DNA of 64,000 nt from Falsarthrobacter nasiphocae (GTDB taxonomy: Bacteria; Actinomycetota; Actinomycetes; Actinomycetales; Micrococcaceae), in assembly GCF_031456275.1 (NCBI RefSeq), contig NZ_JAVDUI010000001.1, forward strand, positions 1,322,965 to 1,386,964, read 5' to 3'. The translations under genes and the position numbers were made by a program. The notes below the pieces were generated by a model. That model saw only the letters and a list, made by a program, of their open reading frames with translations, was not told the origin of the DNA and searched no databases. Shown here in pieces: positions 1-64,000 of the stretch. Within the stretch, counting starts at the first letter, position 1; each line of letters starts with the position of its first letter.

Positions 1-2
1 TC

Positions 3-935
3 GCCGCCTGGACGCCCCAGGCCGTGCCGGTCGCGGCGCTCGTCATCGCGGCCCTGTGCTGGGTGGCCAGCGCGGTGATCCCGTGGCGGGCGGGACTCGT
101 CAGCCGCGTGCTCTCGCTCGTCCCGCTCGTTGTCTGCGCGTGGTCTCTCATCATCGGCACGTGGACCATGGACGTGAGGATCTGGATCGCTGCGGGTGCC
201 GTCCTGCTCACCCAGCTCGCCCGGGAGGCCAGCCGCCGCTCAGCGCGCAGCGCCGTCGCCATCCTTGCAGTGGCGCTCTTTACGGGGGCCGCGTGGATGC
301 TCGCGCTCCAGCTGACACCGCGCCTCGGGGACGCCGCCGCTGTGGCGGGTTCGGTCTCGGTGGTGCTCCTCGGTCTTGTTCCCCGCTGGGCCCTCGGCCT
401 CGCCGGCCTCAACTCGCTCGACGATCGCCGCGCCCGGTCAGCGGAAGTCACCCGGCTCTCCGTGACGACGTCACTCGCGGCGGCCCACCGGATCCTTCAG
501 TCCTCCTTCGTCTGGATCGGCGCCTCTGTCGCCCTCGCCTCGGTGCTGCTCGACGACGGCGGGCCCAGCCCCGCTTGGCACATCTCCCTCCTCGCGGCAT
601 GGGCGCTCGTCCTGCTGCTGCGTCTGCGCCACTTCCCGCTCGTTGTCCAGCGAGTCGTGCTGGGAGCTGCCGCAGGCGTCGTCGTCGTCTCCCTCTTCGC
701 CGCGCTCGCAGCGGTCCTCCGCAACCCGGTGTGGACGGCGGTGGGGGCTGGAGTGTTCCTCCTTGCCGCCCTCGCGCTCCTCGGCAGTGTGGCGATCCGC
801 CTGCCGGAGCATATCCAGGCCCGCCAGCGCATGCTCGCAGACCGCGCCGAGGCGCTGATTGCGCTGTCCATGATCCCCATCCTCATCGGGGGCTTCGACG
901 TGTACGCGTCCCTCGTGACCACGTTCCAGAAGTAG
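3..935 (+). CDS. eccD: type VII secretion integral membrane protein EccD (5' truncated)
   Basis: The frame is open from base 3 with no stop upstream, so the true start lies before the window; about 310 C-terminal residues are visible. They form a series of hydrophobic segments consistent with roughly eight to ten membrane spans, and include a polar stretch after L-V-P-R-W-A-L-G-L-A-G-L that resembles the middle of the EccD multi-span channel. In the ESX family EccD has about 11 spans and forms the inner-membrane pore with EccB and EccC; the N-terminal ubiquitin-like domain would be upstream. Fifteen bases separate it from the MinD-like gene, and eccC follows, which is the main support. The family call rests on membrane topology and on that context rather than on a diagnostic motif. 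Confidence 0.75.
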   Translation, partial: AAWTPQAVPVAALVIAALCWVASAVIPWRAGLVSRVLSLVPLVVCAWSLIIGTWTMDVRIWIAAGAVLLTQLAREASRRSARSAVAILAVALFTGAAWMLALQLTPRLGDAAAVAGSVSVVLLGLVPRWALGLAGLNSLDDRRARSAEVTRLSVTTSLAAAHRILQSSFVWIGASVALASVLLDDGGPSPAWHISLLAAWALVLLLRLRHFPLVVQRVVLGAAAGVVVVSLFAALAAVLRNPVWTAVGAGVFLLAALALLGSVAIRLPEHIQARQRMLADRAEALIALSMIPILIGGFDVYASLVTTFQK

Positions 936-950
936 GAAAGGACCCCCACG

Positions 951-1880
951 ATGGCCTCACGACGAGCCGGTGACCGCTCTTTCCTCCAGGCCAGTGCGAC
1001 CTCCCTCGCGGAGGCGGACGAGCCCCGCTGGGCCCGTTACGGACGCCTGGCCCTCACAGCCGGGCGCGCCGCCATCCATGACGCCTACCCCTCCGAGCTG
1101 GCCCGCACGGTCCAGGGCGCACAGCAGCCCGTCTCCACCGGGCGGCGCATCGCTGTCATCTCGGCCGGCGGAGGGGCCGGCGCATCCACGGCAGCCTCAC
1201 TGGTGGCCTTGGCCCTCGCCGAGGTCCGGCGCGATGCCGTGGGGCTCGTGGACCTGGCGAGCCTGCGCTCGGGCCTCGCGCCGAGTCTGCTCCACACGGC
1301 CCACGGCGGGCCGCGTGCGAGCCTCGGGTCCCTGAGCGTCGCGGCACCCCACGGCCGCTCAGAGTTCCTCGCGGCGCTCTCAGCAGAGGAGGGGCGGCCC
1401 GTCGTGGTCGGTGCCTCGCAGCATGAGAAGCCTCTCGACGAGCGCGGGGCCACGGCCCTCGTCGCCGAGTTCTCCCGCCACTGCGCGGTGACCCTCGTCG
1501 AGTGCCCGCCGGGGATCGACGACGAGCGGACTCGCGCCGTCCTTCGCCGCGCCCACACGGCCGTGCTCGTGGCGGACATGAGCGAGTCAGGCTTCCAGGA
1601 CGCTCAGGCGCTCCTCGACGCGATGCGTGAGGACGGGTTTGACCTCCCCGTGCTCCTCCTCGGGAACGAGCGCAGCGCGGGCCGCTCCTCGGTGCTGCGC
1701 CGCGCCCGCCGCACCGCCCGTGAGACCGGCGTTGCCTTCCAGGGCCTCAGGCATCAGCGGCGCTTCCGCTCCGGGCAGCCACTGTCCCTCGATGCGCTGC
1801 CGGAGCCCGTGCGGCTTGAGGTCTTCCGGATTGCCTCGACGGCGCTGACACTCGCCCGGACGGGGGCGGCGTCCTCGTGA
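951..1880 (+). CDS. degenerate MinD/ParA-like protein of the ESX locus
   Basis: This is a 309-residue soluble protein. A MinD/ParA-like Rossmann core begins near residue 66 (RRIAVISAGGGAGAST). The P-loop is degenerate: residues 71-80 read SAGGGAGAST, so both the signature lysine and the phosphate-binding lysine of the usual KGGxGKT are missing. The rest of the fold appears kept (a hydrophobic strand ending VGLVDLASL near 100, TLVECPPGIDDERT near 180-195, VLVADMSES near 205). MinD-like proteins accompany many actinobacterial ESX loci. The loss of both lysines suggests no ATP hydrolysis, perhaps a structural or regulatory role; that is inference. Its last bases GTGA overlap the eccC start, implying coupled translation. 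A GAAAGG ribosome-binding site lies before the ATG. Confidence 0.7.
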   Translation: MASRRAGDRSFLQASATSLAEADEPRWARYGRLALTAGRAAIHDAYPSELARTVQGAQQPVSTGRRIAVISAGGGAGASTAASLVALALAEVRRDAVGLVDLASLRSGLAPSLLHTAHGGPRASLGSLSVAAPHGRSEFLAALSAEEGRPVVVGASQHEKPLDERGATALVAEFSRHCAVTLVECPPGIDDERTRAVLRRAHTAVLVADMSESGFQDAQALLDAMREDGFDLPVLLLGNERSAGRSSVLRRARRTARETGVAFQGLRHQRRFRSGQPLSLDALPEPVRLEVFRIASTALTLARTGAASS

Positions 1881-4800
1881 CCTACCGCGTCGTCCATCGC
1901 CCGGCCCGCTCTACCCGCCCGCAGAAGACGGGCGAGCGCGTCTACCTTGAGCCGCCGCCGGTCCTTGACCAGACGGGCGGCAAGGTCAACTTCCTGACGA
2001 TCGTGCCGCTGCTCGGCGCGGCCACGTCGATGACCGTCATGATGCTCTTCCGAGGGTCCCCTTTTGCAGCCGTGGGCGCCATCATGATGGTGGTCACCGT
2101 CATCGCGTCGATCCTGCTCCTCTTCACGCAGCGTGGAAAAGCGCGGCGTGAGCGGCAGGTCAAGCGGGACGCCTATCTCGAGTATCTCGACGACAAGCGC
2201 CGGGAGTTCACCGAGGAGGACGCCAGGCTGCGCGCGAGCGCCAGGGTCAACAGCCCAGAGTTCGCGCTTCTGCCCAATATCGTCAGGGACCCCGCGCGCC
2301 TCTGGGAGCGTCGGCGCGGCCACAGCGACTTCCTCCGCCTTCGCCTCGGCGTCGGGGAGCGCCCGGTCCGGGACCTCGAGATTCGCACGGAAGCCCAGTC
2401 GATCGAACGGCCGGACTACTTCCTCGCCGGGGAGGCCGAGAACGTCCGCCGACGCTACAGCGTGGCGCCGGGCGTGCCGTGCGAGTTCTCGTTCCGCTCG
2501 CTCGGTGAGGTGACGGTGGTCGGCCCCCGCGAGGCGGCCTCGCCGCTGGCGCGCCAGATCATGAGCCGCGCAGCCGTCCTCCACTCCCCGGAGGACCTGT
2601 ACCTCGCCCTCGTCGTTCCCGAGCCGCGCCGACACGAGTGGGAATGGGCCGCGTCCCTCCCGCACGTCAACGCGCAGGACCGCCCTTCGCGGCTCGGTCC
2701 TCTCAAGCGCGTCTACACGAGCAGGGAGGAGATGGCCGCGGACCTGCGGGGCGAGCTCCTCAAGCGGGCCAAGCTCGCGGCTGAGGCGCGCAAGAACAGC
2801 CGGGACCTGGACCTGGACACGCTGCTCCCGGCGATGCTCGTCGTCGATCTGTCCGAGGAGGGGCCGGCCGTGGCTCTCGCGTCGCCGGACGCGCTGCTGT
2901 CCGCCGCCGACCTGGGCCTGACCTGCGTGCGATTCCTCGAGGAGCGCCTGCACGAGCCGGACCGCATCGCGGCCCGCTTCACAGTCACGGGAGCCGACGA
3001 CGGGCGGGTCTCCGCCCGCTACGAGGACCTGCGCGACGAGGAGTCCCACCCCGAACCCCTGGAGTTCATGCTCGAGGACGTCAGCCAGGCGCAGGCCCAG
3101 GCCCTGAGCCGCCTGCTTGCCCCGCTGCGTCTCGCGCCGGACTCGCTCGAGCACAACGAGAGCGTCAACTCCGAGCGCTTCACGGAGATGCTGAGTCTCA
3201 ACGAGCTCAGCCGTGGCGAGATCGAGCGCAACTGGGGCTCCCGCTCGGATGCGGACTTCCTGCGCATCCCGCTGGGGCCGGACGACGGCGGCAAGCCGCT
3301 CCTGCTCGACCTCAAGGAGTCGGCTCAGCTCGGCATGGGGCCGCACGGTCTGTGCGTCGGTGCTACGGGCTCCGGAAAGTCGGAGCTTCTGCGCACGATC
3401 GTCCTGGCTCTCATGACGACGCACTCGCCGGAGCGACTCAACATGGTGCTCGTGGACTTCAAGGGCGGCGCCACGTTCGCGCCCTTCGAGGGCGCGCCGC
3501 ATGTCAGCGGCATCATCACGAATCTCTCCGAGGAGACCTCGCTCATCGACCGCGTGCACGACTCGCTCGCCGGGGAGATCCTCCGCCGCCAGGAGGTCCT
3601 CAAGGCAGCGGGCAACATCGCCAACGTCACGGACTACGAGCTGCACCGCCGCGAGGCCAGCGCCCGCGGCGAGGAGTGGGCGCCTCTCCCGCACCTGCTG
3701 GTCATCATCGACGAGTTCGGTGAGCTCCTCACCGCACAGCCGGACTTCATCGACCTCTTCCTCTCGATCGGTCGGATCGGCCGCTCGATCGGCGTTCACC
3801 TCATGCTCTCGAGCCAGCGGATCGAGTCCGGCAAGCTGCGAGGCCTGGACACGTACCTCTCCTACCGCCTCGGCCTGCGCACCCTCTCCGAGGCCGAGTC
3901 CCGCACCGTGCTGGACACCCCGGACGCCTTCCACCTGCCGGCCATCCCCGGCTACGGATACCTCAAGGTGGATACGACCGTGTACGACCGCTTCAAGGCA
4001 GGGTTCGTCTCCGGTCCGCTGCCGTCCCAGGTCGAGGAGGAGACCGACCACAGGACGGACCGCCCCCTCGGCGTCCTTGAGGCGCCCTTCGGGGTCGGGG
4101 AGCAGCAGGCCGTCGTCGCCCGCCTTGCCGAGGACCGGCGCGCGCCGGAGGACGAGGAGCCCGAGGAGAGCGAGCGGACCACCGGCGAGACCGTCATGAG
4201 CCACCTCGTGGACATTCTCCGTGAGTTCCCACGAGCCACGAGTGAGATCTGGCTTCCGCCGCTGCCGAACGCGCTGGCGCTGGACACCGTGCTCGGGGAG
4301 CCGCAGGTCACCGCCGAGGGCTTCGCCGCCCCCACGGGTGGGGCCCTGCGCATCCCCGTGGGCCTGCTCGATGACCCGTCCAAGCAGTGGCAGGGCCAGT
4401 GGGACATCGATTTGACGCGTGCCGGCGGCAGCGTGGCCTTCATCGGCGGACCCCAGACGGGCAAGTCCACGGCGCTGCGCACGCTTGCGCTCTCAGCCGC
4501 CCTGACCCACTCGCCGTCAGAGCTCGCTCTGTACGGCGTGGACCTCAAAGGCAGCGCCCTGCTCACGCTCGAGCAGCTGCCGCACGTGGGTGGGGTCGGC
4601 GTGCGCACAGTGCGCGAGAACGTCCGCCGCACGGTCGAGGAAGTGCACGCGATGCTCATCCACCGCGAGGAGGTGTTCGAGCGCTATGGCCTCGACTCCC
4701 TGGAGACGATGCGCGAGCGGCACCGCCGTGGCGAGATCCCCGAGCTGCCGGTGGCAGACATCGTCCTGCTCATTGACGGCTACGGGCAGATCGCGGACGA

Positions 4801-5920
4801 GTTCGAGGAGATCGAGAAGCCGGTCCACGAGATCCTCGCCCGCGGGTCCGGGTACGGTGTGCACGTCGTCGCCACAGCAACCCGCTGGAACGAGATCCGG
4901 ATCGCCCAGCAGTCCTTCTTCGGCAGCAAGGTCGAGTTCCGCATGACGGAGCCGTCCGAGTCCGTGTTCGGCAAGAAGAAAGGCGAGGCGCTGCCCGTGG
5001 GCCGCCCAGGCCGGGCGCTGCAGGACGATTCGCTCATCGGCCACTTCGCCCTCCCGCGCATGGACGGCGAGGCGAGCGCGGAGGGGCTCGCGGACGCGTT
5101 CGCGGCGATCAGCCGTGAGCTCGCGGAGCATACAGACGCGTCCTGCGTGGCGCCGGTCCGCGTCCTGCCGCAGGTTCTGCCGTTTGAGCGGCTCGATCCC
5201 GCGCCCCGCGAGGGCGTCCTCCAGCTCGGGCTCGTGGAGCACGACTTCTCCACCCAGTTCGTCAGTCTCTTCGGGCGGGATCGCCACCTGCTCGTCATGG
5301 GGGACTCGCAGAGCGGAAAGACGAACTTGGTCCGCAGCGTGCTGCGCCAGCTCGTGGACGGCGCGGACCCGGACTCGCTCGTCGTCGCCCTCTTCGACCC
5401 GCGGCAGGAGCTCGACGGCGCCGTGCCGGACGAGTTTCTCGGCGGTCACGCGAAGAGCTCCATGCTCGCGCAGGGTCTCGCGGCGTCTATCGCACAGGAG
5501 CTGGAGAACCGGGTTCCGAAGGACCCCACGGCCTCCGGGCCCGTTGTCGTGCCGAAGCCGAGGATCGTGCTGGTGCTTGAGGACTACGACGTCCTCACGT
5601 CCGGGGGCACGAGCCCCCTGGCGGCTATCGCGCCGTTCGTCTCGATGGCGAGCGAGATCGGGCTGCACGTCATCATGACGCGAAAGGTCGCTGGAGCCTC
5701 TCGCGGTATGTTCGAGTCCGTGACAGCAGCTGTCCGCGAGTCTGGGGCCGCAACGTTCCTCATGGACGGAGACCGAACCGAGGGCGCGCTCGTCAACGGC
5801 GTCCGAGCCCGCCACTTCCCTCCGGGCCGCGGCCTGTTCATTCAGGGCGGCCGCGCGCCGAAGACTGTCCAAGCCGCCTATGACCCTTCCCTCGACAAGG
5901 ACGAAGAGGACTATGAGTAA
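1877..5920 (+). CDS. eccC: type VII secretion motor ATPase EccC
   Basis: At 1347 residues this is the single-chain form of EccC, the FtsK/SpoIIIE-type ATPase that recognises and drives ESX substrates. Two hydrophobic segments near residues 37-85 anchor it in the membrane. Three ATPase modules follow. Module 1 has Walker A GATGSGKS at 496-503 and Walker B with D612-E613 (VIIDEFGEL), so it looks catalytically competent. Module 2 has GGPQTGKS at 857-864 but its Walker B reads LLIDGYGQI, with Gly in place of the catalytic Glu. Module 3 has GDSQSGKT at 1142-1149 and LVLEDYDVL. This fits the known pattern in which module 1 is the active motor and modules 2-3 bind substrate or regulate. The start GTG overlaps the previous stop by 4 bases; the stop overlaps the next gene by 8 bases. 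Confidence 0.95.
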   Translation: MTYRVVHRPARSTRPQKTGERVYLEPPPVLDQTGGKVNFLTIVPLLGAATSMTVMMLFRGSPFAAVGAIMMVVTVIASILLLFTQRGKARRERQVKRDAYLEYLDDKRREFTEEDARLRASARVNSPEFALLPNIVRDPARLWERRRGHSDFLRLRLGVGERPVRDLEIRTEAQSIERPDYFLAGEAENVRRRYSVAPGVPCEFSFRSLGEVTVVGPREAASPLARQIMSRAAVLHSPEDLYLALVVPEPRRHEWEWAASLPHVNAQDRPSRLGPLKRVYTSREEMAADLRGELLKRAKLAAEARKNSRDLDLDTLLPAMLVVDLSEEGPAVALASPDALLSAADLGLTCVRFLEERLHEPDRIAARFTVTGADDGRVSARYEDLRDEESHPEPLEFMLEDVSQAQAQALSRLLAPLRLAPDSLEHNESVNSERFTEMLSLNELSRGEIERNWGSRSDADFLRIPLGPDDGGKPLLLDLKESAQLGMGPHGLCVGATGSGKSELLRTIVLALMTTHSPERLNMVLVDFKGGATFAPFEGAPHVSGIITNLSEETSLIDRVHDSLAGEILRRQEVLKAAGNIANVTDYELHRREASARGEEWAPLPHLLVIIDEFGELLTAQPDFIDLFLSIGRIGRSIGVHLMLSSQRIESGKLRGLDTYLSYRLGLRTLSEAESRTVLDTPDAFHLPAIPGYGYLKVDTTVYDRFKAGFVSGPLPSQVEEETDHRTDRPLGVLEAPFGVGEQQAVVARLAEDRRAPEDEEPEESERTTGETVMSHLVDILREFPRATSEIWLPPLPNALALDTVLGEPQVTAEGFAAPTGGALRIPVGLLDDPSKQWQGQWDIDLTRAGGSVAFIGGPQTGKSTALRTLALSAALTHSPSELALYGVDLKGSALLTLEQLPHVGGVGVRTVRENVRRTVEEVHAMLIHREEVFERYGLDSLETMRERHRRGEIPELPVADIVLLIDGYGQIADEFEEIEKPVHEILARGSGYGVHVVATATRWNEIRIAQQSFFGSKVEFRMTEPSESVFGKKKGEALPVGRPGRALQDDSLIGHFALPRMDGEASAEGLADAFAAISRELAEHTDASCVAPVRVLPQVLPFERLDPAPREGVLQLGLVEHDFSTQFVSLFGRDRHLLVMGDSQSGKTNLVRSVLRQLVDGADPDSLVVALFDPRQELDGAVPDEFLGGHAKSSMLAQGLAASIAQELENRVPKDPTASGPVVVPKPRIVLVLEDYDVLTSGGTSPLAAIAPFVSMASEIGLHVIMTRKVAGASRGMFESVTAAVRESGAATFLMDGDRTEGALVNGVRARHFPPGRGLFIQGGRAPKTVQAAYDPSLDKDEEDYE

Positions 5921-6344
5921 CCGCTACACCGTCATCACGCTCAACGAGCCGGACCCGGCGGCGCTTGCCTGGGCCGTCGCGGACATCAACCCGGACTTCT
6001 ACCTTGTGGTCAGCCAGGAGAAGCAGCAGTGGGAGGTGTACGACACCGACGACACCACCCTCCTCTTCACCGTGGACGCCGCCTACTACGTGCAGGTGCC
6101 GGGGGAGATCGCGCGGCTCTTCGGCTCGACTGCAGGGCTCAACTTCGAGCCCCTCGGCGGCGAGCAGCCCACGTACTGGATGGACGTCAACGCGGTGCGG
6201 GGAAGCGAGCGGGCGGAGGCGGCGGCGGCGAAGTTCGCGCAGCTCTGCGCACACCTCGGACTCGGGACGGCCGTGCAGCACGGGCCCGTCTTCACCCATC
6301 TCGGCGAGGCGGACGAGCTTCTTCGTCCGGAGTGGAAGGACTGA
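5913..6344 (+). CDS. hypothetical protein linked to the ESX locus
   Basis: This 143-residue soluble protein has no signal peptide or membrane span and I do not recognise its family. I chose ATG 5913 (MSNRYTVITLNEPDP) rather than an in-frame ATG at 5880, because the eccC C-terminus occupies the earlier stretch and GAAGAGGA lies just before 5913. The protein is acidic and mixed alpha/beta in character, with repeated aromatic residues (FYLVVSQEKQQWEVYDTDD). It overlaps the end of eccC by 8 bases and sits 2 bases before the next gene, so it is almost certainly co-translated with the secretion machinery. A role as secretion chaperone or cytosolic accessory factor is only a guess. Confidence 0.7.
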   Translation: MSNRYTVITLNEPDPAALAWAVADINPDFYLVVSQEKQQWEVYDTDDTTLLFTVDAAYYVQVPGEIARLFGSTAGLNFEPLGGEQPTYWMDVNAVRGSERAEAAAAKFAQLCAHLGLGTAVQHGPVFTHLGEADELLRPEWKD

Positions 6345-6346
6345 CC

Positions 6347-7396
6347 ATGAGTGAGATCAACGGCATGACGATGGGCGGCGGCGAGGCCGTGGCCGGCAGC
6401 ATTGTCCTGCGCTCTGACGCACCCCTCGTGGGCCACACGCAGTGGCTCGCGAAGGCGCTGAGCGAGGCGAAGACCAGCGGGCGCGGCTTCGTGCTGCTCA
6501 CGCCCAACACGACCAAAATCACCCGTTCCCTCTCGCGTCTTTTGAGCGAGGTGGGGGCGGGGTGGATCGTCGAGGACGGCCGCGGCGGCTGGTTCGTCGG
6601 AGACACCGGCCAGCGTGTCTCGCGCCGGCCGGACGGGATCTTCGAGGGTGAGGACAGCGTCTCCGATCATTACGCTCGCGAAGGGCTCGCGCAGGACCGC
6701 GGCGGCATCTTCCTCCGCGCCGAGGCCCTCCGTCCCCGGAGGATCACGACGACGGTCGGGCATCTCGCTGAAGCCGTCTGCACCGAGCTGACCGGCTCGG
6801 CGCCGATCGGTTGGGGCGTGCAGGAGCCTGTCACGCAGCCGTGGTCGGTCAAGGACATCAGCAGCACCTACTCCCGGGAGAAGGCCGCGGGCCACTTCCT
6901 GCACTTCGTGGGCCCTTTGGGGGAGCGGCGATTGACTGGGTCCCTTCAGATCCAGAAGCCTCGCAACGGCGTGGTGGAGCACGTCGAGGCGGCCCTGGAG
7001 CGAACAGAGCCGCTCACCCTCGATGAGCGGGTCTCGCTGGCCCACATGCTTCACGGGCAGTCCGTGCGGTGGGGGACGGCGTTCCAGCTCGTGGGCGGGG
7101 ACCCGGGCGTGGTGGCCCCGTTCTACACGGGGGCGCCGGTGCCGGCCGCGGCCGTGTTCGGCCCGGAGGCCCTCAAGGGGCACGACCCGGCTGAGGTGGT
7201 CTCGTTTGCCCGGAGCCTCGGGGCGGAGTGGTGCGAGGTCCTCGGAGACAAGCCGAAGCGGGCCAGCCTTGCCGTGATTCTCGCGGACACACCCTCAGAG
7301 ACGCGGCGGCACCCCGCCGAGATTCTCGACGAGCTCACCTCCCGCCTGGTCGGCACGCACGCCGCCGCGAACGTCGGCACGAACGCCGGCGCGTAA
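6347..7396 (+). CDS. hypothetical ESX-associated protein (possibly DUF6177-like)
   Basis: A 349-residue cytosolic protein with no clear signal or membrane segment. ATG 6347 (MSEINGMTMGGGEAVAGS) is used because it follows the previous stop by two bases and is preceded by GGAAGGA; an open frame extending upstream only overlaps the preceding gene. I do not recognise a catalytic motif. The length and conserved-looking features (KALSEAKTSGRGFVLLTPNTTKITRS near the N-terminus, a PFYTGAPVPAAAVFGP loop near 260) recall an uncharacterised actinobacterial family I associate with DUF6177, but that is memory and not a search result. As the last gene of the ESX run it probably shares its transcript. Confidence 0.65.
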   Translation: MSEINGMTMGGGEAVAGSIVLRSDAPLVGHTQWLAKALSEAKTSGRGFVLLTPNTTKITRSLSRLLSEVGAGWIVEDGRGGWFVGDTGQRVSRRPDGIFEGEDSVSDHYAREGLAQDRGGIFLRAEALRPRRITTTVGHLAEAVCTELTGSAPIGWGVQEPVTQPWSVKDISSTYSREKAAGHFLHFVGPLGERRLTGSLQIQKPRNGVVEHVEAALERTEPLTLDERVSLAHMLHGQSVRWGTAFQLVGGDPGVVAPFYTGAPVPAAAVFGPEALKGHDPAEVVSFARSLGAEWCEVLGDKPKRASLAVILADTPSETRRHPAEILDELTSRLVGTHAAANVGTNAGA

Positions 7397-7457
7397 GGCG
7401 TAGGTTGGACATGAGGGCGTTTTGGCACCCTCACCATCCCCAATCTCAGGAGGACCC

Positions 7458-8354
7458 ATGCCGCAGGACCAGCTCACCTTCCAGAACCCCGTCACGGCGT
7501 TCGAGTCCATCGAGCCGCCGAAGCAGCACCAGGAGGAGCCCGGGCTTGACCTCAAGCTCGAGCCCCAGCCGGACCGCGGCGAGACCTCGTACCGCGGGAC
7601 AGGCCGCCTGACCGGCCGCAAGGCCCTCATCACGGGCGGCGACTCAGGGATCGGCGGCGCCGTCGCCATCGCGTTCGCCCGCGAGGGCGCCGACGTCGCC
7701 ATCAACTACCTCCCGGATGAGGAGGAGGACGCCCAGGTCATCCGCAAGCACATCGAGGAGGCGGGCCGCACCGCCGTCCTCATTCCGGGCGACCTCCGCG
7801 ACCGCGACTTCTCCAGCGAGCTGCCGGGCAAGGCCGCGAAGGAGCTCGGCGGGCTCGACATCCTCGTCAACAATGCGGGCAAGCAGATCTCGGTCCCCGA
7901 GCTGGGCGAGCTGACGGACGAGCAGGTCGAGGCGACGTTCGACGTCAACATCCTCGCCATGTACCGCGTGACGCGGGCGGCGCTGGAGCACCTGACGCCC
8001 GGTTCGTCCATCATCAACACGACCAGCGTCCAGGCCTACCGCCCCTCGGGCCACCTCCTCGACTACGCGGCCACGAAGGGCGCGATCAACGCCTTCACGA
8101 AGGGCCTCGCCCAGCAGCTCGGCCCGAAGGGCATCCGTGTCAACGCCGTGGCCCCCGGCCCCGTGTGGACGGTGCTTCAGGTGACGGACGGCCAGCCCAA
8201 GGAGAAGCTGCCCAAGTTCGGCAAGGACACGTACCTGGGGCGCGCGGGCCAGCCTGTTGAGCTCGCCCCCGCGTACGTGTTCCTGGCGTCGCCGGAGTCC
8301 AGCTTCGTCCTCGGCGAGACGCTCAACGTCAACGGCGGTCAGCCCACCCCGTAG
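7458..8354 (+). CDS. SDR family oxidoreductase (general-stress YghA/YdaD type)
   Basis: This 298-residue protein is a classical short-chain dehydrogenase preceded by a hydrophilic N-terminal tail of about 45 residues rich in Gln, Pro and Glu. The cofactor site ITGGDSGIGGAVA, the NNAG motif, the serine in NTTSVQAY and the catalytic YAATK pair are all visible. The tailed architecture matches the bacterial general-stress SDR group (YghA, YdaD, YhxC). Substrate is unknown for most of that group. ATG 7458 is chosen over an upstream in-frame ATG at 7422 because an AGGAGG box sits 5 bases ahead. The gene stands 61 bases after the ESX cluster and probably has its own promoter. Confidence 0.88.
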   Translation: MPQDQLTFQNPVTAFESIEPPKQHQEEPGLDLKLEPQPDRGETSYRGTGRLTGRKALITGGDSGIGGAVAIAFAREGADVAINYLPDEEEDAQVIRKHIEEAGRTAVLIPGDLRDRDFSSELPGKAAKELGGLDILVNNAGKQISVPELGELTDEQVEATFDVNILAMYRVTRAALEHLTPGSSIINTTSVQAYRPSGHLLDYAATKGAINAFTKGLAQQLGPKGIRVNAVAPGPVWTVLQVTDGQPKEKLPKFGKDTYLGRAGQPVELAPAYVFLASPESSFVLGETLNVNGGQPTP

Positions 8355-8534
8355 GCCTCGCGGGCACGGCTGCGTCGGCGCACGGATCATGACGACGACG
8401 CAGCCGCCGCTCTCGTCCCCGCCGGCCAGCTTGTCCGGGTCCCGCGGGGACGCCGCCGCCGCAGGCTCGTCGTCGGGCGCTCCGAAGGCCCCGCCGCGTC
8501 CCACCCGTCCTCAGAGCCCAGCCCAGGAGCCGCC

Positions 8535-9752
8535 ATGTCCCTTCCCGAGAGCATCGCCGCCGACCTCGACGCGACGATGGAGTGGCTCGAGCCCCTCTAC
8601 AAAGACCTTCACGCGCACCCGGAGCTGTCCATGCAGGAGGAGCGCACGGCGGCGCTCGTGGCGGAGCGGCTCGAAGGGTTCGGGTATGCGGTGACCCGGC
8701 TTGGCGGGGGCGTGGTGGGCGTCTTGGAGAACGGCGAGGGGCCCGCGGTCCTGTTCCGGGCCGACATGGACGGCCTCCCCGTCCGCGAGGAGACGGGCGC
8801 GGACTACGCGTCCACGGCCACAGCGCAGCGGGACGGCGTCGAGGTCCCGGTCATGCACGCGTGCGGGCACGATGTCCACACCGCGTGCGCGCTCGGCGCG
8901 GCGTCGCTGCTCGCGGCGCACCGGAAGGAGTGGTCGGGGACGGCGATCATGCTGTTCCAGCCGGGAGAGGAGGTCGCCCGGGGCGCGCGCTCCATGGTGG
9001 ACGCGGGCCTGGCGAAGCGCATCCCGGCCCCCGTGGTGGCGCTTGGCCAGCACGTCATGGCGGGCCCGCCCGCGGGCGAGGTGGCTATCAGCGCCGGCCC
9101 CGTCTTCTCAACGGCGGTGTCGCTGCGGGTCCGGCTCTTCGGCAAGGGCGGCCACGGATCCATGCCGCACCTGGCCATCGACTCGGTTGTGCTGGCGGCG
9201 GCCGTCGTCACCCGGCTTCAGTCGCTCGTGGCACGGGAGCTGTCCCCGGACGAGTTCGGGGTCGTGACGGTCGGCAGCATGCGCGCCGGCGACACGGCCA
9301 ACATCATCCCGGACTCCGCGGAGCTCCTTCTCAACCTGCGGGCGTACTCGGAGGAGACGCTCGCGGCGCTCGAGGAGGGCGTGGAGCGCATTGTGCGGGC
9401 CGAATGCCAGGCGGGGCGCTGCCCCCGCGAGCCCGAGATCCAGCGCTATGACCCGTTCCCGCTGACCGTCAACGACGAGCGGGCGGTCGAGACCCTCCGC
9501 AGCGCCTTCTCGGGGGCGTTCGGGGCGGACGGCGTGCACGCCATGGAGCGGGTCACGGCCTCGGAGGACTTCAGCATCATCCCGGACGCCCTCGGGGTGC
9601 CGTACGCGTACTGGGCGCTCGGCGGGTTCACACCGGACCAGGACCCCGTGGGGAACCACAACCCGCACTTCCTTCCCGCCCTTCAGCCCACCCTCACGGG
9701 CGGCGTGGTGGCGTCCGCTGCCGCGATGCTCGCCTTCCTCGGCCGCTCCTGA
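8535..9752 (+). CDS. M20 family amidohydrolase / metallopeptidase
   Basis: The 405-residue product is a complete M20D-type amidohydrolase of the hippurate hydrolase / IAA-amino-acid hydrolase / AbgB group. Metal and catalytic residues are visible in order: FRADMDGLPVREETG (Asp near 78), HACGHDVHT (Cys110, His112), PGEE (Glu145-146), then the dimerisation-domain GHGSMPH and the C-terminal NHNPHF. The Cys-Gly-His motif favours an amidase acting on N-acyl amino acids. No signal peptide, so it is cytosolic. The start has GGAG about 6 bases upstream. A 180-base spacer separates it from the SDR gene, and facing hairpins follow it. The specific substrate cannot be told from sequence. Confidence 0.92.
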   Translation: MSLPESIAADLDATMEWLEPLYKDLHAHPELSMQEERTAALVAERLEGFGYAVTRLGGGVVGVLENGEGPAVLFRADMDGLPVREETGADYASTATAQRDGVEVPVMHACGHDVHTACALGAASLLAAHRKEWSGTAIMLFQPGEEVARGARSMVDAGLAKRIPAPVVALGQHVMAGPPAGEVAISAGPVFSTAVSLRVRLFGKGGHGSMPHLAIDSVVLAAAVVTRLQSLVARELSPDEFGVVTVGSMRAGDTANIIPDSAELLLNLRAYSEETLAALEEGVERIVRAECQAGRCPREPEIQRYDPFPLTVNDERAVETLRSAFSGAFGADGVHAMERVTASEDFSIIPDALGVPYAYWALGGFTPDQDPVGNHNPHFLPALQPTLTGGVVASAAAMLAFLGRS

Positions 9753-9762
9753 AGCGCACGAC

Positions 9763-9826
9763 GACGGGGCCGCTGCACTCGGCCCCGCCGTCTCCGCGGG
9801 GCTGGGCTCGGCGGCCCCGCCGTCGT
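9763..9826. terminator. paired hairpins between convergent genes
   Basis: Two GC-rich hairpins lie back to back between the amidohydrolase (+) and the secreted-protein gene (-): GGGGCCG/CGGCCCC at 9766-9772 and 9780-9786, then GCGGGGC/GCCCCGC at 9796-9802 and 9814-9820. There is no long T-run, so a bidirectional terminator is probable but not certain. Confidence 0.55.
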
Positions 9827-9860
9827 TCTCCATTCCCCGGCAGGACCGGGGGACGCCCGC

Positions 9861-10679
9861 CTACCGGGCGTAGATGACGCCCCCGCGCACGGTGAAGGTG
9901 ACGGTGGCCCGGCGGTCGGGGAGGAACCCGGGGTAGCCGTTGATGGCGGACTCGGCGTGGAAGGCGTAGCGCCCGTCCGGCAGCCCGGTCAGGGTGGCCG
10001 TCTCCTGGGAGGCGGTTCCTGCCGGGTGGACCGGCGACGACGCCTGGATGCGGCCGGTGGTCTGGTTGACGAGCGTCCAGCCGTACCCGCTGGCGCCGGT
10101 CAGGTCTGCGGGCGTGACGGTGAGGGAGGTGGCGCCGTTGGAGGTGTCCCAGGCGATCGGCAGGGCGAGGTTCTCGCGGATCTGGATGGTCTGGGTCACG
10201 CGCCCGTTGCGCACGGTGACGAACGATTCCCCTTGGAGCTCCCGGCCAGACGCGTCCACTCCCGCGACGCTGACCTTCCACGCGCCGTCCGCGAGCGGCT
10301 CGGCCTTGGCCCCGCGGGAGCTCACGGGCCCGGTGGCGCCGGGGGCGTTGATGGGGGTGGCCACGTAGGACAGGGGCGCGGTGACGGCGGGGGCCCCGCC
10401 CTCGAGGCCGAAGTAGGAGCCATCGGGGCTCGTTGTGACCACCGGGTTGAGCTCCAGGGGGTAGGTGACGACGACGCCGCCAGGGTTCTCCGCGGCGGCT
10501 GTGGCGCCGGCGGCGGCAGCCGAGGCGTGGGGCGCCGCGGCGGCGGGCGGGTTGTCGGCGGGGGCTGCGGTCTGGGCGGCGGCACCGGTGCCGGCCAGGC
10601 CGAGGCTCGCGGCGAGGAGGCTCGAGGCCAGGGCGGCGCGGGCGGAGAAGCGCTGGCTGATCCGGGGTGTCTGCGGCAT
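9861..10679 (-). CDS. secreted hypothetical protein
   Basis: The 272-residue product begins with a Sec-type signal peptide (basic start MPQTPRISQRFSAR, hydrophobic core near 15-33, AAA-rich cleavage zone near 34) followed by an Ala/Pro low-complexity stretch to about residue 65. The mature part is rich in beta-forming residues and ends with a fibronectin/Ig-like pattern (TATLTGLPDGRYAFHAESAINGYPG, then TVTFTVRGG). I do not recognise the family; an adhesive or ligand-binding surface module is possible. ATG 10679 is used because GAAAGGA lies about 10 bases upstream; an in-frame start at 10787 would add an unlikely arginine-rich leader ahead of the signal peptide. Confidence 0.7.
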   Translation of the reverse strand: MPQTPRISQRFSARAALASSLLAASLGLAGTGAAAQTAAPADNPPAAAAPHASAAAAGATAAAENPGGVVVTYPLELNPVVTTSPDGSYFGLEGGAPAVTAPLSYVATPINAPGATGPVSSRGAKAEPLADGAWKVSVAGVDASGRELQGESFVTVRNGRVTQTIQIRENLALPIAWDTSNGATSLTVTPADLTGASGYGWTLVNQTTGRIQASSPVHPAGTASQETATLTGLPDGRYAFHAESAINGYPGFLPDRRATVTFTVRGGVIYAR

Positions 10680-11052
10680 GGAGAACACGGTCCTTTCGAC
10701 TGCGCGGGGGGCCCGTCTGTCAGTTCGGGCCCCTAGAGGTTCCGCTGTTGTCCATGCTCTCGCGCCGAGGTCACGCGTCGGTCGCAATGAGATTACTGTT
10801 CGGTATCAATCAACTGCGGCACCGGGATGACCGGCCCGGTGTGCTGGGGGAACGCTGCGGCCCCTGATCCCCAGTGGGGCCGCAGCGCCGCCGCACGGGC
10901 CCGACGAGCGGTCTCGATTGGCGCCTCCGAGCGTTATTTCCCCAATAAATGCTCGATGGAGGTGGCGTGTGGACCGTGAAAGACCACACAAGCTCATACT
11001 AGCGTGCGTGTAACGAATGTGTGAAGTGCTGCTCGCGAGCGCGTCGAGACCG
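10680..11052. other. 373-base intergenic region with two inverted repeats
   Basis: No convincing gene is present. It holds a perfect 11-base inverted repeat (GCTGCGGCCCC at 10854-10864 with its complement at 10876-10886), probably the end of the sulfur operon transcript read on the minus strand, and an AT-rich imperfect hairpin at 10928-10955 (CGAGC/GCTCG outer, TTATT/AATAA inner). An AT-rich stretch around 10787-10815 is the likely promoter area for the secreted-protein gene, but I cannot assign -35/-10 boxes with confidence. Confidence 0.5.
10854..10886 (-). terminator. probable terminator of the sulfur operon
   Basis: Perfect 11-base stem with an 11-base loop, 167 bases downstream of the ssuC-like stop codon on the minus strand. 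No U-tract follows, so the assignment is tentative. Confidence 0.45.
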
Positions 11053-11946
11053 TCACCCCGGCGTGCCCCATCGGGCCAGGGCTCGCCGTTCGGCCCACCC
11101 GAGCAGGGCGTCCGATGCCTTGCCGAGGAGGGCGAGGAGGAGGATGGCGAGGATGAGCCGGTCCGTGCGGCCGTTGTTCTGGGAGTCCACCAAGAGGAAC
11201 CCCAGCCCCATCGACGAGGCGATGAGCTCCGCGGCGACGAGAAACAGCCAGGCCTGGGCCAGTGCAAGCCTGAGCCCGGCGAAGACGCTGGGCACGATCG
11301 AGGGCAGCTGAACGGTCCGCAGGAGTGAGAGCCCGCGCACTCCAAAGGTGCGTGCCATCTCCACGAGCTTCGGGTCCACGTGCCGCAGGGCCGCAAAGAC
11401 CGTCGTCATCGCGGGGAAGAAGGCGCCGATCGCGATGAGCGTGACCTTCGAGTCCTCCCCGATCCGCATCCACAGGATCAAGAGCGGGACCCACGCGAGA
11501 GAGGGCACGGCGCGCAGCGCCCCCACGAGCGGCGCGAGGAGAGCTTCGGCGGCCCGTGAGAGCCCGAGCAGACAGCCCACCGCGACCCCAGCGGCACCGC
11601 CGACGACAAACCCGAGAACGACACGCTGGGCGGAGATCGCCACATGCGGCAGGAGCTCACCGCGCTGGATGAGCTCCTGCCCCGCTGCAAGGACCGAGCC
11701 GGGGGAGGGGAGCAGGGCCGGGCTCAGCGCACCGCTCGTGCTGGCGGCGTGCCAGGCCAGAAGGAGGGCGAGGGGGATGAGAGCCCCCGCCGCCCACCGA
11801 GCTGCGACTCGCGTCGGCGTCGCCGCTCGCATCGCAGATGGCCCCCGGAGTACCAGGCGCCGGGGACTCCGGCCGTCCGCGAACGTGGCGGCGCTCGGTG
11901 CGGGCGGCCCCGTCGTCGCGCTCTCAACAGTGGTGAGGTGAGACAT
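11053..11946 (-). CDS. ssuC: ABC transporter permease, sulfonate type
   Basis: This 297-residue permease has a hydrophilic N-terminal tail of about 50 residues, then six predicted spans. The coupling helix signature lies in the segment LVEMARTFGVRGLSLLRTVQLPSIVPSVFAGLRLAL, typical of the SsuC/TauC group that imports alkanesulfonates, taurine or related organosulfur compounds. It is the last gene of the sulfur operon; its ATG overlaps the stop of the binding-protein gene by one base (TAATG). The group also includes nitrate and pyrimidine-precursor transporters, but the SfnG and MetY neighbours make a sulfur substrate likely. Confidence 0.85.
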   Translation of the reverse strand: MSHLTTVESATTGPPAPSAATFADGRSPRRLVLRGPSAMRAATPTRVAARWAAGALIPLALLLAWHAASTSGALSPALLPSPGSVLAAGQELIQRGELLPHVAISAQRVVLGFVVGGAAGVAVGCLLGLSRAAEALLAPLVGALRAVPSLAWVPLLILWMRIGEDSKVTLIAIGAFFPAMTTVFAALRHVDPKLVEMARTFGVRGLSLLRTVQLPSIVPSVFAGLRLALAQAWLFLVAAELIASSMGLGFLLVDSQNNGRTDRLILAILLLALLGKASDALLGWAERRALARWGTPG

Positions 11947-12983
11947 TAGGCGTCCTTAACGCGAGAGGAGTCGGCAGCCGATGCGAAGCGCGGTTCGAAG
12001 AGCGAGCCAAGCGCCGAGTCGACGGCCGATTGTCCCGGCACGTCCCCCGTCTCAACGAGCAGCGGGCCCACCCTGGCCAGGACCGCCCGCTGGTGCTCAC
12101 CCGGCACGCCGGACACGCCGAGGTTGGATCGCTCCCGGACCACGGTGCCTGCCACCGTTGTGCTCAGGCCTGCCTCTGCGGCCAGGATCGCGGCCGTCTC
12201 GTCGAGGTGCGCCAGGGCCCAGGCGCGCGCCTTCTCATAGGCGTCGACGACGGCCTGCGCGGTCTCAGGCGAGTTCTTGAGGAAGTCCTCGTGCGCGTTG
12301 AGCAGGCCATAGGTGTTGAAGTCCACCCTGCGGAAGAAGAGCGAGGCGCCCTTCTCCTGGGCCCCGGCCATGATGGGGTCCAGGCCGGCCCACGCGGCCA
12401 CAGAGCCGTTCTGGGCGGCCGCCCAGCCGTCGGCGTGCTGGAGGTTCTGCACGGTGACGTCCTTCGGGCTGAGCCCCTCGGCCTCGAGCGCCTGGAGGAG
12501 GAAGAAGTACGGGTCGGTGCCCTTCGTCGCCGCCACGGTGGCGCCCTTGAGGCCCGCCACGGTGGTGATGTCCGAGCCCTTCGGCGCCACGAGGGCGGCC
12601 CATTCCGGCTTGGAGAACACGGAGATCGTGCGGATGGGGGATCCGTTGGACCTCGCGAGGAGAGCCGCGGAGCCTGCGGTGGAGCCGACGTCGATGGCGT
12701 GCGCTCGGAGAGCCTCGTTCGCCTTGTTGGACCCGGTGGACTTCACCCAGGCCACGTCGATGCCGCGGTCCTTGAGCGTGGCCTCCAGCCAGCCCTTGGA
12801 CTTGAGGACGAGGCTGAGCGGGTTGTACGTGGCGTAGTCCAGGGTCACCGTGCCGGAAGGAGCGGTGCCGCCGGCCTGACCGCTGCGCCCCTCGCCGGCG
12901 CAGCTGGCGAGGACAGCCGCCGCGGAAGCGGCTGCGAGGCTCAGGGCGGCCCTGCGCGAGGTCGTGGAGTGTGTGCGGGTCAT
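11946..12983 (-). CDS. ssuA: sulfonate-type ABC transporter substrate-binding lipoprotein
   Basis: The 345-residue product begins with a signal peptide containing an arginine pair (TTSRRAALSLAAAS) and a lipobox LASC with the lipid-anchored Cys at about residue 28. The mature part is a periplasmic-binding-protein-II/NMT1-like fold: DYATYNPLSLVLKSKGWLEATL near the N-terminus, VDVGSTAGSAAL-type loop (here IDVGSTAGSAALLAR) and VAATKGTDPYFFLLQALEAEGL, which match SsuA/TauA proteins. It would capture the sulfonate outside the membrane for the SsuC permease. It overlaps the ATPase gene by 4 bases and ssuC by one base, so the three are translationally coupled. Confidence 0.87.
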   Translation of the reverse strand: MTRTHSTTSRRAALSLAAASAAAVLASCAGEGRSGQAGGTAPSGTVTLDYATYNPLSLVLKSKGWLEATLKDRGIDVAWVKSTGSNKANEALRAHAIDVGSTAGSAALLARSNGSPIRTISVFSKPEWAALVAPKGSDITTVAGLKGATVAATKGTDPYFFLLQALEAEGLSPKDVTVQNLQHADGWAAAQNGSVAAWAGLDPIMAGAQEKGASLFFRRVDFNTYGLLNAHEDFLKNSPETAQAVVDAYEKARAWALAHLDETAAILAAEAGLSTTVAGTVVRERSNLGVSGVPGEHQRAVLARVGPLLVETGDVPGQSAVDSALGSLFEPRFASAADSSRVKDA

Positions 12984-13789
12984 GCTGAGATCCTCCGGAG
13001 GGGGTTGGTGGAATGGGCAGAGTCGACGCCGAGCAGGCGGAGCAGCCGGGAGCGGAGCTCGGCGTGCTCGGCCCCGCCCCGGTCACGGGGCCTCGGCGCC
13101 GCGACGGGGATGTCCTCGACGAGACCGGCCCCGTCGTCGGCCCCGTTGGTGCCGAGCACCAGCACGCGGTCGGCGAGGGCGAGCGCCTCGTCGACGTCAT
13201 GGGTCACGAGAATGACCGTGGCCGGGTGGCGGGAATGGAGCTCGAGGAGGAGGCCCTGCATGCGCAGGCGCGTCAGCGCGTCGAGGGCCCCGAACGGCTC
13301 GTCGAGGAGCAGGACGCCGGGACGGCGGGCGAGAGCGCGGGCCAGCGAGACCCGCTGGGCCATCCCGCCGGAGACCTGGCGCGGGCGCTGGGAGGCGCGG
13401 TCAGCCAGGCCCACCTCCGCGAGGAGGGAGCGGACGCGCTCCGCCGCCTCCTCGCTATCGAGGCCGGGCGGAAGGCCGAGGCGGACGTTCTCCTCCAGGG
13501 AGCGCCACGGCAGCAGGCGCGGCTCCTGAAAGGCGAAGGCCGTGCGAGCATCGCGTCCGGACGCCGAGCTGTCCCCGACGAGCACCCGCCCACTGCTCGG
13601 CGCGTCCAACCCGCCGATGAGCCGCAGGAGGGTGGACTTGCCGCAGCCCGAGGCGCCGACGACGGCAAGAATCTCGCCCGCCTCGGCGCCGAAGGAGACG
13701 CCGCTGAGGACGGCCCGGCTGGCTTGTCCGCGGCCGAACCGCTGCCCCACGCCCTCAACCAGCAGGGGCAGGGCCGCGCCGCCGCTCAC
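12980..13789 (-). CDS. ssuB: ABC transporter ATP-binding protein, sulfonate type
   Basis: A complete 269-residue ABC ATPase: Walker A GASGCGKST, Q-loop FAFQEPRLLPW, signature VSGGMAQRVSLARAL, Walker B VLLLDEPFGALD and the switch histidine in LVTHDVDEAL. The tight Q-loop PRLLPW is characteristic of the nitrate/sulfonate/taurine import group. It pairs with the downstream ssuA and ssuC products. It overlaps ssuA by 4 bases and the CoA-binding protein gene by 4 bases. The regulatory tail after residue 215 is short and shows no extra domain. Confidence 0.9.
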   Translation of the reverse strand: MSGGAALPLLVEGVGQRFGRGQASRAVLSGVSFGAEAGEILAVVGASGCGKSTLLRLIGGLDAPSSGRVLVGDSSASGRDARTAFAFQEPRLLPWRSLEENVRLGLPPGLDSEEAAERVRSLLAEVGLADRASQRPRQVSGGMAQRVSLARALARRPGVLLLDEPFGALDALTRLRMQGLLLELHSRHPATVILVTHDVDEALALADRVLVLGTNGADDGAGLVEDIPVAAPRPRDRGGAEHAELRSRLLRLLGVDSAHSTNPLRRISA

Positions 13790-14352
13790 GCGAGGACCTG
13801 GCGCCGGCTCGAGATGACCCCCGTGTCGAACCCGGCGAGCCGCAGCCCGCCGTGGAACCGGGCGTGCTCGATCTTCACGCAGCGGTCCATGACCACGGGA
13901 TGCCCGGCGGCCTCGGCGGCCTCAGCCACAGACTCGTTCCACGAGCCGAGCTGGAGCCACAGGACCGGGCGGCCGCCCCTCGTCGTCGTCCCCAAAGCGG
14001 AGACCTCAGCGAGGACCCCTGGGAGGTCCGAGTCCTTGCGGAACACGTCCACGATGTCAGGGACCTCGGGCAGGTCCGCGAGCGAGGGGTAGACAGGCTG
14101 GCCGAGGATCTCCGTGGCCGCGGGGTTGACGAAGTACACGCGGTAGTTCGCAGACGCCAGCAGGTACGTGGCCACGAAGTAGCTGGCGCGGGCAGGGTTC
14201 GCGCTCGCCCCCACAAGGGCGATGCTCTGGGCGGCGCGGAGGATCCTCAGGCGCTCGGAGGCCCCGGGCCCCTGCCAGCGGCGCTCGGCGGGGGCCGGGG
14301 AGCCCGGGGCGGGCTCGGGCGCCAGGGTGCAGGCCGTCGTCTGCGCAGTCAT
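13786..14352 (-). CDS. CoA-binding domain protein in the sulfur operon
   Basis: The 188-residue protein carries a CoA-binding Rossmann domain of the YccU type (SIALVGASANPARASYFVATYLL near residues 46-66; YRVYFVNPAATEILGQPVYPSLADLP; VDVFRKDSDLPGVLAE), the same fold as succinyl-CoA synthetase alpha subunit N-terminus. A putative Cys near the C-terminus (MDRCVKIEH) is conserved in this group. ATG 14352 overlaps the metY stop by 4 bases and is preferred to an in-frame start at 14397 inside metY. CoA-binding proteins of this type are often found beside MetY in Actinobacteria; their reaction is not known to me. Confidence 0.85.
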   Translation of the reverse strand: MTAQTTACTLAPEPAPGSPAPAERRWQGPGASERLRILRAAQSIALVGASANPARASYFVATYLLASANYRVYFVNPAATEILGQPVYPSLADLPEVPDIVDVFRKDSDLPGVLAEVSALGTTTRGGRPVLWLQLGSWNESVAEAAEAAGHPVVMDRCVKIEHARFHGGLRLAGFDTGVISSRRQVLA

Positions 14353-15647
14353 CGCTGCTCTCCTGTCGCGGTCGTGAGCGCCTGGTCCAGGTCCCACAGG
14401 ATGTCGTCGAGGTCCTCGAGGCCCACCGAGAGGCGGACCAGGTCGTCAGGGACGCCCGCCGCTGCGAGCTGCTCGGCGCTGAGCTGCTGGTGCGTGGTCG
14501 AGGCGGGGTGGATCGCCAGGGTCTTGGCGTCCCCCACGTTGGCCAGGTGGCTGACCAGCTGAAGGGAGTTGATGAACGCGGCCCCCGCCTCCCGCCCGCC
14601 GGCCACCCCGAAGCTGAACACGGAGCCCACGCCCCGGGGCAGAAGCTGCCGCGCGCGCTCATGCTGCGGGTGGCTCGGCAGTCCGGCGTGGTTGACGTAG
14701 GTGACGCGCGGGTCCGCCTCGAGCCACTCCGCCACGGCCTGGGCGTTGGCGATGTGCGCCTCGATCCGCAGCGGCAGTGTCTCCACGCCCTGAAGCAGCT
14801 GGAACGCGGACTGCGGCGCGAGGGCAGGCCCCACGTCCCGCAGCTGCTCGCAGCGCAGCTTCGTGAGGAACCCGTACTCGCCGAAGTTCCCCCACCAGCG
14901 GATGCCGCCGTAGCTCGGCACCGGCTCGGTCAGGCCGGGGAAGCGCCCGTTGCCCCAGTCGAAGCGCCCGGACTCGACGACGACCCCGCCGAGCGTCGTC
15001 CCGTGCCCGCCGAGGAACTTTGTGGCCGAGTGGACCACGATGTCCGCGCCGTGCTCCAGCGGGCGGAAGAGGACCGGCGGCGTCAGCGTGGAGTCGACGA
15101 TGAGCGGCACGCCGTGCTCGCGGGCGAGAGCGGCGAGCCCCTCGATGTCCGCGATCTCGCCGGAGGGATTCGCGACGACCTCCGTGAAGATCGCCTTCGT
15201 CTCGGGGCGGAGGTGCTCAGCGAAGTCCGCCGCCTCGTTGCTGTCGACGAACGTGGTCTCGATCCCGAACCGGCGCAGTGTCACGTCCAGCTGCGTCACG
15301 GTCCCCCCATAGAGCTTCGAGGAGGCGAGGATGTGGTCCCCCGAGCCCGCCAGCGCTGCGAAGACCAGGAAAATCGCCGACATGCCCGACGCGGTGGCCA
15401 CGGCTCCGATCCCGCCCTCGAGGGAGGCGATGCGCTCCTCGAACGCGGCCACCGTGGGGTTGCCGATCCGCGAGTAGATGTTGCCGTACTTCTGGAGGGC
15501 GAAGAGGCTCGCCGCGTCCTCCGTGCTCGTGAAGACGTAGGACGTGGTCTGGTGGATGGGGACGGCCCGCGAGCCATGCTCGGCATCCGGGGTCCCCCCG
15601 GCGTGGAGGGCCCGCGTGCGGAGCCCGAAGGTGCGGTCCTGGCTCAT
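14349..15647 (-). CDS. metY: O-acetylhomoserine (thiol)-lyase
   Basis: The 432-residue PLP enzyme joins sulfide or methanethiol to O-acetylhomoserine, making homocysteine or methionine. It shows the Cys/Met-metabolism family features: HAGGTPDAEHGSRAVPIHQTTSYVF at the start, YSRIGNPTVAAFEERIASLEGG, the substrate-binding DSTLTPP and the PLP lysine in HSATKFLGGHGT (about residue 210). Length matches the family, with no truncation. ATG 15647 overlaps the sfnG stop by 4 bases; a longer in-frame opening upstream lies inside sfnG. In this operon it would fix the sulfur released from sulfones or sulfonates. Confidence 0.93.
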   Translation of the reverse strand: MSQDRTFGLRTRALHAGGTPDAEHGSRAVPIHQTTSYVFTSTEDAASLFALQKYGNIYSRIGNPTVAAFEERIASLEGGIGAVATASGMSAIFLVFAALAGSGDHILASSKLYGGTVTQLDVTLRRFGIETTFVDSNEAADFAEHLRPETKAIFTEVVANPSGEIADIEGLAALAREHGVPLIVDSTLTPPVLFRPLEHGADIVVHSATKFLGGHGTTLGGVVVESGRFDWGNGRFPGLTEPVPSYGGIRWWGNFGEYGFLTKLRCEQLRDVGPALAPQSAFQLLQGVETLPLRIEAHIANAQAVAEWLEADPRVTYVNHAGLPSHPQHERARQLLPRGVGSVFSFGVAGGREAGAAFINSLQLVSHLANVGDAKTLAIHPASTTHQQLSAEQLAAAGVPDDLVRLSVGLEDLDDILWDLDQALTTATGEQR

Positions 15648-16882
15648 GCCGCGCTCCTCTCGGGGGACAGGGTGGCGTCGGCGGAGGCGGTGGCCTCCTC
15701 GGCGCTGACGCCCGGCACGTCCGGAACGAGGCTCGAGTCCAGTTCCGTGCCGTGGGCGCGGGCGAGGTCCGCCTCGAGCTCGCGGACAATCGGCAGGACG
15801 TCGCGCCCGAACGCGGCGACCTCCTCCTGGAAGTGCAGGTACCCGGTGAGGAGAAGGTTCACGCCGAGCTTCTTGTACTCGATGACCCGCTCCGCCACCT
15901 GCTCCGGCGTCCCGATGAGCTGCGTCTTGAACCCGTCGTTGTACTGGACGAGGTCCTCGAACGAGGAGTCTGCCCACATGCCCTTGCCGTCCTTCGTGGA
16001 CTGCCCGGCCTCCTTGACGGCGCTCTGGAACCCCTCGACGGCGGGCCGGTGGGCCTTGGCGATGATCTCCCGGAGCGTCTCGCGGGCCTCCGCCTCACTC
16101 TCCCGCACGATCGCGAAGCCGTTGATCCCGAACTTCGGCGTGCGGCCGGCCTCCCGCGCGGCGGCGAGGACGCCGTCGACGTTCTCCGCATACCCCTCAA
16201 GCGAGCGGCCATTGGAGAAGTACCAGTCCGCCGTCCGCCCTGCCGCGGCCTGCGCCGCCGTCGAGTTCCCGCCGAAGAAGATCTCCGGGTGCGGTCGAGC
16301 CGCCTGAGGCAGGGGCTTGGGGCTAAGGGTGAAGTCGGAGATGTCGTAGTACGAGCCGCTCTGCGAGTACCCGTCCTCGGTGAGCAGGCCCCGGAGCGCG
16401 GTGATGAACTCCTCCGTGCGCACGTAGCGCTCGTCGTGCTCCAGCCACTCCAGCCCGAAGCCGGTGAACTCGTTCTTGAGCCACCCGGAGACGATGTTCA
16501 CCGCAGACCGGCCGCCCGAGAGGTGGTCCGCCGTGATGAGCCACTTCGCCAGCACGCCGGGGTGCCACAGCCCAGGGTGGATGGCGGAGATGACGTTGAG
16601 ACGCTCCGTGGCCCCGAGGAGAGCGAGGCTGAACGAGGTCGCCTCGTGCTGCTTGTCCGCGCCGTAGCTGGCCGCGTACCGGGTCTGGGTCAGCGCGTAC
16701 TCGAACCCGGAGCGCTCGGCGATCCGCGCCAGCTCGCGGTTGTACGGGAACTGCCAGTCCGTGCGCTGCTCGATCGTCGAGACGACGAGCCCGCCCGAGA
16801 CGTTCGGCACCCAGTACGCGAACTTCAGCGGCGTCTCCAGGGCGGAAACGGGGGTCTTGAGGGTGGACGAGAGTGTGCTCAT
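15644..16882 (-). CDS. sfnG: dimethylsulfone monooxygenase SfnG (FMNH2-dependent)
   Basis: The 412-residue product is a luciferase-like flavin-dependent monooxygenase. Its N-terminal block PLKFAYWVPNVSGGLVVS followed by IEQRTDW is strongly characteristic of SfnG, which oxidises dimethylsulfone to methanesulfinate with FMNH2 and O2. The LLM core is seen in HPGLWHPGVLAKW, SGGRSAVNIVSGW and EIFFGGNSTAAQAAAGRTADWYF. A C-terminal extension of about 45 residues beyond the usual end is Ala/Glu rich. No flavin reductase is encoded in this operon, so FMNH2 must come from elsewhere. GGAG precedes ATG 16882; 69 bases separate it from the acs-like gene. Confidence 0.88.
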   Translation of the reverse strand: MSTLSSTLKTPVSALETPLKFAYWVPNVSGGLVVSTIEQRTDWQFPYNRELARIAERSGFEYALTQTRYAASYGADKQHEATSFSLALLGATERLNVISAIHPGLWHPGVLAKWLITADHLSGGRSAVNIVSGWLKNEFTGFGLEWLEHDERYVRTEEFITALRGLLTEDGYSQSGSYYDISDFTLSPKPLPQAARPHPEIFFGGNSTAAQAAAGRTADWYFSNGRSLEGYAENVDGVLAAAREAGRTPKFGINGFAIVRESEAEARETLREIIAKAHRPAVEGFQSAVKEAGQSTKDGKGMWADSSFEDLVQYNDGFKTQLIGTPEQVAERVIEYKKLGVNLLLTGYLHFQEEVAAFGRDVLPIVRELEADLARAHGTELDSSLVPDVPGVSAEEATASADATLSPERSAA

Positions 16883-16951
16883 GGGAGCCTCCTGGGTAGG
16901 GAAGGGTGAGGTGAAGGGAAAGGAGACGGGCCGCGAGGGCGGCGCCGTGGT

Positions 16952-19051
16952 TCAGAGGCGGGGAAGAATCCCCGCGGACCGGAGCCCGGTCACGCGCTCG
17001 CGAACGCCGGCAAGGGCGGGCTCGTTGGCGAGGCTCGAGGTGTCCCCGAGTGGGGTCTCCGTGAAGATCTGGCCCAGCAGCCTGCGCATGATCTTGCCGG
17101 AGCGGGTCTTCGGCACGTCCTCGACGGCCACGACGTGCGCGGGCTTGGCCACCGGGCCAATCGCGGCGGCTACCGCTTGCCTCACGCGTTCGCGGACCGC
17201 TGCGGCGTCATCCGTGCGCGTGGAGGGGCCGACGACGAAAACCGCCACAGCCTGCCCCGTTCGCGCATCAGGCACCGCGCACACGCCCGCCTCCGTGGCC
17301 TCGGGCAGCGTCAGGACCGCGGACTCGATCTCGATGCTGGACAGGCGGTGCCCGGACACGTTGAGGACATCGTCCGCCCGGCCGGAGACCCAGAGGTGGC
17401 CGTCGCGGTCGAGCGTCGCCCCGTCCCCGGAAGAGAACCAGCCCCGCTCCGCGAACGCGCCGAAGTACGAGTCCCGGTACCGGCCCGGGTTCCCCCACAC
17501 GGTGCGGGCGATCCCCGGCGGGACGGCGCCCAGGACGAGGTGCCCCGACTGGCCCGGGCTCACGGGGCGGCCCGCGTCATCCACGACGAGCGCCCGCGAG
17601 CCCGGCAGGGCAGCGTGGACGGAGCCGGCGGGGACGGGCGCGGCGGCAGCGTCGTCGCCCTCTCCCATCTCCCAGGGGAGGGGGGAGCACACGGTGGCGC
17701 CGGTCTCTGACTGCCACCACGTGTCCACGTGGGGAAGGGGGCCGAAGGCGCGCGCAAACCAGGCGTGGGTGTCGGGGTCGATGGGCTCGCCCACCGTGCC
17801 GAGGATGGCGAGGCTTGCGAGGTTGTAGTGGGTGGGCAGCCCGTCCGGGAACCAGGAGCGCAGGGTGCGGACGAGGGTGGGCGCCGTGTAGTAGCTCGTC
17901 ACACCGTAGCGCTCGATGATCTCCAGGTGCCGGCCGGGGTGGGGCGTGTCAGGCGTCCCCTCGTAGAGGACCTGCGCAGCGCCGTTCGAGAGCGGGCCGT
18001 AGAGCGCGTACGTGTGGGCCGTGACCCAGGCGAGGTCCGCGGTGCACCAGTGGACGCGGCGGCCGGCGACGCCGAAGAGCTGCTCGAACGTCAGGCTCGC
18101 TTGCGTGAGATACCCGCCCGAGGTGTGCACGAGGCCCTTGGGGCGGCCGGTCGTGCCCGAGGTGTACATGATGAAGAGGGGGTGCTCTGCGTCGAAGGAG
18201 GCTGGCTCGTGCACGGTGGGAAAGCCGCCGACGAACGTGTCCCACACCCGGTCTCGGCCGGGAGTCAGCGGGACGTCCAGGCCCGTGCGGCGGACCACGA
18301 GAACGGCCTCGACCCGGTTGTCCCCAGACAGGGCCTCATCCGCGAGAGGCTTGACCGGCACCGGCAGGCCGCGGCGATTCTGGCCGTCGCTTGTGATGAG
18401 CACCTTGGCGCCGGTGTCCTCAATGCGGAACTTCAGCGCCTCCGCGCTGAAACCCCCGAAGACGAGGGCGTGGACCGCGCCGATGCGCGCGCAGGCCAAG
18501 GCGGCGACGACGGTCTCCAGGATCACCGGGAGGTGGATGACCACACGGTCCCCCGGCCCGACGCCCAGCGACTCCAGGGCGTGGGCCGCCTGGGAGACGA
18601 GCTCCTGGAGGCGGCGGTACGTCACGGTCTGCCGGTCGCCGGGCTCTCCCTCAAGGTGCAGTGCGACCTCGGAGCCGCGGCCCGCCGCCACGTGGCGGTC
18701 CACGCAGTTGACGGCGACGTTGAGGCGGCCGCCCTCGAACCACGTGAAGGCGGGGACGCCGTCTGGGCTGACGGACTCGGCGTGGACGGTGTGCCAGGGC
18801 TCGTCCCAGTGAAGCCGGCGGGCGGCGTCGGCCCAGTAGCGCTGGCGCTCGGCCTCGGTGGTGGGGTGCGCGAGGAACTGCGGGTCCAGGGTGGGGTGCT
18901 GTGCGGCCGGGGCGGTGAGGGGCCCGTCTGGCAAGAGGGACTCGAGCTCCGAGGCGCGGGCCCGGCGGGGGCTGGCGAGAGCGGCGGCTGCGGTGAGTCC
19001 CGGAGCGCCTGGGGATGTGCGGGTGCGCAGAGGCGCGGCGGCCTTGACCAC
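16952..19051 (-). CDS. acs: acetyl-CoA synthetase-like AMP-forming ligase
   Basis: A 699-residue acyl-adenylate enzyme matching acetate-CoA ligase: YTSGTTGRPKGLVHTSGGY (phosphate loop), WCTADLAWVTAHTYALYGPL, WWQSETGATVCSPLP, the hinge SGRADDVLNVSGHRLSS and the catalytic lysine in KTRSGKIMRRLL. These fit acetate or propionate activation. About 50 extra N-terminal residues precede the family start near PTLDPQFLAHPTTEAERQRYW. Start is GTG 19051 with GGAG nine bases upstream, directly at the end of the SAM-type riboswitch. It heads the sulfur operon, so it may supply acetyl-CoA for O-acetylhomoserine formation; that link is inference. Confidence 0.88.
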   Translation of the reverse strand: MVKAAAPLRTRTSPGAPGLTAAAALASPRRARASELESLLPDGPLTAPAAQHPTLDPQFLAHPTTEAERQRYWADAARRLHWDEPWHTVHAESVSPDGVPAFTWFEGGRLNVAVNCVDRHVAAGRGSEVALHLEGEPGDRQTVTYRRLQELVSQAAHALESLGVGPGDRVVIHLPVILETVVAALACARIGAVHALVFGGFSAEALKFRIEDTGAKVLITSDGQNRRGLPVPVKPLADEALSGDNRVEAVLVVRRTGLDVPLTPGRDRVWDTFVGGFPTVHEPASFDAEHPLFIMYTSGTTGRPKGLVHTSGGYLTQASLTFEQLFGVAGRRVHWCTADLAWVTAHTYALYGPLSNGAAQVLYEGTPDTPHPGRHLEIIERYGVTSYYTAPTLVRTLRSWFPDGLPTHYNLASLAILGTVGEPIDPDTHAWFARAFGPLPHVDTWWQSETGATVCSPLPWEMGEGDDAAAAPVPAGSVHAALPGSRALVVDDAGRPVSPGQSGHLVLGAVPPGIARTVWGNPGRYRDSYFGAFAERGWFSSGDGATLDRDGHLWVSGRADDVLNVSGHRLSSIEIESAVLTLPEATEAGVCAVPDARTGQAVAVFVVGPSTRTDDAAAVRERVRQAVAAAIGPVAKPAHVVAVEDVPKTRSGKIMRRLLGQIFTETPLGDTSSLANEPALAGVRERVTGLRSAGILPRL

Positions 19052-19060
19052 GGAAAATCA

Positions 19061-19146
19061 CTCCATCGATCTTGGCGGAAGCACCCTGCTGAATCAGGGT
19101 TGCTGCGGCGTCATGGAGCCAAGTCTCTCGGCCGCTCTGGATGGTT
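19061..19146 (-). ncRNA. SAM-sensing riboswitch (SAM-I/S-box-like) before the sulfur operon
   Basis: Read on the minus strand, the leader has the SAM-I core in order: GAGAGACTTGGCTC, CATGACGCC, GCAGCAACC, a short P3 hairpin (CCCTG/CAGGG) and GGTGCTTCCGCC, then AAGATCGATGG. This parallels the S-box consensus GAGGGA-CTGGC, GATGAAGCC, GGCAACC, GGTGCTAATTCC. Possible P1 is CCATC (19141-19145 side) with GATGG just before the start. The last bases GATGGAG contain the ribosome-binding site of the first gene, so ligand binding could block translation directly. Assignment by motif only; the SAM-I versus actinobacterial variant distinction needs a covariance model. Confidence 0.78.
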
Positions 19147-19327
19147 CGTGTTTCTAGAATGCATCGAGCGGGCGCTCTGCGCAAGTCCCCTCGTGGGCCT
19201 GCCCACATGCTGGGCTTCTGGCCCCTGGTCTCATCCCGGGGCCGCTCGCCCCTTGCCCCTGGTCTCTTCCCCGCGCCCCGCGCCCCGCTGCGGGGCTGGG
19301 GCAGGGGGTGGGGAAGGGCGGGTCTCG

Positions 19328-19783
19328 CTAGGAGGCGAGCCGGGCGAGAGTCTCGCGGATGCCGTCGTCATTGCGGCGGAAGGCGCCCACGATGACGTAC
19401 CCGAGCCGCGGCATCTTGGCCCCGGCCGTGTTCCAGGTCTCTGTCACGCGGGCGCCGCCCTCGGCGAGGGGCTCGATCTCCCAGCGCCACTGGTGGCCGC
19501 CGGGGTGGGTCCACTCGATGAGCCGGCCGTCCTCGAAGGCCGTGACGCGGTTACGGATCTTGTAGCGCAGGTGGTTGAGCTCCATGTGGGTGACGAACTC
19601 GTCGCCCAGGGTGAGGCGCTCCGGTCCAGTCACTTCTGCCTGGACGCTGCCGCTGCCGTCGAGTTCGTGGTGCCGGTGCGGGTTGGCCAGCGTCTCGAAG
19701 AGCTCCTTCGGGTCGCGAGCTGTCTCCACGGTGTAGGTGATGCGGTCTCGTGAGGTGACCTGTCGGGTCGGTGTCGTCTGCAT
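19328..19783 (-). CDS. SRPBCC family (START-like) protein
   Basis: The 151-residue protein fits the SRPBCC/polyketide-cyclase fold: an N-terminal strand RITYTVETARDPKELFETLANPHRHHELDGSG, a central RLIEWTHPGGHQWRWEIEPL and C-terminal helix GIRETLARLAS. These proteins bind hydrophobic ligands or act as small cyclases or hydrolases; the ligand cannot be predicted. It is divergent from the siderophore operon and shares with it a 134-base gap containing an inverted repeat and an IdeR-like box. Possible ribosome-binding site is weak. Downstream on the minus strand there is only the riboswitch region of the sulfur operon. Confidence 0.85.
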   Translation of the reverse strand: MQTTPTRQVTSRDRITYTVETARDPKELFETLANPHRHHELDGSGSVQAEVTGPERLTLGDEFVTHMELNHLRYKIRNRVTAFEDGRLIEWTHPGGHQWRWEIEPLAEGGARVTETWNTAGAKMPRLGYVIVGAFRRNDDGIRETLARLAS

Positions 19784-19815
19784 GGGGACAGCCTACGAGA
19801 CGAAAATCGGCGTTT

Positions 19816-19841
19816 ATTAGGAAAGGTCCAGGTTTCCTAAT
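19816..19841. promoter_or_regulatory. 9-base inverted repeat, unknown operator
   Basis: ATTAGGAAA (19816-19824) and TTTCCTAAT (19833-19841) are perfect inverted arms around 8 bases. It sits between divergent genes 9 bases before the IdeR-like box. It may be a second, degenerate iron box or the site of another regulator. Confidence 0.55.
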
Positions 19842-19850
19842 AGGCCAAGC

Positions 19851-19869
19851 TCAGGTTAGTCTTACCTAA
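19851..19869. promoter_or_regulatory. IdeR/DtxR-like iron box
   Basis: The 19-mer TCAGGTTAGTCTTACCTAA matches the consensus TTAGGTTAGSCTAACCTAA at all but about three positions. It lies about 50 bases before the binding-protein start and just ahead of a TATGAT -10 candidate (19886-19891), where a bound iron-loaded repressor would stop transcription of the siderophore operon. Confidence 0.8.
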
Positions 19870-19917
19870 GCGACTCGTCGCTGCGTATGATCGACCGACC
19901 CTAGACAAGGATTCACT

Positions 19918-20979
19918 GTGGACTTCTCTCGTCGCACGGGCCTCCTGGCCTTCGGCAGCCTCACCGCGGCCGCCCTCCTCTCCGCCTGCTCCACCGGCTC
20001 GTCCGACAAGAGCGCCTCTTCGCCCTCCGGGTCTGCCGCTGCGGACAGCGGCGCGTTCCCCGTCACCATTGAGCACGCGTTCGGCTCCACCGAGATCAAG
20101 GCGGAGCCCAAGCGCGTCGCCACGATCTCCTGGGTCAATGCCGACGTCGTGCTGGCGCTGGGCGTGGTCCCCGTGGCCATGGCCAAGGACACGTTCGGTC
20201 AGAACGAGAAGGGCTCCCTCCCCTGGAAGGACGAGGCGCTGGAGAAGCTCGGCGCCCCGATCGGCTCGGACAAGGCCCCGGTCCAGTACTCCGACGCGGA
20301 CGGCATCAACTTCGACGCCCTGGCCAAGGCGACCCCGGACCTCATCGTGGGCGTGTACTCGGGCATGACCAAGGAGGACTACGAGAAGCTCTCCAAGATC
20401 GCCCCCACCATCGCGTACCCCGAGGTCGCGTGGGGCACGTCCTGGCAGGACTCCCTCACCATCGTCGGCAAGGCACTGGGCCGCTCCGGCGAGGCCAAGC
20501 GCCTCCTCGATGAGGGCAACGCCAAGCTCGAGAAGGTCAAGAAGGACCACCCGGACTTCGCGGACAAGACGTTCATCTTCGCGAACCTCACCCCCGGCAA
20601 GACGGACGGCGTCGCCGCCTACACGAGCATCGACAACCGGCCCCGTTTCATGGAGTCCCTCGGGTTCAAGCCCGCGCAGGTCGTCGTCGACGCGGAGAAG
20701 AAGGCGGGGGAGAAGAAGTTCAACGTCCAGTTCTCCGCAGAGAACTCGAAGGACCTCGCCTCGGACATCCTCCTGACCTGGGTCCCGGACGCCAAGACCG
20801 CCGAGGCGATCAAGAAGGACAAGCTCCTCAGTCAGATCCCCGCGGTCAAGCGGAACGCGGCCGTCTTCGATTCGAACAACACGACGACGATCGCCCTGTC
20901 CGCGATCTCGATCCTCAGCATGCAGTACGCGATCGACAACTACGTGCCGAAGATCGCCGAGGCCGTCAAGAACGCGTAA
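19918..20979 (+). CDS. iron-siderophore ABC transporter binding lipoprotein
   Basis: The 353-residue product is a lipoprotein: twin-Arg-like start FSRRTGLLAFGS, hydrophobic core, and lipobox LSAC with Cys at about residue 24. A Ser/Ala-rich linker leads to a FecB/TroA-type clamshell (VTIEHAFGSTEIKAEPKRVATISWVNADVVLALGVVPVAM; LAKATPDLIVGVYSGMTKEDYEKLSKIAPTIAYP). This is the class III binding protein used for ferric siderophores. It starts with GTG 19918 (AAGG about 9 bases upstream) and leads an operon with two permeases, an ATPase and a siderophore-interacting reductase. The nearby iron box suggests repression by IdeR when iron is plentiful. Confidence 0.93.
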   Translation: MDFSRRTGLLAFGSLTAAALLSACSTGSSDKSASSPSGSAAADSGAFPVTIEHAFGSTEIKAEPKRVATISWVNADVVLALGVVPVAMAKDTFGQNEKGSLPWKDEALEKLGAPIGSDKAPVQYSDADGINFDALAKATPDLIVGVYSGMTKEDYEKLSKIAPTIAYPEVAWGTSWQDSLTIVGKALGRSGEAKRLLDEGNAKLEKVKKDHPDFADKTFIFANLTPGKTDGVAAYTSIDNRPRFMESLGFKPAQVVVDAEKKAGEKKFNVQFSAENSKDLASDILLTWVPDAKTAEAIKKDKLLSQIPAVKRNAAVFDSNNTTTIALSAISILSMQYAIDNYVPKIAEAVKNA

Positions 20980-20986
20980 CCCGTCG

Positions 20987-22021
20987 ATGAGTCACCCCGT
21001 TGAGAACCCGGCGCAGCAGAGGCGGCGGCGGATGACCGCGTGGGGGGCCGGCGTGATCCTGCTGGCCCTCCTCGCCATCAGCATCCTGCTGAGTCTTGCC
21101 GTCGGCGCGCGCAGCGTCCCTCTGGGGGACGTGTGGCGCGGGCTGACGGCGGATGACGGCTCCTTTGAGGCCGCCGTGGTCAGCGCCCGCGTCCCCCGCA
21201 CGGTCCTCGCGGCCTGCGCGGGGGCGGCCCTCGGGCTCGCGGGCACAGGCATGCAGGGCCTGACCCGCAACCCGCTCGCGGACCCGGGCATCCTCGGGGT
21301 GAACTCGGGGGCGGCGCTCGCCGTCGTCGTCGGCATTTTCGCGTTCGGCGTGAGCGGGCTCGTGGGAACGATGGCGGCCGCCCTCATCGGGGCCGCCGCC
21401 GCGAGCCTGCTCGTGTTCCTCATCGCGGAGTTCGGCCCCTCGAACGGCTCGGCGGTCAATCTCGCCATCGCGGGCGCGGCCGTGGGCGCCGCGTGCAGCG
21501 CCGTCATCGGCGCCATCCTCCTCAACAGCCAGGTGACGCTGGACGTCTTCCGGCGGTGGCAGATCGGCTCGGTGGCGACGAACTCGTTCGAGTCCTTTGT
21601 GCCCGTGCTGCCGCTGCTCCTTGCGGGCGCGGCGCTCCTGCTCACCAACGCGGGCGCGCTCAACGCGATCGCGCTGGGCGAGGACGTCGCGCGCGGCCTG
21701 GGCGTGTCCCTGGGCCGGGCCCGCTGGACGGTGGGCGGCGGCTTCGTCCTCCTCGCGGCGGGAGCCACGGCGGTCGCGGGGCCCATCGGCTTCGTGGGGC
21801 TCGCCGTCCCGCACATGCTCCGGCTCTTGCTCGGCGGGGACCATCGGCGGATCATGCCCCTCAGCCTGCTGGGCGGGGCGGTGCTTGTGCTGGCGGCGGA
21901 CGTGCTCGGCCGCGTGGTCGCGCCTCCGTCGGAGGTGGCGGCGGGCGTGCTGACGGCCGTCGTCGGCGCGCCGGTGCTCGTCTGGCTCGCGGCCTCGAAG
22001 AAGGGGGCGATGACCCAGTGA
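20987..22021 (+). CDS. ferric-siderophore ABC transporter permease (FecCD type, first)
   Basis: A 344-residue multi-span permease of the BtuC/FecCD group: GTGMQGLTRNPLADPGILGVNSGAALAVV is the conserved region just after the third span, and IGFVGLAVPHMLRLLLGGDHR matches the C-terminal cytoplasmic loop that contacts the ATPase. Positively charged N-terminus QQRRRRMT. It forms the membrane channel together with the next gene. Spacing to the binding-protein gene is 7 bases, and its TGA stop overlaps the GTG start of the next permease. Ferric siderophore import is inferred from the cluster. Confidence 0.93.
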   Translation: MSHPVENPAQQRRRRMTAWGAGVILLALLAISILLSLAVGARSVPLGDVWRGLTADDGSFEAAVVSARVPRTVLAACAGAALGLAGTGMQGLTRNPLADPGILGVNSGAALAVVVGIFAFGVSGLVGTMAAALIGAAAASLLVFLIAEFGPSNGSAVNLAIAGAAVGAACSAVIGAILLNSQVTLDVFRRWQIGSVATNSFESFVPVLPLLLAGAALLLTNAGALNAIALGEDVARGLGVSLGRARWTVGGGFVLLAAGATAVAGPIGFVGLAVPHMLRLLLGGDHRRIMPLSLLGGAVLVLAADVLGRVVAPPSEVAAGVLTAVVGAPVLVWLAASKKGAMTQ

Positions 22022-23010
22022 AGGCCGTCATCACCCTCTCCGTGGCGGTGGTCGCGCTCTTTGCGGGCTGCGTCCTCCTCGGCGACTACACCGTGACGAT
22101 CCCCGACTTCTTCCGCATCCTCGGCGGCGAGACGATCCCCGGCGCGAGCTACATCGTCATGGAGTCCAAGCTCCCCAAGGCCGTTGCGGCGCTCCTCGTG
22201 GGGCTCGCGTTCGGCCTCTCCGGCGCCCTCTTCCAGACGCTTCTGCGCAACCCGCTGGCGAGCCCCGACATCATCGGGGTCAACAGCGGCGCGTCGACGG
22301 GCGCGGTCCTCGCGATCCTCCTCTGGGGCGCGCAGGGCATGCAGATCAGCGGCGCGGCGGTGGCCGGCGGCCTCCTGGTCGCGGCCGTCATCTATGTGCT
22401 CTCCATGAGGGGGAGGACGACGACGCAGGCCGGCGGCAGGCTCATCCTCATTGGCATCGGCCTCGCCGCCATGACGAGCGCGCTGACGAGCTGGCTTTTG
22501 ACGCGCGTCGGCATCAACCAGGCCCAGGAGGCGCTCCTGTGGATGAGCGGCTCGCTCGGCCGGGTGACGTGGGAGCGGATTGGGATCCTTGCGGCGGCCC
22601 TCGCCGTGCTGCTGCCTGGCGTCGCGCTCATTGCCCGCCGGCTGCGGATGCTGGAGCTGGGGGATGACCTGGCGCAGGGGCTGGGCGTGGATGTGGGGCG
22701 CTCCCGGCTTCTTGTCATTGCGGCCGGCGTCCTATTGTCGGCGCTTGCCACCGCCGTCGTCGGCCCCCTTGCGTTTGTGGCGTTCCTGGCCGGTCCGCTC
22801 TCGCGGTGGCTGACGGGGCGCAGGCTGTCTCTCGGGGCGGCTGCGCTGACGGGTGCCGTCATTGTCCTTGGGGCGCAGTTCCTGTCTTCAGGGCTCCTCT
22901 ACGATTGGGGGCTTCCGGTGGGCATCATCACCGCCGTGGTGGGCGCTCCCGCCTTGATTCTTCTGTTGCTGAGCGGACGGGCCCAGTCCCGCCGCGGAAA
23001 GGCTGCCTAA
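22018..23010 (+). CDS. ferric-siderophore ABC transporter permease (FecCD type, second)
   Basis: This 330-residue protein starts at GTG 22018 (overlapping the preceding stop), not at an upstream frame inside the first permease. It shows the same FecCD landmarks: LFQTLLRNPLASPDIIGVNSGASTGAVLAI, LGDDLAQGLGVDVGRSR and VVGPLAFVAFLAGPLSRWLTGR. Roughly nine to ten spans. It is followed directly by the ATPase gene with no gap (TAA then GTG), so the two permeases and ATPase are produced in a tight ratio. One heterodimeric channel is expected, as in FepDG. Confidence 0.92.
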   Translation: MKAVITLSVAVVALFAGCVLLGDYTVTIPDFFRILGGETIPGASYIVMESKLPKAVAALLVGLAFGLSGALFQTLLRNPLASPDIIGVNSGASTGAVLAILLWGAQGMQISGAAVAGGLLVAAVIYVLSMRGRTTTQAGGRLILIGIGLAAMTSALTSWLLTRVGINQAQEALLWMSGSLGRVTWERIGILAAALAVLLPGVALIARRLRMLELGDDLAQGLGVDVGRSRLLVIAAGVLLSALATAVVGPLAFVAFLAGPLSRWLTGRRLSLGAAALTGAVIVLGAQFLSSGLLYDWGLPVGIITAVVGAPALILLLLSGRAQSRRGKAA

Positions 23011-23835
23011 GTGAATGCCTCGCAGTCGCCCCACCCCGCCCTCCGCGCGGAGGGGGTCAGCCTGGCGTACGACCGCCGGGTCGTCGTCGAGAACCTGAGC
23101 GTGACGATCCCCCGGGGCAAGGTGACGGTCATCGTCGGCCCCAACGGCTGTGGGAAGTCGACCCTCTTGCGGGGGTTCGCCCGCCTCCTGCCGCCCACGC
23201 GGGGGACGTTCTTCGTGGAGGGCGAGCGGCTCGCCGCCATGCCGCTCAAGGAGTCGGCGAAGCGCCTGGGCCTGCTCCCGCAGCAGCCCATCGCCCCGGA
23301 GGGGATCACGGTCCGCGACCTCGTGGGCCGGGGCCGCCACCCGCACCAGGGCCTCTTCCGCCGCTTCACGGACGCGGACCGGCACGCGGTGGGCCGCGCC
23401 CTGACGGAGACGGGAACGCTCGAGCTCGCGTCGCGGGACGTCGCCGAGCTCTCGGGCGGCCAGCGGCAGCGGGTGTGGATCGCCCTCGCGCTCGCGCAGG
23501 AGACGCCCATCCTCCTCCTTGACGAGCCGACGACGTACCTCGACCTCGCCCACCAGATGGACGTCCTCTCCCTCGTCCTCAAGACGCAGCGCGAGCGCGG
23601 GGGCAGCGTCGTCATGGTGCTGCACGACCTCAATCTCGCGGCCCGTTTCGCTGACCACCTCATCGCCATGCGGGGCGGGCGGGTTGTCGGCGAGGGGCGG
23701 CCGGAGGACGTCCTGACGAGGGAGGCCGTCCGCGAGATCTTCGGCCTCGAGTCCACCGTGACCGAGTGCCCCGAGACGGGCAAGCCGCTCGTCGTGCCCG
23801 CATCCACCGCAGCCGAGAGGACCAGCCATGCCTGA
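23011..23835 (+). CDS. ferric-siderophore ABC transporter ATP-binding protein
   Basis: The 274-residue ATPase has Walker A GPNGCGKST (near residue 48), a Q-loop LGLLPQQPIAPEGITVRDLVGRGRHPHQG typical of the FepC/FhuC group, signature LSGGQRQRVWIALAL, Walker B ILLLDEPTTYLD and the switch histidine in LHDLNLAARFADHL. A short C-terminal tail carries VTECPETGKPLVVP, usual in this group. GTG start follows the permease stop directly. It overlaps the SIP gene by 8 bases. Confidence 0.95.
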   Translation: MNASQSPHPALRAEGVSLAYDRRVVVENLSVTIPRGKVTVIVGPNGCGKSTLLRGFARLLPPTRGTFFVEGERLAAMPLKESAKRLGLLPQQPIAPEGITVRDLVGRGRHPHQGLFRRFTDADRHAVGRALTETGTLELASRDVAELSGGQRQRVWIALALAQETPILLLDEPTTYLDLAHQMDVLSLVLKTQRERGGSVVMVLHDLNLAARFADHLIAMRGGRVVGEGRPEDVLTREAVREIFGLESTVTECPETGKPLVVPASTAAERTSHA

Positions 23836-24829
23836 GACCGCCACCGAGACCCCCAGCGAGCCCGCCCTGCTGCGCTGCGTCCGCGGCGCCGTCACCGAGA
23901 TCCGCCGCGTCTCGCCCGGGTTCGCCCGCGTCACGCTCGCCTCCGAGGGCTTCACCCTCATGGGGGACGGCGGCCCGTACCTGGACTGCCGCATCAAGAT
24001 CATCTTCGGCGGGTCCGAGGGGGCGCGGCTGGCCGAGGGGCCCATTCGAGGCTCGCGCTGGTACTCGCAGTGGCGCGAGCAGGCCCCGGAGGAGCGCGGT
24101 GCCATGCGCACGTTCAGCATCGTGGCGGCCCGCCCCGGGGAGATCGACGTCGAGTTCGCCCTCCACGCCCCGCACGAGGGGCGGGGGCCCGCGGCGGAGT
24201 GGATCGACTCCGCGGCCGTCGGGGACGAGCTCGACGTGATCGGCCCCGAGCTCGCCTACTGGAGCCGCAGCGGGGCCCGGAACCACGCGATCGAGTTCGC
24301 GCCGGGGGAGGCCGGGCGGATCGTCATCGTCGGGGACGCGACCGCGCTGCCCGCCATCGAGTCCATCCTCCGGGACTGGGACGCGGCCGCCAGGCCGGGC
24401 GCTGAGGCGCGCGTCCTCGTTGAGATCCCGCACGAGGCCGACCGCCGCCCCCTCGAGCGCGAGGGCGTCGAGGTCGAGTGGGTCGTCTCCGGCGAGACGC
24501 TCGGGGCTCGCCTCGTCGAGGAGGTCTGGGGGGCTCGGGGCGCCGCGCATGCGCGCTTCCTCGCGGGGGAGCCCCTCCCTGCCCTGCCGGTCGTGCTGCC
24601 CGCCTCGCCTCCGGCGGACACTGCGGGCGACGACGACGCGGACGCCGCCGAGGGCCTCCTCTGGGAGGCCGGGGACGCCGCAGAGGGCGCATCCACGTAT
24701 GTGTGGGTCGCGGGCGAGCAGGGGGCCGTCCGGGACGTCCGCCGCTTCTACGTCCAGGAGTGCGGGATCGACCGCCGCTCGGTGGCCTTCATGGGCTATT
24801 GGAAGCGAGGACAGGCCCAGGCCTCGTAG
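23828..24829 (+). CDS. siderophore-interacting protein (ferric-siderophore reductase)
   Basis: The 333-residue product is a SIP/ViuB-type flavin reductase. The N-terminal FAD domain shows MRTFSIVAARPGEIDVEFALHAPHEGRGPAAEWIDSAAVGDELDVIGPE; the C-terminal pyridine-nucleotide part shows IVIVGDATALPAIESILRDWD and the terminal FYVQECGIDRRSVAFMGYWKRGQA. SIPs reduce the imported ferric siderophore so iron is released in the cytosol. An Ala/Asp-rich insert near residues 265-280 is unusual but may be a loop. It is the last gene in the operon and overlaps the ATPase gene by 8 bases. Electron source (NADPH or ferredoxin) is not readable. Confidence 0.92.
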   Translation: MPETATETPSEPALLRCVRGAVTEIRRVSPGFARVTLASEGFTLMGDGGPYLDCRIKIIFGGSEGARLAEGPIRGSRWYSQWREQAPEERGAMRTFSIVAARPGEIDVEFALHAPHEGRGPAAEWIDSAAVGDELDVIGPELAYWSRSGARNHAIEFAPGEAGRIVIVGDATALPAIESILRDWDAAARPGAEARVLVEIPHEADRRPLEREGVEVEWVVSGETLGARLVEEVWGARGAAHARFLAGEPLPALPVVLPASPPADTAGDDDADAAEGLLWEAGDAAEGASTYVWVAGEQGAVRDVRRFYVQECGIDRRSVAFMGYWKRGQAQAS

Positions 24830-24889
24830 CCGCCGCGCGGTGCGCTGCGAGGCTCGAAATCCGGTGCGCTCGGGGCGTAGGCTGATCCG

Positions 24890-25675
24890 GTGAAAAACCC
24901 TGCGGACCGCCCCCACCGTTACCTGGCCCTCGGAGACTCCTTCACTGAGGGCGTCGGAGACTGGGACGCCTCTCGCCCGAACGGCGTGCGCGGGTGGGCG
25001 GACCGGGTGGGCGAGCAGCTCATCGCCACGGGGGAGTGGAGCTACGCGAACCTCGCCGTGCGCGGGAAGAAGGCGGGCCAGGTTCTCGCTGAGCAGCTCC
25101 CCGAGGCGCTCCGCCTCAAGCCCACGCTCGTGACCTGCTACGCGGGCGGCAACGACTTCCTCCGCCCAAGCGTGGACCTCGACGCGGTCGTGTCCGCGTA
25201 TGTCGCAGGCCTGGCTCGCCTCGTGGATGCGGGCTGCGAGGTCGCCGTGTTCACGGCGTTCGACAGCGGCGCCTCCAAGACGTTCACAGCCACCCGCAGC
25301 CGCGCGGCGCTCTACAACGAGCTGTTGCGGGAGGGCGCTGACCGCGAGGGGTTCGCCGTCGTCGACTTCTGGAGGATGAAGGAGTTCCAGGACTGGCGGT
25401 ACTGGGACGAGGACCGGCTCCACCTTGCCTCGCTGGGTCACGCGCGCATGGCCGAGAACGTCCTGGCGGCGCTCGGGAAGGCCGAGGAGGTGGAGGTCCC
25501 GGACCTCGGTGAGGCCCCTCGCCTGAGGCGCCTGGAGGCCATCGAGGCGGACCTGGTTTGGGCCCGCAAGCACTTTGTGCCATGGGTGGGGCGCAGGGTG
25601 CGCGGCGTCTCGTCCGGAGACGGCATGAAGCCCAAGTACCCGGAGTTTGTGGCAGATCTCACCGAGTCCGCCTGA
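24890..25675 (+). CDS. SGNH/GDSL hydrolase
   Basis: A 261-residue cytosolic hydrolase with the SGNH blocks: GDSFTEG near residue 17 (nucleophile Ser), GGNDF near 85 and DRLHLASLGHARMA near 180 (Asp and His). Substrates in the family are esters of acyl or carbohydrate type. GTG 24890 is the start, with no clear ribosome-binding site; a TAGGCT -10 candidate about 10 bases upstream suggests a leaderless transcript. The C-terminal 60 residues (WARKHFVPWVGRRVRG) are a basic extension common in actinobacterial members. Confidence 0.88.
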   Translation: MKNPADRPHRYLALGDSFTEGVGDWDASRPNGVRGWADRVGEQLIATGEWSYANLAVRGKKAGQVLAEQLPEALRLKPTLVTCYAGGNDFLRPSVDLDAVVSAYVAGLARLVDAGCEVAVFTAFDSGASKTFTATRSRAALYNELLREGADREGFAVVDFWRMKEFQDWRYWDEDRLHLASLGHARMAENVLAALGKAEEVEVPDLGEAPRLRRLEAIEADLVWARKHFVPWVGRRVRGVSSGDGMKPKYPEFVADLTESA

Positions 25676-25857
25676 TCCTCCGTGATTTCAGGGGATGTGC
25701 CGGGTCCCTGCACAGGGTGAAGGGCCGGATTCGAGGGGCTCAACTCGGGTCGTTCGCTTGCCTTCTGTAAGGTTGCTTGCCGTGCCTGGGGCCGAGTGCC
25801 CCAGCCGGGGCCGCCGCCGCGCGGCCTCGTCGCCGAATAACGGAGAGAAGGCATCCT

Positions 25858-27576
25858 ATGCCCCCCGCTACCCCGGCTGAGGCCAAGTCCCCGGCCGCCC
25901 GGAAGAACACAATCAAGGTCCGCAAGCGCCGGATCGAACAGGACGACGTCAACGTCGTCGACAAGCCGACCCTCAAGACCGCCATGGGCGGCACCCTCGT
26001 GGGCAACTTCATGGAGTGGTACGACGTCGGAGTCTACGGCTACCTTGCCGTGACGATGGGTCGCCTGTTCCTGCCCGAGGGAAGCGAGGCCGCGCAGAGC
26101 CTCTTCGGCCTCGCGACCTTCGCCGTCACCTTCATCGCCCGCCCGCTCGGCGGCGTCGTCTTCGGTCACTTCGGTGACAAGATCGGCCGCCAGAAGATCC
26201 TCGCGCTGACCCTCATCATGATGGCCGCGAGCACGGCCATCATCGGCATCCTGCCCACGGCCGCGACGTGGGGCGTCTGGGCCACCGGCATCCTCATCCT
26301 CCTCAAGCTCATCCAGGGCTTCTCGACGGGCGGCGAGTACGCGGGCGCCACGACGTTCGTCTCGGAGTACGCGCCGGACAAGAAGCGCGGCTTCTTCGCG
26401 TCCTTCCTCGACCTCGGCTCCTACCTGGGCTTCGCCTCCGGCGCGCTCCTCGTGACGCTGCTCGAGGTCGGCCTCGGCGAGGAGACCATGCTCGCGTGGG
26501 GCTGGCGCATCCCGTTCCTCGTGGCCATCCCGCTCGGTGCCTCGGCGATCTACTTCCGCCTCAAGATCGAGGAGTCCCCGGCGTACGCCGCGGCCCTGGA
26601 CCAGGCGGAGGCCCGCAACGAGGACGCCATCGATCCGAAGATGACGGAGACGGGCACGAAGGGCGTCCTCAAGCACTACTGGCGCGAGATCCTCGTGGCC
26701 TTCACGCTCGTGGCCGCCGCGAACACGGCGGGCTACGCGCTCACCTCGTACATGCCGACCTACCTCACGGAGAGCCTCGGCTACGACGTGCTCAAGGGCA
26801 CGGCCGTCACGGTGCCGGTCCTCGTCGCCATGGCGCTCCTCATCCCGTTCGGCGGCAAGCTCTCTGACAAGATCGGCCGCCGCCCGGTGCTCTGGCTGGC
26901 GTCGGGCCTGACGATCGTCCTGGCGATCCCCGCGTTCATGCTCATGCAGCGCGGCGAGGTCTGGGCCACCGCGCTGGGCCTCGGCATGATGGCCCTCTCG
27001 GTGCTCTTCTACGTGGCCAACCTGGCCTCGGCCCTGCCGGCGCAGTTCCCGACCGCCTCGCGCTACGCGGGCATGGGCATCGCCTACAACCTCGCCGTGG
27101 CGATCTTCGGCGGCACTGCCGGCCTCATCATGGAGTCCCTCATTCAGGCGACGGGCAACACGATGATGCCCGCCTACTGGCTCATGGCGACGAGCGTCGT
27201 CGGCGCCATTGCGGTGATCTTCCTCAAGGAGTCGGCGAACCGCCCGCTCCCGGGCTCGATGCCTTCCGTGGAGACGGACGAGGAGGCGCGTGAGATCGTC
27301 GAGAACCAGGTGGAGAACGAGAACATCGATCACGATCTCCTTCCCCTCGACGTCGTGCCGGTGCGCCACCCGGACGCGCTGCCTGCGGACTCTGCGGAGA
27401 CCCTTGAGGTTCCGCTGTCCTCCATGGGCGACGACGTCCTGGCCGAGGCGCGCACGCACACCGCCGGCCAGGGAGCGGGCGCCGCGGGCGGCCTCGGCGT
27501 CGACCCTGCCGCCGGCCTGGGCGTGGACCCGGACGTGGACCCGCACCCGGCGGCGCCCCGCCGCGCGGCGGACTGA
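25858..27576 (+). CDS. MFS transporter, metabolite:H+ symporter (ProP-like)
   Basis: The 572-residue protein has a 50-residue hydrophilic N-tail, then twelve predicted spans. Family signs include GNFMEWYDVGVYGYLAVTMG, FGHFGDKIGRQKIL (MFS motif A), STGGEYAGATTFVSEYAP and SDKIGRRPVL in the second half; together these place it in the MHS group with ProP, KgtP and ShiA. Osmoprotectant or carboxylate uptake is likely but unproven. The C-tail of about 100 residues is acidic and ends with a GLGVDP repeat. ATG 25858 is preferred to 25777 because AGAAGG lies 7 bases upstream. A strong hairpin follows. Confidence 0.9.
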   Translation: MPPATPAEAKSPAARKNTIKVRKRRIEQDDVNVVDKPTLKTAMGGTLVGNFMEWYDVGVYGYLAVTMGRLFLPEGSEAAQSLFGLATFAVTFIARPLGGVVFGHFGDKIGRQKILALTLIMMAASTAIIGILPTAATWGVWATGILILLKLIQGFSTGGEYAGATTFVSEYAPDKKRGFFASFLDLGSYLGFASGALLVTLLEVGLGEETMLAWGWRIPFLVAIPLGASAIYFRLKIEESPAYAAALDQAEARNEDAIDPKMTETGTKGVLKHYWREILVAFTLVAAANTAGYALTSYMPTYLTESLGYDVLKGTAVTVPVLVAMALLIPFGGKLSDKIGRRPVLWLASGLTIVLAIPAFMLMQRGEVWATALGLGMMALSVLFYVANLASALPAQFPTASRYAGMGIAYNLAVAIFGGTAGLIMESLIQATGNTMMPAYWLMATSVVGAIAVIFLKESANRPLPGSMPSVETDEEAREIVENQVENENIDHDLLPLDVVPVRHPDALPADSAETLEVPLSSMGDDVLAEARTHTAGQGAGAAGGLGVDPAAGLGVDPDVDPHPAAPRRAAD

Positions 27577-27619
27577 CCCGCCTGGGGGACGCCGCTCCAC
27601 GGCGACCCCCGCGTCAGCG

Positions 27620-27664
27620 ACGGCGCCCCGTCTGCCCGGAGAGATCCGGCGGGCGGGGCGCCGT
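27620..27664 (+). terminator. strong hairpin terminator after the MFS gene
   Basis: ACGGCGCCCC (27620-27629) pairs with GGGGCGCCGT (27655-27664), with an inner GCCCG/CGGGC stem. It sits 44 bases after the MFS stop and just before the ribosomal protein promoter. Confidence 0.75.
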
Positions 27665-27712
27665 TCCGCGTCCTGCGGGGCGCGGGTGTGACGAGGGCCA
27701 AGTGGCCCGGGT

Positions 27713-27741
27713 TTGGCCTGAGGGGTTTGGGCGACTAGGAT
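27713..27741 (+). promoter_or_regulatory. candidate sigma-70 promoter for rpmB-rpmG-rpsN
   Basis: TTGGCC (27713-27718) and TAGGAT (27736-27741) are separated by 17 bases. Transcription would start near 27748, giving a leader of about 285 bases before rpmB. Confidence 0.6.
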
Positions 27742-27747
27742 GGGAAG

Positions 27748-28033
27748 GCGTTAAGTCGCGCTTTGCCGTGCCTTCACTTCGGTCTGATCCGCAGGAGGCG
27801 CTGGCGGGCGCAGCACCCGCAACGCAGACCGCTCTCCTGGGGAAAAACGGGAGAGCTGGTTCTCACCGGTTTTCTCGCGGCGGGGGGCCCGCGGCTGGAT
27901 CTCACCCAGCTTGGTCACCCTCTTCGAAAGCTGCAGTACGCACGGTGTCACTACTGGCGGCGGGGGCACTTCGATCGCAGAGGGATCTGTAGAAAAGAAC
28001 CCCCGCTAGTTACTACATCTTTGAGGAGTGATC
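27748..28033 (+). other. long structured leader upstream of rpmB
   Basis: About 285 bases without a convincing gene. It can form several hairpins: an AAAACGG/CCGGTTTT pairing around 27844-27880 and a GCGGGGG/CCCCCGC pairing that brings about 27960 next to about 28005, just before the ribosome-binding site GGAG (28025-28028). No Zur-like box and no known riboswitch core were seen. Autoregulation by a ribosomal protein or an attenuator is possible; neither is shown by the sequence alone. Confidence 0.45.
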
Positions 28034-28270
28034 ATGGCAGCACATTGCCAGGTGACCGGAGCCCAGCCTGGGTTCGGCCACAGCATTTCGCACTCGCACC
28101 GCCGCACCAAGCGTCGGTTCGATCCGAATATTCAGAAGAAGCGCTACTGGGTCCCGTCCCTGCGCCGCAACGTCACGCTGACCCTGTCGGCCCGTGGCAT
28201 CAAGGTGATCGACGTCCGCGGCATTGACGCCGTCGTCGCCGACCTCATCGCGAAGGGAGTGAAGCTCTAG
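28034..28270 (+). CDS. rpmB: 50S ribosomal protein L28 (zinc-free)
   Basis: The 78-residue product matches L28: [31 protein letters not shown] then [22 protein letters not shown]. Only one Cys is present, so no zinc ribbon: the C-minus form. ATG 28034 is used because GGAG lies 6 bases before; an in-frame GTG at 28028 would overlap that site. Its stop overlaps the rpmG GTG by one base. It forms an operon with rpmG and rpsN. Confidence 0.95.
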
Positions 28271-28440
28271 TGGCCAAGAAGGACAAGGACGTTCGTCCGA
28301 TCATCAAGCTCAAGTCCACCGCTGGCACGGGCTTCACGTACGTGACCCGCAAGAACCGCCGGAACAACCCGGACCGCATGGTCCTCAAGAAGTATGATCC
28401 GGTTGTTCGCCAGCACGTTGATTTCCGAGAGGAGCGCTAG
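28270..28440 (+). CDS. rpmG: 50S ribosomal protein L33 (zinc-free)
   Basis: This 56-residue protein was too short for automatic listing but is clear: [20 protein letters not shown], then [22 protein letters not shown], ending VDFREER. It lacks the two CxxC pairs of the zinc-binding form, so it is the C-minus paralog. GTG 28270 shares a base with the rpmB stop; a GTG start with strong coupling. It sits 3 bases before rpsN. Confidence 0.95.
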
Positions 28441-28443
28441 ACC

Positions 28444-28749
28444 ATGGCTAAGAAGTCCAAGATCGCTCGCAACGAGCAGCGCAAGGCCATTGTCGAGCGT
28501 TACGCCGCGAAGCGCGCCGAGCTCAAGAAGACGCTCGTCGACGAAAACGCGACGGACGAGGCTCGCGAGGAGGCCCGCCTGGGTCTTCAGAAGCTTCCCC
28601 GCAACGCGTCGCCCGTTCGTGTTCGCAACCGCGACATGATCGACGGCCGCCCGCGCGGCACCTTCCAGAAGTTCGGCATCTCGCGCGTTCGCTTCCGCGA
28701 GATGGCCCACAAGGGCGAGCTCCCGGGCATCACCAAGTCCTCCTGGTAG
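28444..28749 (+). CDS. rpsN: 30S ribosomal protein S14 (long, zinc-free)
   Basis: A 101-residue S14 of the long C-minus type, without the CxxC...CxxC ribbon of the short form: [40 protein letters not shown] and [28 protein letters not shown] are diagnostic. GAGAGGAG lies before ATG 28444. Together with L28 and L33 it makes a set that needs no zinc. In many Actinobacteria such a set is Zur-controlled and backs up zinc-containing copies, but no Zur site was recognised here, so this may be the only or main copy. Confidence 0.95.
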
Positions 28750-28799
28750 GACGCGCCCCGCGGCCCGGCCCAGCACAGGGCAGGCCGCCTGTGTGCAGA

Positions 28800-28839
28800 C
28801 CGAAAGGCGTCATTCCCTCACGGGGATGGCGCCTTTCGG
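28800..28839 (+). terminator. terminator after rpsN
   Basis: Perfect CCGAAAGGCG (28800-28809) and CGCCTTTCGG (28830-28839) arms around a 20-base loop, 50 bases after the rpsN stop. Confidence 0.75.
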
Positions 28840-28994
28840 CGTTCCCTCCGCCGTCACAGGCCCCGCCATCCGTGAAAACCCCGCGAATCCGGGCCGAATC
28901 TTGCCATCGAGGGCTCGAACGCTGGTATGTTCGGAGGCAGAAGCCGGAGCTCGCTCCGAGCTCACCGCATACCAACCAGGTCCAGGAGGACACT

Positions 28995-29276
28995 ATGGCA
29001 ATGAATCGCAGCGAACTCGTCGCAGCCGTCGCAGAGAAGTCGGGCAACTCGCAGGCCGCCGTCAACGGCGTTCTCGACGCCGTTTTCGAGGTCTTCACCG
29101 CCCAGATCTCCAAGGGCGAGAAGGTCACGATCCCCGGCTGGCTCGCCGTCGAGCGCACGGACCGTGCCGCTCGCAAGGGCCGCAACCCGCAGACCGGCGC
29201 CGAGATCGAGATCCCGGCCGGCCACGGCGTCAAGCTGACCGCCGGCTCCAAGCTCAAGGCCGCCGTCGCCAAGTAG
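28995..29276 (+). CDS. hup: HU family nucleoid-associated protein
   Basis: The 93-residue product is a standard HU: MNRSELVAAVAEKSGNSQAAVNGVLDAVF, the DNA-contacting arm near GWLAVERTDRAARKGRNPQTG and the closing KLTAGSKLKAAVAK. It lacks the long Lys/Ala-rich C-tail of mycobacterial HupB and many actinobacterial HU paralogs, so it is the short form. ATG 28995 has AGGAGG five bases upstream; longer upstream in-frame openings are ignored. It has its own terminator and lies 245 bases after rpsN, with a TATGTT -10 candidate near 28924. It bends and compacts DNA. Confidence 0.95.
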   Translation: MAMNRSELVAAVAEKSGNSQAAVNGVLDAVFEVFTAQISKGEKVTIPGWLAVERTDRAARKGRNPQTGAEIEIPAGHGVKLTAGSKLKAAVAK

Positions 29277-29301
29277 TTCTCAGTCGCCGTCTGACGGCGA
29301 G

Positions 29302-29334
29302 AGGCCGCCTTCCCCGAGCAGGGGAGGGCGGCCT
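29302..29334 (+). terminator. terminator after hup
   Basis: AGGCCGCC (29302-29309) pairs with GGCGGCCT (29327-29334), extended by an inner TCCCC/GGGGA. It lies 26 bases after the HU stop. Confidence 0.8.
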
Positions 29335-29399
29335 TCGGCGTTTCGCGGCCGACGCGTAGAATGGACGGGTACGGCGGACGGCAACGGAAGGGGCGGCTG

Positions 29400-30101
29400 A
29401 TGAGCACTCTGACGCGCGCTGCCCTTCTGGCCGCGCTCGCCACGCTCTTCGCGTCCGCCGGTCACGCGCTCGCCTCGCTGGCGGGCGGTGGGGGCCACGG
29501 GCTCTCGCTCGGCGGCTTCGCGGTGGCGTGGCTCATGGCCGTCATGGTCGCCTCCGTCTTGACGCGCTTCCGGCGCTCGGCGGCTGGCCTCGCGGCCATC
29601 CTGGGCCTCGGGCAGCTGGGCTTCCACGCGATCTTCATTCTCACCGCCCACGGCGCTTCTCACGACGACGCCCACGCCGCGGCGGCCTCCGCCGCCGCCT
29701 CGGCTCCCGCGGTGCTGGGCGGCCACGCCGCTCACGGCTACCCGGCCGTGCCCGTGCCGCACGCTGCGGGCGCGGGCCAGAGTGCCTTCGCCTCGTTCCT
29801 CGAGCCCGCGATGCTCTCCCTGCACGGGGCCGCGTGGCTGGCCAGCGTCGTCGTCGTCCTCTGGGCCCTGCGCGCAGCGGACCGCACCGCTGGCGCCGTG
29901 AGGATGGCCCACTCGCCGGCGCCGGCGGGCTTCTTCGGCCCGGGCGCCGCCCTCATTCTCTTCGAGACGTTCGCGGCCGTCCGCGCGCGGCTCGAGTCCC
30001 GTCTGCGCACCGTGCGGCTCGAGGCGGAGGCCTCGCCGCGCTGCGCGAGGTCCAGCATTCTCTCGGCGCCCCTCGGGGTGCGCGGGCCGCCCGTGTCCTG
30101 A
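29400..30101 (+). CDS. hypothetical membrane protein of the copper cluster
   Basis: A 233-residue protein with four or five hydrophobic segments (near residues 5-25, 35-55, 60-80, 140-160 and 175-195) separated by a His/Ala-rich loop (HGASHDDAHAAAA, GGHAAHGYPAVPVPHAAG) that could bind metal. No family is recognised with confidence. It immediately precedes copC, PCuAC and copD-ctaG on the same strand with 42 bases to copC, so a part in copper handling is plausible. ATG 29400 (MSTLTRAAL) with GGAAGG about 9 bases upstream is preferred over an in-frame ATG at 29361. Confidence 0.65.
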   Translation: MSTLTRAALLAALATLFASAGHALASLAGGGGHGLSLGGFAVAWLMAVMVASVLTRFRRSAAGLAAILGLGQLGFHAIFILTAHGASHDDAHAAAASAAASAPAVLGGHAAHGYPAVPVPHAAGAGQSAFASFLEPAMLSLHGAAWLASVVVVLWALRAADRTAGAVRMAHSPAPAGFFGPGAALILFETFAAVRARLESRLRTVRLEAEASPRCARSSILSAPLGVRGPPVS

Positions 30102-30143
30102 CGCAGTCTCCACTCACGTCAGGACCCACGAAAGGCAATTCCC

Positions 30144-30695
30144 ATGAGAGCCGCATTCAGGCGAGTCCTCCTCGCCGCACTTCTCCTCTTCGGGCTGACT
30201 GCTGGGGCCACAGTCCCTGCCACGGCCCACGATCTCCTCGTCTCCTCTGACCCGAGAGACGGCCAGACCATCCCCGCGTCCCAGCGGGCGTTCACGCTGA
30301 CGTACTCGGACAAGATCCAGACGTTCGGCGCCGAGGTCATCCTCGAGGACGCCAAGGGCAAGCGCCGGACCCTGACCCCGCAGATCTCGCGGGACCAGCT
30401 CCGGCTCACGCTGGATGAGGACTTGCCGCTCGGGGAGGGCACCCTCCGCTGGAGGGTTGTGTCCTCGGACGGACACCCGATCGAGGGGATCATTGCCTTC
30501 ACTGTTGCGGATCCGGGCGCGAGCACGACTGCGACTCCGACGGCCTCGTCGCCGGCCTCTCAGCCGAAGACGACGGCCGTGCCCTACCAGGAGCAGCCGG
30601 GCGTCAACTGGCCGCTCCTCATCGTCGGAATCACAGCAGTCGCGTGCGGCATCGCCGGGGGCATCCTCGGGATGCGCATGCGCAAGAAGGATTGA
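30144..30695 (+). CDS. copC: CopC-domain copper-binding protein
   Basis: This 183-residue protein has a signal peptide ending ATA (27-28 or so), so His29 would become the mature N-terminus, the usual Cu(II) ligand in CopC (HDLLVSSDP). The other ligand pair is visible as D109 and H111 in SSDGHPIEG. A Thr/Ser/Pro-rich linker near 125-150 leads to one C-terminal transmembrane span (about 156-177) and a basic MRMRKKD tail. So it is a membrane-anchored CopC, common in Gram-positive bacteria. It lies 6 bases before the PCuAC gene. Confidence 0.92.
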   Translation: MRAAFRRVLLAALLLFGLTAGATVPATAHDLLVSSDPRDGQTIPASQRAFTLTYSDKIQTFGAEVILEDAKGKRRTLTPQISRDQLRLTLDEDLPLGEGTLRWRVVSSDGHPIEGIIAFTVADPGASTTATPTASSPASQPKTTAVPYQEQPGVNWPLLIVGITAVACGIAGGILGMRMRKKD

Positions 30696-30701
30696 TCAGC
30701 C

Positions 30702-31289
30702 ATGAAGAACCTCTCCACGAAGTCCACGAAGCCCATCCTCACCCTCGCGGCCGCCGGCGCCCTGGCCCTCAGCCTCGCCGCCTGCTCCAACGGGGGCGGC
30801 ACCGCGCAGCCCTCGGCTTCGGCCAGCGCGTCCGCAGCACCGAGTGCCTCGGCGTCCGCCGCCTCGCCGGCCGCGTCGCCGAGCGCCTCGGTCAACGAGT
30901 CCAAGCCGCACCACCACGCGCCCATCGAGTCCGTGTCGGCGACGTTCGCCCCCGCTGAGAAGGGCGGGAAGACGTACGTTCTCGGCACGCTCAAGAACAC
31001 GGGCACCACGGCGATCACCATCAAGAGCGCCTCGAGCAAGTACGCGGGCACGGTCGAGCTCCACAAGACCGCAGCCGATGGCACGATGAGCGTCGACACC
31101 GAGGGCTGGACGATCGAGCCCGGCAAGACCCTCGAGCTCAAGGACGACGGGTTCCACATCGCCGTCAAGGATCTCAAGGCGGGGATGAAGAAGGGGGACA
31201 GCCTCGAGATCACGCTGACCACGACCGACGGCCCGGCGCACCTCGACCTGGTCGCGGGCGAGGCGGCCGCAGGCGGTCACCATCACTAG
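30702..31289 (+). CDS. PCu(A)C-type copper chaperone lipoprotein
   Basis: The 195-residue product has a lipobox LAAC (Cys28), a long Ser/Ala linker to about 65 and a HHH cluster at 70-72, then the PCuAC/DUF461 domain. Copper ligands can be placed: H121 in ELHKT, M129 in DGTM and H152 in FHIAV. Position 154, usually Met in the HxM pair, is Ala here, so one sulfur ligand is missing. The C-terminal HHH (193-195) may compensate. PCuAC proteins deliver Cu(I) to the CuA site or to SCO proteins for cytochrome oxidase. It is 4 bases before the copD-ctaG gene. Confidence 0.88.
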   Translation: MKNLSTKSTKPILTLAAAGALALSLAACSNGGGTAQPSASASASAAPSASASAASPAASPSASVNESKPHHHAPIESVSATFAPAEKGGKTYVLGTLKNTGTTAITIKSASSKYAGTVELHKTAADGTMSVDTEGWTIEPGKTLELKDDGFHIAVKDLKAGMKKGDSLEITLTTTDGPAHLDLVAGEAAAGGHHH

Positions 31290-31293
31290 TCCA

Positions 31294-33282
31294 GTGTCCT
31301 CTCGCGTGCCCCGGTGGGCGCTTGCCGCAAGCCTGACGCTTGCGGCGGCGCTCGCCGGGGTGGTGGCCGCGCTCGTCATGACGGGCGCGGCCGCGCCGCG
31401 GGACCTCGGCGATCCCGGCCCCGCCGTCCGCTGGGGGCTGCCCCTGGCGCGCTCGATCTATGACGTGGCCTCCGCCGCCGCGATCGGCGGCCTTCTCTTT
31501 GCGTCCTGCATCGTCCGCCCGGACTCGCCGGTGCAGCGCGCCGCCACTGGGCTCGCGGGCGCCGCGGCGCTCGTCTGGACGGCCATGGCCGCCGCCGTCG
31601 GAATCCTGACCTACGCGGACGCCTCCGGGCTCCCGCTCTCCGGGGACGCGGCCTACACCCAGGCGCTCGGGGAGTTCTTCACGCAGTTCGACCTGGGGCG
31701 CGCATGGCTCGCCGCGTTCCTCGTGGCGTGTGTGGTGACCACACTGACCTTCGCCGTGCGCTCCCTGACCGCGTTGGGGCTGACGCTCATTCTGGCGGTC
31801 CTCGGGATTGTGCCCATGGCGCTCACCGGGCACTCCGCGAGCGGTGACGACCACATGGCCGCCGTCAACTCGATGGGGCTGCACCTGCTCGGGGCGAGCC
31901 TCTGGGTGGGCGGCGTGCTCGTCCTCGCGGTCGTCGGCGTTCGGGCCCTGGCCCGCAAGGACATCGTCGCGGAGGACCTCGCTGTGGCGGCAGCGCGCTT
32001 CTCGCCGGTGGCGGCGGTCTCGCTCGTGCTCGTCGTCGCGTCGGGCGTGGTCAACGCGCTCGTCCGCATCACCGAGCCGGCTCAGCTGCTGACCCCCTGG
32101 GGCACGATCATTCTCCTCAAGACGGTCCTCGCCCTCGCGGCCGGCTACCTCGGCTGGCTGCATCGCAGCGTGACCATTCCCCGCCTGCCGGAGGCCCCGC
32201 GCCTCTTCGGCCGCCTCATCCTCGTCGAGGCCCTGGTGCTGGGGCTCGTGTCGGGGCTCGCGGCGGGCCTCGGGCGCACGTCGCCGCCCCGCCCGGAGGA
32301 GCTGCCGCCTGCGGCGACCCCCGCGCGCATTCTCACGGGGTACGACCTCCCGCCCGAGCTGACGGCGGAGCGCTTCGTCGATGTGTGGCGGCCGGACTGG
32401 CTGTGGATCGCGGTGGCCGTGGCGCTCCTCGTCGCGTACGCGCGCGGCGTCGTGCGGCTGCACCGGCGCGGGGACTCGTGGCCCATTGCCCGGTTCGCCG
32501 CGTTCGTCGTGGGGCTCGCGGCGCTGACGTACTTCACGTCCGGGGCGCCGGCCGTCTACGGCCAGGTGCTGTTCTCGCAGCACATGCTGGAGCACATGGC
32601 GCTGACGATGTTCGTGCCGATGTTCCTCGTCATGGGCGCACCCGTGACCCTCGCCCTGCGCGCCCTTGCGCCCAGGCAGGACGGCACGCGGGGGCCGCGC
32701 GAGTGGATCCTCATCCTCGTCCACTCGTGGTGGTCCCGGTTGGTGACGCACCCGCTCGTCGCGGCCGCGAATTTCGTCGGCTCGATCATCCTCTTCTACT
32801 ACACGGACCTCTTCGGCCTGACGATGACCTACCACGTGGGTCACGAGCTCATGGTTCTGCACTTCACGCTCACGGGCTACATCTTCGTGCTGACGATGAT
32901 CGGCCAGGATCCGCTGCCCAAGCGGTACCCGTATCCGCTGCGTCTCGTGCTGCTCTTCGCCACGATGGCCTTCCACGCGTTCTTCGGCGTGACGCTCATG
33001 GGCTCGGACGTGCTTCTGCAGCCGTTCTGGTTCGGCAACATGGGGCGGCCGTGGGGCCTTGACGCCATCGGGGATCAGCAGCTCGGCGGCGGCATCACGT
33101 GGGGCGTGGGCGAGCTGCCCACCCTGGTCGTGGCCCTTGGCGTGATGCTCCAGTGGTCTCGCGCGGACACGCGGGAGTCTGCCCGCAAGGACCGCGCGGC
33201 GGACCGGGATGACGACGCCGAGCTGCGCGCCTACAACGAGATGCTTGCCCAGCGGGCCCGCATGGGTGGGCCCCGCCCGTAG
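31294..33282 (+). CDS. CopD-CtaG fusion: copper import / oxidase assembly membrane protein
   Basis: A 662-residue multi-span protein made of two parts. Residues about 45-330 resemble CopD (LLFASCIVRPDSP, GHSASGDDHMAAVNSMGLHLLGASLWVGGVLVLA with conserved histidines). Residues about 365-625 match the caa3 oxidase assembly family CtaG (QVLFSQHMLEHMALTMFVPMFLVMGAPVTLALRAL, and YYTDLFGLTMTYHVGHELMVLHFTLTGYIFVL). This fusion occurs in Actinobacteria. It likely moves copper across the membrane toward cytochrome oxidase. GTG 31294 follows the PCuAC stop by 4 bases; no strong ribosome-binding site, so coupling is likely. Confidence 0.9.
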   Translation: MSSRVPRWALAASLTLAAALAGVVAALVMTGAAAPRDLGDPGPAVRWGLPLARSIYDVASAAAIGGLLFASCIVRPDSPVQRAATGLAGAAALVWTAMAAAVGILTYADASGLPLSGDAAYTQALGEFFTQFDLGRAWLAAFLVACVVTTLTFAVRSLTALGLTLILAVLGIVPMALTGHSASGDDHMAAVNSMGLHLLGASLWVGGVLVLAVVGVRALARKDIVAEDLAVAAARFSPVAAVSLVLVVASGVVNALVRITEPAQLLTPWGTIILLKTVLALAAGYLGWLHRSVTIPRLPEAPRLFGRLILVEALVLGLVSGLAAGLGRTSPPRPEELPPAATPARILTGYDLPPELTAERFVDVWRPDWLWIAVAVALLVAYARGVVRLHRRGDSWPIARFAAFVVGLAALTYFTSGAPAVYGQVLFSQHMLEHMALTMFVPMFLVMGAPVTLALRALAPRQDGTRGPREWILILVHSWWSRLVTHPLVAAANFVGSIILFYYTDLFGLTMTYHVGHELMVLHFTLTGYIFVLTMIGQDPLPKRYPYPLRLVLLFATMAFHAFFGVTLMGSDVLLQPFWFGNMGRPWGLDAIGDQQLGGGITWGVGELPTLVVALGVMLQWSRADTRESARKDRAADRDDDAELRAYNEMLAQRARMGGPRP

Positions 33283-33745
33283 GCCTGGTCGCGCGGCGGC
33301 CCGGTGGGGGCCTCTCGGCTCGTCGGGGCTGCGGGCCGGCTGGCCGCCGGGCGTGAGACGTGGTCCCGCCCCCTCGCGCGGGGGAATCGGCAGGCCGCGG
33401 GGGCTGGCTGCCGTGCCCGGCGTGCAGTTGGGCGGCGAGAGGGCGGAACAGGTCGATCCTACGCAGATTGTTAGGCTCCGTTTGTATGCTTGGCCGTCCC
33501 AGTGCTAGGGCCATCTTTTGTCTTAGGGCGTACGCTGTCTCGCCCTCCCTGAAACAGGGACTGGACGGCTCGCCCGAGTCTCGTATGTCTTACGGCCCTT
33601 CCCCGCTTTGTGCCGTCTCAAAATATGGACGATGTTGGCCGGGGCCCACTCAGGGTTCGTTCGGTGCCGTCGGATACCGTGGGGGTGGTGTTACCGGACA
33701 GAACATATACATATCGCATGATGAACATTGCTCTGGAGGCTTGAG
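33283..33745. other. 463-base intergenic region before the NYN gene
   Basis: No convincing gene. After the copper cluster there is a GC-rich stretch with a GGCGGCC/GGCCGCC pairing (about 33295 with 33342) and CCCCC/GGGGG at 33369-33373 and 33380-33384, probable terminators. From about 33460 the DNA is less GC-rich; candidate -10 boxes TATGCT (33485-33490) and TATACA (33706-33711) are seen, but no well-spaced -35 partner, so I do not call a promoter. Confidence 0.5.
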
Positions 33746-35173
33746 ATGAACCGTTACGTCGTCCTTGTAGATGCTGGATACCTTCTCGCTTCAATGGCCC
33801 GGGTCTTGACGGGCTCGTCCAACCGCAACATGATCCAGGTGTCGTGGGAGAAGCTCGTGGCCCAGATGAAACTTGAGATCGCTGAGCGCCAGGAGAGCCA
33901 GTCCCCGGGCTCGCAGCTGTTGCGAGTGCAGTGGTATGACTCGCCGCCCGAGGATTCGGAGGGCAAGCGCTCCGCGGAGGAGGCGTTCTATGCGATCGAC
34001 GCGATCTCCCGCACCAAGACGCGGATCGGCCGCACGAGCTTCGGCAACCAGAAGGGTGTGGACGTCAAGCTCGCCCTGGACATCGTCAACCTGGCCATGC
34101 GCGGGCTCGTCACGGACATGTATCTCGTCTCGGGGGATGACGACCTGACCGAGGCCGTCGAGATCGCCCAGGACTATGGCGTCCGCGTTCACCTCTACAA
34201 CGTCGCGGCCATCGAGGGCTCGCCCGCGAAGGCCCGGTTCGGCCTCTATTCCACGGCCACGAACCTCGCCCGCCGCGCGGACGAGCGCCACACGATCTCC
34301 CCCGAGGTCATCCAGCGCGCCGCGAGCATCGCGCCGCGCATCCTGCGGGAAGAGGACGGCGAGGACAGGATCGGCGCCGTGGCTCGCATGGCGGCCGCAG
34401 CGGCCGGGTCCGGGTCTGCTGAGGCGGTGGCCGCAGCGGTCTCCGAGGCGGCTGCGGGCGCAGGGGCAGGGGCCGATGCCGACCTTGCGGCCCTTGAGCC
34501 CGCCGGTTCGCCGGAGGCGGTGGCCACCGGCGGCCTCGCTGTTGAGGCCGGGGGCACGCAGGCTCCGCCCCGGCCCACGGACACGCCCAGCGCGGTCACC
34601 GCGGGGCGGGCCCCTGCCGTGCCGGCGGTGCCCAGCGCTGCGGGCCGCCCCGGTGAGGCGGCGGCCGCCGGGGGCAGTGCGCCCGCGGGCTCCGCCGCCC
34701 CGGGGAGGGCCGTCCGGGCCGAGTCCAGCGCGAGCGGCGGCGAAGGCGCCGCGCCAGCACCGTCGTCGTCCACTCCCGTGGCGCGCCCCGGGGCCCAGCA
34801 GCAGGAGGCCGCCCCGCGCGTGCCCATGCCCATCACCCCGAAGCTGGTGCCGATCAAGAAGCAGGAGATCGTCTACCGCTCGCCCTCGCCAGGGGCCCGC
34901 CTCGAGGACATCGAGAAGCAAGAGGCGGCCACGATGTACGAGGCCATCGAGCAGGTGGTGCGCCAGACCGTGGCGTCCCTCGTGGCCGTGGGGCGCGTGG
35001 AGTCCGTGCTGCGGAAGTGGACGCGGCCCAGCATCCCCTCTGACATCGACAGGGCGCTGCTCATCGACGTCTGCCTCGCGCTCGGGGACCCGGACATGGA
35101 CATCCCCTCGTGGCACAGGCAGGAGATGCGCAACGTCTTCTGGGACGAGATCGAGGCGCTCGAACTCGACTAG
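33746..35173 (+). CDS. NYN (PIN-like) domain protein with Ala-rich linker
   Basis: The 475-residue product starts with an NYN/LabA-type PIN-fold nuclease domain (about 1-170): acidic cluster residues in YVVLVDAGYL (Asp9), GVDVKLALDIVNLA and LVSGDDDLTEAV sit as expected for a metal-dependent RNase. Residues about 205-360 are a low-complexity Ala/Gly/Pro linker, likely disordered. A conserved-looking C-terminal part (EIVYRSPSPGARLEDIEKQEA, then VVRQTVASLVAVGRVESVLRKWTRPSIPSDIDRALLIDV) may be an OST-HTH-like or protein-contact module. ATG 33746 has GGAGG upstream. RNA processing is inferred; target unknown. Confidence 0.88.
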   Translation: MNRYVVLVDAGYLLASMARVLTGSSNRNMIQVSWEKLVAQMKLEIAERQESQSPGSQLLRVQWYDSPPEDSEGKRSAEEAFYAIDAISRTKTRIGRTSFGNQKGVDVKLALDIVNLAMRGLVTDMYLVSGDDDLTEAVEIAQDYGVRVHLYNVAAIEGSPAKARFGLYSTATNLARRADERHTISPEVIQRAASIAPRILREEDGEDRIGAVARMAAAAAGSGSAEAVAAAVSEAAAGAGAGADADLAALEPAGSPEAVATGGLAVEAGGTQAPPRPTDTPSAVTAGRAPAVPAVPSAAGRPGEAAAAGGSAPAGSAAPGRAVRAESSASGGEGAAPAPSSSTPVARPGAQQQEAAPRVPMPITPKLVPIKKQEIVYRSPSPGARLEDIEKQEAATMYEAIEQVVRQTVASLVAVGRVESVLRKWTRPSIPSDIDRALLIDVCLALGDPDMDIPSWHRQEMRNVFWDEIEALELD

Positions 35174-35279
35174 GCAAGCGGCCGCGGCGTTTCGCCGTCC
35201 GCCCTGCGGGAAGCCGACCGGCCCGCCCGGCGCCGTGGCCTAGGGTGGAAGAACCATGCATGTCGAGCGAGGAGGCACC

Positions 35280-37214
35280 GTGAGCGCCGAGAAGTCCATC
35301 CGAATCCAGGGGCGCGTCCGCGCCTCCGAGCTCGAAGGCCGCGGCTGGCTCAACACGGGCGGCGCAGAGCTCAGCCTGGAGAAGCTGCGCGGGAAGATCG
35401 TGCTGCTGGACTTCTGGACGTTCTGCTGCATCAACTGCCTCCACGTCCTGGACGAGCTCCGGCCCATCGAGGAGAAGTACTCGGACGTGCTCGTGACGGT
35501 GGGCGTCCACTCGCCCAAGTTCGAGCACGAGGCAGACCCGGACGCGCTCGCCGCGGCCGTCGAGCGCTACGAGATCCACCACCCGGTCCTCGACGACCCC
35601 GAGCTCATCACCTGGCAGTCCTACGGGGCGCGGGCCTGGCCCACGCTCGTCGTCGTCGACCCTGAGGGGTACATCGCCGCGAGCCTCTCCGGCGAGGGGC
35701 ACGGAGGCGGGCTCGGCCGGCTCATCGAGGAGCTCATCGAGGAGCACGAGGCCAAGGGAACCCTCCACCGCGGGGACGGGCCATACGTGCCGGCCCCCGC
35801 CCAGTCCGGGGACCTCCGATTCCCGGGCAAGATCGCCGCGCTCCCGGACGGCTCTTACCTCGTCGGGGACTCGGGGCACCACCGCATCACGCACCTCGAG
35901 GCGGACGCGCAGACCCTCCGCCAGGCCTACGGGTCCGGCGTCAAGGGGTTCGCGGACGGGGACGCGGGGTCGGTCCAGTTCAACGAGCCGCAGGGTGTCC
36001 TGCCCCTCCCCGCGGACGTCGCGGCGGCGGCCGGGTACGACGTCCTCGTGGCAGACACCGTCAATCACCGCCTCCGCGGCCTCAACACGGCCACGGGGCA
36101 GGTCACCACGGTGGCCGGCAACGGCGTGCAGCGCCTCATCCAGGACCCGGGAGCGGCCGCGCGCGAGGCCGCCGATCTCGCCGACCACCCGGCCGTCGAG
36201 GTGGCCCTGTCCTCCCCGTGGGACCTCGTGTGGTCCCGCAAGCTGGGCCAGGCCGTCGTGGCCATGGCCGGCACCCACCAGATCTTCGCGTTCGAGCCCG
36301 TGACCGGGCGCGTGAGCCTCCTCGCCGGCACGGGGAACGAGGGCCTGCTGGACGGCCCGGCGGACGAGGCATGGTTCGCTCAGACGTCCGGCCTCGCCGA
36401 GGACGCGGACGGCGACATCTGGCTTGCCGACTCTGAGACCAGCGCCCTGCGCGTCCTGAGAATTGACGACGACGGGGCGGTCGCCGTCGAGACCGCACTC
36501 GGTGTCGGCCTGTACGACTTCGGCTACCGGGACGGCGCTTCCGCCGAGGCCCGCGCCCAGCATCCCCTCGGCGTGACCGCGCTGCCGGACGGCTCCGTGG
36601 CCTTCGCCGACACCTACAACGGGGCCGTCCGCCGGTACGAGCCCGCCACGGGCACCGTGTCCACCCTGGCGCGCGGGCTCGCCGAGCCGTCAGACGTGCT
36701 CCTGGAGGCCGGCGCCGCAGGCGGGGGAGAGGAGCCGCGGCTGCTCGTCGTCGAGACGAACAAGCACGCCGTCATCCGCGTCCCCCTGCCCAAGGAGGCG
36801 CTCACCGTGGATGAGGGCGCGGCGGCCACGCAGCGCCCGCGCACGCCGTTCGCCGCCGGTGCCCTGCCGCTCACGGTCCGCTTCGCCGCGCCCACGGGCC
36901 AGAAGCTGGACGACCGCTGGGGGGACCCGACCCAGCTGAAGGTCAGCTCCTCGCCGGAGGAGCTCCTCCTGGGAGGGGCCGGCACGAGCACGGGCCTGAC
37001 CCGGGAGCTGAGCATCAATCCCGAGGTCTCCGAGGGCGTCCTCCACATCACCGCCCGGGCCGCGGCCTGCGATGGTGAGCCAGGGGGCGAGATTCCCGAC
37101 CATGCGGCATGCCACCTGTACCAGCAGGACTGGGGCATCCCGGTGACGGTCGTGGAGCCCGGCGCCGCGGAGGTGGACGGCGAGCTCGTTCTCGACCTGC
37201 GCGGCGTCAACTAG
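35280..37214 (+). CDS. thioredoxin-NHL repeat fusion (NHLRC2-like)
   Basis: A 644-residue cytosolic protein: a thioredoxin/TlpA-like domain (about 1-145) with active-site FWTFCCINCLH (C50-x-x-C53 preceded by C49), a cis-Pro region AWPTLVVVD, then NHL beta-propeller repeats (ALPDGSYLVGDSGHHRI; VLVADTVNHRLRGL; DIWLADSETSALRVL; GSVAFADTYNGAVRRY) from about 170 to 470 and a C-terminal all-beta domain of about 140 residues. The WTFCCINC signature is the hallmark of NHLRC2-like proteins, also known in animals. Start GTG 35280 is favoured by AGGAGG four bases away; an in-frame ATG at 35256 next to a TAGGGT -10 is possible. Confidence 0.9.
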   Translation: MSAEKSIRIQGRVRASELEGRGWLNTGGAELSLEKLRGKIVLLDFWTFCCINCLHVLDELRPIEEKYSDVLVTVGVHSPKFEHEADPDALAAAVERYEIHHPVLDDPELITWQSYGARAWPTLVVVDPEGYIAASLSGEGHGGGLGRLIEELIEEHEAKGTLHRGDGPYVPAPAQSGDLRFPGKIAALPDGSYLVGDSGHHRITHLEADAQTLRQAYGSGVKGFADGDAGSVQFNEPQGVLPLPADVAAAAGYDVLVADTVNHRLRGLNTATGQVTTVAGNGVQRLIQDPGAAAREAADLADHPAVEVALSSPWDLVWSRKLGQAVVAMAGTHQIFAFEPVTGRVSLLAGTGNEGLLDGPADEAWFAQTSGLAEDADGDIWLADSETSALRVLRIDDDGAVAVETALGVGLYDFGYRDGASAEARAQHPLGVTALPDGSVAFADTYNGAVRRYEPATGTVSTLARGLAEPSDVLLEAGAAGGGEEPRLLVVETNKHAVIRVPLPKEALTVDEGAAATQRPRTPFAAGALPLTVRFAAPTGQKLDDRWGDPTQLKVSSSPEELLLGGAGTSTGLTRELSINPEVSEGVLHITARAAACDGEPGGEIPDHAACHLYQQDWGIPVTVVEPGAAEVDGELVLDLRGVN

Positions 37215-37420
37215 ACGCGACGCCTCAGGGGCCCGGCCGCCACGGCGGCGCGGGGCCTGCCCGGCGGTACCGTGAGGTCCGGCCCGTGGAGCCCGGGGGC
37301 CCGCCTGGAGAGACCCACAGGCCCCGGGGAGGCGCGTCCGGTAAACTCGCCACGTAAGGGCCCCTGTCTGGGGCTGCCCCATGCACAGGCTGCGAATCAG
37401 CCGAATGAGGGAGGAATCCC

Positions 37421-38707
37421 ATGCCAGCCATCATGATCGTCGGCGCCCAGTGGGGCGACGAAGGCAAGGGAAAGGCCACGGATCTGCTCGGCGGACGCGT
37501 TGACGTCGTCGTCAAGCCGAACGGCGGAAACAACGCGGGCCACACGGTGGTCGTCGGCGGCGAGAAGTACGAGCTCAAGCTCCTTCCCGCCGGCATCCTG
37601 TCCCCTAATGCCACTCCGGTCATCGGCAACGGCTGCGTGGTCAACCTCGAGGCGCTCTTCGAGGAGATCGACGGGCTCGAGGCCCGGGGCGGCGACGCCT
37701 CCCGCCTCAAGGTCAGCGCCAACGCCCACCTCGTGGCGCCGTACCACCAGGTGCTGGACAAGGTCTCTGAGCGCTTCCTCGGCAAGCGCGCCATCGGCAC
37801 GACGGGCCGCGGAATCGGCCCCGCCTACCAGGACAAGGTCGCTCGCCTGGGCCTGCGCGTCCAGGATGTCTTCGACGAGTCCATCCTCCGCCAGAAGGTC
37901 GAGGGGTCGCTTCGGGAGAAGAACCAGCTTCTCGTCAAGGTGTACAACCGCCGCAGCGTGGAGATCGAGGAGATTGTGCAGTACTTCCTCGGCTTCGCGG
38001 AGCGGCTGCGCCCGCTCGTCGTGGACTCGACGTACTTCATCAACACGGCCCTCGACGAGGGCAAGGTGGTCCTCATGGAGGGCGGCCAGGCGACGTTCCT
38101 CGACGTGGACCACGGCACGTACCCGTTCGTGACGTCCTCGAACCCCACGGCGGGCGGCGCGTGCGTCGGCTCGGGCGTGGGCCCTACGCGGATTACGCGG
38201 ACGATCGGCATCATCAAGGCGTACACGACCCGTGTCGGCGCCGGCCCGTTCCCCACGGAGCTCTTCGACGAGATGGGCATCCACCTGCAGAAGACCGGCG
38301 GCGAGTACGGCGTCAACACGGGGCGCCCGCGCCGCTGCGGCTGGTATGACGCGGTCATGGCCCGCCACGCATCGCGCGTCAACGGCTTCACGGACTACTT
38401 CCTGACGAAGCTGGACGTCCTCACGGGGATCGAGCAGATCCCGGTGTGCGTCGCGTACGACGTGGACGGTGAGCGCCACGACGAGATGCCCATGACGCAG
38501 ACCGAGTTCCACCACGCCAAGCCGATCTTCGAGTACTTCCCGGGCTGGACGGAGGACATCAGCGGCGCCAAGACCCTCGAGGACCTCCCCGAGAACGCGC
38601 GCAACTACGTCCTGGCCTTGGAGGAGCGCAGCGGCGCCCGCTTCTCGGCCATCGGCGTGGGCCCGGACCGCGATCAGACGATCGTCGTCCGCGACCTCAT
38701 CGGCTAG
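37421..38707 (+). CDS. purA: adenylosuccinate synthetase
   Basis: The 428-residue enzyme joins IMP and aspartate using GTP, the first committed step to AMP. Motifs: [16 protein letters not shown] (P-loop and catalytic Asp), [11 protein letters not shown] (catalytic His), [40 protein letters not shown] and TRKxD-equivalent (FLTKLDVL). Full length. AGGAGG lies before ATG 37421. The 206-base gap upstream holds a TAAACT -10 candidate at 37342-37347. A strong terminator follows, so it is likely monocistronic. Confidence 0.97.
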
Positions 38708-38755
38708 TTCCGCGCACCCCCGCAGTCACGCAGACGTGGCGTGGGAGCGGCGCAA

Positions 38756-38788
38756 GCGGCCCGGTTCCCGTGAGGGGTTCCGGGCCGC
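38756..38788 (+). terminator. terminator after purA
   Basis: GCGGCCCGG (38756-38764) pairs perfectly with CCGGGCCGC (38780-38788), 49 bases after the purA stop. Confidence 0.75.
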
Positions 38789-38885
38789 GTCCGTCTCTGC
38801 GCCAACGGCCTTGTCAATCCATGCCGCCTTTGACGAATCCACGTCACGTTTCCCGGGTTTGGCCCGCGAAAACTCGCCTCGATCC

Positions 38886-38918
38886 TGACGCAGTTTGATC
38901 AATCGTGACGCAGTTCAA
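38886..38918. repeat. short direct repeat TGACGCAGTT
   Basis: TGACGCAGTT occurs twice, at 38886-38895 and 38907-38916, 21 bases apart (two helical turns), overlapping the 3' end of the GNAT gene. It looks like a binding site pair but its meaning is unknown. Confidence 0.4.
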
Positions 38919-40036
38919 CCACGCTCCTCGTCCAGCGTGCGCCGCCAGGCCACATCGGCAGCGGCGGCCGCGAAGCCCATGGCGCTGTTGATCCGGAGCA
39001 TGTGCACGTTGTGGTCCGAGTTCTCCGTGACGATGACCCGCCCCTCAGGCCAGGCCGCCCGGGCCGCCGCGAGGTTGGCCCGCTTGACGATGGCCCCGAG
39101 CCCACGCCCGCGGTGCTCCCGCGCCACGACGGTGCCGCGCTGCTGCACGAGGTGCGGCTGCTCCTTCTTCCAGGCGTAGGAGGTCTGTGCGGCGACGGCC
39201 CCGGTGGCCTCGTGGATGATGAGCGTGTCCACCGTGGTGCGCCCCTGCGACCGCAGCCGCTCCTCGGTGCGGCGCAGGCGCTCGGGCGTCCAGATCTCGG
39301 ACTCGGTGGTGGCCTCGCCGACCGGGATGTCGTCCGCGAAGATGGACAGCAGGGTGCACAGCGCCTCGGCGTGCTCCTCGGGCGCGGCGTCCTCGTACGT
39401 CACCGTGCGGTACCCCTCAGGGGCGGACGACGGCGTGGCCGCGAGGAACTCGTCCGCCGCTGGCGAGAAGAGCTCCAGCGTCGAGACGCGCTCCATGAGG
39501 GCGGGCCTGAACCCCCACGAGCGGGCGAAGGCCACGGAGGGGTCCTCCGCGGGGAGCCGCCACGTGGTCTCGGGGACGGAGATCGAGGCGGCGGGCTGGG
39601 TCTCCCCGTCGGCCTCGTCTCCTGCGTTGACCGTGTCGCCGCCCGGGACGAGGGTGTCCTGTCGGTGGGAGGTGTAGGAGTCGATCGTCGTCCGCCCCAT
39701 GCGCTGGCACTCGGCGAGGGCCTCGGTCGCGAGTGCGGTGCCGATCCCCTCGCGGCGCCGCTCGGGGGCCACGACGAGGTCGACGACGCCCAGCTGGCGG
39801 TTCTCCAGAAGCGGTGCCCAGACCTCCGCGGAGCCGAGGACCTGCCCGTCCTCGCTCGCCACGAGCACGCGGATCTCCATGTCGGGGGAGGCGGCGCTCG
39901 CGAGGAGGGCCCGGGGGGTCAGGAGCGAGGCGGCGTCCCCAACGTGCGTGCGGGCCTCGGCGTTGTGCAGGGCGCACACCTGCTCAAGGAGTGCGGTGCT
40001 GTCCTCGGAGAGCGGCGTCCATGAATACGTGATCAT
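38915..40036 (-). CDS. GNAT family N-acetyltransferase (two GNAT domains)
   Basis: The 373-residue protein has two GNAT-like halves. The N-half shows VVDLVVAPERRREGIGTALATEAL (acetyl-CoA-binding loop) and the C-half shows QQRGTVVAREHRGRGLGAIVKRANLAAARAAWP followed by ITENSDHNVHMLRINSAMGF. The tandem layout resembles actinobacterial mycothiol-synthase-like and Eis-like acetyltransferases, but the substrate is not readable. ATG 40036 has no strong ribosome-binding site. It is divergent from the ferritin gene, separated by 223 bases. Confidence 0.85.
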   Translation of the reverse strand: MITYSWTPLSEDSTALLEQVCALHNAEARTHVGDAASLLTPRALLASAASPDMEIRVLVASEDGQVLGSAEVWAPLLENRQLGVVDLVVAPERRREGIGTALATEALAECQRMGRTTIDSYTSHRQDTLVPGGDTVNAGDEADGETQPAASISVPETTWRLPAEDPSVAFARSWGFRPALMERVSTLELFSPAADEFLAATPSSAPEGYRTVTYEDAAPEEHAEALCTLLSIFADDIPVGEATTESEIWTPERLRRTEERLRSQGRTTVDTLIIHEATGAVAAQTSYAWKKEQPHLVQQRGTVVAREHRGRGLGAIVKRANLAAARAAWPEGRVIVTENSDHNVHMLRINSAMGFAAAAADVAWRRTLDEERG

Positions 40037-40182
40037 GGGAACAGTATGCCGCCCAGTGGTTGGTACTTGTCAATCAAACTCGGGGATTGGATTTCCTGCA
40101 GCCCGCCACCCGCCGCAGAGCGGCCGCGCGCCAGGGGCTGAAACCGCCGCCAGGCGCGTCGTCGTCCGCCGCTGAAAAGCGC

Positions 40183-40201
40183 TAAGGCGAGCCTGGCCTC
40201 A
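40183..40201. promoter_or_regulatory. weak IdeR-like box before ferritin
   Basis: The 19-mer TAAGGCGAGCCTGGCCTCA matches the iron box consensus TTAGGTTAGCCTAACCTAA at 13 of 19 positions. IdeR activates ferritin genes in some Actinobacteria, so the position is sensible, but the match is modest. Confidence 0.35.
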
Positions 40202-40259
40202 AGAAGCTGTGCCTCAACTCTCTAGCATTTACCCAGTTGCTCTGACTAATGTCAGAGAC

Positions 40260-40772
40260 ATGAAGCTCACCGGAGATTTTGCCAAGGCCATCAACGATCA
40301 GGTCACGCTCGAGGTCGAGGCCTCGATCGTGTACCGCCAGCTCGCCATTGAGATGGATGTCATCGACCTCCCCGGCATTGCCGGCTGGTTCCGCGCACAG
40401 GCGGAAGAGGAGATCGTCCACGCCAACAAGTTCATCGATCACATGTCGGACCGCGAGGCCCACGCGCGCATCGGGGACATCAAGGCTCCCGCCGTCAAGG
40501 CCCCCACGGCCCTCGACGCGTTCAAGGCAGCCCTGAAGCACGAGCAGAAGGTCTCGGAGTCCATCCGCGACCTCTACCGCCAGGCTCAGAAGGACGGGGA
40601 CATCGACTCGATCCCGCTCCTCAACTGGTTCGTCGACGAGCAGCTTGAGGAGGAGGCCACGGTCTCCGAGATCATCGCGCAGCTCGAGCTCGTCGGCAAC
40701 GACGGCCCCGGCCTGCTCCGCCTCGACCGCGAAATGGCCGAGCGCCAGGCCGCCGAGGACGCAGCCAAGTAG
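40260..40772 (+). CDS. ferritin
   Basis: This 170-residue protein is a classical non-haem ferritin: helix A VTLEVEASIVYRQLAIEMD (iron-ligand Glu), helix B GWFRAQAEEEIVHANKFIDHM (Glu, Glu, His), and helices C-D with FVDEQLEEEATVSEIIAQLEL (Glu, Glu) giving the ferroxidase site. It stores iron as ferric mineral within a 24-mer. ATG 40260 (MKLTGDFAKAIND) is preferred to 40209 because it matches ferritin lengths. It complements the iron-uptake operon at 19.9-24.8 kb. A rho-independent terminator follows. Confidence 0.93.
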   Translation: MKLTGDFAKAINDQVTLEVEASIVYRQLAIEMDVIDLPGIAGWFRAQAEEEIVHANKFIDHMSDREAHARIGDIKAPAVKAPTALDAFKAALKHEQKVSESIRDLYRQAQKDGDIDSIPLLNWFVDEQLEEEATVSEIIAQLELVGNDGPGLLRLDREMAERQAAEDAAK

Positions 40773-40823
40773 CCTCGCCGCTGAATCACCCCGCGCAACA
40801 GCGCACCGCACCCCGTGTGATTC

Positions 40824-40890
40824 GGGGACGGCTGCCAGAAGACGCCTTGTCTCTGGGAGCCGCCCCCAATCTGCGGGGTGCCCGCTTTTT
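40824..40890 (+). terminator. terminator between ferritin and pcp
   Basis: A long imperfect stem (40824-40839 with 40852-40866) is followed by a perfect GCGGG/CCCGC stem with a three-base loop (40873-40885) and a T5 tract (40886-40890). This is a textbook rho-independent terminator for the ferritin gene. Confidence 0.8.
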
Positions 40891-40907
40891 CATAGGATGA
40901 TGGATTC

Positions 40908-41576
40908 ATGAGAATTCTTGTGACCGGCTTTGAGCCCTTCGGGGGAGACCAGGAGAACGCGAGCGGGCAGGCGGTGGCGGAGCTGAGCCGCCTCCTCACC
41001 GCGGAGCCTCTCACCGTCGACGGCGAGGAGCCCTATGTGGCCATCGAAATCCTCCCGGTGACGTTCGCCGGCTCGGGGCGCGTCCTCGCGGAGCTCGTGG
41101 ACCGCCACGAGCCCGACGTCATCCTCAGCATCGGCGAGGCCGGGGGACGCGCGGCCATCACGCCGGAGCGCAACGCCCGGAACCTGGACAACGCTCGCAT
41201 CCCGGACAACGAGGGCGCACAGCCAGTCAACGAGCCCATCGACCCGAACGGCACCGATCTCGAGTCCCTCGTGGACGTGGAGGCGCTCGTCGAGGCCATC
41301 CGGGCGGTGGACCTCCCCGCAGAGGCATCCGACGACGCCGGCCTCTTCGTCTGCAACCACGTCTTCTACGAGGGCGTGCGCTTGGCGCAGTCCCGCGGGG
41401 CGCGGGCCGGGTTCATCCACGTCCCGGCGGTGCGCTCGCAGGGCGAGGCCACCGTGGGTGCCGAGACGGACGGCGCCCTCGCGGACCGCGTCTCGGCGCC
41501 GTCGCTGACGTTCGCCGACCTGGGCCGGGGCCTCCGCGCGGCCGTCGAGTCTGTGGCCGGTGCCGCGCGGGCGTGA
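40908..41576 (+). CDS. pcp: pyroglutamyl-peptidase I
   Basis: The 222-residue cysteine peptidase removes N-terminal pyroglutamate. It starts with MRILVTGFEPFGGDQENAS, the diagnostic family motif, and contains the catalytic triad in SIGEAGGRAAITPERNARN (Glu), GLFVCNHVFYE (Cys) and RAGFIHVPAVR (His). The TAGGAT -10 candidate (40893-40898) is only nine bases before the ATG and no ribosome-binding site is clear, so a leaderless mRNA is likely. Its GTGA end overlaps the exonuclease gene. Confidence 0.94.
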   Translation: MRILVTGFEPFGGDQENASGQAVAELSRLLTAEPLTVDGEEPYVAIEILPVTFAGSGRVLAELVDRHEPDVILSIGEAGGRAAITPERNARNLDNARIPDNEGAQPVNEPIDPNGTDLESLVDVEALVEAIRAVDLPAEASDDAGLFVCNHVFYEGVRLAQSRGARAGFIHVPAVRSQGEATVGAETDGALADRVSAPSLTFADLGRGLRAAVESVAGAARA

Positions 41577-42493
41577 CGGGGCTCGACTTCGTCGTCGTCG
41601 ACTTTGAGACCGCCAACCGGCGTCACGAGTCGGCCTGCCAAGTGGGACTGGCACGCGTGCGGGGTGGGAGGCTCGAGGCCGTCGAGGCGTGGCTCATCAT
41701 CCCGCCCACGGGGCTCGACTCCTTCGAGGCGGCCAACGTGCGGATCCACGGGATCACCCCCGAGGCGCTCCTGCGCGGATCGCCGCTGGACTGGCCTGCC
41801 ACGGTGGAGCGCATGCACGCATTCGCGGGGGACCTGCCGTTTGTGGCGCACAACGTTGCGTTCGACAGAACGGTGTTCGGATGGTGCTGCGACGCATTCG
41901 GCCTGACCCTGCCCGAGCGCCGCTGGCTCGATTCGCTGAGCGTGAGTCGGCGCGTCCTCGACCTGCCGAACCACAGGCTCTCGACGGTGGTGGACCACCT
42001 CGGGATCGAGGGGCACACGCACCACGACGCGGGGTCAGACGCCGCCGTCACCGCGGAGGCGGTCCTGCGCATGGCCGGGCGGTCCGGGGCCGTGAGCGTG
42101 GACGAGCTCTGGCCGCCGGCCCGTTCGCGCGGCGCCGGGATGGGTGCCTACACGGGGCGCGGATACTCGGCCAGCGTGGCCGAGCTGCCCGCGCCCAGCC
42201 CGGACGCGGACCCCGCCCACTTCTTCTACGGGCAGCGGGTGTGCATCACGGGGGAGATCCCGGGGTGCTCCCGGTGGGACGCCTTTGAGGCCTTGGCCCG
42301 GTGCGGGGCTCAGGTGGAGAAGGGCGTGACGAAGCGGACGAGCGTGCTCGTCGTCGCGGGGCGGGAACGGATTGGGCCGGACTACAACCCCCTCCTCGGC
42401 AGCGCCAAGGAGCGCAAGGCCGCGCAATACCGGCTTGCGGGCCAGCGGCTTGTGTTCATCGGGGCCGCCGACTTCCGGGCCATGGCCCTGTAG
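41573..42493 (+). CDS. DEDDh exonuclease with BRCT domain
   Basis: A 306-residue protein. The N-terminal DnaQ-like exonuclease (about 1-170) shows the DEDDh set: VVVDFETAN (Asp, Glu), VAHNVAFDR (Asp) and HTHHDAGSDA (His and Asp). The C-terminal part (about 215-306) is a BRCT domain (FFYGQRVCITGEIPGCSRWDAFEALARCGAQVEKGVTKRTSVLV). This pairing is typical of a stand-alone proofreading-type exonuclease acting in repair in Actinobacteria. GTG 41573 overlaps the pcp stop by 4 bases. Confidence 0.92.
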   Translation: MTGLDFVVVDFETANRRHESACQVGLARVRGGRLEAVEAWLIIPPTGLDSFEAANVRIHGITPEALLRGSPLDWPATVERMHAFAGDLPFVAHNVAFDRTVFGWCCDAFGLTLPERRWLDSLSVSRRVLDLPNHRLSTVVDHLGIEGHTHHDAGSDAAVTAEAVLRMAGRSGAVSVDELWPPARSRGAGMGAYTGRGYSASVAELPAPSPDADPAHFFYGQRVCITGEIPGCSRWDAFEALARCGAQVEKGVTKRTSVLVVAGRERIGPDYNPLLGSAKERKAAQYRLAGQRLVFIGAADFRAMAL

Positions 42494-42603
42494 GGCCCGA
42501 CGGACCATCCCGCCCGGCCTGCGGGCAAGGTCCCGCACACTGAGTCTTGTGCGTCCGGCCCCGGGGTGAGCGCCCCGGGGCGGCGGACGCGGGCAGACCC
42601 GGC

Positions 42604-44298
42604 CTAGCCGAACAGGCCCCCGAGCAGGCCCCCGCCGCCCTTGCGGCTGCGGGACCGGGACGTGCCGAACACGCTGCGGACGATCTCCCGCCCGAGCGTC
42701 GAGGCCACGTTGGTCCCCACGCGCATGATGGCGTCGTTGCGCTTCTGGCGCTCCCGCTCCTCGGCCTTCTGGCGGGCCGCCTCCTCCTTGGCGGCGCGTT
42801 CGGCGGCCTGGCGCTCTTCGCGAGCGGCGCGTTCGGCGGCCTTCGCGTCCCCTGCGGGCGCACCCTCGCCATAGGGGCGGAAGCCGCCGTTGTCCGGCGC
42901 GCCCTGAGCCTCGCCCGGCCCGGCCCCGGCGCCAGCCGTGGCGTCGGCCCCTCCGCCCCGCGCGTCCCGCAGCTTCTCAAACGCGGAGTAGGAGTCCTGC
43001 ACCGTCCCGTACCTGCCCATGAGTGGGCTCGAGGACACGGCTGCCGCGATGGCCTCGGGGGCCGGGGCCATCCGGGACTGCGGCGCGAACATGCGCGTCC
43101 ATGCCACCGGCGAGGGGGCGCCCGTCTCGGTCATGACGGTGACCACGGCCTCGCCGATGCCGGCGCTCGTCAGGACGGACTCGAGGTCGTACCCGGACTT
43201 GGGGAAGGTCTTGACGGTGGCCGTGAGGGCCTTCTGATCGTCCGGGGTGAACGCGCGCAGGGCGTGCTGGACGCGGTTGGCCAGCTGCCCCAGGACGTCG
43301 GCCGGCACGTCCTTGGGGGTCTGCGTGACGAAGAAGATGCCGACGCCCTTGGAGCGGATGAGCCGGACGGTCTGAGTGATGGCGGAGAGGAACGCCTTGG
43401 ACGCGCCGTTGAAGAGCAGGTGCGCCTCGTCGAGGAAGAAGACGAGCTTGGGCTTGTCGACGTCTCCCACCTCGGGCAGGTCCTGGAACAGGTCCGCGAG
43501 GAGCCACATGAGGAACGTGGAGAAGAGCTGCGGCTTGGCCTGCACGTTGGAGAGCTCCAGCGCGGAGATGATGCCGCGGCCGTCGGCGGCGGTGCGCAGG
43601 AGCTCGGACGTGTCGAACTCCGGCTCGCCGAAGAAGGCGTCCATGCCGTCTGCCTCGAGGCCCACGAGCTCGCGGAGGATGACACCGGCTGTGGCCTTGG
43701 AGAGCCCGCCGAGGTCCGCCAGCGCGGCCTTGCCGTCCGGGGACGTTAGGTACTGGATGACGGCGCGGAGGTCCGCGAGGTTGTAGAGCTCGAGTCCGTT
43801 CTGGTCCGCGTAGTGGAAGATCAGCTGGAGGCTGGACTCCTGCGTCTCGTTGAGGTCCATGACGCGGGAGAGGAGGATGGGCCCGAACGAGGACACCGTG
43901 GCCCGCACGGGCACACCCTGGCCGTCCCCGCCGAGCGCGTAGAACTCCACGGGGAAGGATGCGGGCGCCCAGTCCTGGCCGATCCCCTGGGTGCGCGCCG
44001 TGAGCTTCTCGTTCGCCTCGCCGGGCGCCGCGAGCCCCGAGAGGTCACCCTTCATGTCCGCGAGGAACACGGGCACGCCGTGTGCGGAGAGCTGCTCCGC
44101 CATGGACTGGAGGGTCTTGGTCTTGCCGGTGCCCGTGGCGCCGGCCACGAGCCCGTGCCGAGTCATCATGGACAGAGGCAGGCCCACCTGCACCTCGGGG
44201 TGGGGTTGCCCCTCGGTCAGCGCGGCACCGAGCCGGATCACCTCCCCTGTGAAGGTGTAGCCGGTGGAGATCGCGGAGAGCTGGTCGTCAGTAGCCAT
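42604..44298 (-). CDS. HerA-like helicase/ATPase (DUF853)
   Basis: The 564-residue ATPase has Walker A GATGTGKTKTLQSMAEQL (near 56), Walker B KLVFFLDEAHLLF, and the arginine-finger region QTPKDVPADVLGQLANRVQHALRAFTPDDQKAL, matching the HerA C-terminal-like DUF853 group. The C-terminal 110 residues are a charged Ala/Glu/Arg coiled-coil stretch (AAERAAREERQAAERAAKEEAARQK-type) ending in a Gly-rich tail GGGGLLGGLFG. Role uncertain: DNA translocation or nucleotide sensing has been proposed for relatives. ATG 44298 is preferred to 44358. The gene is co-oriented with an AEC transporter. Confidence 0.88.
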   Translation of the reverse strand: MATDDQLSAISTGYTFTGEVIRLGAALTEGQPHPEVQVGLPLSMMTRHGLVAGATGTGKTKTLQSMAEQLSAHGVPVFLADMKGDLSGLAAPGEANEKLTARTQGIGQDWAPASFPVEFYALGGDGQGVPVRATVSSFGPILLSRVMDLNETQESSLQLIFHYADQNGLELYNLADLRAVIQYLTSPDGKAALADLGGLSKATAGVILRELVGLEADGMDAFFGEPEFDTSELLRTAADGRGIISALELSNVQAKPQLFSTFLMWLLADLFQDLPEVGDVDKPKLVFFLDEAHLLFNGASKAFLSAITQTVRLIRSKGVGIFFVTQTPKDVPADVLGQLANRVQHALRAFTPDDQKALTATVKTFPKSGYDLESVLTSAGIGEAVVTVMTETGAPSPVAWTRMFAPQSRMAPAPEAIAAAVSSSPLMGRYGTVQDSYSAFEKLRDARGGGADATAGAGAGPGEAQGAPDNGGFRPYGEGAPAGDAKAAERAAREERQAAERAAKEEAARQKAEERERQKRNDAIMRVGTNVASTLGREIVRSVFGTSRSRSRKGGGGLLGGLFG

Positions 44299-44385
44299 GG
44301 CCCCAGAGTACCGAGTGGAGGGCCTCGCCCGCGGCCTCGCCTCGCGTTCTGTGGACAAGTGTCCGACGACGTTGCCTGGCGGCCG

Positions 44386-45303
44386 TCAGGTCAGCAGCCC
44401 TGCCAGGCCGATCATGATGGGAGCCGAGGCCACGGTGGTCAGGAGCACGGTCTGCCTGGCGTGGGCCGTGGCCACGCCGTAGCGGGTGGCGGTGACGAAG
44501 ACGTTCTGGGCCGAGGGCAGCGCAGCGAGGCTGACGATGATGAACGTGGCCTCGGCGTCGAGCCCCATGGCCAGGGTCATGAGCCAGGCGATGAGCGGCA
44601 TGCCGACGATCTTCATGATGGACGCCGCCACGATGTCTGTCCGCCCGGCACGCGCGCCGAAGAGTCGCGCGCCCACGAGCGAGATGCCGAACCCGAGCAG
44701 CAGCACGGGCACTTGCGCGGCAGCGAGGAGGTGGACGGGCTCGGTGATGACGTCAGGCAGGTCAATCCGCGCCAGAGAGATGACGATTCCGAGGATCGTT
44801 CCCCAGATCATCGGGTTGAGCAGCAGCTGGACGATCACCCTCAGGGGGTTCCGGGAGCGTCCGGGCGCTGTCGTGTCCATGAGGATGACGGTGAGGGGCT
44901 GGAGCAGGACGAACTGGAAGATCATCGGCGCCACGAGGTAGGAGGGGCTGCCGAGGACGAACGCCGCGAACGGCAGGCCCAGGTTCCCGACATTCGCGTA
45001 GCTGCCCGTCAGGGCGCCGATCACCGCCTCATCAGCAGGGCGTCGGCGGGCCCGGAACCAGGCGAACATGATGGCCCAGGCGATTGCCGAGGATGTTGCC
45101 GCGATGGTCAGGGGCGCCCCGAAGACGGCCTTGAGGTCCGCCGTGGAGAGCATCTGGAACATGATCGCGGGCCCGGTCACCCAGAACGCGAGCCGGCCCA
45201 GCATCGGCTGGGCGCCTTCCCCGAGGAGGTTTCGCTTGCCGAGGATGTAGCCCACCGCGATCACGAGCCAGATGATGGCGTACCCCTCGACGACCTTGAG
45301 CAT
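44386..45303 (-). CDS. AEC family transporter (auxin efflux carrier-like)
   Basis: The 305-residue permease has about ten spans and the family features: VAVGYILGKRNLLGEG at the start, GSYANVGNLGLPFAAFVLGSPS in the middle, and PVLLLGFGISLVGARLFG and PLIAWLMTLAMGLDAEATFIIVSLAALPSAQNVFVTATRYG in the second half. AEC proteins export or import small organic anions such as malate or malonate. It begins 8 bases after the stop of the SseB-like gene. Substrate not readable. Confidence 0.9.
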   Translation of the reverse strand: MLKVVEGYAIIWLVIAVGYILGKRNLLGEGAQPMLGRLAFWVTGPAIMFQMLSTADLKAVFGAPLTIAATSSAIAWAIMFAWFRARRRPADEAVIGALTGSYANVGNLGLPFAAFVLGSPSYLVAPMIFQFVLLQPLTVILMDTTAPGRSRNPLRVIVQLLLNPMIWGTILGIVISLARIDLPDVITEPVHLLAAAQVPVLLLGFGISLVGARLFGARAGRTDIVAASIMKIVGMPLIAWLMTLAMGLDAEATFIIVSLAALPSAQNVFVTATRYGVATAHARQTVLLTTVASAPIMIGLAGLLT

Positions 45304-45311
45304 GGGGTGTG

Positions 45312-45800
45312 CTACTGCTCTCGGCTGGGGGCGCCCTCCGGCGCGGCGGCGTCACCGTGTGCGGTGTCCTCGGGCCCTCCGGCGGGCTCGGCGGGGGCGC
45401 CAGCCGCGTCGTCGGGCGCGGATGCGGGGGAGAGGGCCACGAAGCCGAAGAGGCGGACCTCGTCAGGCTCAATGGGGAGGCTGTGCTCCTGCCCCGGGTT
45501 GAGCGCGAGGCCCACGCCCTCCGGCAGCATCTCAAGGAGCTCCCGTCCCGTCATGGCAATGGGGTGCGGGGCGGCCTGGAGGTAGTCGTCGACGACGGCG
45601 CCGGGCCCGCTGAAGGCGGCCACCGCGGGCTCGCCATTCGGCAGTTCGAGCACGAGCGGCTGCACCGAGTCCCCCTCCGCCGGCGTGGCGAGGAGGACGA
45701 GGATGCGGGTCTCCGCGAACGCGCGGGCGAAGTCCGGCTGCGAGAGCCGGCCTGCGCGGCCCTCCCGGATGAGGTCGGAGAGATCGGGTGCGCTGGTCAT
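45312..45800 (-). CDS. SseB family protein (first)
   Basis: A 162-residue cytosolic protein with an SseB N-terminal domain: ILVLLATPAEGDSVQPLVLELPNGEPAVAAFSGPG and ELLEMLPEGVGLALNPGQEHSLPIEPDEV. The C-terminal 50 residues are a low-complexity Ala/Pro tail. SseB was named as a sulfur/rhodanese-linked protein in E. coli, but the function here is unknown. Two related genes lie at 53650-54602, so the window carries three paralogs. Confidence 0.88.
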   Translation of the reverse strand: MTSAPDLSDLIREGRAGRLSQPDFARAFAETRILVLLATPAEGDSVQPLVLELPNGEPAVAAFSGPGAVVDDYLQAAPHPIAMTGRELLEMLPEGVGLALNPGQEHSLPIEPDEVRLFGFVALSPASAPDDAAGAPAEPAGGPEDTAHGDAAAPEGAPSREQ

Positions 45801-45845
45801 GGTTCCGAGTCTAGGCCCTCGACCTCGCCCCGGGGCGGCCTTGCG

Positions 45846-46283
45846 TCAGTGCCGGACGGGCTCCTGCCCGTGCTTCATGGCCTTGTTGAGGGCGAGGAAG
45901 AGGTGGACGATGCCGATGGTCAGCGCGATGTGCCCGAGGCCAGCGATGCCCGAGACGGCCGCGGAGGCGTGCACGCCGAGGACCTGCATGACGCCGTGCG
46001 TGGTGAGCATGGTCAGCGTGACGAGGAGGCCCGCGTTGTAGAACCAGAAGAACAGGGAGAAGAGGGTCTTGGCCGGGGACTGCGCTGAGGAGAGGTCGAA
46101 GACCTTGTCGAGGGCGAGTGCCACGAGGAAGACGATCATGCCGAGGGCCAGCGCGTGCGTGTGCACGACGGAGAGCATGGTCTCCCCGGTGAAGCCGCGG
46201 GACTTCGTGAACTCGCGGTAGAAGAGGCCGGCGAGGAGGCCGAGCGTTGCGTACAGGGCTGCGGACGTGAAGAGCTTTCTCAT
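45846..46283 (-). CDS. DUF2871 membrane protein
   Basis: This 145-residue protein has four spans with conserved His positions (VVHTHALALGMIVFLVALALD, TTHGVMQVLG, GLGHIALTIGIVHLFLALNKAM), matching the DUF2871 family, which may bind haem or metal. ATG 46283 with GGTGG five bases upstream is preferred to an in-frame GTG at 46292. It is 45 bases before the SseB-like gene on the same strand. Its promoter would be in the AT-rich 46293-46624 gap. Confidence 0.85.
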   Translation of the reverse strand: MRKLFTSAALYATLGLLAGLFYREFTKSRGFTGETMLSVVHTHALALGMIVFLVALALDKVFDLSSAQSPAKTLFSLFFWFYNAGLLVTLTMLTTHGVMQVLGVHASAAVSGIAGLGHIALTIGIVHLFLALNKAMKHGQEPVRH

Positions 46284-46624
46284 AACAACCACCGTATCGG
46301 GGGCAGGCGCCCGGCGGGCTCCACCGTCCGGTTGATGTGGACGGGCACCCGAGGGGCGGTGGCGGGGCTCGCACCGGGTGCCGGGGGAGTGTGCCGAATG
46401 TTATATAACGAATTGAATTCAATTCAGCGCAGTTTTGAGCGGGATGTTTTTTTATGAGCCATTCCGCGCCCTTTCGGGGAAGTGCTGAGTGTTAGCGGCT
46501 CTAATTCTTTCAGAGGGTTTGCTCGCGGCGCATTTCCTTGATTATTGTTGAGTGGTCTTGCTCGGTGTGCGGCCTGATTTTTCCGGCCCGCCGACATCCC
46601 CCTCAATCTCAGGAGTAGTCCCTC
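46284..46624. other. AT-rich divergent intergenic region with a 16-base palindrome
   Basis: Located between DUF2871 (-) and a secreted-protein gene (+). It contains TTATATAA (46401-46408) and a perfect 16-base palindrome (46410-46425, GAATTGAATTCAATTC) in otherwise GC-rich DNA, plus a T7 run near 46445-46451. No gene is visible. An operator and promoters for both flanking genes are likely. Confidence 0.55.
46410..46425. promoter_or_regulatory. 16-base palindrome GAATTGAATTCAATTC
   Basis: Perfect palindrome adjacent to a TTATATAA element. Base composition and position suggest an operator for a dimeric regulator; the regulator is unknown. Confidence 0.5.
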
Positions 46625-47437
46625 ATGTCCGACCATCCCTCTGGCGCCATCGCCCCCCGTGTCACGCGCCGGACTGTGGCGCGAGGGGCGGCCTGGTCCG
46701 CCCCGGCCATCGCTCTCTGCTCGACGGCGCCCGCCGTATCGGCCTCGACTCCCCCTCGTCCCGAGGATCCATGCGTCCCGCAGGACCTCGTCGTCGACTG
46801 GTCCAACCAGGCCGTTTGGACCCGCGACCCGGGTGGCGCCTGGGCGCGCGCGGTCCTCAATGCGGGCAAGCCGAACGAACTGCGCATGACCGTGGCGACG
46901 AGGATCGTCGGCTCGATGCGCCTCGGATCGATTGACGGTGCCAAGGGCAACGACAGCCTGGCGCTCAGCCCCGAGCCCATCGGCGGAACGCCGGACCCCG
47001 GGCTGACTTTCCACCAGTCCCAGACCTCTGCCCAGCCCGGCGGGTGGAACAACCGGGTCATCTACTCCGTGGCATTCACGGACGGGGCCGGCGCCCCCGT
47101 GGTGGTCTCCAATCTCAGGTTCACGATCACGGACATCGACTCCACCGCGGGCGACTTCTGGGACTGCGTGGCCCTGTCCTCCGGCTTCGCGCTCACGAGC
47201 CTCGGCGCGGGAGTCCATGGCTCCGGCACGACGTCGGATCCGCTGCGGACCACCGCCGAGAACGGCCCCGTCCCGAATCACTCGGGCCAGGGCAGCGCGC
47301 AGGTCTTCTACCCGAAGACGGGCGGCTTCTCGATCGCCTATTGGAGTGCCGCGACATACTTCAGCGGTGTGGACACGGATCAGAAGATCTTCCTCAGCAA
47401 CATCTCTTTCCGTTACCAGAAGACAATCGGCTGCTGA
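46625..47437 (+). CDS. Tat-like secreted protein of unknown function
   Basis: A 270-residue exported protein: N-terminus TRRTVARGAAWSAPAIALCSTAPAVSAS carries a twin arginine, hydrophobic core and AxA-like cleavage site at about residues 38-42; such RRT-GAAWSAP signals are common in actinobacterial surface proteins. The mature region is beta-rich (LRFTITDIDSTAGDFWDCVALSSGFALTSLG, SAQVFYPKTGGFSIAYWSAATYFSG) with three Cys, including the last residue. No LPXTG or membrane anchor is seen, so it may be free or surface-bound in another way. Related to no family I recognise. AGGAG lies 9 bases upstream. Confidence 0.8.
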   Translation: MSDHPSGAIAPRVTRRTVARGAAWSAPAIALCSTAPAVSASTPPRPEDPCVPQDLVVDWSNQAVWTRDPGGAWARAVLNAGKPNELRMTVATRIVGSMRLGSIDGAKGNDSLALSPEPIGGTPDPGLTFHQSQTSAQPGGWNNRVIYSVAFTDGAGAPVVVSNLRFTITDIDSTAGDFWDCVALSSGFALTSLGAGVHGSGTTSDPLRTTAENGPVPNHSGQGSAQVFYPKTGGFSIAYWSAATYFSGVDTDQKIFLSNISFRYQKTIGC

Positions 47438-47636
47438 CTTTGTGAGCGGGGCGAGTGGCCCGGGCGTTGAATTCGGCCGGGTCATTCTTTGCGCCCTCAT
47501 GGGCGAGTGGCCCTCCTGCGCAAAAGGGTGGGGTGGGAATGGGCCTGCGCCTTGGGCTCAGTCGGCGCGCGTCGGCGGGGCGACGAGCTCGGGGCGAACT
47601 CGGGGGCGCTGCCGTGCGCACGGCACGCGCAGGCAA

Positions 47637-47676
47637 AGCAAGGAGGGACTCGCCGCGTGGCGAGTCCCTCCTTGCT
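47637..47676. terminator. 18-base perfect hairpin, bidirectional terminator
   Basis: Perfect 18-base arms at 47637-47654 and 47659-47676 with a 4-base loop, between the secreted-protein gene (+) and tRNA-Gly (-). Flanking A- and T-rich bases (AGGCAAAG before, TTCTCTT after) allow it to end both transcripts. Confidence 0.85.
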
Positions 47677-47681
47677 TCTCT

Positions 47682-47755
47682 TGGAGCGGCTAGACAGAAT
47701 CGAACTGACGTATCCTGCTTGGGAAGCAGGCGCTCTACCATTGAGCTATAGCCGC
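47682..47755 (-). tRNA. tRNA-Gly (anticodon CCC)
   Basis: Minus strand: acceptor GCGGCTA / TAGCCGC, D arm GCTC-AATGGTA-GAGC, anticodon stem CCTGC/GCAGG with loop TTCCCAA (anticodon CCC, decoding GGG), T loop TTCGATT and encoded CCA after a T discriminator base. The T stem GTCAG/CTGTC has one T-T mismatch in the second pair. The tRNA body is 71 bases, 74 with CCA. Confidence 0.93.
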
Positions 47756-47772
47756 ATGTGGATATGACTCTA

Positions 47773-48534
47773 TCAGGAGCACGGCGTCGCGTCAAAATCG
47801 GCGGCCATGCCGCGCCGCAGGGCGTCGAACCAGCGGATGTGGGACTCCACGAGACCCGCCGCGTCGTCGCCGCGCCCCTCCGCGAGCGCGTCGAGGATCT
47901 CGTGGTGCTGCTGGCGCAGGCAGCCCGCCACCTCGCCCCAGTGCGGCATTGTGGCAACGGCGGCCGTGACGTACGAGCGGATCGCCTCACGCAGGGACCC
48001 CATGACCGTCTCGATGACGACATTCCCTGCGAGGGCGGTGGCCTCGGTGTGGAACTGGGTGTCGAGCAGGTGGAACTCCTCGGCGGGCGTGTCCGCGCTG
48101 TCCATGCGCTCGAGCAGGCCGCGCAGGTGCTCGAGCCGCTCCGGCTCGACGTCTCCGCGGGCCACGCGCCGGGCGGCCTCCCTGGCTCCCCAGGTCTCAA
48201 GGATCACGCGCGTCTCGATGACGTCCTCGGCGGGCAGGGAGGACGAGGCCATGTGGAGCCTCAGGGCGGCGGACAGGCCCGCGCTGGGCTCGGCGATGAT
48301 CACCGTGCCGGACTCTGGGCCTGAGCCGGGTGCCGAACGGACGACGCCGAGGACGGAGAGGATGCGGATGGCGTCCCGGACCGACGCCCGCGAGATCCCG
48401 TGCTCTGCGGCGAGCGCCCTCTCGCCGGGCAGCCGGTCCCCGAGCCGGAGGGAGCCTGAGCGGAGCCCTTCCTCGACCTCCCGGAGAACGGTCTCGTAGG
48501 AGCGGCCTTGGGGCTCGGAGGCGGCGGTGTTCAT
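47773..48534 (-). CDS. lldR: FadR/GntR-family regulator (LldR-like)
   Basis: The 253-residue repressor has an N-terminal winged helix-turn-helix (SYETVLREVEEGLRSGSLRLGDRLPGERALAAEHGISRASVRDAIRIL) and a C-terminal FCD all-helical sensor with metal-ligand candidates (HLLDTQFHTEATAL; HHEILDALAEGRGDDAAGLVESHIRWF). It lies just downstream of a lactate permease and near lutABC, and FadR-type operators stand in the divergent gap, so a lactate-responsive repressor is likely. ATG 48534 is preferred to an upstream in-frame start at 48711 because the coding part begins at MNTAASEPQ. Confidence 0.85.
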   Translation of the reverse strand: MNTAASEPQGRSYETVLREVEEGLRSGSLRLGDRLPGERALAAEHGISRASVRDAIRILSVLGVVRSAPGSGPESGTVIIAEPSAGLSAALRLHMASSSLPAEDVIETRVILETWGAREAARRVARGDVEPERLEHLRGLLERMDSADTPAEEFHLLDTQFHTEATALAGNVVIETVMGSLREAIRSYVTAAVATMPHWGEVAGCLRQQHHEILDALAEGRGDDAAGLVESHIRWFDALRRGMAADFDATPCS

Positions 48535-48569
48535 GGTCAGCTGAGGTCCGTCCTGGATGGGTGGAAGCA

Positions 48570-48605
48570 GGGACGCGCCCCGCACCGAGGTGCGGGGCGC
48601 GTCCC
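48570..48605 (-). terminator. terminator after lldP
   Basis: A perfect 17-base stem, 48570-48586 with 48589-48605, lies 24 bases past the lldP stop on the minus strand. lldR follows, so readthrough would be needed for co-expression. Confidence 0.8.
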
Positions 48606-48629
48606 CTGAAGCGGCGAATACTGCCAATT

Positions 48630-50318
48630 CTAGGGAAGCATCCAGCCGAGGACCGGAGTGGACTGAAGGTAGACGAGGCAGCAGAGGAAGAAGAGCATGC
48701 CCACGGACCATCCGATGACGGTCTTGAGGATCTCGGACTCCTTGCCTTCCATCCCCACGCTCGTCGCCGCGATGGCGAGGTTCTGCGGGGAGATGAGCTT
48801 GCCGACCACGCCGCCCGTCGTGTTGGCGGCGACGAGCAGGTTCGGGTCGATCCCCGCCTGCGTTGCGGCCGTCTGCTGGAGCTTGGCGAAGAGGGCGTTG
48901 GCGGAGGTGTCAGAGCCTGTGACGGCCGTTCCGATCCATCCGAGGATCGGGGACAGGAAGGCGAAGAAGCCGCCCGTCGCCGCGAGCCACGTGCCGATGG
49001 CGATCGTCTGGCCGGAGAAGTTCATGACGTAGGCCAGCGCCAGGACGGAGACGATCGTCAGGCCGGCGAAGCGCATCCGCCACAGGGTGCGCCCGATCTC
49101 CGCGAGGGCGTTCGGCACCGAGAGGCTGTATCGGCCGCCCTCGGAGCGGACGCTGTAGATGATCGCCACGAGGACGCCCGTGATGAGCAGGAGCGTGCCC
49201 GGGTTGGAGAGCCACTGGAAGGCGTAGACCGTGGAGGTGGACACCTTGCCGGAGGTTGTCATGAGGTGGCCGTCGAGGCCCGGCCACGGGATCTTGACGT
49301 CCGTGGACGCGAGGGCCTTCGGGACGTTGACGCCGAGCGTCCAGAGCTTGGCCACGCCGAAGAGGATGATGACGAGCAGGTACGGCATGAGCGCCATGAC
49401 GGTGCGGGAGCCGGTGAGGGCGTCCTCGCGGGAGCCGGCCTCGACTGGGGCGATCCCGAGGCGCTCGCGGGCGGCCTGCGCCTGGGCGTCCCGGGCTGGC
49501 GAGCGCCACACCTTGAGGAACAGCACGGCGGCGCCGAGGCCCGCGAGGGAGGCGACGATGTCGGTCAGCTCGTACGAGAAGTAGTTGGCGCAGAGGAACT
49601 GGGCCAGGGCGAACGCGCCGCCGGTGACGAGGGCCGGGGCCCACGCGTCCTTGACGCCGCGGCGCCCGTCGATGATGAAGAGGAGGATGAGCGGGACGAC
49701 GATCGCGAGCAGCGGTGCCTGCCGGCCCACGATGGCGCCGATGTGGTCCGCGGGGAGGTCGGTGAGCTTGCCCGCCGTCGTGATGGGAATGGCGATGGCG
49801 CCGAAGGCGACGGGCGCCGTGTTGGCGAGGAGCACCGAAGTGGCGGCCTTGAGGGGCTTGAGGCCGAGGGCCATGAGCATCGTGGCGGTGATGGCCACGG
49901 GCGCGCCGAAGCCGGCGAGGGCCTCGAGGAGGCCGCCGAAGCAGAAGGCGATGAGGACGGCCTGGATGCGGATGTCGCCTCCGCCGATCGAGTCGAAGAT
50001 CCGGCGCAGGTCCTCGAACCGGCCGGAGAGGACCGTGACCTGGTACAGCCACACGGCCATGACCACAATCCAGAACACGGGGAACGCGCCGAAGACCGCG
50101 CCCTGGCTGGCGGACAGGAGCGCCAGCCCCACGGGCATCTTCATGACGACGACGGCGACGGCTAGCGCCACGGCGAGGCTGATGAGGCCGGCCACGTGGG
50201 CTTTGAGCTTGACGATCGCGAGGAGGATGAAGAACGCGACAAGGGGGATGAACGCCACAAGGGCGGTGAGCGCGACCGAGCCGCCCAGGGCGTCGGTATG
50301 CGGGGTGAACGTCGTCAT
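48630..50318 (-). CDS. lldP: L-lactate permease
   Basis: The 562-residue transporter has about 13-14 spans and LctP features: FPVFWIVVMAVWLYQVTVLSG, FGGLLEALAGFGAPVAITATMLMALGLKPLKAATSVLLANTAPVAFGAIAIPI, TGSDTSANALFAKLQQTAATQ and the GGVVGKLISPQNLAIAATSVGMEGKE block. It takes up lactate with protons. ATG 50318 is preferred to an in-frame start at 50414, which would add residues over the operators. It is divergent from lutABC with 166 bases shared; LldR would control both. Confidence 0.93.
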   Translation of the reverse strand: MTTFTPHTDALGGSVALTALVAFIPLVAFFILLAIVKLKAHVAGLISLAVALAVAVVVMKMPVGLALLSASQGAVFGAFPVFWIVVMAVWLYQVTVLSGRFEDLRRIFDSIGGGDIRIQAVLIAFCFGGLLEALAGFGAPVAITATMLMALGLKPLKAATSVLLANTAPVAFGAIAIPITTAGKLTDLPADHIGAIVGRQAPLLAIVVPLILLFIIDGRRGVKDAWAPALVTGGAFALAQFLCANYFSYELTDIVASLAGLGAAVLFLKVWRSPARDAQAQAARERLGIAPVEAGSREDALTGSRTVMALMPYLLVIILFGVAKLWTLGVNVPKALASTDVKIPWPGLDGHLMTTSGKVSTSTVYAFQWLSNPGTLLLITGVLVAIIYSVRSEGGRYSLSVPNALAEIGRTLWRMRFAGLTIVSVLALAYVMNFSGQTIAIGTWLAATGGFFAFLSPILGWIGTAVTGSDTSANALFAKLQQTAATQAGIDPNLLVAANTTGGVVGKLISPQNLAIAATSVGMEGKESEILKTVIGWSVGMLFFLCCLVYLQSTPVLGWMLP

Positions 50319-50356
50319 TGCGCGGCTCCTGGTGAGGGACTGAATGGTGGGAGCAA

Positions 50357-50381
50357 TGGTCAGACCACAAAGGTCTGACCA
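50357..50381. promoter_or_regulatory. LldR-type operator, lactate genes
   Basis: TGGTCAGACC (50357-50366) and GGTCTGACCA (50372-50381) are perfect inverted arms around 5 bases. The inner TGGTCAGACCA (50357-50367) fits the FadR-family site TNGTNNNACNA. It lies 39 bases before the lldP start. Confidence 0.75.
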
Positions 50382-50438
50382 CTGAAGGGTACCCGATGTT
50401 TCGTGACTTCGCACACACTTAGGGGGGCTTGTCTGATA

Positions 50439-50462
50439 AGGTCAGACCACATCCTCTGACCA
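50439..50462. promoter_or_regulatory. second LldR-type operator near lutA
   Basis: AGGTCAGACCA (50439-50449) matches the first operator with one change, and GGTCAGA (50440-50446) pairs as an inverted repeat with TCTGACC (50455-50461). It lies about 25-45 bases before lutA, where a repressor would block transcription. Confidence 0.65.
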
Positions 50463-50484
50463 GCATCATGAGAGTCGAGAAACC

Positions 50485-51321
50485 GTGAACGAGACCCCCA
50501 CCATCGATGAGCTCAAGGCGGTCGCCTCGCGCCGCCCCCTGCGCATCGCCCTCTTCGCGACCTGCATTGTGGACGCCATGTACCCTCGCGTCGCCCACGC
50601 CACCGTCGCCATCCTCGAGCGCCTCGGCCACACGGTCGTGTTCCCGGGAGGTCAGGCGTGCTGCGGGCAGATGCACGTCAACTCCGGCCACTTCGCGGAG
50701 GGCAAGCGCGTCATCGAGAACCACGTCCGCGCCTTCACGGACGAGGAGTACGACGTCGCCGTGGCCCCGTCGGGCTCCTGCGTCGCCTCGGTCAAGCACC
50801 AGCAGCCCATGATCGCCGAGCGCTTCGGGGACACGGACCTCGCGGAGAAGGCCACCTGCATTGGGGCCAAGACTCTCGAGCTGTCCCAGCTCCTCGTTGA
50901 TGTCCTCGGCATCACGGACGCGGCCGCCCAGCTCGGCTCGTACTTCCCCCACTCCCTCACCTACCACCCCAGCTGCCACGGCATGCGCCTGCTGCGCCTG
51001 GGGGACCGCCAGGAGAGCCTGCTCAAGTCCGTGGAGGGGATCGACTACCGCCCGCTGGGCGAGTCCGACCAGTGCTGCGGGTTCGGCGGCACGTTCTCCG
51101 TCAAGAACTCGGACGTCTCCTCGGCCATGCTCGCGGACAAGACCGCTCGGATCACCGAGACCGGCGCAGACGTCTGCTCAGGCGGTGACGCCTCCTGCCT
51201 CATGCACATCGGCGGCGGCCTCTCCCGGCAGGGGGAGCGCACCCACACCTTCCATGTCGCCGAAATCCTCGCGAGCACGCGCGAGAACCCGCTCAACCCC
51301 CACGAGGAGGTCAACGCGTGA
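50485..51321 (+). CDS. lutA: LutA, lactate utilization (CCG-domain) protein
   Basis: The 278-residue protein has two cysteine-rich CCG domains: GGQACCGQMH and CVASVKHQQ in the first half, then HPSCHGMRLLRLG, DQCCGFGGTFSVKNSDVS and GDASCLMHIGGGL in the second, the pattern of LutA and GlpC-like proteins that bind Fe-S. With LutB and LutC it oxidises L-lactate to pyruvate. GTG 50485 is the start; the ribosome-binding site AGAGTCGAGAAACC is weak. It overlaps lutB by 4 bases. Confidence 0.95.
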   Translation: MNETPTIDELKAVASRRPLRIALFATCIVDAMYPRVAHATVAILERLGHTVVFPGGQACCGQMHVNSGHFAEGKRVIENHVRAFTDEEYDVAVAPSGSCVASVKHQQPMIAERFGDTDLAEKATCIGAKTLELSQLLVDVLGITDAAAQLGSYFPHSLTYHPSCHGMRLLRLGDRQESLLKSVEGIDYRPLGESDQCCGFGGTFSVKNSDVSSAMLADKTARITETGADVCSGGDASCLMHIGGGLSRQGERTHTFHVAEILASTRENPLNPHEEVNA

Positions 51322-52922
51322 GCACGTTCCTTGGACTTCCCGGCCTGCGCCCGGGACACCGCTACCACCGCCCCCACGGACAGGAGGCCCCCGAGAGCAT
51401 GGGGCGCGTGGTGGCCCACGAGGACTTCCCGGACGCCGCGCCCGTTCACCTCGCCGACGCCCAGCTCCGCTCCAACCTGCGCCACGCCACCCACACCATC
51501 CGGGACAAGCGGCTCAAGGTCGTTGCCGAGCTCGACGACTGGGAGCTGCTGCGCGAGTCCGGCAGCCAGATCAAGGCCCACGCGATGAAAAACCTCGCGG
51601 ACCTCCTGGAGCAGTTCGAGGCCAGCGCCACCGCGGCCGGCGCCACGGTCCACTGGGCCAAGGACGCAACCGAGGCCAACGAGATCATCCGCGGCATCCT
51701 CCGCGAGGAGGGCGCCGAGGAGGTCATCAAGGTCAAGTCGATGGCCACGCAGGAGATCGGCCTCAACGAGGACCTGGCCGAGCACGGCATCAAGGCGTTC
51801 GAGACCGACCTCGCCGAGCTGATCGTCCAGCTCGACGATGACCTCCCCTCGCACATTCTCGTTCCCGCCATCCACAAGAACCGAGACCAGATCCGGGACA
51901 TCTTCCTCCGCGAGATGGAGGACGCGCCCGAGGGGCTCACGAACAATCCCGCCGAGCTCGCCGCCGCCGCCCGCACACACCTCCGCCGGAAGTTCCTCTC
52001 CACCAAGGTCGCGATCTCCGGCGCGAACTTCGCCCTCGCTGACACGGGCACGCTCGGCGTCGTCGAATCCGAAGGCAACGGCCGCATGTGCCTCACGCTC
52101 CCGGAGACGCTCATCTCCCTCGTCGGCATCGAGAAGGTGCTGCCGAGCTTCGAGGACATCCACGTCATGGGGCAGCTGCTCCCGCGCTCGTCCACCGGCG
52201 AGCGGATGAACCCGTACACCTCGCTGTGGACGGGCGTCACGCCGGGGGACGGCCCGCAGACGGTGCACATCGTGCTCCTCGACAACGGGCGCACCCGGGC
52301 ACTCGCTGACGAGTACGGGCGTTCGGCCCTGCACTGCATCCGCTGCTCCGCCTGCATGAACGTGTGCCCGGTGTACGAGCGCACGGGCGGCCACGCCTAC
52401 GGCTCCACGTACCCGGGGCCCATCGGCGCCATCCTCTCGCCGCTCCTCACAGGCACGGACGTCGAGGGCAATGACTCCCTCCCGTTCGCGTCGAGCCTCT
52501 GCGGCGCGTGCTACGACGCCTGCCCGGTCAAGATCAACATCCCGGACATCCTCGTGCACCTGCGCGGGCGGTCCGAGGACGGCAAGCAGGGCGCGTCCCG
52601 CATGACGCAGCTGGACGCTGGCCTCGCAGGCGCGACCTGGCTCTTCGCGGACGGACGCCGCTTCGGTGCCCTCCAGAAGGGCCTGGTGGGCGCTCGTCTC
52701 GCGGGCCGCTTCCTCCCCGGTCCCGGCGGCAAGATCTCCGCGCTGCCCGGCATCGCCGGCAAGTGGACGGTCTCGCGCGACCTCCCGCAGGTGCCCGCGC
52801 ACAGCTTCCGCGCGGACTTCGCGGCCGGGCGCTCCCCGTACTCTCGGGGGACGACGACGCCGGCCGCCGGTGGCGAGCGCCCCGAGTCTGCCGCCCCCAC
52901 GAGCGAAGGAGACGTGAAGTGA
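51318..52922 (+). CDS. lutB: LutB, lactate utilization iron-sulfur protein
   Basis: This 534-residue protein combines a LUD (DUF162) domain (about 50-300; GANFALADTGTLGVVESEGNGRM, IEKVLPSFEDIHVMGQLLPRSSTGE) with a ferredoxin-like region containing two Cys sets: CIRCSACMNVCPVYE and CGACYDACPVKINIPDIL. Those ligate two 4Fe-4S clusters that carry electrons from lactate. A C-terminal part of about 120 residues is more variable. The ATGA overlap couples it to lutA, and GTGA couples it to lutC. Confidence 0.95.
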   Translation: MSTFLGLPGLRPGHRYHRPHGQEAPESMGRVVAHEDFPDAAPVHLADAQLRSNLRHATHTIRDKRLKVVAELDDWELLRESGSQIKAHAMKNLADLLEQFEASATAAGATVHWAKDATEANEIIRGILREEGAEEVIKVKSMATQEIGLNEDLAEHGIKAFETDLAELIVQLDDDLPSHILVPAIHKNRDQIRDIFLREMEDAPEGLTNNPAELAAAARTHLRRKFLSTKVAISGANFALADTGTLGVVESEGNGRMCLTLPETLISLVGIEKVLPSFEDIHVMGQLLPRSSTGERMNPYTSLWTGVTPGDGPQTVHIVLLDNGRTRALADEYGRSALHCIRCSACMNVCPVYERTGGHAYGSTYPGPIGAILSPLLTGTDVEGNDSLPFASSLCGACYDACPVKINIPDILVHLRGRSEDGKQGASRMTQLDAGLAGATWLFADGRRFGALQKGLVGARLAGRFLPGPGGKISALPGIAGKWTVSRDLPQVPAHSFRADFAAGRSPYSRGTTTPAAGGERPESAAPTSEGDVK

Positions 52923-53542
52923 GCTCACGCGAGGACATCCTGACCGCCGTCCGCGAAGCCATGGCCGGGGCGCCCGAGGCCCCCGCCCCGGCACGGGACT
53001 ACCGCTTCACGTCCGGGCTGAGCCGGGACCAGTTGCGGGAACAGCTCGTGGATCGGCTCGTGGACTACAAGGCCAACGTCGTCATTCTCGGCTCGGCGAG
53101 CGAGATCCCCGAAGCAGTCAGGACCCGCCTGGCGGGCGCGGAGCGCGTCGTCGTTCCCGCAGGCCTGGACATGGCCTGGACTGACGAGGTCGAGGCGGAG
53201 ATCGTCGTGGACGGGCCCGAGCGGGCGCTGAGCGTGGAGGAGCTGGACGCCACGAGCGCCGTGCTCACGGCCTCCGCCGCCGCGTGCTCCGAGACGGGGA
53301 CCATCTTCCTCGACACCTCGGCCGATCAGGGCCGCCGGGCGATCACTCTTGTCCCGGACCACCACGTCGTCGTCGTCTCGATGGACGATGTCCGCGGCCT
53401 GCTGCCGGAGACCCTTGCGACGCTGGACTCAACCCGGCCCCTGACGTGGATCTCGGGGCCGAGCGCCACGAGCGACATCGAGTTGGAGCGGGTCGAGGGC
53501 GTTCACGGCCCGCGCCGCCTCGACGTCCTCCTCGTCGGCTGA
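52919..53542 (+). CDS. lutC: LutC, lactate utilization LUD-domain protein
   Basis: The 207-residue protein is a small LUD protein: VVILGSASEIPEAVRTRLAGAERVVVPAGLDMAW, then AAACSETGTIFLDTSADQGRRAITLVPDHHVVVV (family core) and TWISGPSATSDIELERVEGVHGPRRLDVLLVG at the end. GTG 52919 overlaps the lutB stop; an upstream opening that starts at 52508 lies inside lutB. It is the final subunit of the LutABC complex. A GC hairpin terminator follows. Confidence 0.95.
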   Translation: MSSREDILTAVREAMAGAPEAPAPARDYRFTSGLSRDQLREQLVDRLVDYKANVVILGSASEIPEAVRTRLAGAERVVVPAGLDMAWTDEVEAEIVVDGPERALSVEELDATSAVLTASAAACSETGTIFLDTSADQGRRAITLVPDHHVVVVSMDDVRGLLPETLATLDSTRPLTWISGPSATSDIELERVEGVHGPRRLDVLLVG

Positions 53543-53547
53543 CGGGC

Positions 53548-53583
53548 CGGGGCCCGTTGCTCCCAGTTCCGGGCCCCGTTATT
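53548..53583 (+). terminator. terminator after lutC
   Basis: CGGGGCCCG (53548-53556) and CGGGCCCCG (53570-53578) form a perfect 9-base stem followed by TTATT, eight bases after the lutC region. Confidence 0.75.
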
Positions 53584-53649
53584 CCCCGTTCGGGGGCGGG
53601 TTCCGCACGCCGGGGCGCGGTTTTGTGGTTGAAACTCGCCTCGGAACGG

Positions 53650-54051
53650 TCAGGGGCTGGGGGTGTCTGAGCCGAGGACGCCGCGCACGGCGGGGATCGC
53701 GGCCGGCGGCAGCTCCATGCTGACCTCGGAGCCCGGGTTGAGCGCGACGCCAAGCCCCTCGGGCAGCGTCTCGATGACCTGCCGCCCGGAGACCTGCAGC
53801 ATCATCGTCGCCTGAGTGGGCGCCTCCGGCGGAATGCGGGAGGCGTCCGAGAAGACGACGACCATCTGCTGGACCTCCCCGCCCTCAGCCACGGGTGGGC
53901 TGAGGACGAGGGGCTGGAAGCTGGTCGGGTCGTCGTCCTCGAGGCGCCCGATGTAGATCACCGAGGCGTCGCCGAAGACGGTGACGAGCTCCTCGTCCGA
54001 GATCTCACCGGAGCGGGCTGCCTCGACGGCGGCCTCGAGCCCGAGCGACAT
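53650..54051 (-). CDS. SseB family protein (second)
   Basis: A 133-residue paralog of the 45312 and 54051 genes: [40 protein letters not shown] and [25 protein letters not shown] are the shared blocks, with no low-complexity tail. It is translated with the preceding paralog (one-base overlap TGATG). Function unknown. Confidence 0.85.
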
Positions 54052-54602
54052 CAGAAGCCGGCGGGGTCGCTCGTCGGACGAACAGGGTGGTTCTCGTTCG
54101 TCTGCGCGGCGGCCGTGCCCTGCTGCTCCGCCTGGAGGGCCTGGACCTCGGAGGCGGGGCGGAAGTCGGTGCGGATCATCTGGACGCCGGAGGGCTCGAT
54201 CATGAAGCCCAGCTCGAAGCCCGGGTTGAGCATGATGCCCACGCCCTCGCCGACGGACTGGACGACCGTGGCGCCCTGGACGCCGATGCCGTACGGGGCC
54301 TGCTCACCGAGTTCGGCGGGGACGCGCGAAGGATCGGAGAAGACCGCGACCATCGGCTCGTCGTTGGGGCCGCTCAGGGCCACCGGATCGAGGTTCGCAT
54401 CCGGGTTGGCCTCGGGGTCTTCGACGCTCAAGAGGATGACGGTGGAGTTGAGGAACGTCAGGATGACGTCGGACTGCTCCATGGTCCCGTCCTGGCCCTT
54501 GGCGAGCGCCTCTTCAAGGGGGTTCGCGGGGGACACGGGGGTGTCGGAGGTCGAGGGGGACGTCTGCTGGTCGGCTGCGTTGTCGCCGATGTTTTCAGTC
54601 AT
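54051..54602 (-). CDS. SseB family protein (third)
   Basis: A 183-residue paralog with an acidic N-terminal tail of about 50 residues, followed by [53 protein letters not shown] and [28 protein letters not shown], the same layout as the neighbouring paralog. ATG 54602 has no Shine-Dalgarno; a TACAAT -10 candidate lies at 54620-54625 on the minus strand. A longer in-frame opening to 54728 would overlap dcd and is rejected. Confidence 0.82.
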
Positions 54603-54673
54603 GTGTCTGAGAACATCACGAATTGTAGGTCCCTGCAACTCATCTCCGCTCGGAGCGGACGGCGGATTCCTGC

Positions 54674-54689
54674 TAGTTTTAGGCACGTG
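54674..54689 (+). promoter_or_regulatory. promoter -10 giving a leaderless dcd start
   Basis: TAGTTT (54674-54679) stands seven bases before the GTG of dcd and no ribosome-binding site is seen, so transcription would begin at or next to the start codon. Confidence 0.55.
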
Positions 54690-55280
54690 CTCCTCTCTGA
54701 TCGCGACATCCGCGCCGCCCTTGACCACGGCCGGATCGGCCTCGAGCCCGCTGACCTGGACATGATCCAGCCGTCAAGCGTTGACGTGCGCCTGGACCGG
54801 TTCTTCCGCCTGTTCGACAACCACAAGTACGCGAACATCGACCCAGCCGAGGAGCAGGAGGGCCTGACTCGGCTCGTCGAGGTGGACCCGGATGAGCCGT
54901 TCGTCCTCCATCCCGGGGAGTTCGTCCTGGGCTCGACCTACGAGACCGTCACGCTCGGCGACGACATCGCCGCTCGCCTCGAGGGCAAGTCCTCTCTCGG
55001 ACGCCTCGGCCTGCTGACGCACTCCACCGCAGGGTTCATCGACCCGGGCTTCTCCGGCCACGTGACGCTGGAGCTCTCCAATGTCGCCACGCTCCCGATC
55101 AAGCTGTGGCCCGGCTCGAAGATCGGCCAGCTGTGCTTCTTCCAGCTGACGAGCCCTGCCGAGCGCCCCTACGGCTCAGACGGCCGCGGGAACCGCTACC
55201 AGGGCCAGCGCGGGCCGACGCCCTCCCGCTCCCACCTCAACTTCCACCGGACGCGCGTGCCCGGCCCGGAGGCCGGCTAG
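54687..55280 (+). CDS. dcd: dCTP deaminase (possibly bifunctional with dUTPase)
   Basis: The 197-residue enzyme starts [21 protein letters not shown] and contains [55 protein letters not shown] and GQLCFFQL, all diagnostic of Dcd. It converts dCTP to dUTP; the closest actinobacterial relatives can also release PPi to give dUMP. GTG 54687 is required to begin at the conserved LLSDRD motif; an upstream open frame is unrelated. Full length. Confidence 0.95.
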
Positions 55281-55345
55281 AGCCACAACGAGGCCGGCCA
55301 GCCCCACGCCGTGTCCGGCAGCTGTCCCGCCGGGCCTGCGACGAG

Positions 55346-56701
55346 CTACGCGCGCACCTCGTCCCTGCGGACCGCAGGCTCGCGGATCGGCGCGAGGAGT
55401 GCGAGCCCCGCGGCGAGGACAAGAGCAATGCCGATCACGCCGTGAATCTGCTGCCCTCCGAGGACGATGAACGCGCCGAACAGCGTCGGGGCCAGGAAGC
55501 TCACGGCCCGGCCCGTCGTGGCGTAGAGGCCGAAGAACTCCGACTCGTGCCCTGCGGGGGCAATCCGCAGCAGGTAGGAGCGGCTCGAGGACTGAGCGGG
55601 TCCCACGAACAGGCAGAGGAAGAGCCCGAACACCCAGAACGTCGTCGTTGCCGTCCACTCCAGCCCGCCGACCCGGTGAGTGCCCGCACCCAAGGCGAGG
55701 AGGCCCGCAGCCGCGATGAGGAGGCCGACCAGCGAGCCCATGACGATCCGCTTGGGCCCGAGCCTGTCCTCCAGGCGGCCGCCCACGAGCGCGCCGAGCG
55801 CGGCGACGACGTTGCCTGCGATGGCGAAGACGATGACCTGAGCCTGAGTGAACCCGAACGTGCCGACGGCGATGACGCCGCCGAGCGTGAAGATCGCGGC
55901 GAGACCGTCGCGGAACACGGCTGAGGCCCCCAAGAAGTAGATCGCGTGGCGGTCCGTCCGCCACAGCGACGCGAGGCGGCGCCACAGGATGCGGTAGGAC
56001 TCCAGCAGCCCGGCCGGGGCCGAGCGCGGCGCCTGCGGGGCAGCCCCCGTCCCGCGAACCAAGAGCGGCAGCGCGAAGGCAAGGAACCAGATGCCGGAGA
56101 AGAGGGCCGTCAGGCGGAACGGCCACCCGTCCTCCTGAGGCACGGGGAGCCCGAAGGCCGGCTTGATGAAGCCGAAGAGGACGATCACGAGGGCCACGAT
56201 CCCGCCGAGGTAGCCCATGGCCCAGCCGAAGCCGGAGACTCGCCCAGCGCTCGCGGGCGTCGAGACGTCTGAGAGCATGGCGTTGTAGTCCACGCTGGCG
56301 AGCTCGAAGAACAGGGTGGCCGCCGCGATGATGCCGATCCCCAGGAGCAGGTGGCCGGGGTCGGGGGTCACGAGCGCCCCGCAGAGGCACAGGAGAACGA
56401 CGACGCCCGTGTTGACGGCGAGCCACAGCCTGCGGCGGTTGGAGGCGTCGCTGCGCTGGCCGAGGACGGGGGCGATGACGGCCAGGACGAGCCCGGACAG
56501 GCTGAGGCCCCACGCGAGGAGCGTCGAGGAGTGCTCCGTGGGCCCGAAGGCGGGAGACGTCAGCCAGACCGTGAAGACGAACGTCGTCATGACGGCGTTG
56601 AAGGCGCTGGAGCCCCAGTCCCAGAGAGCCCAGGACAGGACGGCGCCGCGTCGTGGCGCGGGCGGCTGGTTGCTCGGGGCGGTGGCGGCGGGGCTGCTCA
56701 T
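55346..56701 (-). CDS. UMF1/Atg22-type MFS transporter
   Basis: The 451-residue permease has 12 spans and an N-terminal WALWDWGSSAFNAVMTTFVFTVWLTSPAFGP motif that marks the UMF1 family (Pfam Vacuole effluxer Atg22-like). Other family signs are VDYNAMLSDVSTPASAGRVSGFGWAMGYLGG and LFVGPAQSSSRSYLLRIAPAGHESEFFGLY. ATG 56701 follows a TATTCT -10 by six bases with no ribosome-binding site, suggesting a leaderless transcript. It is divergent from the mrp operon. The C-terminus PIREPAVRRDEVRA is basic. The substrate is unknown. Confidence 0.9.
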   Translation of the reverse strand: MSSPAATAPSNQPPAPRRGAVLSWALWDWGSSAFNAVMTTFVFTVWLTSPAFGPTEHSSTLLAWGLSLSGLVLAVIAPVLGQRSDASNRRRLWLAVNTGVVVLLCLCGALVTPDPGHLLLGIGIIAAATLFFELASVDYNAMLSDVSTPASAGRVSGFGWAMGYLGGIVALVIVLFGFIKPAFGLPVPQEDGWPFRLTALFSGIWFLAFALPLLVRGTGAAPQAPRSAPAGLLESYRILWRRLASLWRTDRHAIYFLGASAVFRDGLAAIFTLGGVIAVGTFGFTQAQVIVFAIAGNVVAALGALVGGRLEDRLGPKRIVMGSLVGLLIAAAGLLALGAGTHRVGGLEWTATTTFWVFGLFLCLFVGPAQSSSRSYLLRIAPAGHESEFFGLYATTGRAVSFLAPTLFGAFIVLGGQQIHGVIGIALVLAAGLALLAPIREPAVRRDEVRA

Positions 56702-56859
56702 ACCCAGAGAATACGTTGCGCGCGCGGCCTTGCCGCCGATGTGACGGAGGGCCGCAGGCGCCCGGCGCCCGGCCGATGTCGTGGCACGCTCGCGGGAGTC
56801 GCTCCCGCGTCCGTCTGCTCCCCTGTGGACAACTGGGAAGGGCTCCCAGGCACGGCGGA

Positions 56860-56865
56860 TAAAAT
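56860..56865 (+). promoter_or_regulatory. candidate -10 box of the mrp operon
   Basis: TAAAAT at 56860-56865, 90 bases before mrpA, in the spacer shared with the UMF1 gene. A matching -35 was not identified, so only the -10 is recorded. Confidence 0.35.
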
Positions 56866-56954
56866 GAAGCGATACTGCGCGCGCCGCCCCTGCTTCACCC
56901 GGGCGTGGACTGCGCGGTTGCACCACGATCCGCTCCCCGACGAAGGACCGCGCG

Positions 56955-59900
56955 TTGCTCCCAGCTTTGACCGTTCTCACCCTCAACGCCGTCCTTGCCC
57001 CCTTCTTGTTCCGGTGGCTCGGCCGGCGGTCCTTCTACGCGCTCGCCGTGGCCCCGGCCGGGGTGTTCGTGTGGCTGTTGACGGTGGCGGTCCGGGGAAC
57101 CGAGGGCATGGAGCTGTCCTTCCCGTGGATCCCGGAGCTCGGCGTCTCGCTGGCCCTGCGCATGGACCCGCTGTCCCTCATGCTCTCGATGCTCGTCACG
57201 GGCATCGGCGCGCTGGTCCTGGCCTATTGCGCCCAGTACTTCCTCAAGGCCAACCGAACAGCCGTGGGCCACGCCATGTTCGCGGGTCAGCTGACGGCGT
57301 TCGCCGCGGCCATGTTCCTCCTCGTCACGGCTGACGACCTCATGATCCTCTTCATCGCGTGGGAGGCCACGACGGTCCTCTCCTACCTGATGATCGGCTT
57401 CTCGAGGACTCGCCTGACCGCTCGGCGTGCGGCTCTCCAGGCGCTCATTGTCACGACGGCGGGCGGCCTGTCCATGCTCGTGGGCTTCCTCATCCTGGCC
57501 TCGGCGGCTGGGACCATGCGGATCTCCAGCATCGTGGAGAGGCTCGCGGCCGGGACGGTTGACGCGCCTGAAGGGTTCATCGTGGCCGCGGCGGTCCTCG
57601 TGTTCGTGGGCGCCGCGAGCAAGTCCGCGCTCGTGCCGAGCCACTTCTGGCTCCCGGGCGCCATGGCGGCCCCGACCCCCGTCTCGGCCTACCTGCACGC
57701 CGCCGCCATGGTCAAGGCGGGCATCTACCTCGTGGCCCGCTTTGCCCCAGCGTTCCTTCACGTTGACGCCTGGCTGTGGCTCGTGGTCCTCGGCGGCGTC
57801 GCCACGATGCTCCTCGGCGGCTACCGCGCCCTGAGGCAGTTCGATCTCAAGCTCATCCTCGCCTACGGCACCGTCAGCCAACTGGGCTTCCTGACCCTCG
57901 TTGTGGGCCTGGGAAAGCCCGAGTTCTTGCACGCCGGGGCGGCGCTGCTCATGGGCCATGCCCTGTTCAAGGCCACGCTGTTCCTCGTCGTCGGCATCAT
58001 TGACCAGTGCACCGGCACGCGAGACATCCGGCAGCTGGCCGGCCTCGCGCGGCGCGCTCCCATCCTGTTCGCGACGGCCCTCGTGGCGGCCGCATCGATG
58101 GCCGGAGTGCCGTTCACGCTGGGCTTCGTGGCGAAGGAGTCGGTCCTCGAGGCGCTCCTGCATGGGGCCACGGACCCGCTCGGCGTTGTGGCCCTCATCG
58201 GCGCCGTCCTGGGGTCCATCCTCACCGTGGCCTACAGCGGGCGGTTCGTCCTCGGCGCCTTCGGCGACGGCCGCTTCTTCAAGGTCACGGAGGCCCGGGT
58301 CGTGAGGCGGATCGCGCCGTCGTTCGCGGCTCCGGCCATCGTCCTCGCGGTGCTCACCGTGGTGTTCGGCGTGTTCCCTGCCCCCATCGAGGCCCTCGTC
58401 CACGGGGTCGGGGAGACGGGTCAGGCCCTCCTCGGGGAGCACGGCAAGCTCCCGCACTTGGCCATCTGGCACGGGTTCACGACTGCCCTGCTGCTGTCCG
58501 CGCTCTGCCTCGGAGTGGGTGCCGCGCTCATCCTGGGCCGCGCCCGTGTGAGCCGCGTCCAGGACGCGCTCGGGGGCAGCCTCGAGGGGGACCCGCCCCT
58601 CAGGCGGCTGGACGCGGAGCGCCTGTACCGCCAGAGCGTCGGCGCCCTCGACGACTTCGCGATCTGGCTGACCGGCCGCACCCAGCGGGGCTCCGTGGGG
58701 TTCTACGTCTCCATCATTCTCGCCGTGGCCGTCTCCGCGCCGCTGGTGGCCTACGTGGCGGGCGGCGGCTCCTTCGGCCTGCGCCTTCACCTTGCGGACT
58801 CGGCGGCGCAGATCGTCATCGTCGTCGTCGTCGGCATCGCAGCGCTCGCGGCCGTCAAGGCGGACAAGCGCTTCCTCGCCGTTCTCCTCGTCTCCGTGGT
58901 CGGCTACGGCATGGCCGTGATCTACGCGCTGCAGGGGGCGCCGGACCTCGCCCTCACGCAGGTCCTCGTGGAGACCGTGGTCACTGTGGCCATGGTCCTC
59001 GCCCTGCGCGTCCTGCCGGCCCGCATGGAGCCGGCGTGGCAGTCGCGGCACAAGCTGATTCGGGCGGTGCTGGGCGTCGCGTTCGGCACGGGCATGGTCT
59101 TCCTGGCTGCCGCGGCGATGAACGCCCGCGAGAGCCTGCCGGTCTCCCTCGAGTTCCCTCGCCTGGCCTATGACGGCGGCGGGGGCGCCAACATCGTCAA
59201 CGTGACCCTCGTGGACATCCGCGCGTGGGACACGTTCGGTGAGGTCTCCGTCCTCGCCATCGCGGCCACGGGGGTGGCGAGCCTCATCTTCGTCTCGGGC
59301 CGCGGGGACCAGCAGCTCCACGCGGGCTTCTCTTCTCAGGTCGCCTCTGGCGCGGTGCAGCGGGGAGGGGCGCACGACGCCGACCGCTTCAGCGAGGCGC
59401 CGCGGAGCCCCTGGATCACCGCGGGGCACACCCTGGACTCGGGGTCGCGCTCCATCATGCTCGAGGTGGTCGTGCGGATTGTGTTCCACACGCTGATCAT
59501 CGTCTCCGTCTACCTTCTCGTCGCCGGCCACAACGCGCCGGGCGGCGGCTTTGCTGCGGGCCTCATGGCGGGTCTCGCGCTCGCTGTCCGGTACTTTGCC
59601 GGGGGCCGCTACGAGCTGTACGAGGCCATGCCGATCTCCGCCGGGACCATGCTCGGCAGCGGGCTCGGGATCATCGCCCTGTCGGCGATCGTTCCGCTGT
59701 TCTTCGGCGGCGAGGTCCTGCAGGCGGCCATCGTCCAGGGCACCGTGCCGCTGCTCGGCGGGTACAAGTTCACGACGAGCACGATCTTCGACATCGGTGT
59801 GTTCCTCATCGTCGTCGGCCTCGTCTCTGACGTGCTCCGCAGCTTCGGCTCGAGGCTTGACTGGCTCGCGGGCAGGCAGCAGATCTCCTCAGACCGAGGC

Positions 59901-59957
59901 CCGGACAACGCGGTCACCGAGGCCGAGGCCGCCGAGACGAAGGGAGCGCAGGCATGA
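56955..59957 (+). CDS. mrpA: MrpA-MrpB fused Na+/H+ antiporter subunit
   Basis: The 1000-residue membrane protein is NuoL/ND5-like over the first 750 residues (AYCAQYFLKANRTAVGHAMFAGQLT, ASKSALVPSHFWLPGAMAAPTPVSAYLHAAAMVKAGIYL, DIRQLAGLARRAPILF). Next comes an MbhD-like part (AVIYALQGAPDLALTQVLVETVVTVAMVLALRVL). The last 180 residues (VVRIVFHTLIIVSVYLLVAGHNAPGGGFAAGLMAG) are a MnhB domain, so MrpB is fused. It starts with TTG 56955, preceded by GAAGGA. Together with MrpC-G it extrudes Na+ or other cations against protons and supports pH and salt tolerance. Confidence 0.95.
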   Translation: MLPALTVLTLNAVLAPFLFRWLGRRSFYALAVAPAGVFVWLLTVAVRGTEGMELSFPWIPELGVSLALRMDPLSLMLSMLVTGIGALVLAYCAQYFLKANRTAVGHAMFAGQLTAFAAAMFLLVTADDLMILFIAWEATTVLSYLMIGFSRTRLTARRAALQALIVTTAGGLSMLVGFLILASAAGTMRISSIVERLAAGTVDAPEGFIVAAAVLVFVGAASKSALVPSHFWLPGAMAAPTPVSAYLHAAAMVKAGIYLVARFAPAFLHVDAWLWLVVLGGVATMLLGGYRALRQFDLKLILAYGTVSQLGFLTLVVGLGKPEFLHAGAALLMGHALFKATLFLVVGIIDQCTGTRDIRQLAGLARRAPILFATALVAAASMAGVPFTLGFVAKESVLEALLHGATDPLGVVALIGAVLGSILTVAYSGRFVLGAFGDGRFFKVTEARVVRRIAPSFAAPAIVLAVLTVVFGVFPAPIEALVHGVGETGQALLGEHGKLPHLAIWHGFTTALLLSALCLGVGAALILGRARVSRVQDALGGSLEGDPPLRRLDAERLYRQSVGALDDFAIWLTGRTQRGSVGFYVSIILAVAVSAPLVAYVAGGGSFGLRLHLADSAAQIVIVVVVGIAALAAVKADKRFLAVLLVSVVGYGMAVIYALQGAPDLALTQVLVETVVTVAMVLALRVLPARMEPAWQSRHKLIRAVLGVAFGTGMVFLAAAAMNARESLPVSLEFPRLAYDGGGGANIVNVTLVDIRAWDTFGEVSVLAIAATGVASLIFVSGRGDQQLHAGFSSQVASGAVQRGGAHDADRFSEAPRSPWITAGHTLDSGSRSIMLEVVVRIVFHTLIIVSVYLLVAGHNAPGGGFAAGLMAGLALAVRYFAGGRYELYEAMPISAGTMLGSGLGIIALSAIVPLFFGGEVLQAAIVQGTVPLLGGYKFTTSTIFDIGVFLIVVGLVSDVLRSFGSRLDWLAGRQQISSDRGPDNAVTEAEAAETKGAQA

Positions 59958-60382
59958 GCGCCAACCTCACACTCCTCGTGCTGATGGGCGTGCTCTACGC
60001 GGCGGGGGTCTACCTGCTGCTGGACAAGTCCCTGACGCGCATCCTCCTGGCCCTGACGCTCATCACGAACGCCACGAACCTCCTGCTCATCACGACGGGC
60101 GGGCTGGCGGGAATCGCGCCGCTCGTGGTCAAGGGCGCGGACCCGTCCGAGTACAACGACCCGCTGCCCCAGGTGTTCGTGCTGACGTCCATCGTCATCA
60201 GCTTCGCCATCACGGCCTTCATGCTCGGCATCATCTACCGGACCTGGGTCATCCGCCGCCGGGACGAGATCGAGCGAGACGAGGAGGACGCCGTCGTCGC
60301 AGCGAAGGAGTCGTACGACGCAGAGGAAGACGCGGACGTCGTCCACGAAGACACCGAGTTCACCAAGGAGCACGAGGGATGA
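59954..60382 (+). CDS. mrpC: Na+/H+ antiporter subunit MrpC
   Basis: The 142-residue, three-span protein resembles NuoK: VLMGVLYAAGVYLLLDKSLTRILLALTLITNATNLLLI then DPLPQVFVLTSIVISFAITAFMLGIIYRTW. The C-terminal 45 residues form an acidic cytosolic tail. It overlaps mrpA by 4 bases and mrpD by 4 bases (ATGA). Confidence 0.95.
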   Translation: MSANLTLLVLMGVLYAAGVYLLLDKSLTRILLALTLITNATNLLLITTGGLAGIAPLVVKGADPSEYNDPLPQVFVLTSIVISFAITAFMLGIIYRTWVIRRRDEIERDEEDAVVAAKESYDAEEDADVVHEDTEFTKEHEG

Positions 60383-61983
60383 TCGACACGACCGCCGCCG
60401 CGCCGTTCGCCATCGGCCTCCCCTTCCTGGGGGCGGCCGCCGCGTTCCTCGTGGCCCGCCACCCGGGCATTCAGCGCATCATCGCCATCGTCTCGCTGAC
60501 CCTGACGCTCATCCTCGAGTCCTCGCTCCTCATCTCGACGATTCTGCACGGGCCCACCGCGGTCTATCTCGGCGGATGGGCGCCGCCCTTCGGCATCTCG
60601 ATGGTCGTGGACGCGTTCGCGAGCTTCATGCTCGTGGTCTCCACGCTCGTGTCCCTCGCCGTCCTCGTGTTCGCCACGGGTCAGGACGCGGAGGAGTCGG
60701 AACAGGACGGGCCTGTCTCGATCTTCCACCCCACCTATCTCATCCTCGTTGGCGGCGTCTCCAACGCGTTCCTCGCCGGGGACCTGTTCAACCTCTATGT
60801 CGGGTTCGAGATCCTCCTGACGGCGAGCTACGTGCTCATGACCCTCGGGGCAACCGATGCCAGAATCCGGGCGGCGCTCACCTACGTCGTCGTCTCCGTG
60901 GTGTCCTCCGTGCTGTTCCTCCTGGCCATCGGGCTCGTTTACGCGGCCACCGGCACCGTGAACATGGCGGACGTGGCGATGAAGCTCTCGGCCCTGCCGC
61001 ACGGCACGCAGATGGCGCTTCACGCCCTCCTGCTCGTGGCGTTCTGCATCAAGGCGGCTGTGTTCCCGCTGTCCTTCTGGCTCCCGGACTCCTACCCCAC
61101 GGCGCCCGCGCCCGTCACGGCGGTGTTCGCGGGCCTGCTGACCAAGGTCGGCGTCTACGCGATCATCCGCACCGAGACCCTGCTCTTTCCCGGGGACGAC
61201 TTCAACACGATCCTCATGGTCGCCGGCGCGGTGACGATGATCGTGGGCATCCTCGGCGCGCTCGCGCAGTTCGACCTCAAGCGCCTCTTGTCCTTCACCC
61301 TCGTCAGCCACATCGGCTACCTGATCTTCGGCATCGGCACGGGGTCAATCGTGGGGCTAGGGGCCTCCGTGTACTACGTGGCGCACCACATCATCGTCCA
61401 GACCTCCCTCTTCCTCGTGGCGGGCCTGATCGAGCGGGTGCGCGGCGTGACCAACATCGAGCGCCTTGGAGGCCTGGCGAAGAGCCTGCCGTTCGTCTCC
61501 CTCCTGTTCTTCATCCCCGCCATGAACCTCGCTGGCATCCCGCCCATGTCCGGCTTCCTCGGCAAGGTGGGACTCATCCAGGCGGGCATCATGCTGGACA
61601 CACCCGTGGCCTGGATTGCCGTCGCTGCCTCCATCGTGACGAGCCTGCTGACCCTCATGGCCATAGCCCGCGTGTGGAACCGCGCCTTCTGGCGCGAGCA
61701 GGGCGAGTCCACTGCGGCCGAGGCGGAGGTGGGGCGGGAGGACGACCAGTCCGGGCAGCCCCTGACCCGCTCGATGGTCGCGGCCACCCTCTCGCTCGTC
61801 CTCGCCGGCCTCGCCCTGACCGTCGTCGCAGGCCCGCTCTACCGTATGTCGGGGGCCACGGCGAATGAGCTCATCGAGCGCACGCCGTACATTGAGGCGG
61901 TCATGGGCGAAGAGCGCCTGAGCGAGGTTCCCGCGACCCACGGCGGCACCGCGCCCAGCCCCGCACCGAAGGGAGGCCAGTGA
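60379..61983 (+). CDS. mrpD: Na+/H+ antiporter subunit MrpD
   Basis: A 534-residue NuoM/N-like antiporter subunit: GGVSNAFLAGDLFNLYVGFEILLTASYVLMTLG (conserved Glu), KAAVFPLSFWLPDSYPTAPAPVTAVFAGLLTKVGVYAIIR, AQFDLKRLLSFTLVSHIGYLIFG and PPMSGFLGKVGLIQAG. Proton or sodium translocation residues are conserved. ATG 60379 follows the mrpC stop by overlap; an in-frame start at 59551 lies inside mrpA/mrpC. The last residues GTAPSPAPKGGQ make a short tail. It overlaps mrpE by one base. Confidence 0.95.
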   Translation: MIDTTAAAPFAIGLPFLGAAAAFLVARHPGIQRIIAIVSLTLTLILESSLLISTILHGPTAVYLGGWAPPFGISMVVDAFASFMLVVSTLVSLAVLVFATGQDAEESEQDGPVSIFHPTYLILVGGVSNAFLAGDLFNLYVGFEILLTASYVLMTLGATDARIRAALTYVVVSVVSSVLFLLAIGLVYAATGTVNMADVAMKLSALPHGTQMALHALLLVAFCIKAAVFPLSFWLPDSYPTAPAPVTAVFAGLLTKVGVYAIIRTETLLFPGDDFNTILMVAGAVTMIVGILGALAQFDLKRLLSFTLVSHIGYLIFGIGTGSIVGLGASVYYVAHHIIVQTSLFLVAGLIERVRGVTNIERLGGLAKSLPFVSLLFFIPAMNLAGIPPMSGFLGKVGLIQAGIMLDTPVAWIAVAASIVTSLLTLMAIARVWNRAFWREQGESTAAEAEVGREDDQSGQPLTRSMVAATLSLVLAGLALTVVAGPLYRMSGATANELIERTPYIEAVMGEERLSEVPATHGGTAPSPAPKGGQ

Positions 61984-62729
61984 TGAAGCAGGACCACCTG
62001 AGCATCAACGACATCGGCCAGCCGGATGAGAACGGCATCCACCCGGACGACGCGCCGCACCTGGACCCCGAGTCCACGGATGTTCCGACGACGGCCCGGC
62101 GCCGGCGCCCGGTCCCGCTCCGCAAGGAGCTGCCGCTGCTCATCTGGCTTGTGGGCGTGTGGCTCGCCCTGTCCCGGGACCTCAGCGTCATGAACATCGT
62201 CTTCTCGGTGCTCATCGTCTGGGTGGTCACGCATGTCTTCCGTCTGCCCCCCGTGGAGCTCGCGGGGCGGTTCAACCCGTTCAAGGCCCTCGTCATGGTG
62301 GGCTCGCTGACGTGGCAGTCTCTCATTGCGAGCATCCGGGTGTTCCACCTGGCGGTGACGGAGGGGCCGCGCGCGCGCTCGTCGATCATCAAGGTCCAAC
62401 TGGTCACGCATGACGACCTGGTGCTGACAGCGGTCTCCCATGCCCTGGCCATCGTCCCGGGCTCGATCGTCTGCGAAGTGGACCGCGACGCGGCCATCCT
62501 CTATGTCCACGTCCTGGGGGTCTCCACGGATGAGGCCGCGGACGACTTCATCCGCGAGGCCCACGAGACGGAGTACCGGATCCTCGACATCCTCGGCAGG
62601 CAGGACGAGCGGGAGCGCGCCGCGGCTCGCCGCCTCTCCGCACGGGGCCCCCACGGGCGCCAGCGCGCCCGCACTCACGACACGGTGAGCTCGTCTGGAG
62701 CGAGCGCCGCCCAGGGAGGCACCCGATGA
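61983..62729 (+). CDS. mrpE: Na+/H+ antiporter subunit MrpE
   Basis: The 248-residue product has an N-terminal hydrophilic extension of about 45 residues, a membrane part near 47-80, and the family blocks VELAGRFNPFKALVMVGSLTWQSLIASIRVFHLAV and SSIIKVQLVTHDDLVLTAVSHALAIVPGSIVCEVDRD. ATG 61983 (GGAGG six bases upstream) is preferred to GTG 61980. A C-terminal tail of about 40 residues is basic and low complexity. It overlaps mrpF by 4 bases. Confidence 0.92.
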   Translation: MKQDHLSINDIGQPDENGIHPDDAPHLDPESTDVPTTARRRRPVPLRKELPLLIWLVGVWLALSRDLSVMNIVFSVLIVWVVTHVFRLPPVELAGRFNPFKALVMVGSLTWQSLIASIRVFHLAVTEGPRARSSIIKVQLVTHDDLVLTAVSHALAIVPGSIVCEVDRDAAILYVHVLGVSTDEAADDFIREAHETEYRILDILGRQDERERAAARRLSARGPHGRQRARTHDTVSSSGASAAQGGTR

Positions 62730-63007
62730 GCTTTCTCCACTACTGCACCGTCCTCGCCGGGGCTCTGTTGAGCGTCGCTGCGCTGGCCTCGCTCGTGCGC
62801 ATCCAGCGCGGGCCCCGCCTCCTGGACCGGGTCATCGCCGTGGACGTCCTCGTGACGGTGTTCGTCGGGGCGCTCTGCGTCTACATGACGACGTCCAAGG
62901 TCGCCGATCACCTGACGCTCCTCCTCGTCCTCTCGGTCGTGGCCTGGGTGGCGACGCTGTCCTTCTCGATCTTCCTCGCGTCCCGAAAGGAGAACGAGCG
63001 CTCATGA
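62726..63007 (+). CDS. mrpF: Na+/H+ antiporter subunit MrpF
   Basis: A 93-residue, three-span subunit: LVRIQRGPRLLDRVIAVDVLVTVFVGALCVYMTTS then LVLSVVAWVATLSFSIFLASRKENE, matching MnhF. It overlaps mrpE and mrpG by 4 bases each, consistent with equimolar complex assembly. Confidence 0.95.
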   Translation: MSFLHYCTVLAGALLSVAALASLVRIQRGPRLLDRVIAVDVLVTVFVGALCVYMTTSKVADHLTLLLVLSVVAWVATLSFSIFLASRKENERS

Positions 63008-63342
63008 TTGTCGACATTGTCGCGGGCGTCTTGCTTGTCGGCGGTGCCTTCTGGGCGCTGGCCGCCGCCGTCGGAATCCTCCGCTTCCCGTCTGACATGG
63101 CCCGGCTGCACGCCGCTTCCAAGCCGCAGGTCATCGGCCTGCTCATGATGCTCGTGGCCGTGGGGCTCACGATCGGCGACTGGCGCCTCGTGCCCTTCTT
63201 GGCCCTCGTCTGGGTGCTGCAGCTCGTGACCGTGCCCATCTCCGCGCACATCACGGCCCGCACGGCCCACCGGACGGCGAGCACCCCGTACCAGGATCTC
63301 GTCCGCGACGACCTGGCCGCCGAGCTGGATGAGGGCCGCTGA
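63004..63342 (+). CDS. mrpG: Na+/H+ antiporter subunit MrpG
   Basis: The 112-residue protein has three spans with the MnhG pattern: AAVGILRFPSDMARLHAASKPQVIGLLMMLVAVGLTIGD and TVPISAHITARTAHRT. It ends the operon; a terminator lies 19 bases after the stop. The short C-tail is charged. Confidence 0.95.
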   Translation: MIVDIVAGVLLVGGAFWALAAAVGILRFPSDMARLHAASKPQVIGLLMMLVAVGLTIGDWRLVPFLALVWVLQLVTVPISAHITARTAHRTASTPYQDLVRDDLAAELDEGR

Positions 63343-63361
63343 CGCCCTGCCCCAGACACAC

Positions 63362-63394
63362 GTGCGGCCGGCCCCCGAGGGGAGCCGGCCGCAC
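63362..63394. terminator. terminator between mrpG and the DUF4235 gene
   Basis: Perfect GTGCGGCCGGC (63362-63372) and GCCGGCCGCAC (63384-63394) arms. It faces both convergent genes and can serve both. Confidence 0.8.
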
Positions 63395-63417
63395 CGTCAA
63401 GCGGGGGAGCGGGGTGC

Positions 63418-63681
63418 TTACGCGACCTCGGTCCGGGAGCGGTTGAAGCCCTTGAGGACCTTGTTCTGGCCCTTCTTGACGGCCTGGGTGATGACGGCGG
63501 ACACCGTGGCGGAGACGACCGCGAACACGATGGCCTGGACGAAGGACTGGTCCACGTCCTCGCCCTTCTTGGGAGCCTTGTGTCCGGTGGTCTTCTCCCA
63601 GATGATGTCGACGACCTTGGCGCTCACGAAGCCTGCTCCGATGCTGGCGGCCGTGCCGAGAAGCTTGATGATGGGCTGCAC
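63418..63681 (-). CDS. DUF4235 membrane protein
   Basis: An 87-residue protein with two spans (near residues 6-25 and 52-72): VQPIIKLLGTAASIGAGFVSAKVVDIIWEKTTGHKAP, VDQSFVQAIVFAVVSATVSAVITQAV, then a basic tail VKKGQNKVLKGFNRSRTEVA. It matches the actinobacterial DUF4235 family, function unknown. GTG 63681 is chosen because AAGGAG stands 6 bases upstream; a longer opening to 63873 overlaps the riboswitch region and has no such site. Confidence 0.88.
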   Translation of the reverse strand: MQPIIKLLGTAASIGAGFVSAKVVDIIWEKTTGHKAPKKGEDVDQSFVQAIVFAVVSATVSAVITQAVKKGQNKVLKGFNRSRTEVA

Positions 63682-63815
63682 GTTGACTCCTTGCGAGGTG
63701 GGGATGCGCGGCACAGTGCAGTGCCGCGTCAAGTGTCTGACCTCAGCATAGTCCGCCAGGCTGGGTGGCGTCTGCGGTATGGTGGAGGCGTGAGCGCGGG
63801 GTTTTCCGCGCGCGT

Positions 63816-63925
63816 CACACGACAGGGGAGCGCCGGCCGTCATGGCCAGAGACACAGGGCGCTGAGAGTGCATTCATGCAGACCCTCGAACCTGATCCGG
63901 TTAGTACCGGCGGCAGGGAGTCGAG
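63816..63925 (+). ncRNA. TPP riboswitch (THI element)
   Basis: Contains the conserved THI blocks in order: ACGACAGGGGAGC, CTGAGAG (63862-63868), GACCCT, GAACCTGATCCGG (63888-63900), TAGTACCGGCG and AGGGA (63915-63919). These form the pyrimidine- and pyrophosphate-binding helices. It precedes a truncated gene and should repress it when thiamine pyrophosphate is plentiful. Confidence 0.93.
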
Positions 63926-63934
63926 TCATCTCGC

Positions 63935-63976
63935 CAGGCATGCCTGGACCCCTTCCATGCACATTTGTTGGAAGGA
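63935..63976 (+). promoter_or_regulatory. expression platform of the TPP riboswitch
   Basis: A 14-base palindrome CCAGGCATGCCTGG (63935-63947) is followed by a hairpin CCTTCCA (63951-63957) with TGGAAGG (63969-63975). The second arm contains the ribosome-binding site GGAAGGA, so ligand-dependent folding can hide it and block translation. Confidence 0.6.
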
Positions 63977-63983
63977 CAAGTTC

Positions 63984-64000
63984 ATGACCACCACACGCGG
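63984..64000 (+). CDS. start of a TPP-controlled gene (3' truncated)
   Basis: ATG 63984 opens a reading frame beginning MTTTR that runs off the window. GGAAGGA lies 7 bases upstream. The TPP riboswitch implies a thiamine biosynthesis or thiamine/precursor transport gene (for example a ThiC-type enzyme or YkoE-type ECF component), but five codons are too few to tell. Confidence 0.6.

Follow-up and report, generated by a model that had tools for sequence, protein, structure and literature searches.

In this work, we find that a gene encoding a protein of 270 amino acids, P0001, is preceded by two abutting perfect palindromes in an AT-rich intergenic region, carries a leader shared by a family of mostly unrelated proteins, holds a mature part that belongs to an uncatalogued sequence family, and is missing from the syntenic site of one sister genome. 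Judged from its leader and its predicted structure, the gene appears to encode a secreted protein that is uncatalogued without being exotic and whose predicted fold can be recognised, within a striking leader-sharing set. Based on these findings we propose, at about even confidence, that P0001 is a stand-alone, Tat-exported, adhesin-like β-sandwich whose gene would be controlled by a dimeric repressor.

Locus organization and the paired palindromes

The region under study, positions 46284-47437 of the window (the whole 64-kb stretch of DNA that was analysed), consists exactly of a 341-bp intergenic, counted from the DUF2871 start, and an ORF at 46625-47437. The features of the locus are the following.

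45846..46283, minus strand: DUF2871 membrane protein, the divergent neighbour (PF11070, E 5.8e-44)
46284..46624, no strand: divergent intergenic separating the DUF2871 gene from the secreted-protein gene; no stretch of the window is richer in AT than its right part
46400..46409, no strand: perfect 10-bp palindrome GTTATATAAC, giving TATAAC (-10-like) on either strand
46410..46425, no strand: perfect 16-bp palindrome GAATTGAATTCAATTC, putative operator
46611..46615, plus strand: AGGAG, RBS-like, 9 nt 5′ of the ATG, read directly
46625..47437, plus strand: ORF of the secreted protein P0001, 270 aa
46625..46744, plus strand: Tat-like leader with core TRRTVARGAAWSAPAIALCSTAPAVSA, which recurs at about 16 further sites of the genome
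46745..47434, plus strand: mature domain, 230 aa, predicted β-sandwich (antigen I/II V-domain / PrgB / GbpC-like)
47636..47677, minus strand: perfect 19-bp inverted repeat just 3′ of tRNA-Gly, putatively terminator-like
47682..47755, minus strand: tRNA-Gly (CCC), right border of the presence/absence interval
47773-48711: GntR/FCD regulator by Pfam, right of tRNA-Gly

Three neighbours were tested by Pfam, and are DUF2871, SseB and GntR/FCD. Within 47773-52922, the GntR/FCD gene (Pfam) is followed by lactate permease-like and LutABC-like genes, named from a reading of their translations only. Elsewhere in the window, a TPP riboswitch (63814-63936, plus strand) and a SAM riboswitch (19060-19147, minus strand) exceed the Rfam gathering scores.

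The 10-bp palindrome GTTATATAAC, with TTATATAA as its core, directly adjoins GAATTGAATTCAATTC, so that the two span 26 bp together, and they are the only perfect palindromes of at least 10 bp and at least 70% AT in the window. The 200-bp windows of lowest GC in the 64 kb fall in 46381-46590 (49% GC). The original prediction that an AT-rich region with palindromes stands apart from its GC-rich surroundings is therefore confirmed, with both sequences lying where AT content over 200 bp is highest in the window. The length of 16 bp is by itself not rare, because 3.7 perfect palindromes of at least 16 bp are expected in 64 kb by first-order Markov simulation and four were found. None of the simulated palindromes of this length reached 70% AT (30 simulations); with the base composition of the 341-bp intergenic itself as background, a 16-bp palindrome has a probability of 0.006, and one abutting another of at least 10 bp arose in 0 of 3000 simulations. 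A second copy of GAATTGAATTCAATTC at up to 3 mismatches was not found in the genome (2,195,465 bp), nor was a second exact GTTATATAAC. The palindrome observation is sound and non-random.

A plausible local operator

An operator role for the palindromes, served by a putative regulator, is plausible. The operator of a dimeric HTH repressor would be a promoter site with two-fold symmetry that recurs at genes under the same control; here the symmetry is perfect, and AATTG-N4-CAATT was spotted, post hoc, once more beside a different Tat-leader gene. The TATAAC hexamers are putative -10 elements, as a promoter scan scored no sigma-70 consensus pair in the intergenic 46284-46624.

The motif AATTGNNNNCAATT, chosen after the second site had been seen, occurs at exactly two places in the own genome, namely this intergenic and just 5′ of the Tat-leader gene G000:1914464, with one more site (552878) at one mismatch. 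Of the two other genomes of the genus, G001 has one exact site, before a gene outside the leader set, and seven places at one mismatch against one for a reversed control pattern, and G002 has none at one mismatch. Simulations put the chance of a hit in any of 11 upstream regions at 0.002 for the exact motif, rising to 0.06 when a match at 12 of 16 positions is accepted; in 152 kb of own DNA, two further places that have no such role carry 12-of-16 matches. The pairing with G000:1914464 is a lead. The inverted repeat GACAATTGAAAACAATTGTC (L071 4592-4611, that is G000:C1 1914591-1914610) stands just 5′ of a Tat-leader gene other than that of P0001, and is preceded by TTAGGCTAAC, which may resemble the box of the iron regulator DtxR/IdeR.

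The AT-rich stretch might instead be just the ordinary promoter of a gene with a Tat leader, in which the palindromes have been kept by chance or drift and no specific regulator is involved. In the 11 other Tat-leader genes examined, the 200 bp preceding the earliest possible start are likewise below the usual GC of the genome (0.49-0.67), and their upstream regions, cut at the match start, carry no comparable inverted repeat save that at G000:1914464; palindromes of 16 bp are in themselves expected several times in 64 kb. However, the abutting pair never arose in the 3000 local simulations and the AT-rich palindromes are unique in both window and genome, and we consider this explanation rather doubtful. 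It is also unlikely that they are the operator of the divergent DUF2871 gene, with the secreted gene merely lying beyond them. They do lie nearer the DUF2871 start (117-142 bp) than the secreted ORF start (about 200-225 bp), and GTTATATAAC supplies a TATAAC facing DUF2871; yet GTTATATAAC is found nowhere in either of the other genomes of the genus, though both carry DUF2871, and an AT-rich palindrome of at least 10 bp within the 330 bp before DUF2871 is absent from 15 of 15 other loci, G001 and G002 included (the set leaves out one partial match, L056).

As a signal common to the whole protein family the palindrome was rejected, since AT-rich inverted repeats never reached a score of 7 upstream of the 8 of 10 homologue genes scanned (L088 and L091 were left out) or, as cut at the match start, upstream of the 11 paralogues. 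The operator, if one, would therefore be local, because neither these homologues of other genera nor the 15 DUF2871 loci have such palindromes. A dedicated regulator, as envisaged in the original prediction, did not emerge: the search for a regulator of the palindromes gave no candidate, and the nearest regulator gene found, GntR/FCD, sits in a neighbourhood that G002 keeps without the secreted gene. That the palindromes serve as operator for GntR/FCD itself was rejected, since G002 retains this regulator although it lacks both the gene and the palindromes.

A leader shared by mostly unrelated proteins

The N-terminus of P0001 carries TRRTVARGAAWSAPAIALCSTAPAVSA. A whole-protein search of the own genome gave 12 matching places, 11 of them mostly through the leader, and a 33-position profile made from 12 leaders found 17 places there (weakest E 3.8e-4), 12 of which had been used to build it (L067-L074 among the loci), as well as 9 places each in G001 and G002. 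Across the 59 genomes searched, the profile matched 15, own included, and none of the other 44; the leader is therefore more than a generic Tat composition. All 12 leaders share R15, R16, W24 and P27 (two prolines occur in all), with the consensus RRxVAxGAAWAAPAVALASAAPAxAAS. The mature parts of the same 12 proteins are joined in two pairs only (blastp, E 0.01), and Pfam gave no match above its cut-off for any of the proteins, a weak match to Cna_B (E 0.007) falling short of it. In G002 (C16 84175-89564), five consecutive leader-bearing ORFs of 350-372 aa are arranged like a tandem array.

The curated Tat-signal models of Pfam and NCBIfam, which are short and score weakly, match neither P0001 (E ≤1) nor the 11 other leader proteins. 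The Tat-like signal noticed at the outset is nevertheless upheld by the twin arginine in 12 of 12 own-genome leaders and in 10 of 10 related ORFs of genome_contigs, and the own genome encodes TatC (PF00902, E 4.4e-51). From leader conservation and TatC, Tat-dependent export of P0001 is predicted and likely.

A wider proposal, which we regard as possible and on balance rather unlikely, is that this genus keeps a repertoire, of about 17 genes in the own genome, in which one conserved Tat leader is combined with mature domains that are almost wholly unrelated to one another and, as far as tested, absent from Pfam; these genes would form a 'common leader, interchangeable cargo' set exported in folded form, to which the window gene would add a free-standing polymer-adhesin-like domain, part of the set being placed under a shared AATTG-N4-CAATT operator.

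An uncatalogued sequence family

No Pfam or NCBIfam family fits P0001 or the 11 members of its alignment (A4), for which scattered single-member Pfam hits (best E 0.0022) were taken as chance, and a profile search of the PDB gave no sequence match at E ≤10. Relatives of the mature domain occur in 9 of the 395 family genomes searched, own included, which belong to 5 of 32 genera; the weakest of them (G273, E 9.1e-4) was dropped from the alignments. In genome_contigs there are at least 10 relative loci, from six Nocardioides, Kocuria polaris (probably the same locus as that of G149), Janibacter massiliensis, Brachybacterium paraconglomeratum and Marihabitans asiaticum, and this count is a lower bound because just two peptide patterns were scanned. 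By sequence, the mature part represents an uncatalogued family found also in Kocuria, Nocardioides, Janibacter, Brachybacterium and Marihabitans.

The residues C10, W19, F111, V121, L124, F126, T129-D132 (the TDID motif), D140, V142, G161 and P166 are invariant in 11 of 11 aligned rows, and C230 is present in 10 of 11. The ORF of P0001 stops at a cysteine, 230 aa after the leader, and the relatives are similarly short, consisting of leader plus this domain. The reading frame of L088 loses its C-terminal part, and in L034 (G223, 1489-2167) a mature-domain relative has its leader in a different frame, possibly a pseudogene or a frame error.

The predicted fold of the mature domain

An AlphaFold model built from 11 sequences (mean pLDDT 77.2, pTM 0.81) has 14 strands, and the expectation of a β-rich mature part is borne out in this predicted structure. 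Foldseek ranked PrgB, the antigen I/II V domains and GbpC first, with 15 hits at E ≤0.001 (best 1.7e-5, for PrgB), the TM-scores of these significant hits being low (0.32-0.43, rmsd 8-17). With VIA-align, the top 13 PDB entries were all antigen I/II V domains, PrgB, GbpC or Sgo0707 (Z 9.4-11.0 and 6-15% identity, with 173-200 residues superposed at an rmsd of 3.5-4.9), followed after a gap of 1.5 Z units by DUF4465 (Z 7.9) and CBM27 (Z 7.7). A viral fold library returned 5 hits at E ≤0.001, to phage tail and uncharacterised proteins, with TM 0.24-0.30. The original prediction had placed the mature part in no recognised family; this holds for sequence, as no Pfam, NCBIfam or PDB sequence match exists, and gives way for the predicted fold, which is recognisable.

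Antigen I/II, PrgB, GbpC and Sgo0707 are united as polymer adhesin domains in PMC10952558, and PMC7726212 describes their core as an antiparallel β-sandwich of 12-16 strands, a range into which the 14 predicted strands of P0001 fall. As ligands of these domains, PMC7726212 names dextran, DNA and other polymers, together with a conserved cation site. In the alignment, the invariant D130, D132 and D140 are candidate residues for such a site, which in these domains sits in the central ridge. The P0001 domain is thus predicted to be built like a polymer adhesin domain, and on the strength of the model it may work like one. We do not class it as a member, because the TM-scores are low, the comparison of profiles with GbpC was negative, a second model does not confirm the fold, and stalk and anchor are absent. 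An hhalign comparison with two GbpC domains gave a probability of 0.6%, for a shallow 2-sequence profile; neither GbpC (PF08363) nor CshA_NR2 (PF18651) is among the Pfam matches (E ≤1) of the 11 family members; and searches of the own genome with both gave no match, the CshA_NR2 search giving nothing in controls either. The fold rests on one model, because the single-sequence model of the Nocardioides relative L082 is too poor (pLDDT 42.6).

We judge it improbable that P0001 represents, instead of an adhesin, a CBM4/27/29-like carbohydrate-binding module or what remains of a secreted glycosidase. CBM27 and CBM29 do align at Z 6.2-7.7 and jelly-roll folds overlap, whereas the 13 best VIA-align entries belong without exception to the polymer adhesin domains, separated by the 1.5 Z gap, and the relatives, made of leader and domain, are so short that there is no room for a catalytic domain. 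The description of P0001 as a cell-surface protein found no corroboration, since neither an anchor nor a stalk is seen in it.

Presence and absence of the gene within the genus

In G002, the region of DUF2871, tRNA-Gly and GntR together with the next 3.4 kb is collinear with the window at 74-100% DNA identity. Only about 550 bp separates DUF2871 from tRNA-Gly there, of which only about 50 bp nearest DUF2871 align, and the syntenic site has neither the secreted gene nor the palindromes between its conserved flanks. This empty site bears out the variation in presence within the genus that had been anticipated. In G001, a different gene adjoins DUF2871 and the tRNA is on a separate, short contig, so the interval is unreadable. 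No match to the mature domain was found in G001 (82% complete) or G002. By these sequence comparisons, the genus varies in whether it has the secreted gene, a pattern that gain and loss appear to fit equally well.

Two observations concern G002 itself. Positions 48630-52000 of the window have 82.5% identity to it, and its DUF2871/tRNA-Gly intergenic (C12, L064) contains, by eye, several long inverted repeats on GCACCC...GGGTGC and repeated TGTTCCTGGGC-like pieces.

The gene has a GC3 of 0.867, against a window mean of 0.901 (sd 0.045), and its CAI lies at the 23rd percentile among 48 putative window genes picked by a simple script. A normal gene is supported by this GC3, the RBS-like site and the conservation of the family. 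A recent foreign origin is not supported, because codon usage is ordinary, and the foreign codon usage once suspected did not appear in the codon and GC check. The idea of an acquired gene has only the empty G002 site and the patchy distribution in its favour, and the native codon usage speaks against it.

In particular, a recent arrival on a mobile element at tRNA-Gly would account for the gene and palindromes being missing from the syntenic site in G002 and for homologues in just 9 of 395 family genomes. We consider it decidedly unlikely: codon usage is native, 46284-47681 holds no repeat of any 11-base stretch of tRNA-Gly, the Pfam-tested neighbours are DUF2871, SseB and GntR/FCD, and loss in the sister species accounts equally well for the distribution. 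A tRNA-integrated island was rejected, such a repeated stretch being what would mark the attachment site. The search of plasmids gave no match.

A working model and its significance

Taken together, the preferred reading of a stand-alone exported domain under a dimeric repressor would operate as follows. P0001 would be exported in folded form through the Tat pathway, by means of the leader that it has in common with mostly unrelated secreted proteins, and would most likely serve as a small binding protein, either extracellular or at the cell envelope. Its predicted fold would be of the antigen I/II, PrgB and GbpC polymer adhesin type, minus the stalk and the LPxTG anchor, and the conserved N- and C-terminal cysteine pair C10...C230 may hold it together as a disulphide. 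A homodimeric repressor would most likely bind the two abutting palindromes, which overlap the TATAAC -10-like hexamers facing both directions, and an environmental signal would switch the secreted gene and possibly the DUF2871 gene also.

If the fold prediction is true, a domain described in these two papers from long wall-anchored adhesins would occur also as a small Tat-exported actinobacterial protein, with a disulphide candidate in place of the stalk. PMC10952558 reports 2056 NR2-like proteins and classes 690 as stalked and anchored, so that stand-alone forms may have been met and set aside there. Our literature search found no paper joining 'polymer adhesin domain' and 'twin-arginine'. 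Further, one 33-residue leader profile can gather many unannotated secreted proteins, and the palindromes offer a 26-bp bait for finding the regulator.

Comparison with known systems

The canonical Tat motif is SRRxFLK. Like Tat signal peptides, the leaders of P0001 and its companions have an invariant twin arginine, an Ala-rich hydrophobic stretch and an AxA-like end. They differ in having V, M, I or L in the F position and mostly A, V or S in the L position, in an extra invariant Trp-x-x-Pro, and in matching no Pfam or NCBIfam Tat model.

DUF4465 and CBM27/CBM29 are β-sandwiches too and form the next-best structural groups (Z 6.2-7.9), at lower Z and in a range that the tool calls a common arrangement, with no sequence match. 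With the polymer adhesin domains (the antigen I/II V domains of SspB, SpaP and Pas, PrgB, GbpC, Sgo0707 N1 and CshA/B NR2), P0001 shares a predicted antiparallel β-sandwich of about 180 residues, at Z 9.4-11.0 to all of those named except CshA/B NR2, the NR2 structures not being among the 50 best VIA-align matches listed. Both are exported, P0001 by prediction. However, P0001 has no detectable sequence similarity to these domains, and it is a stand-alone domain of about 230 aa, without stalk and without LPxTG, that carries instead a Tat-like leader and a conserved cysteine pair.
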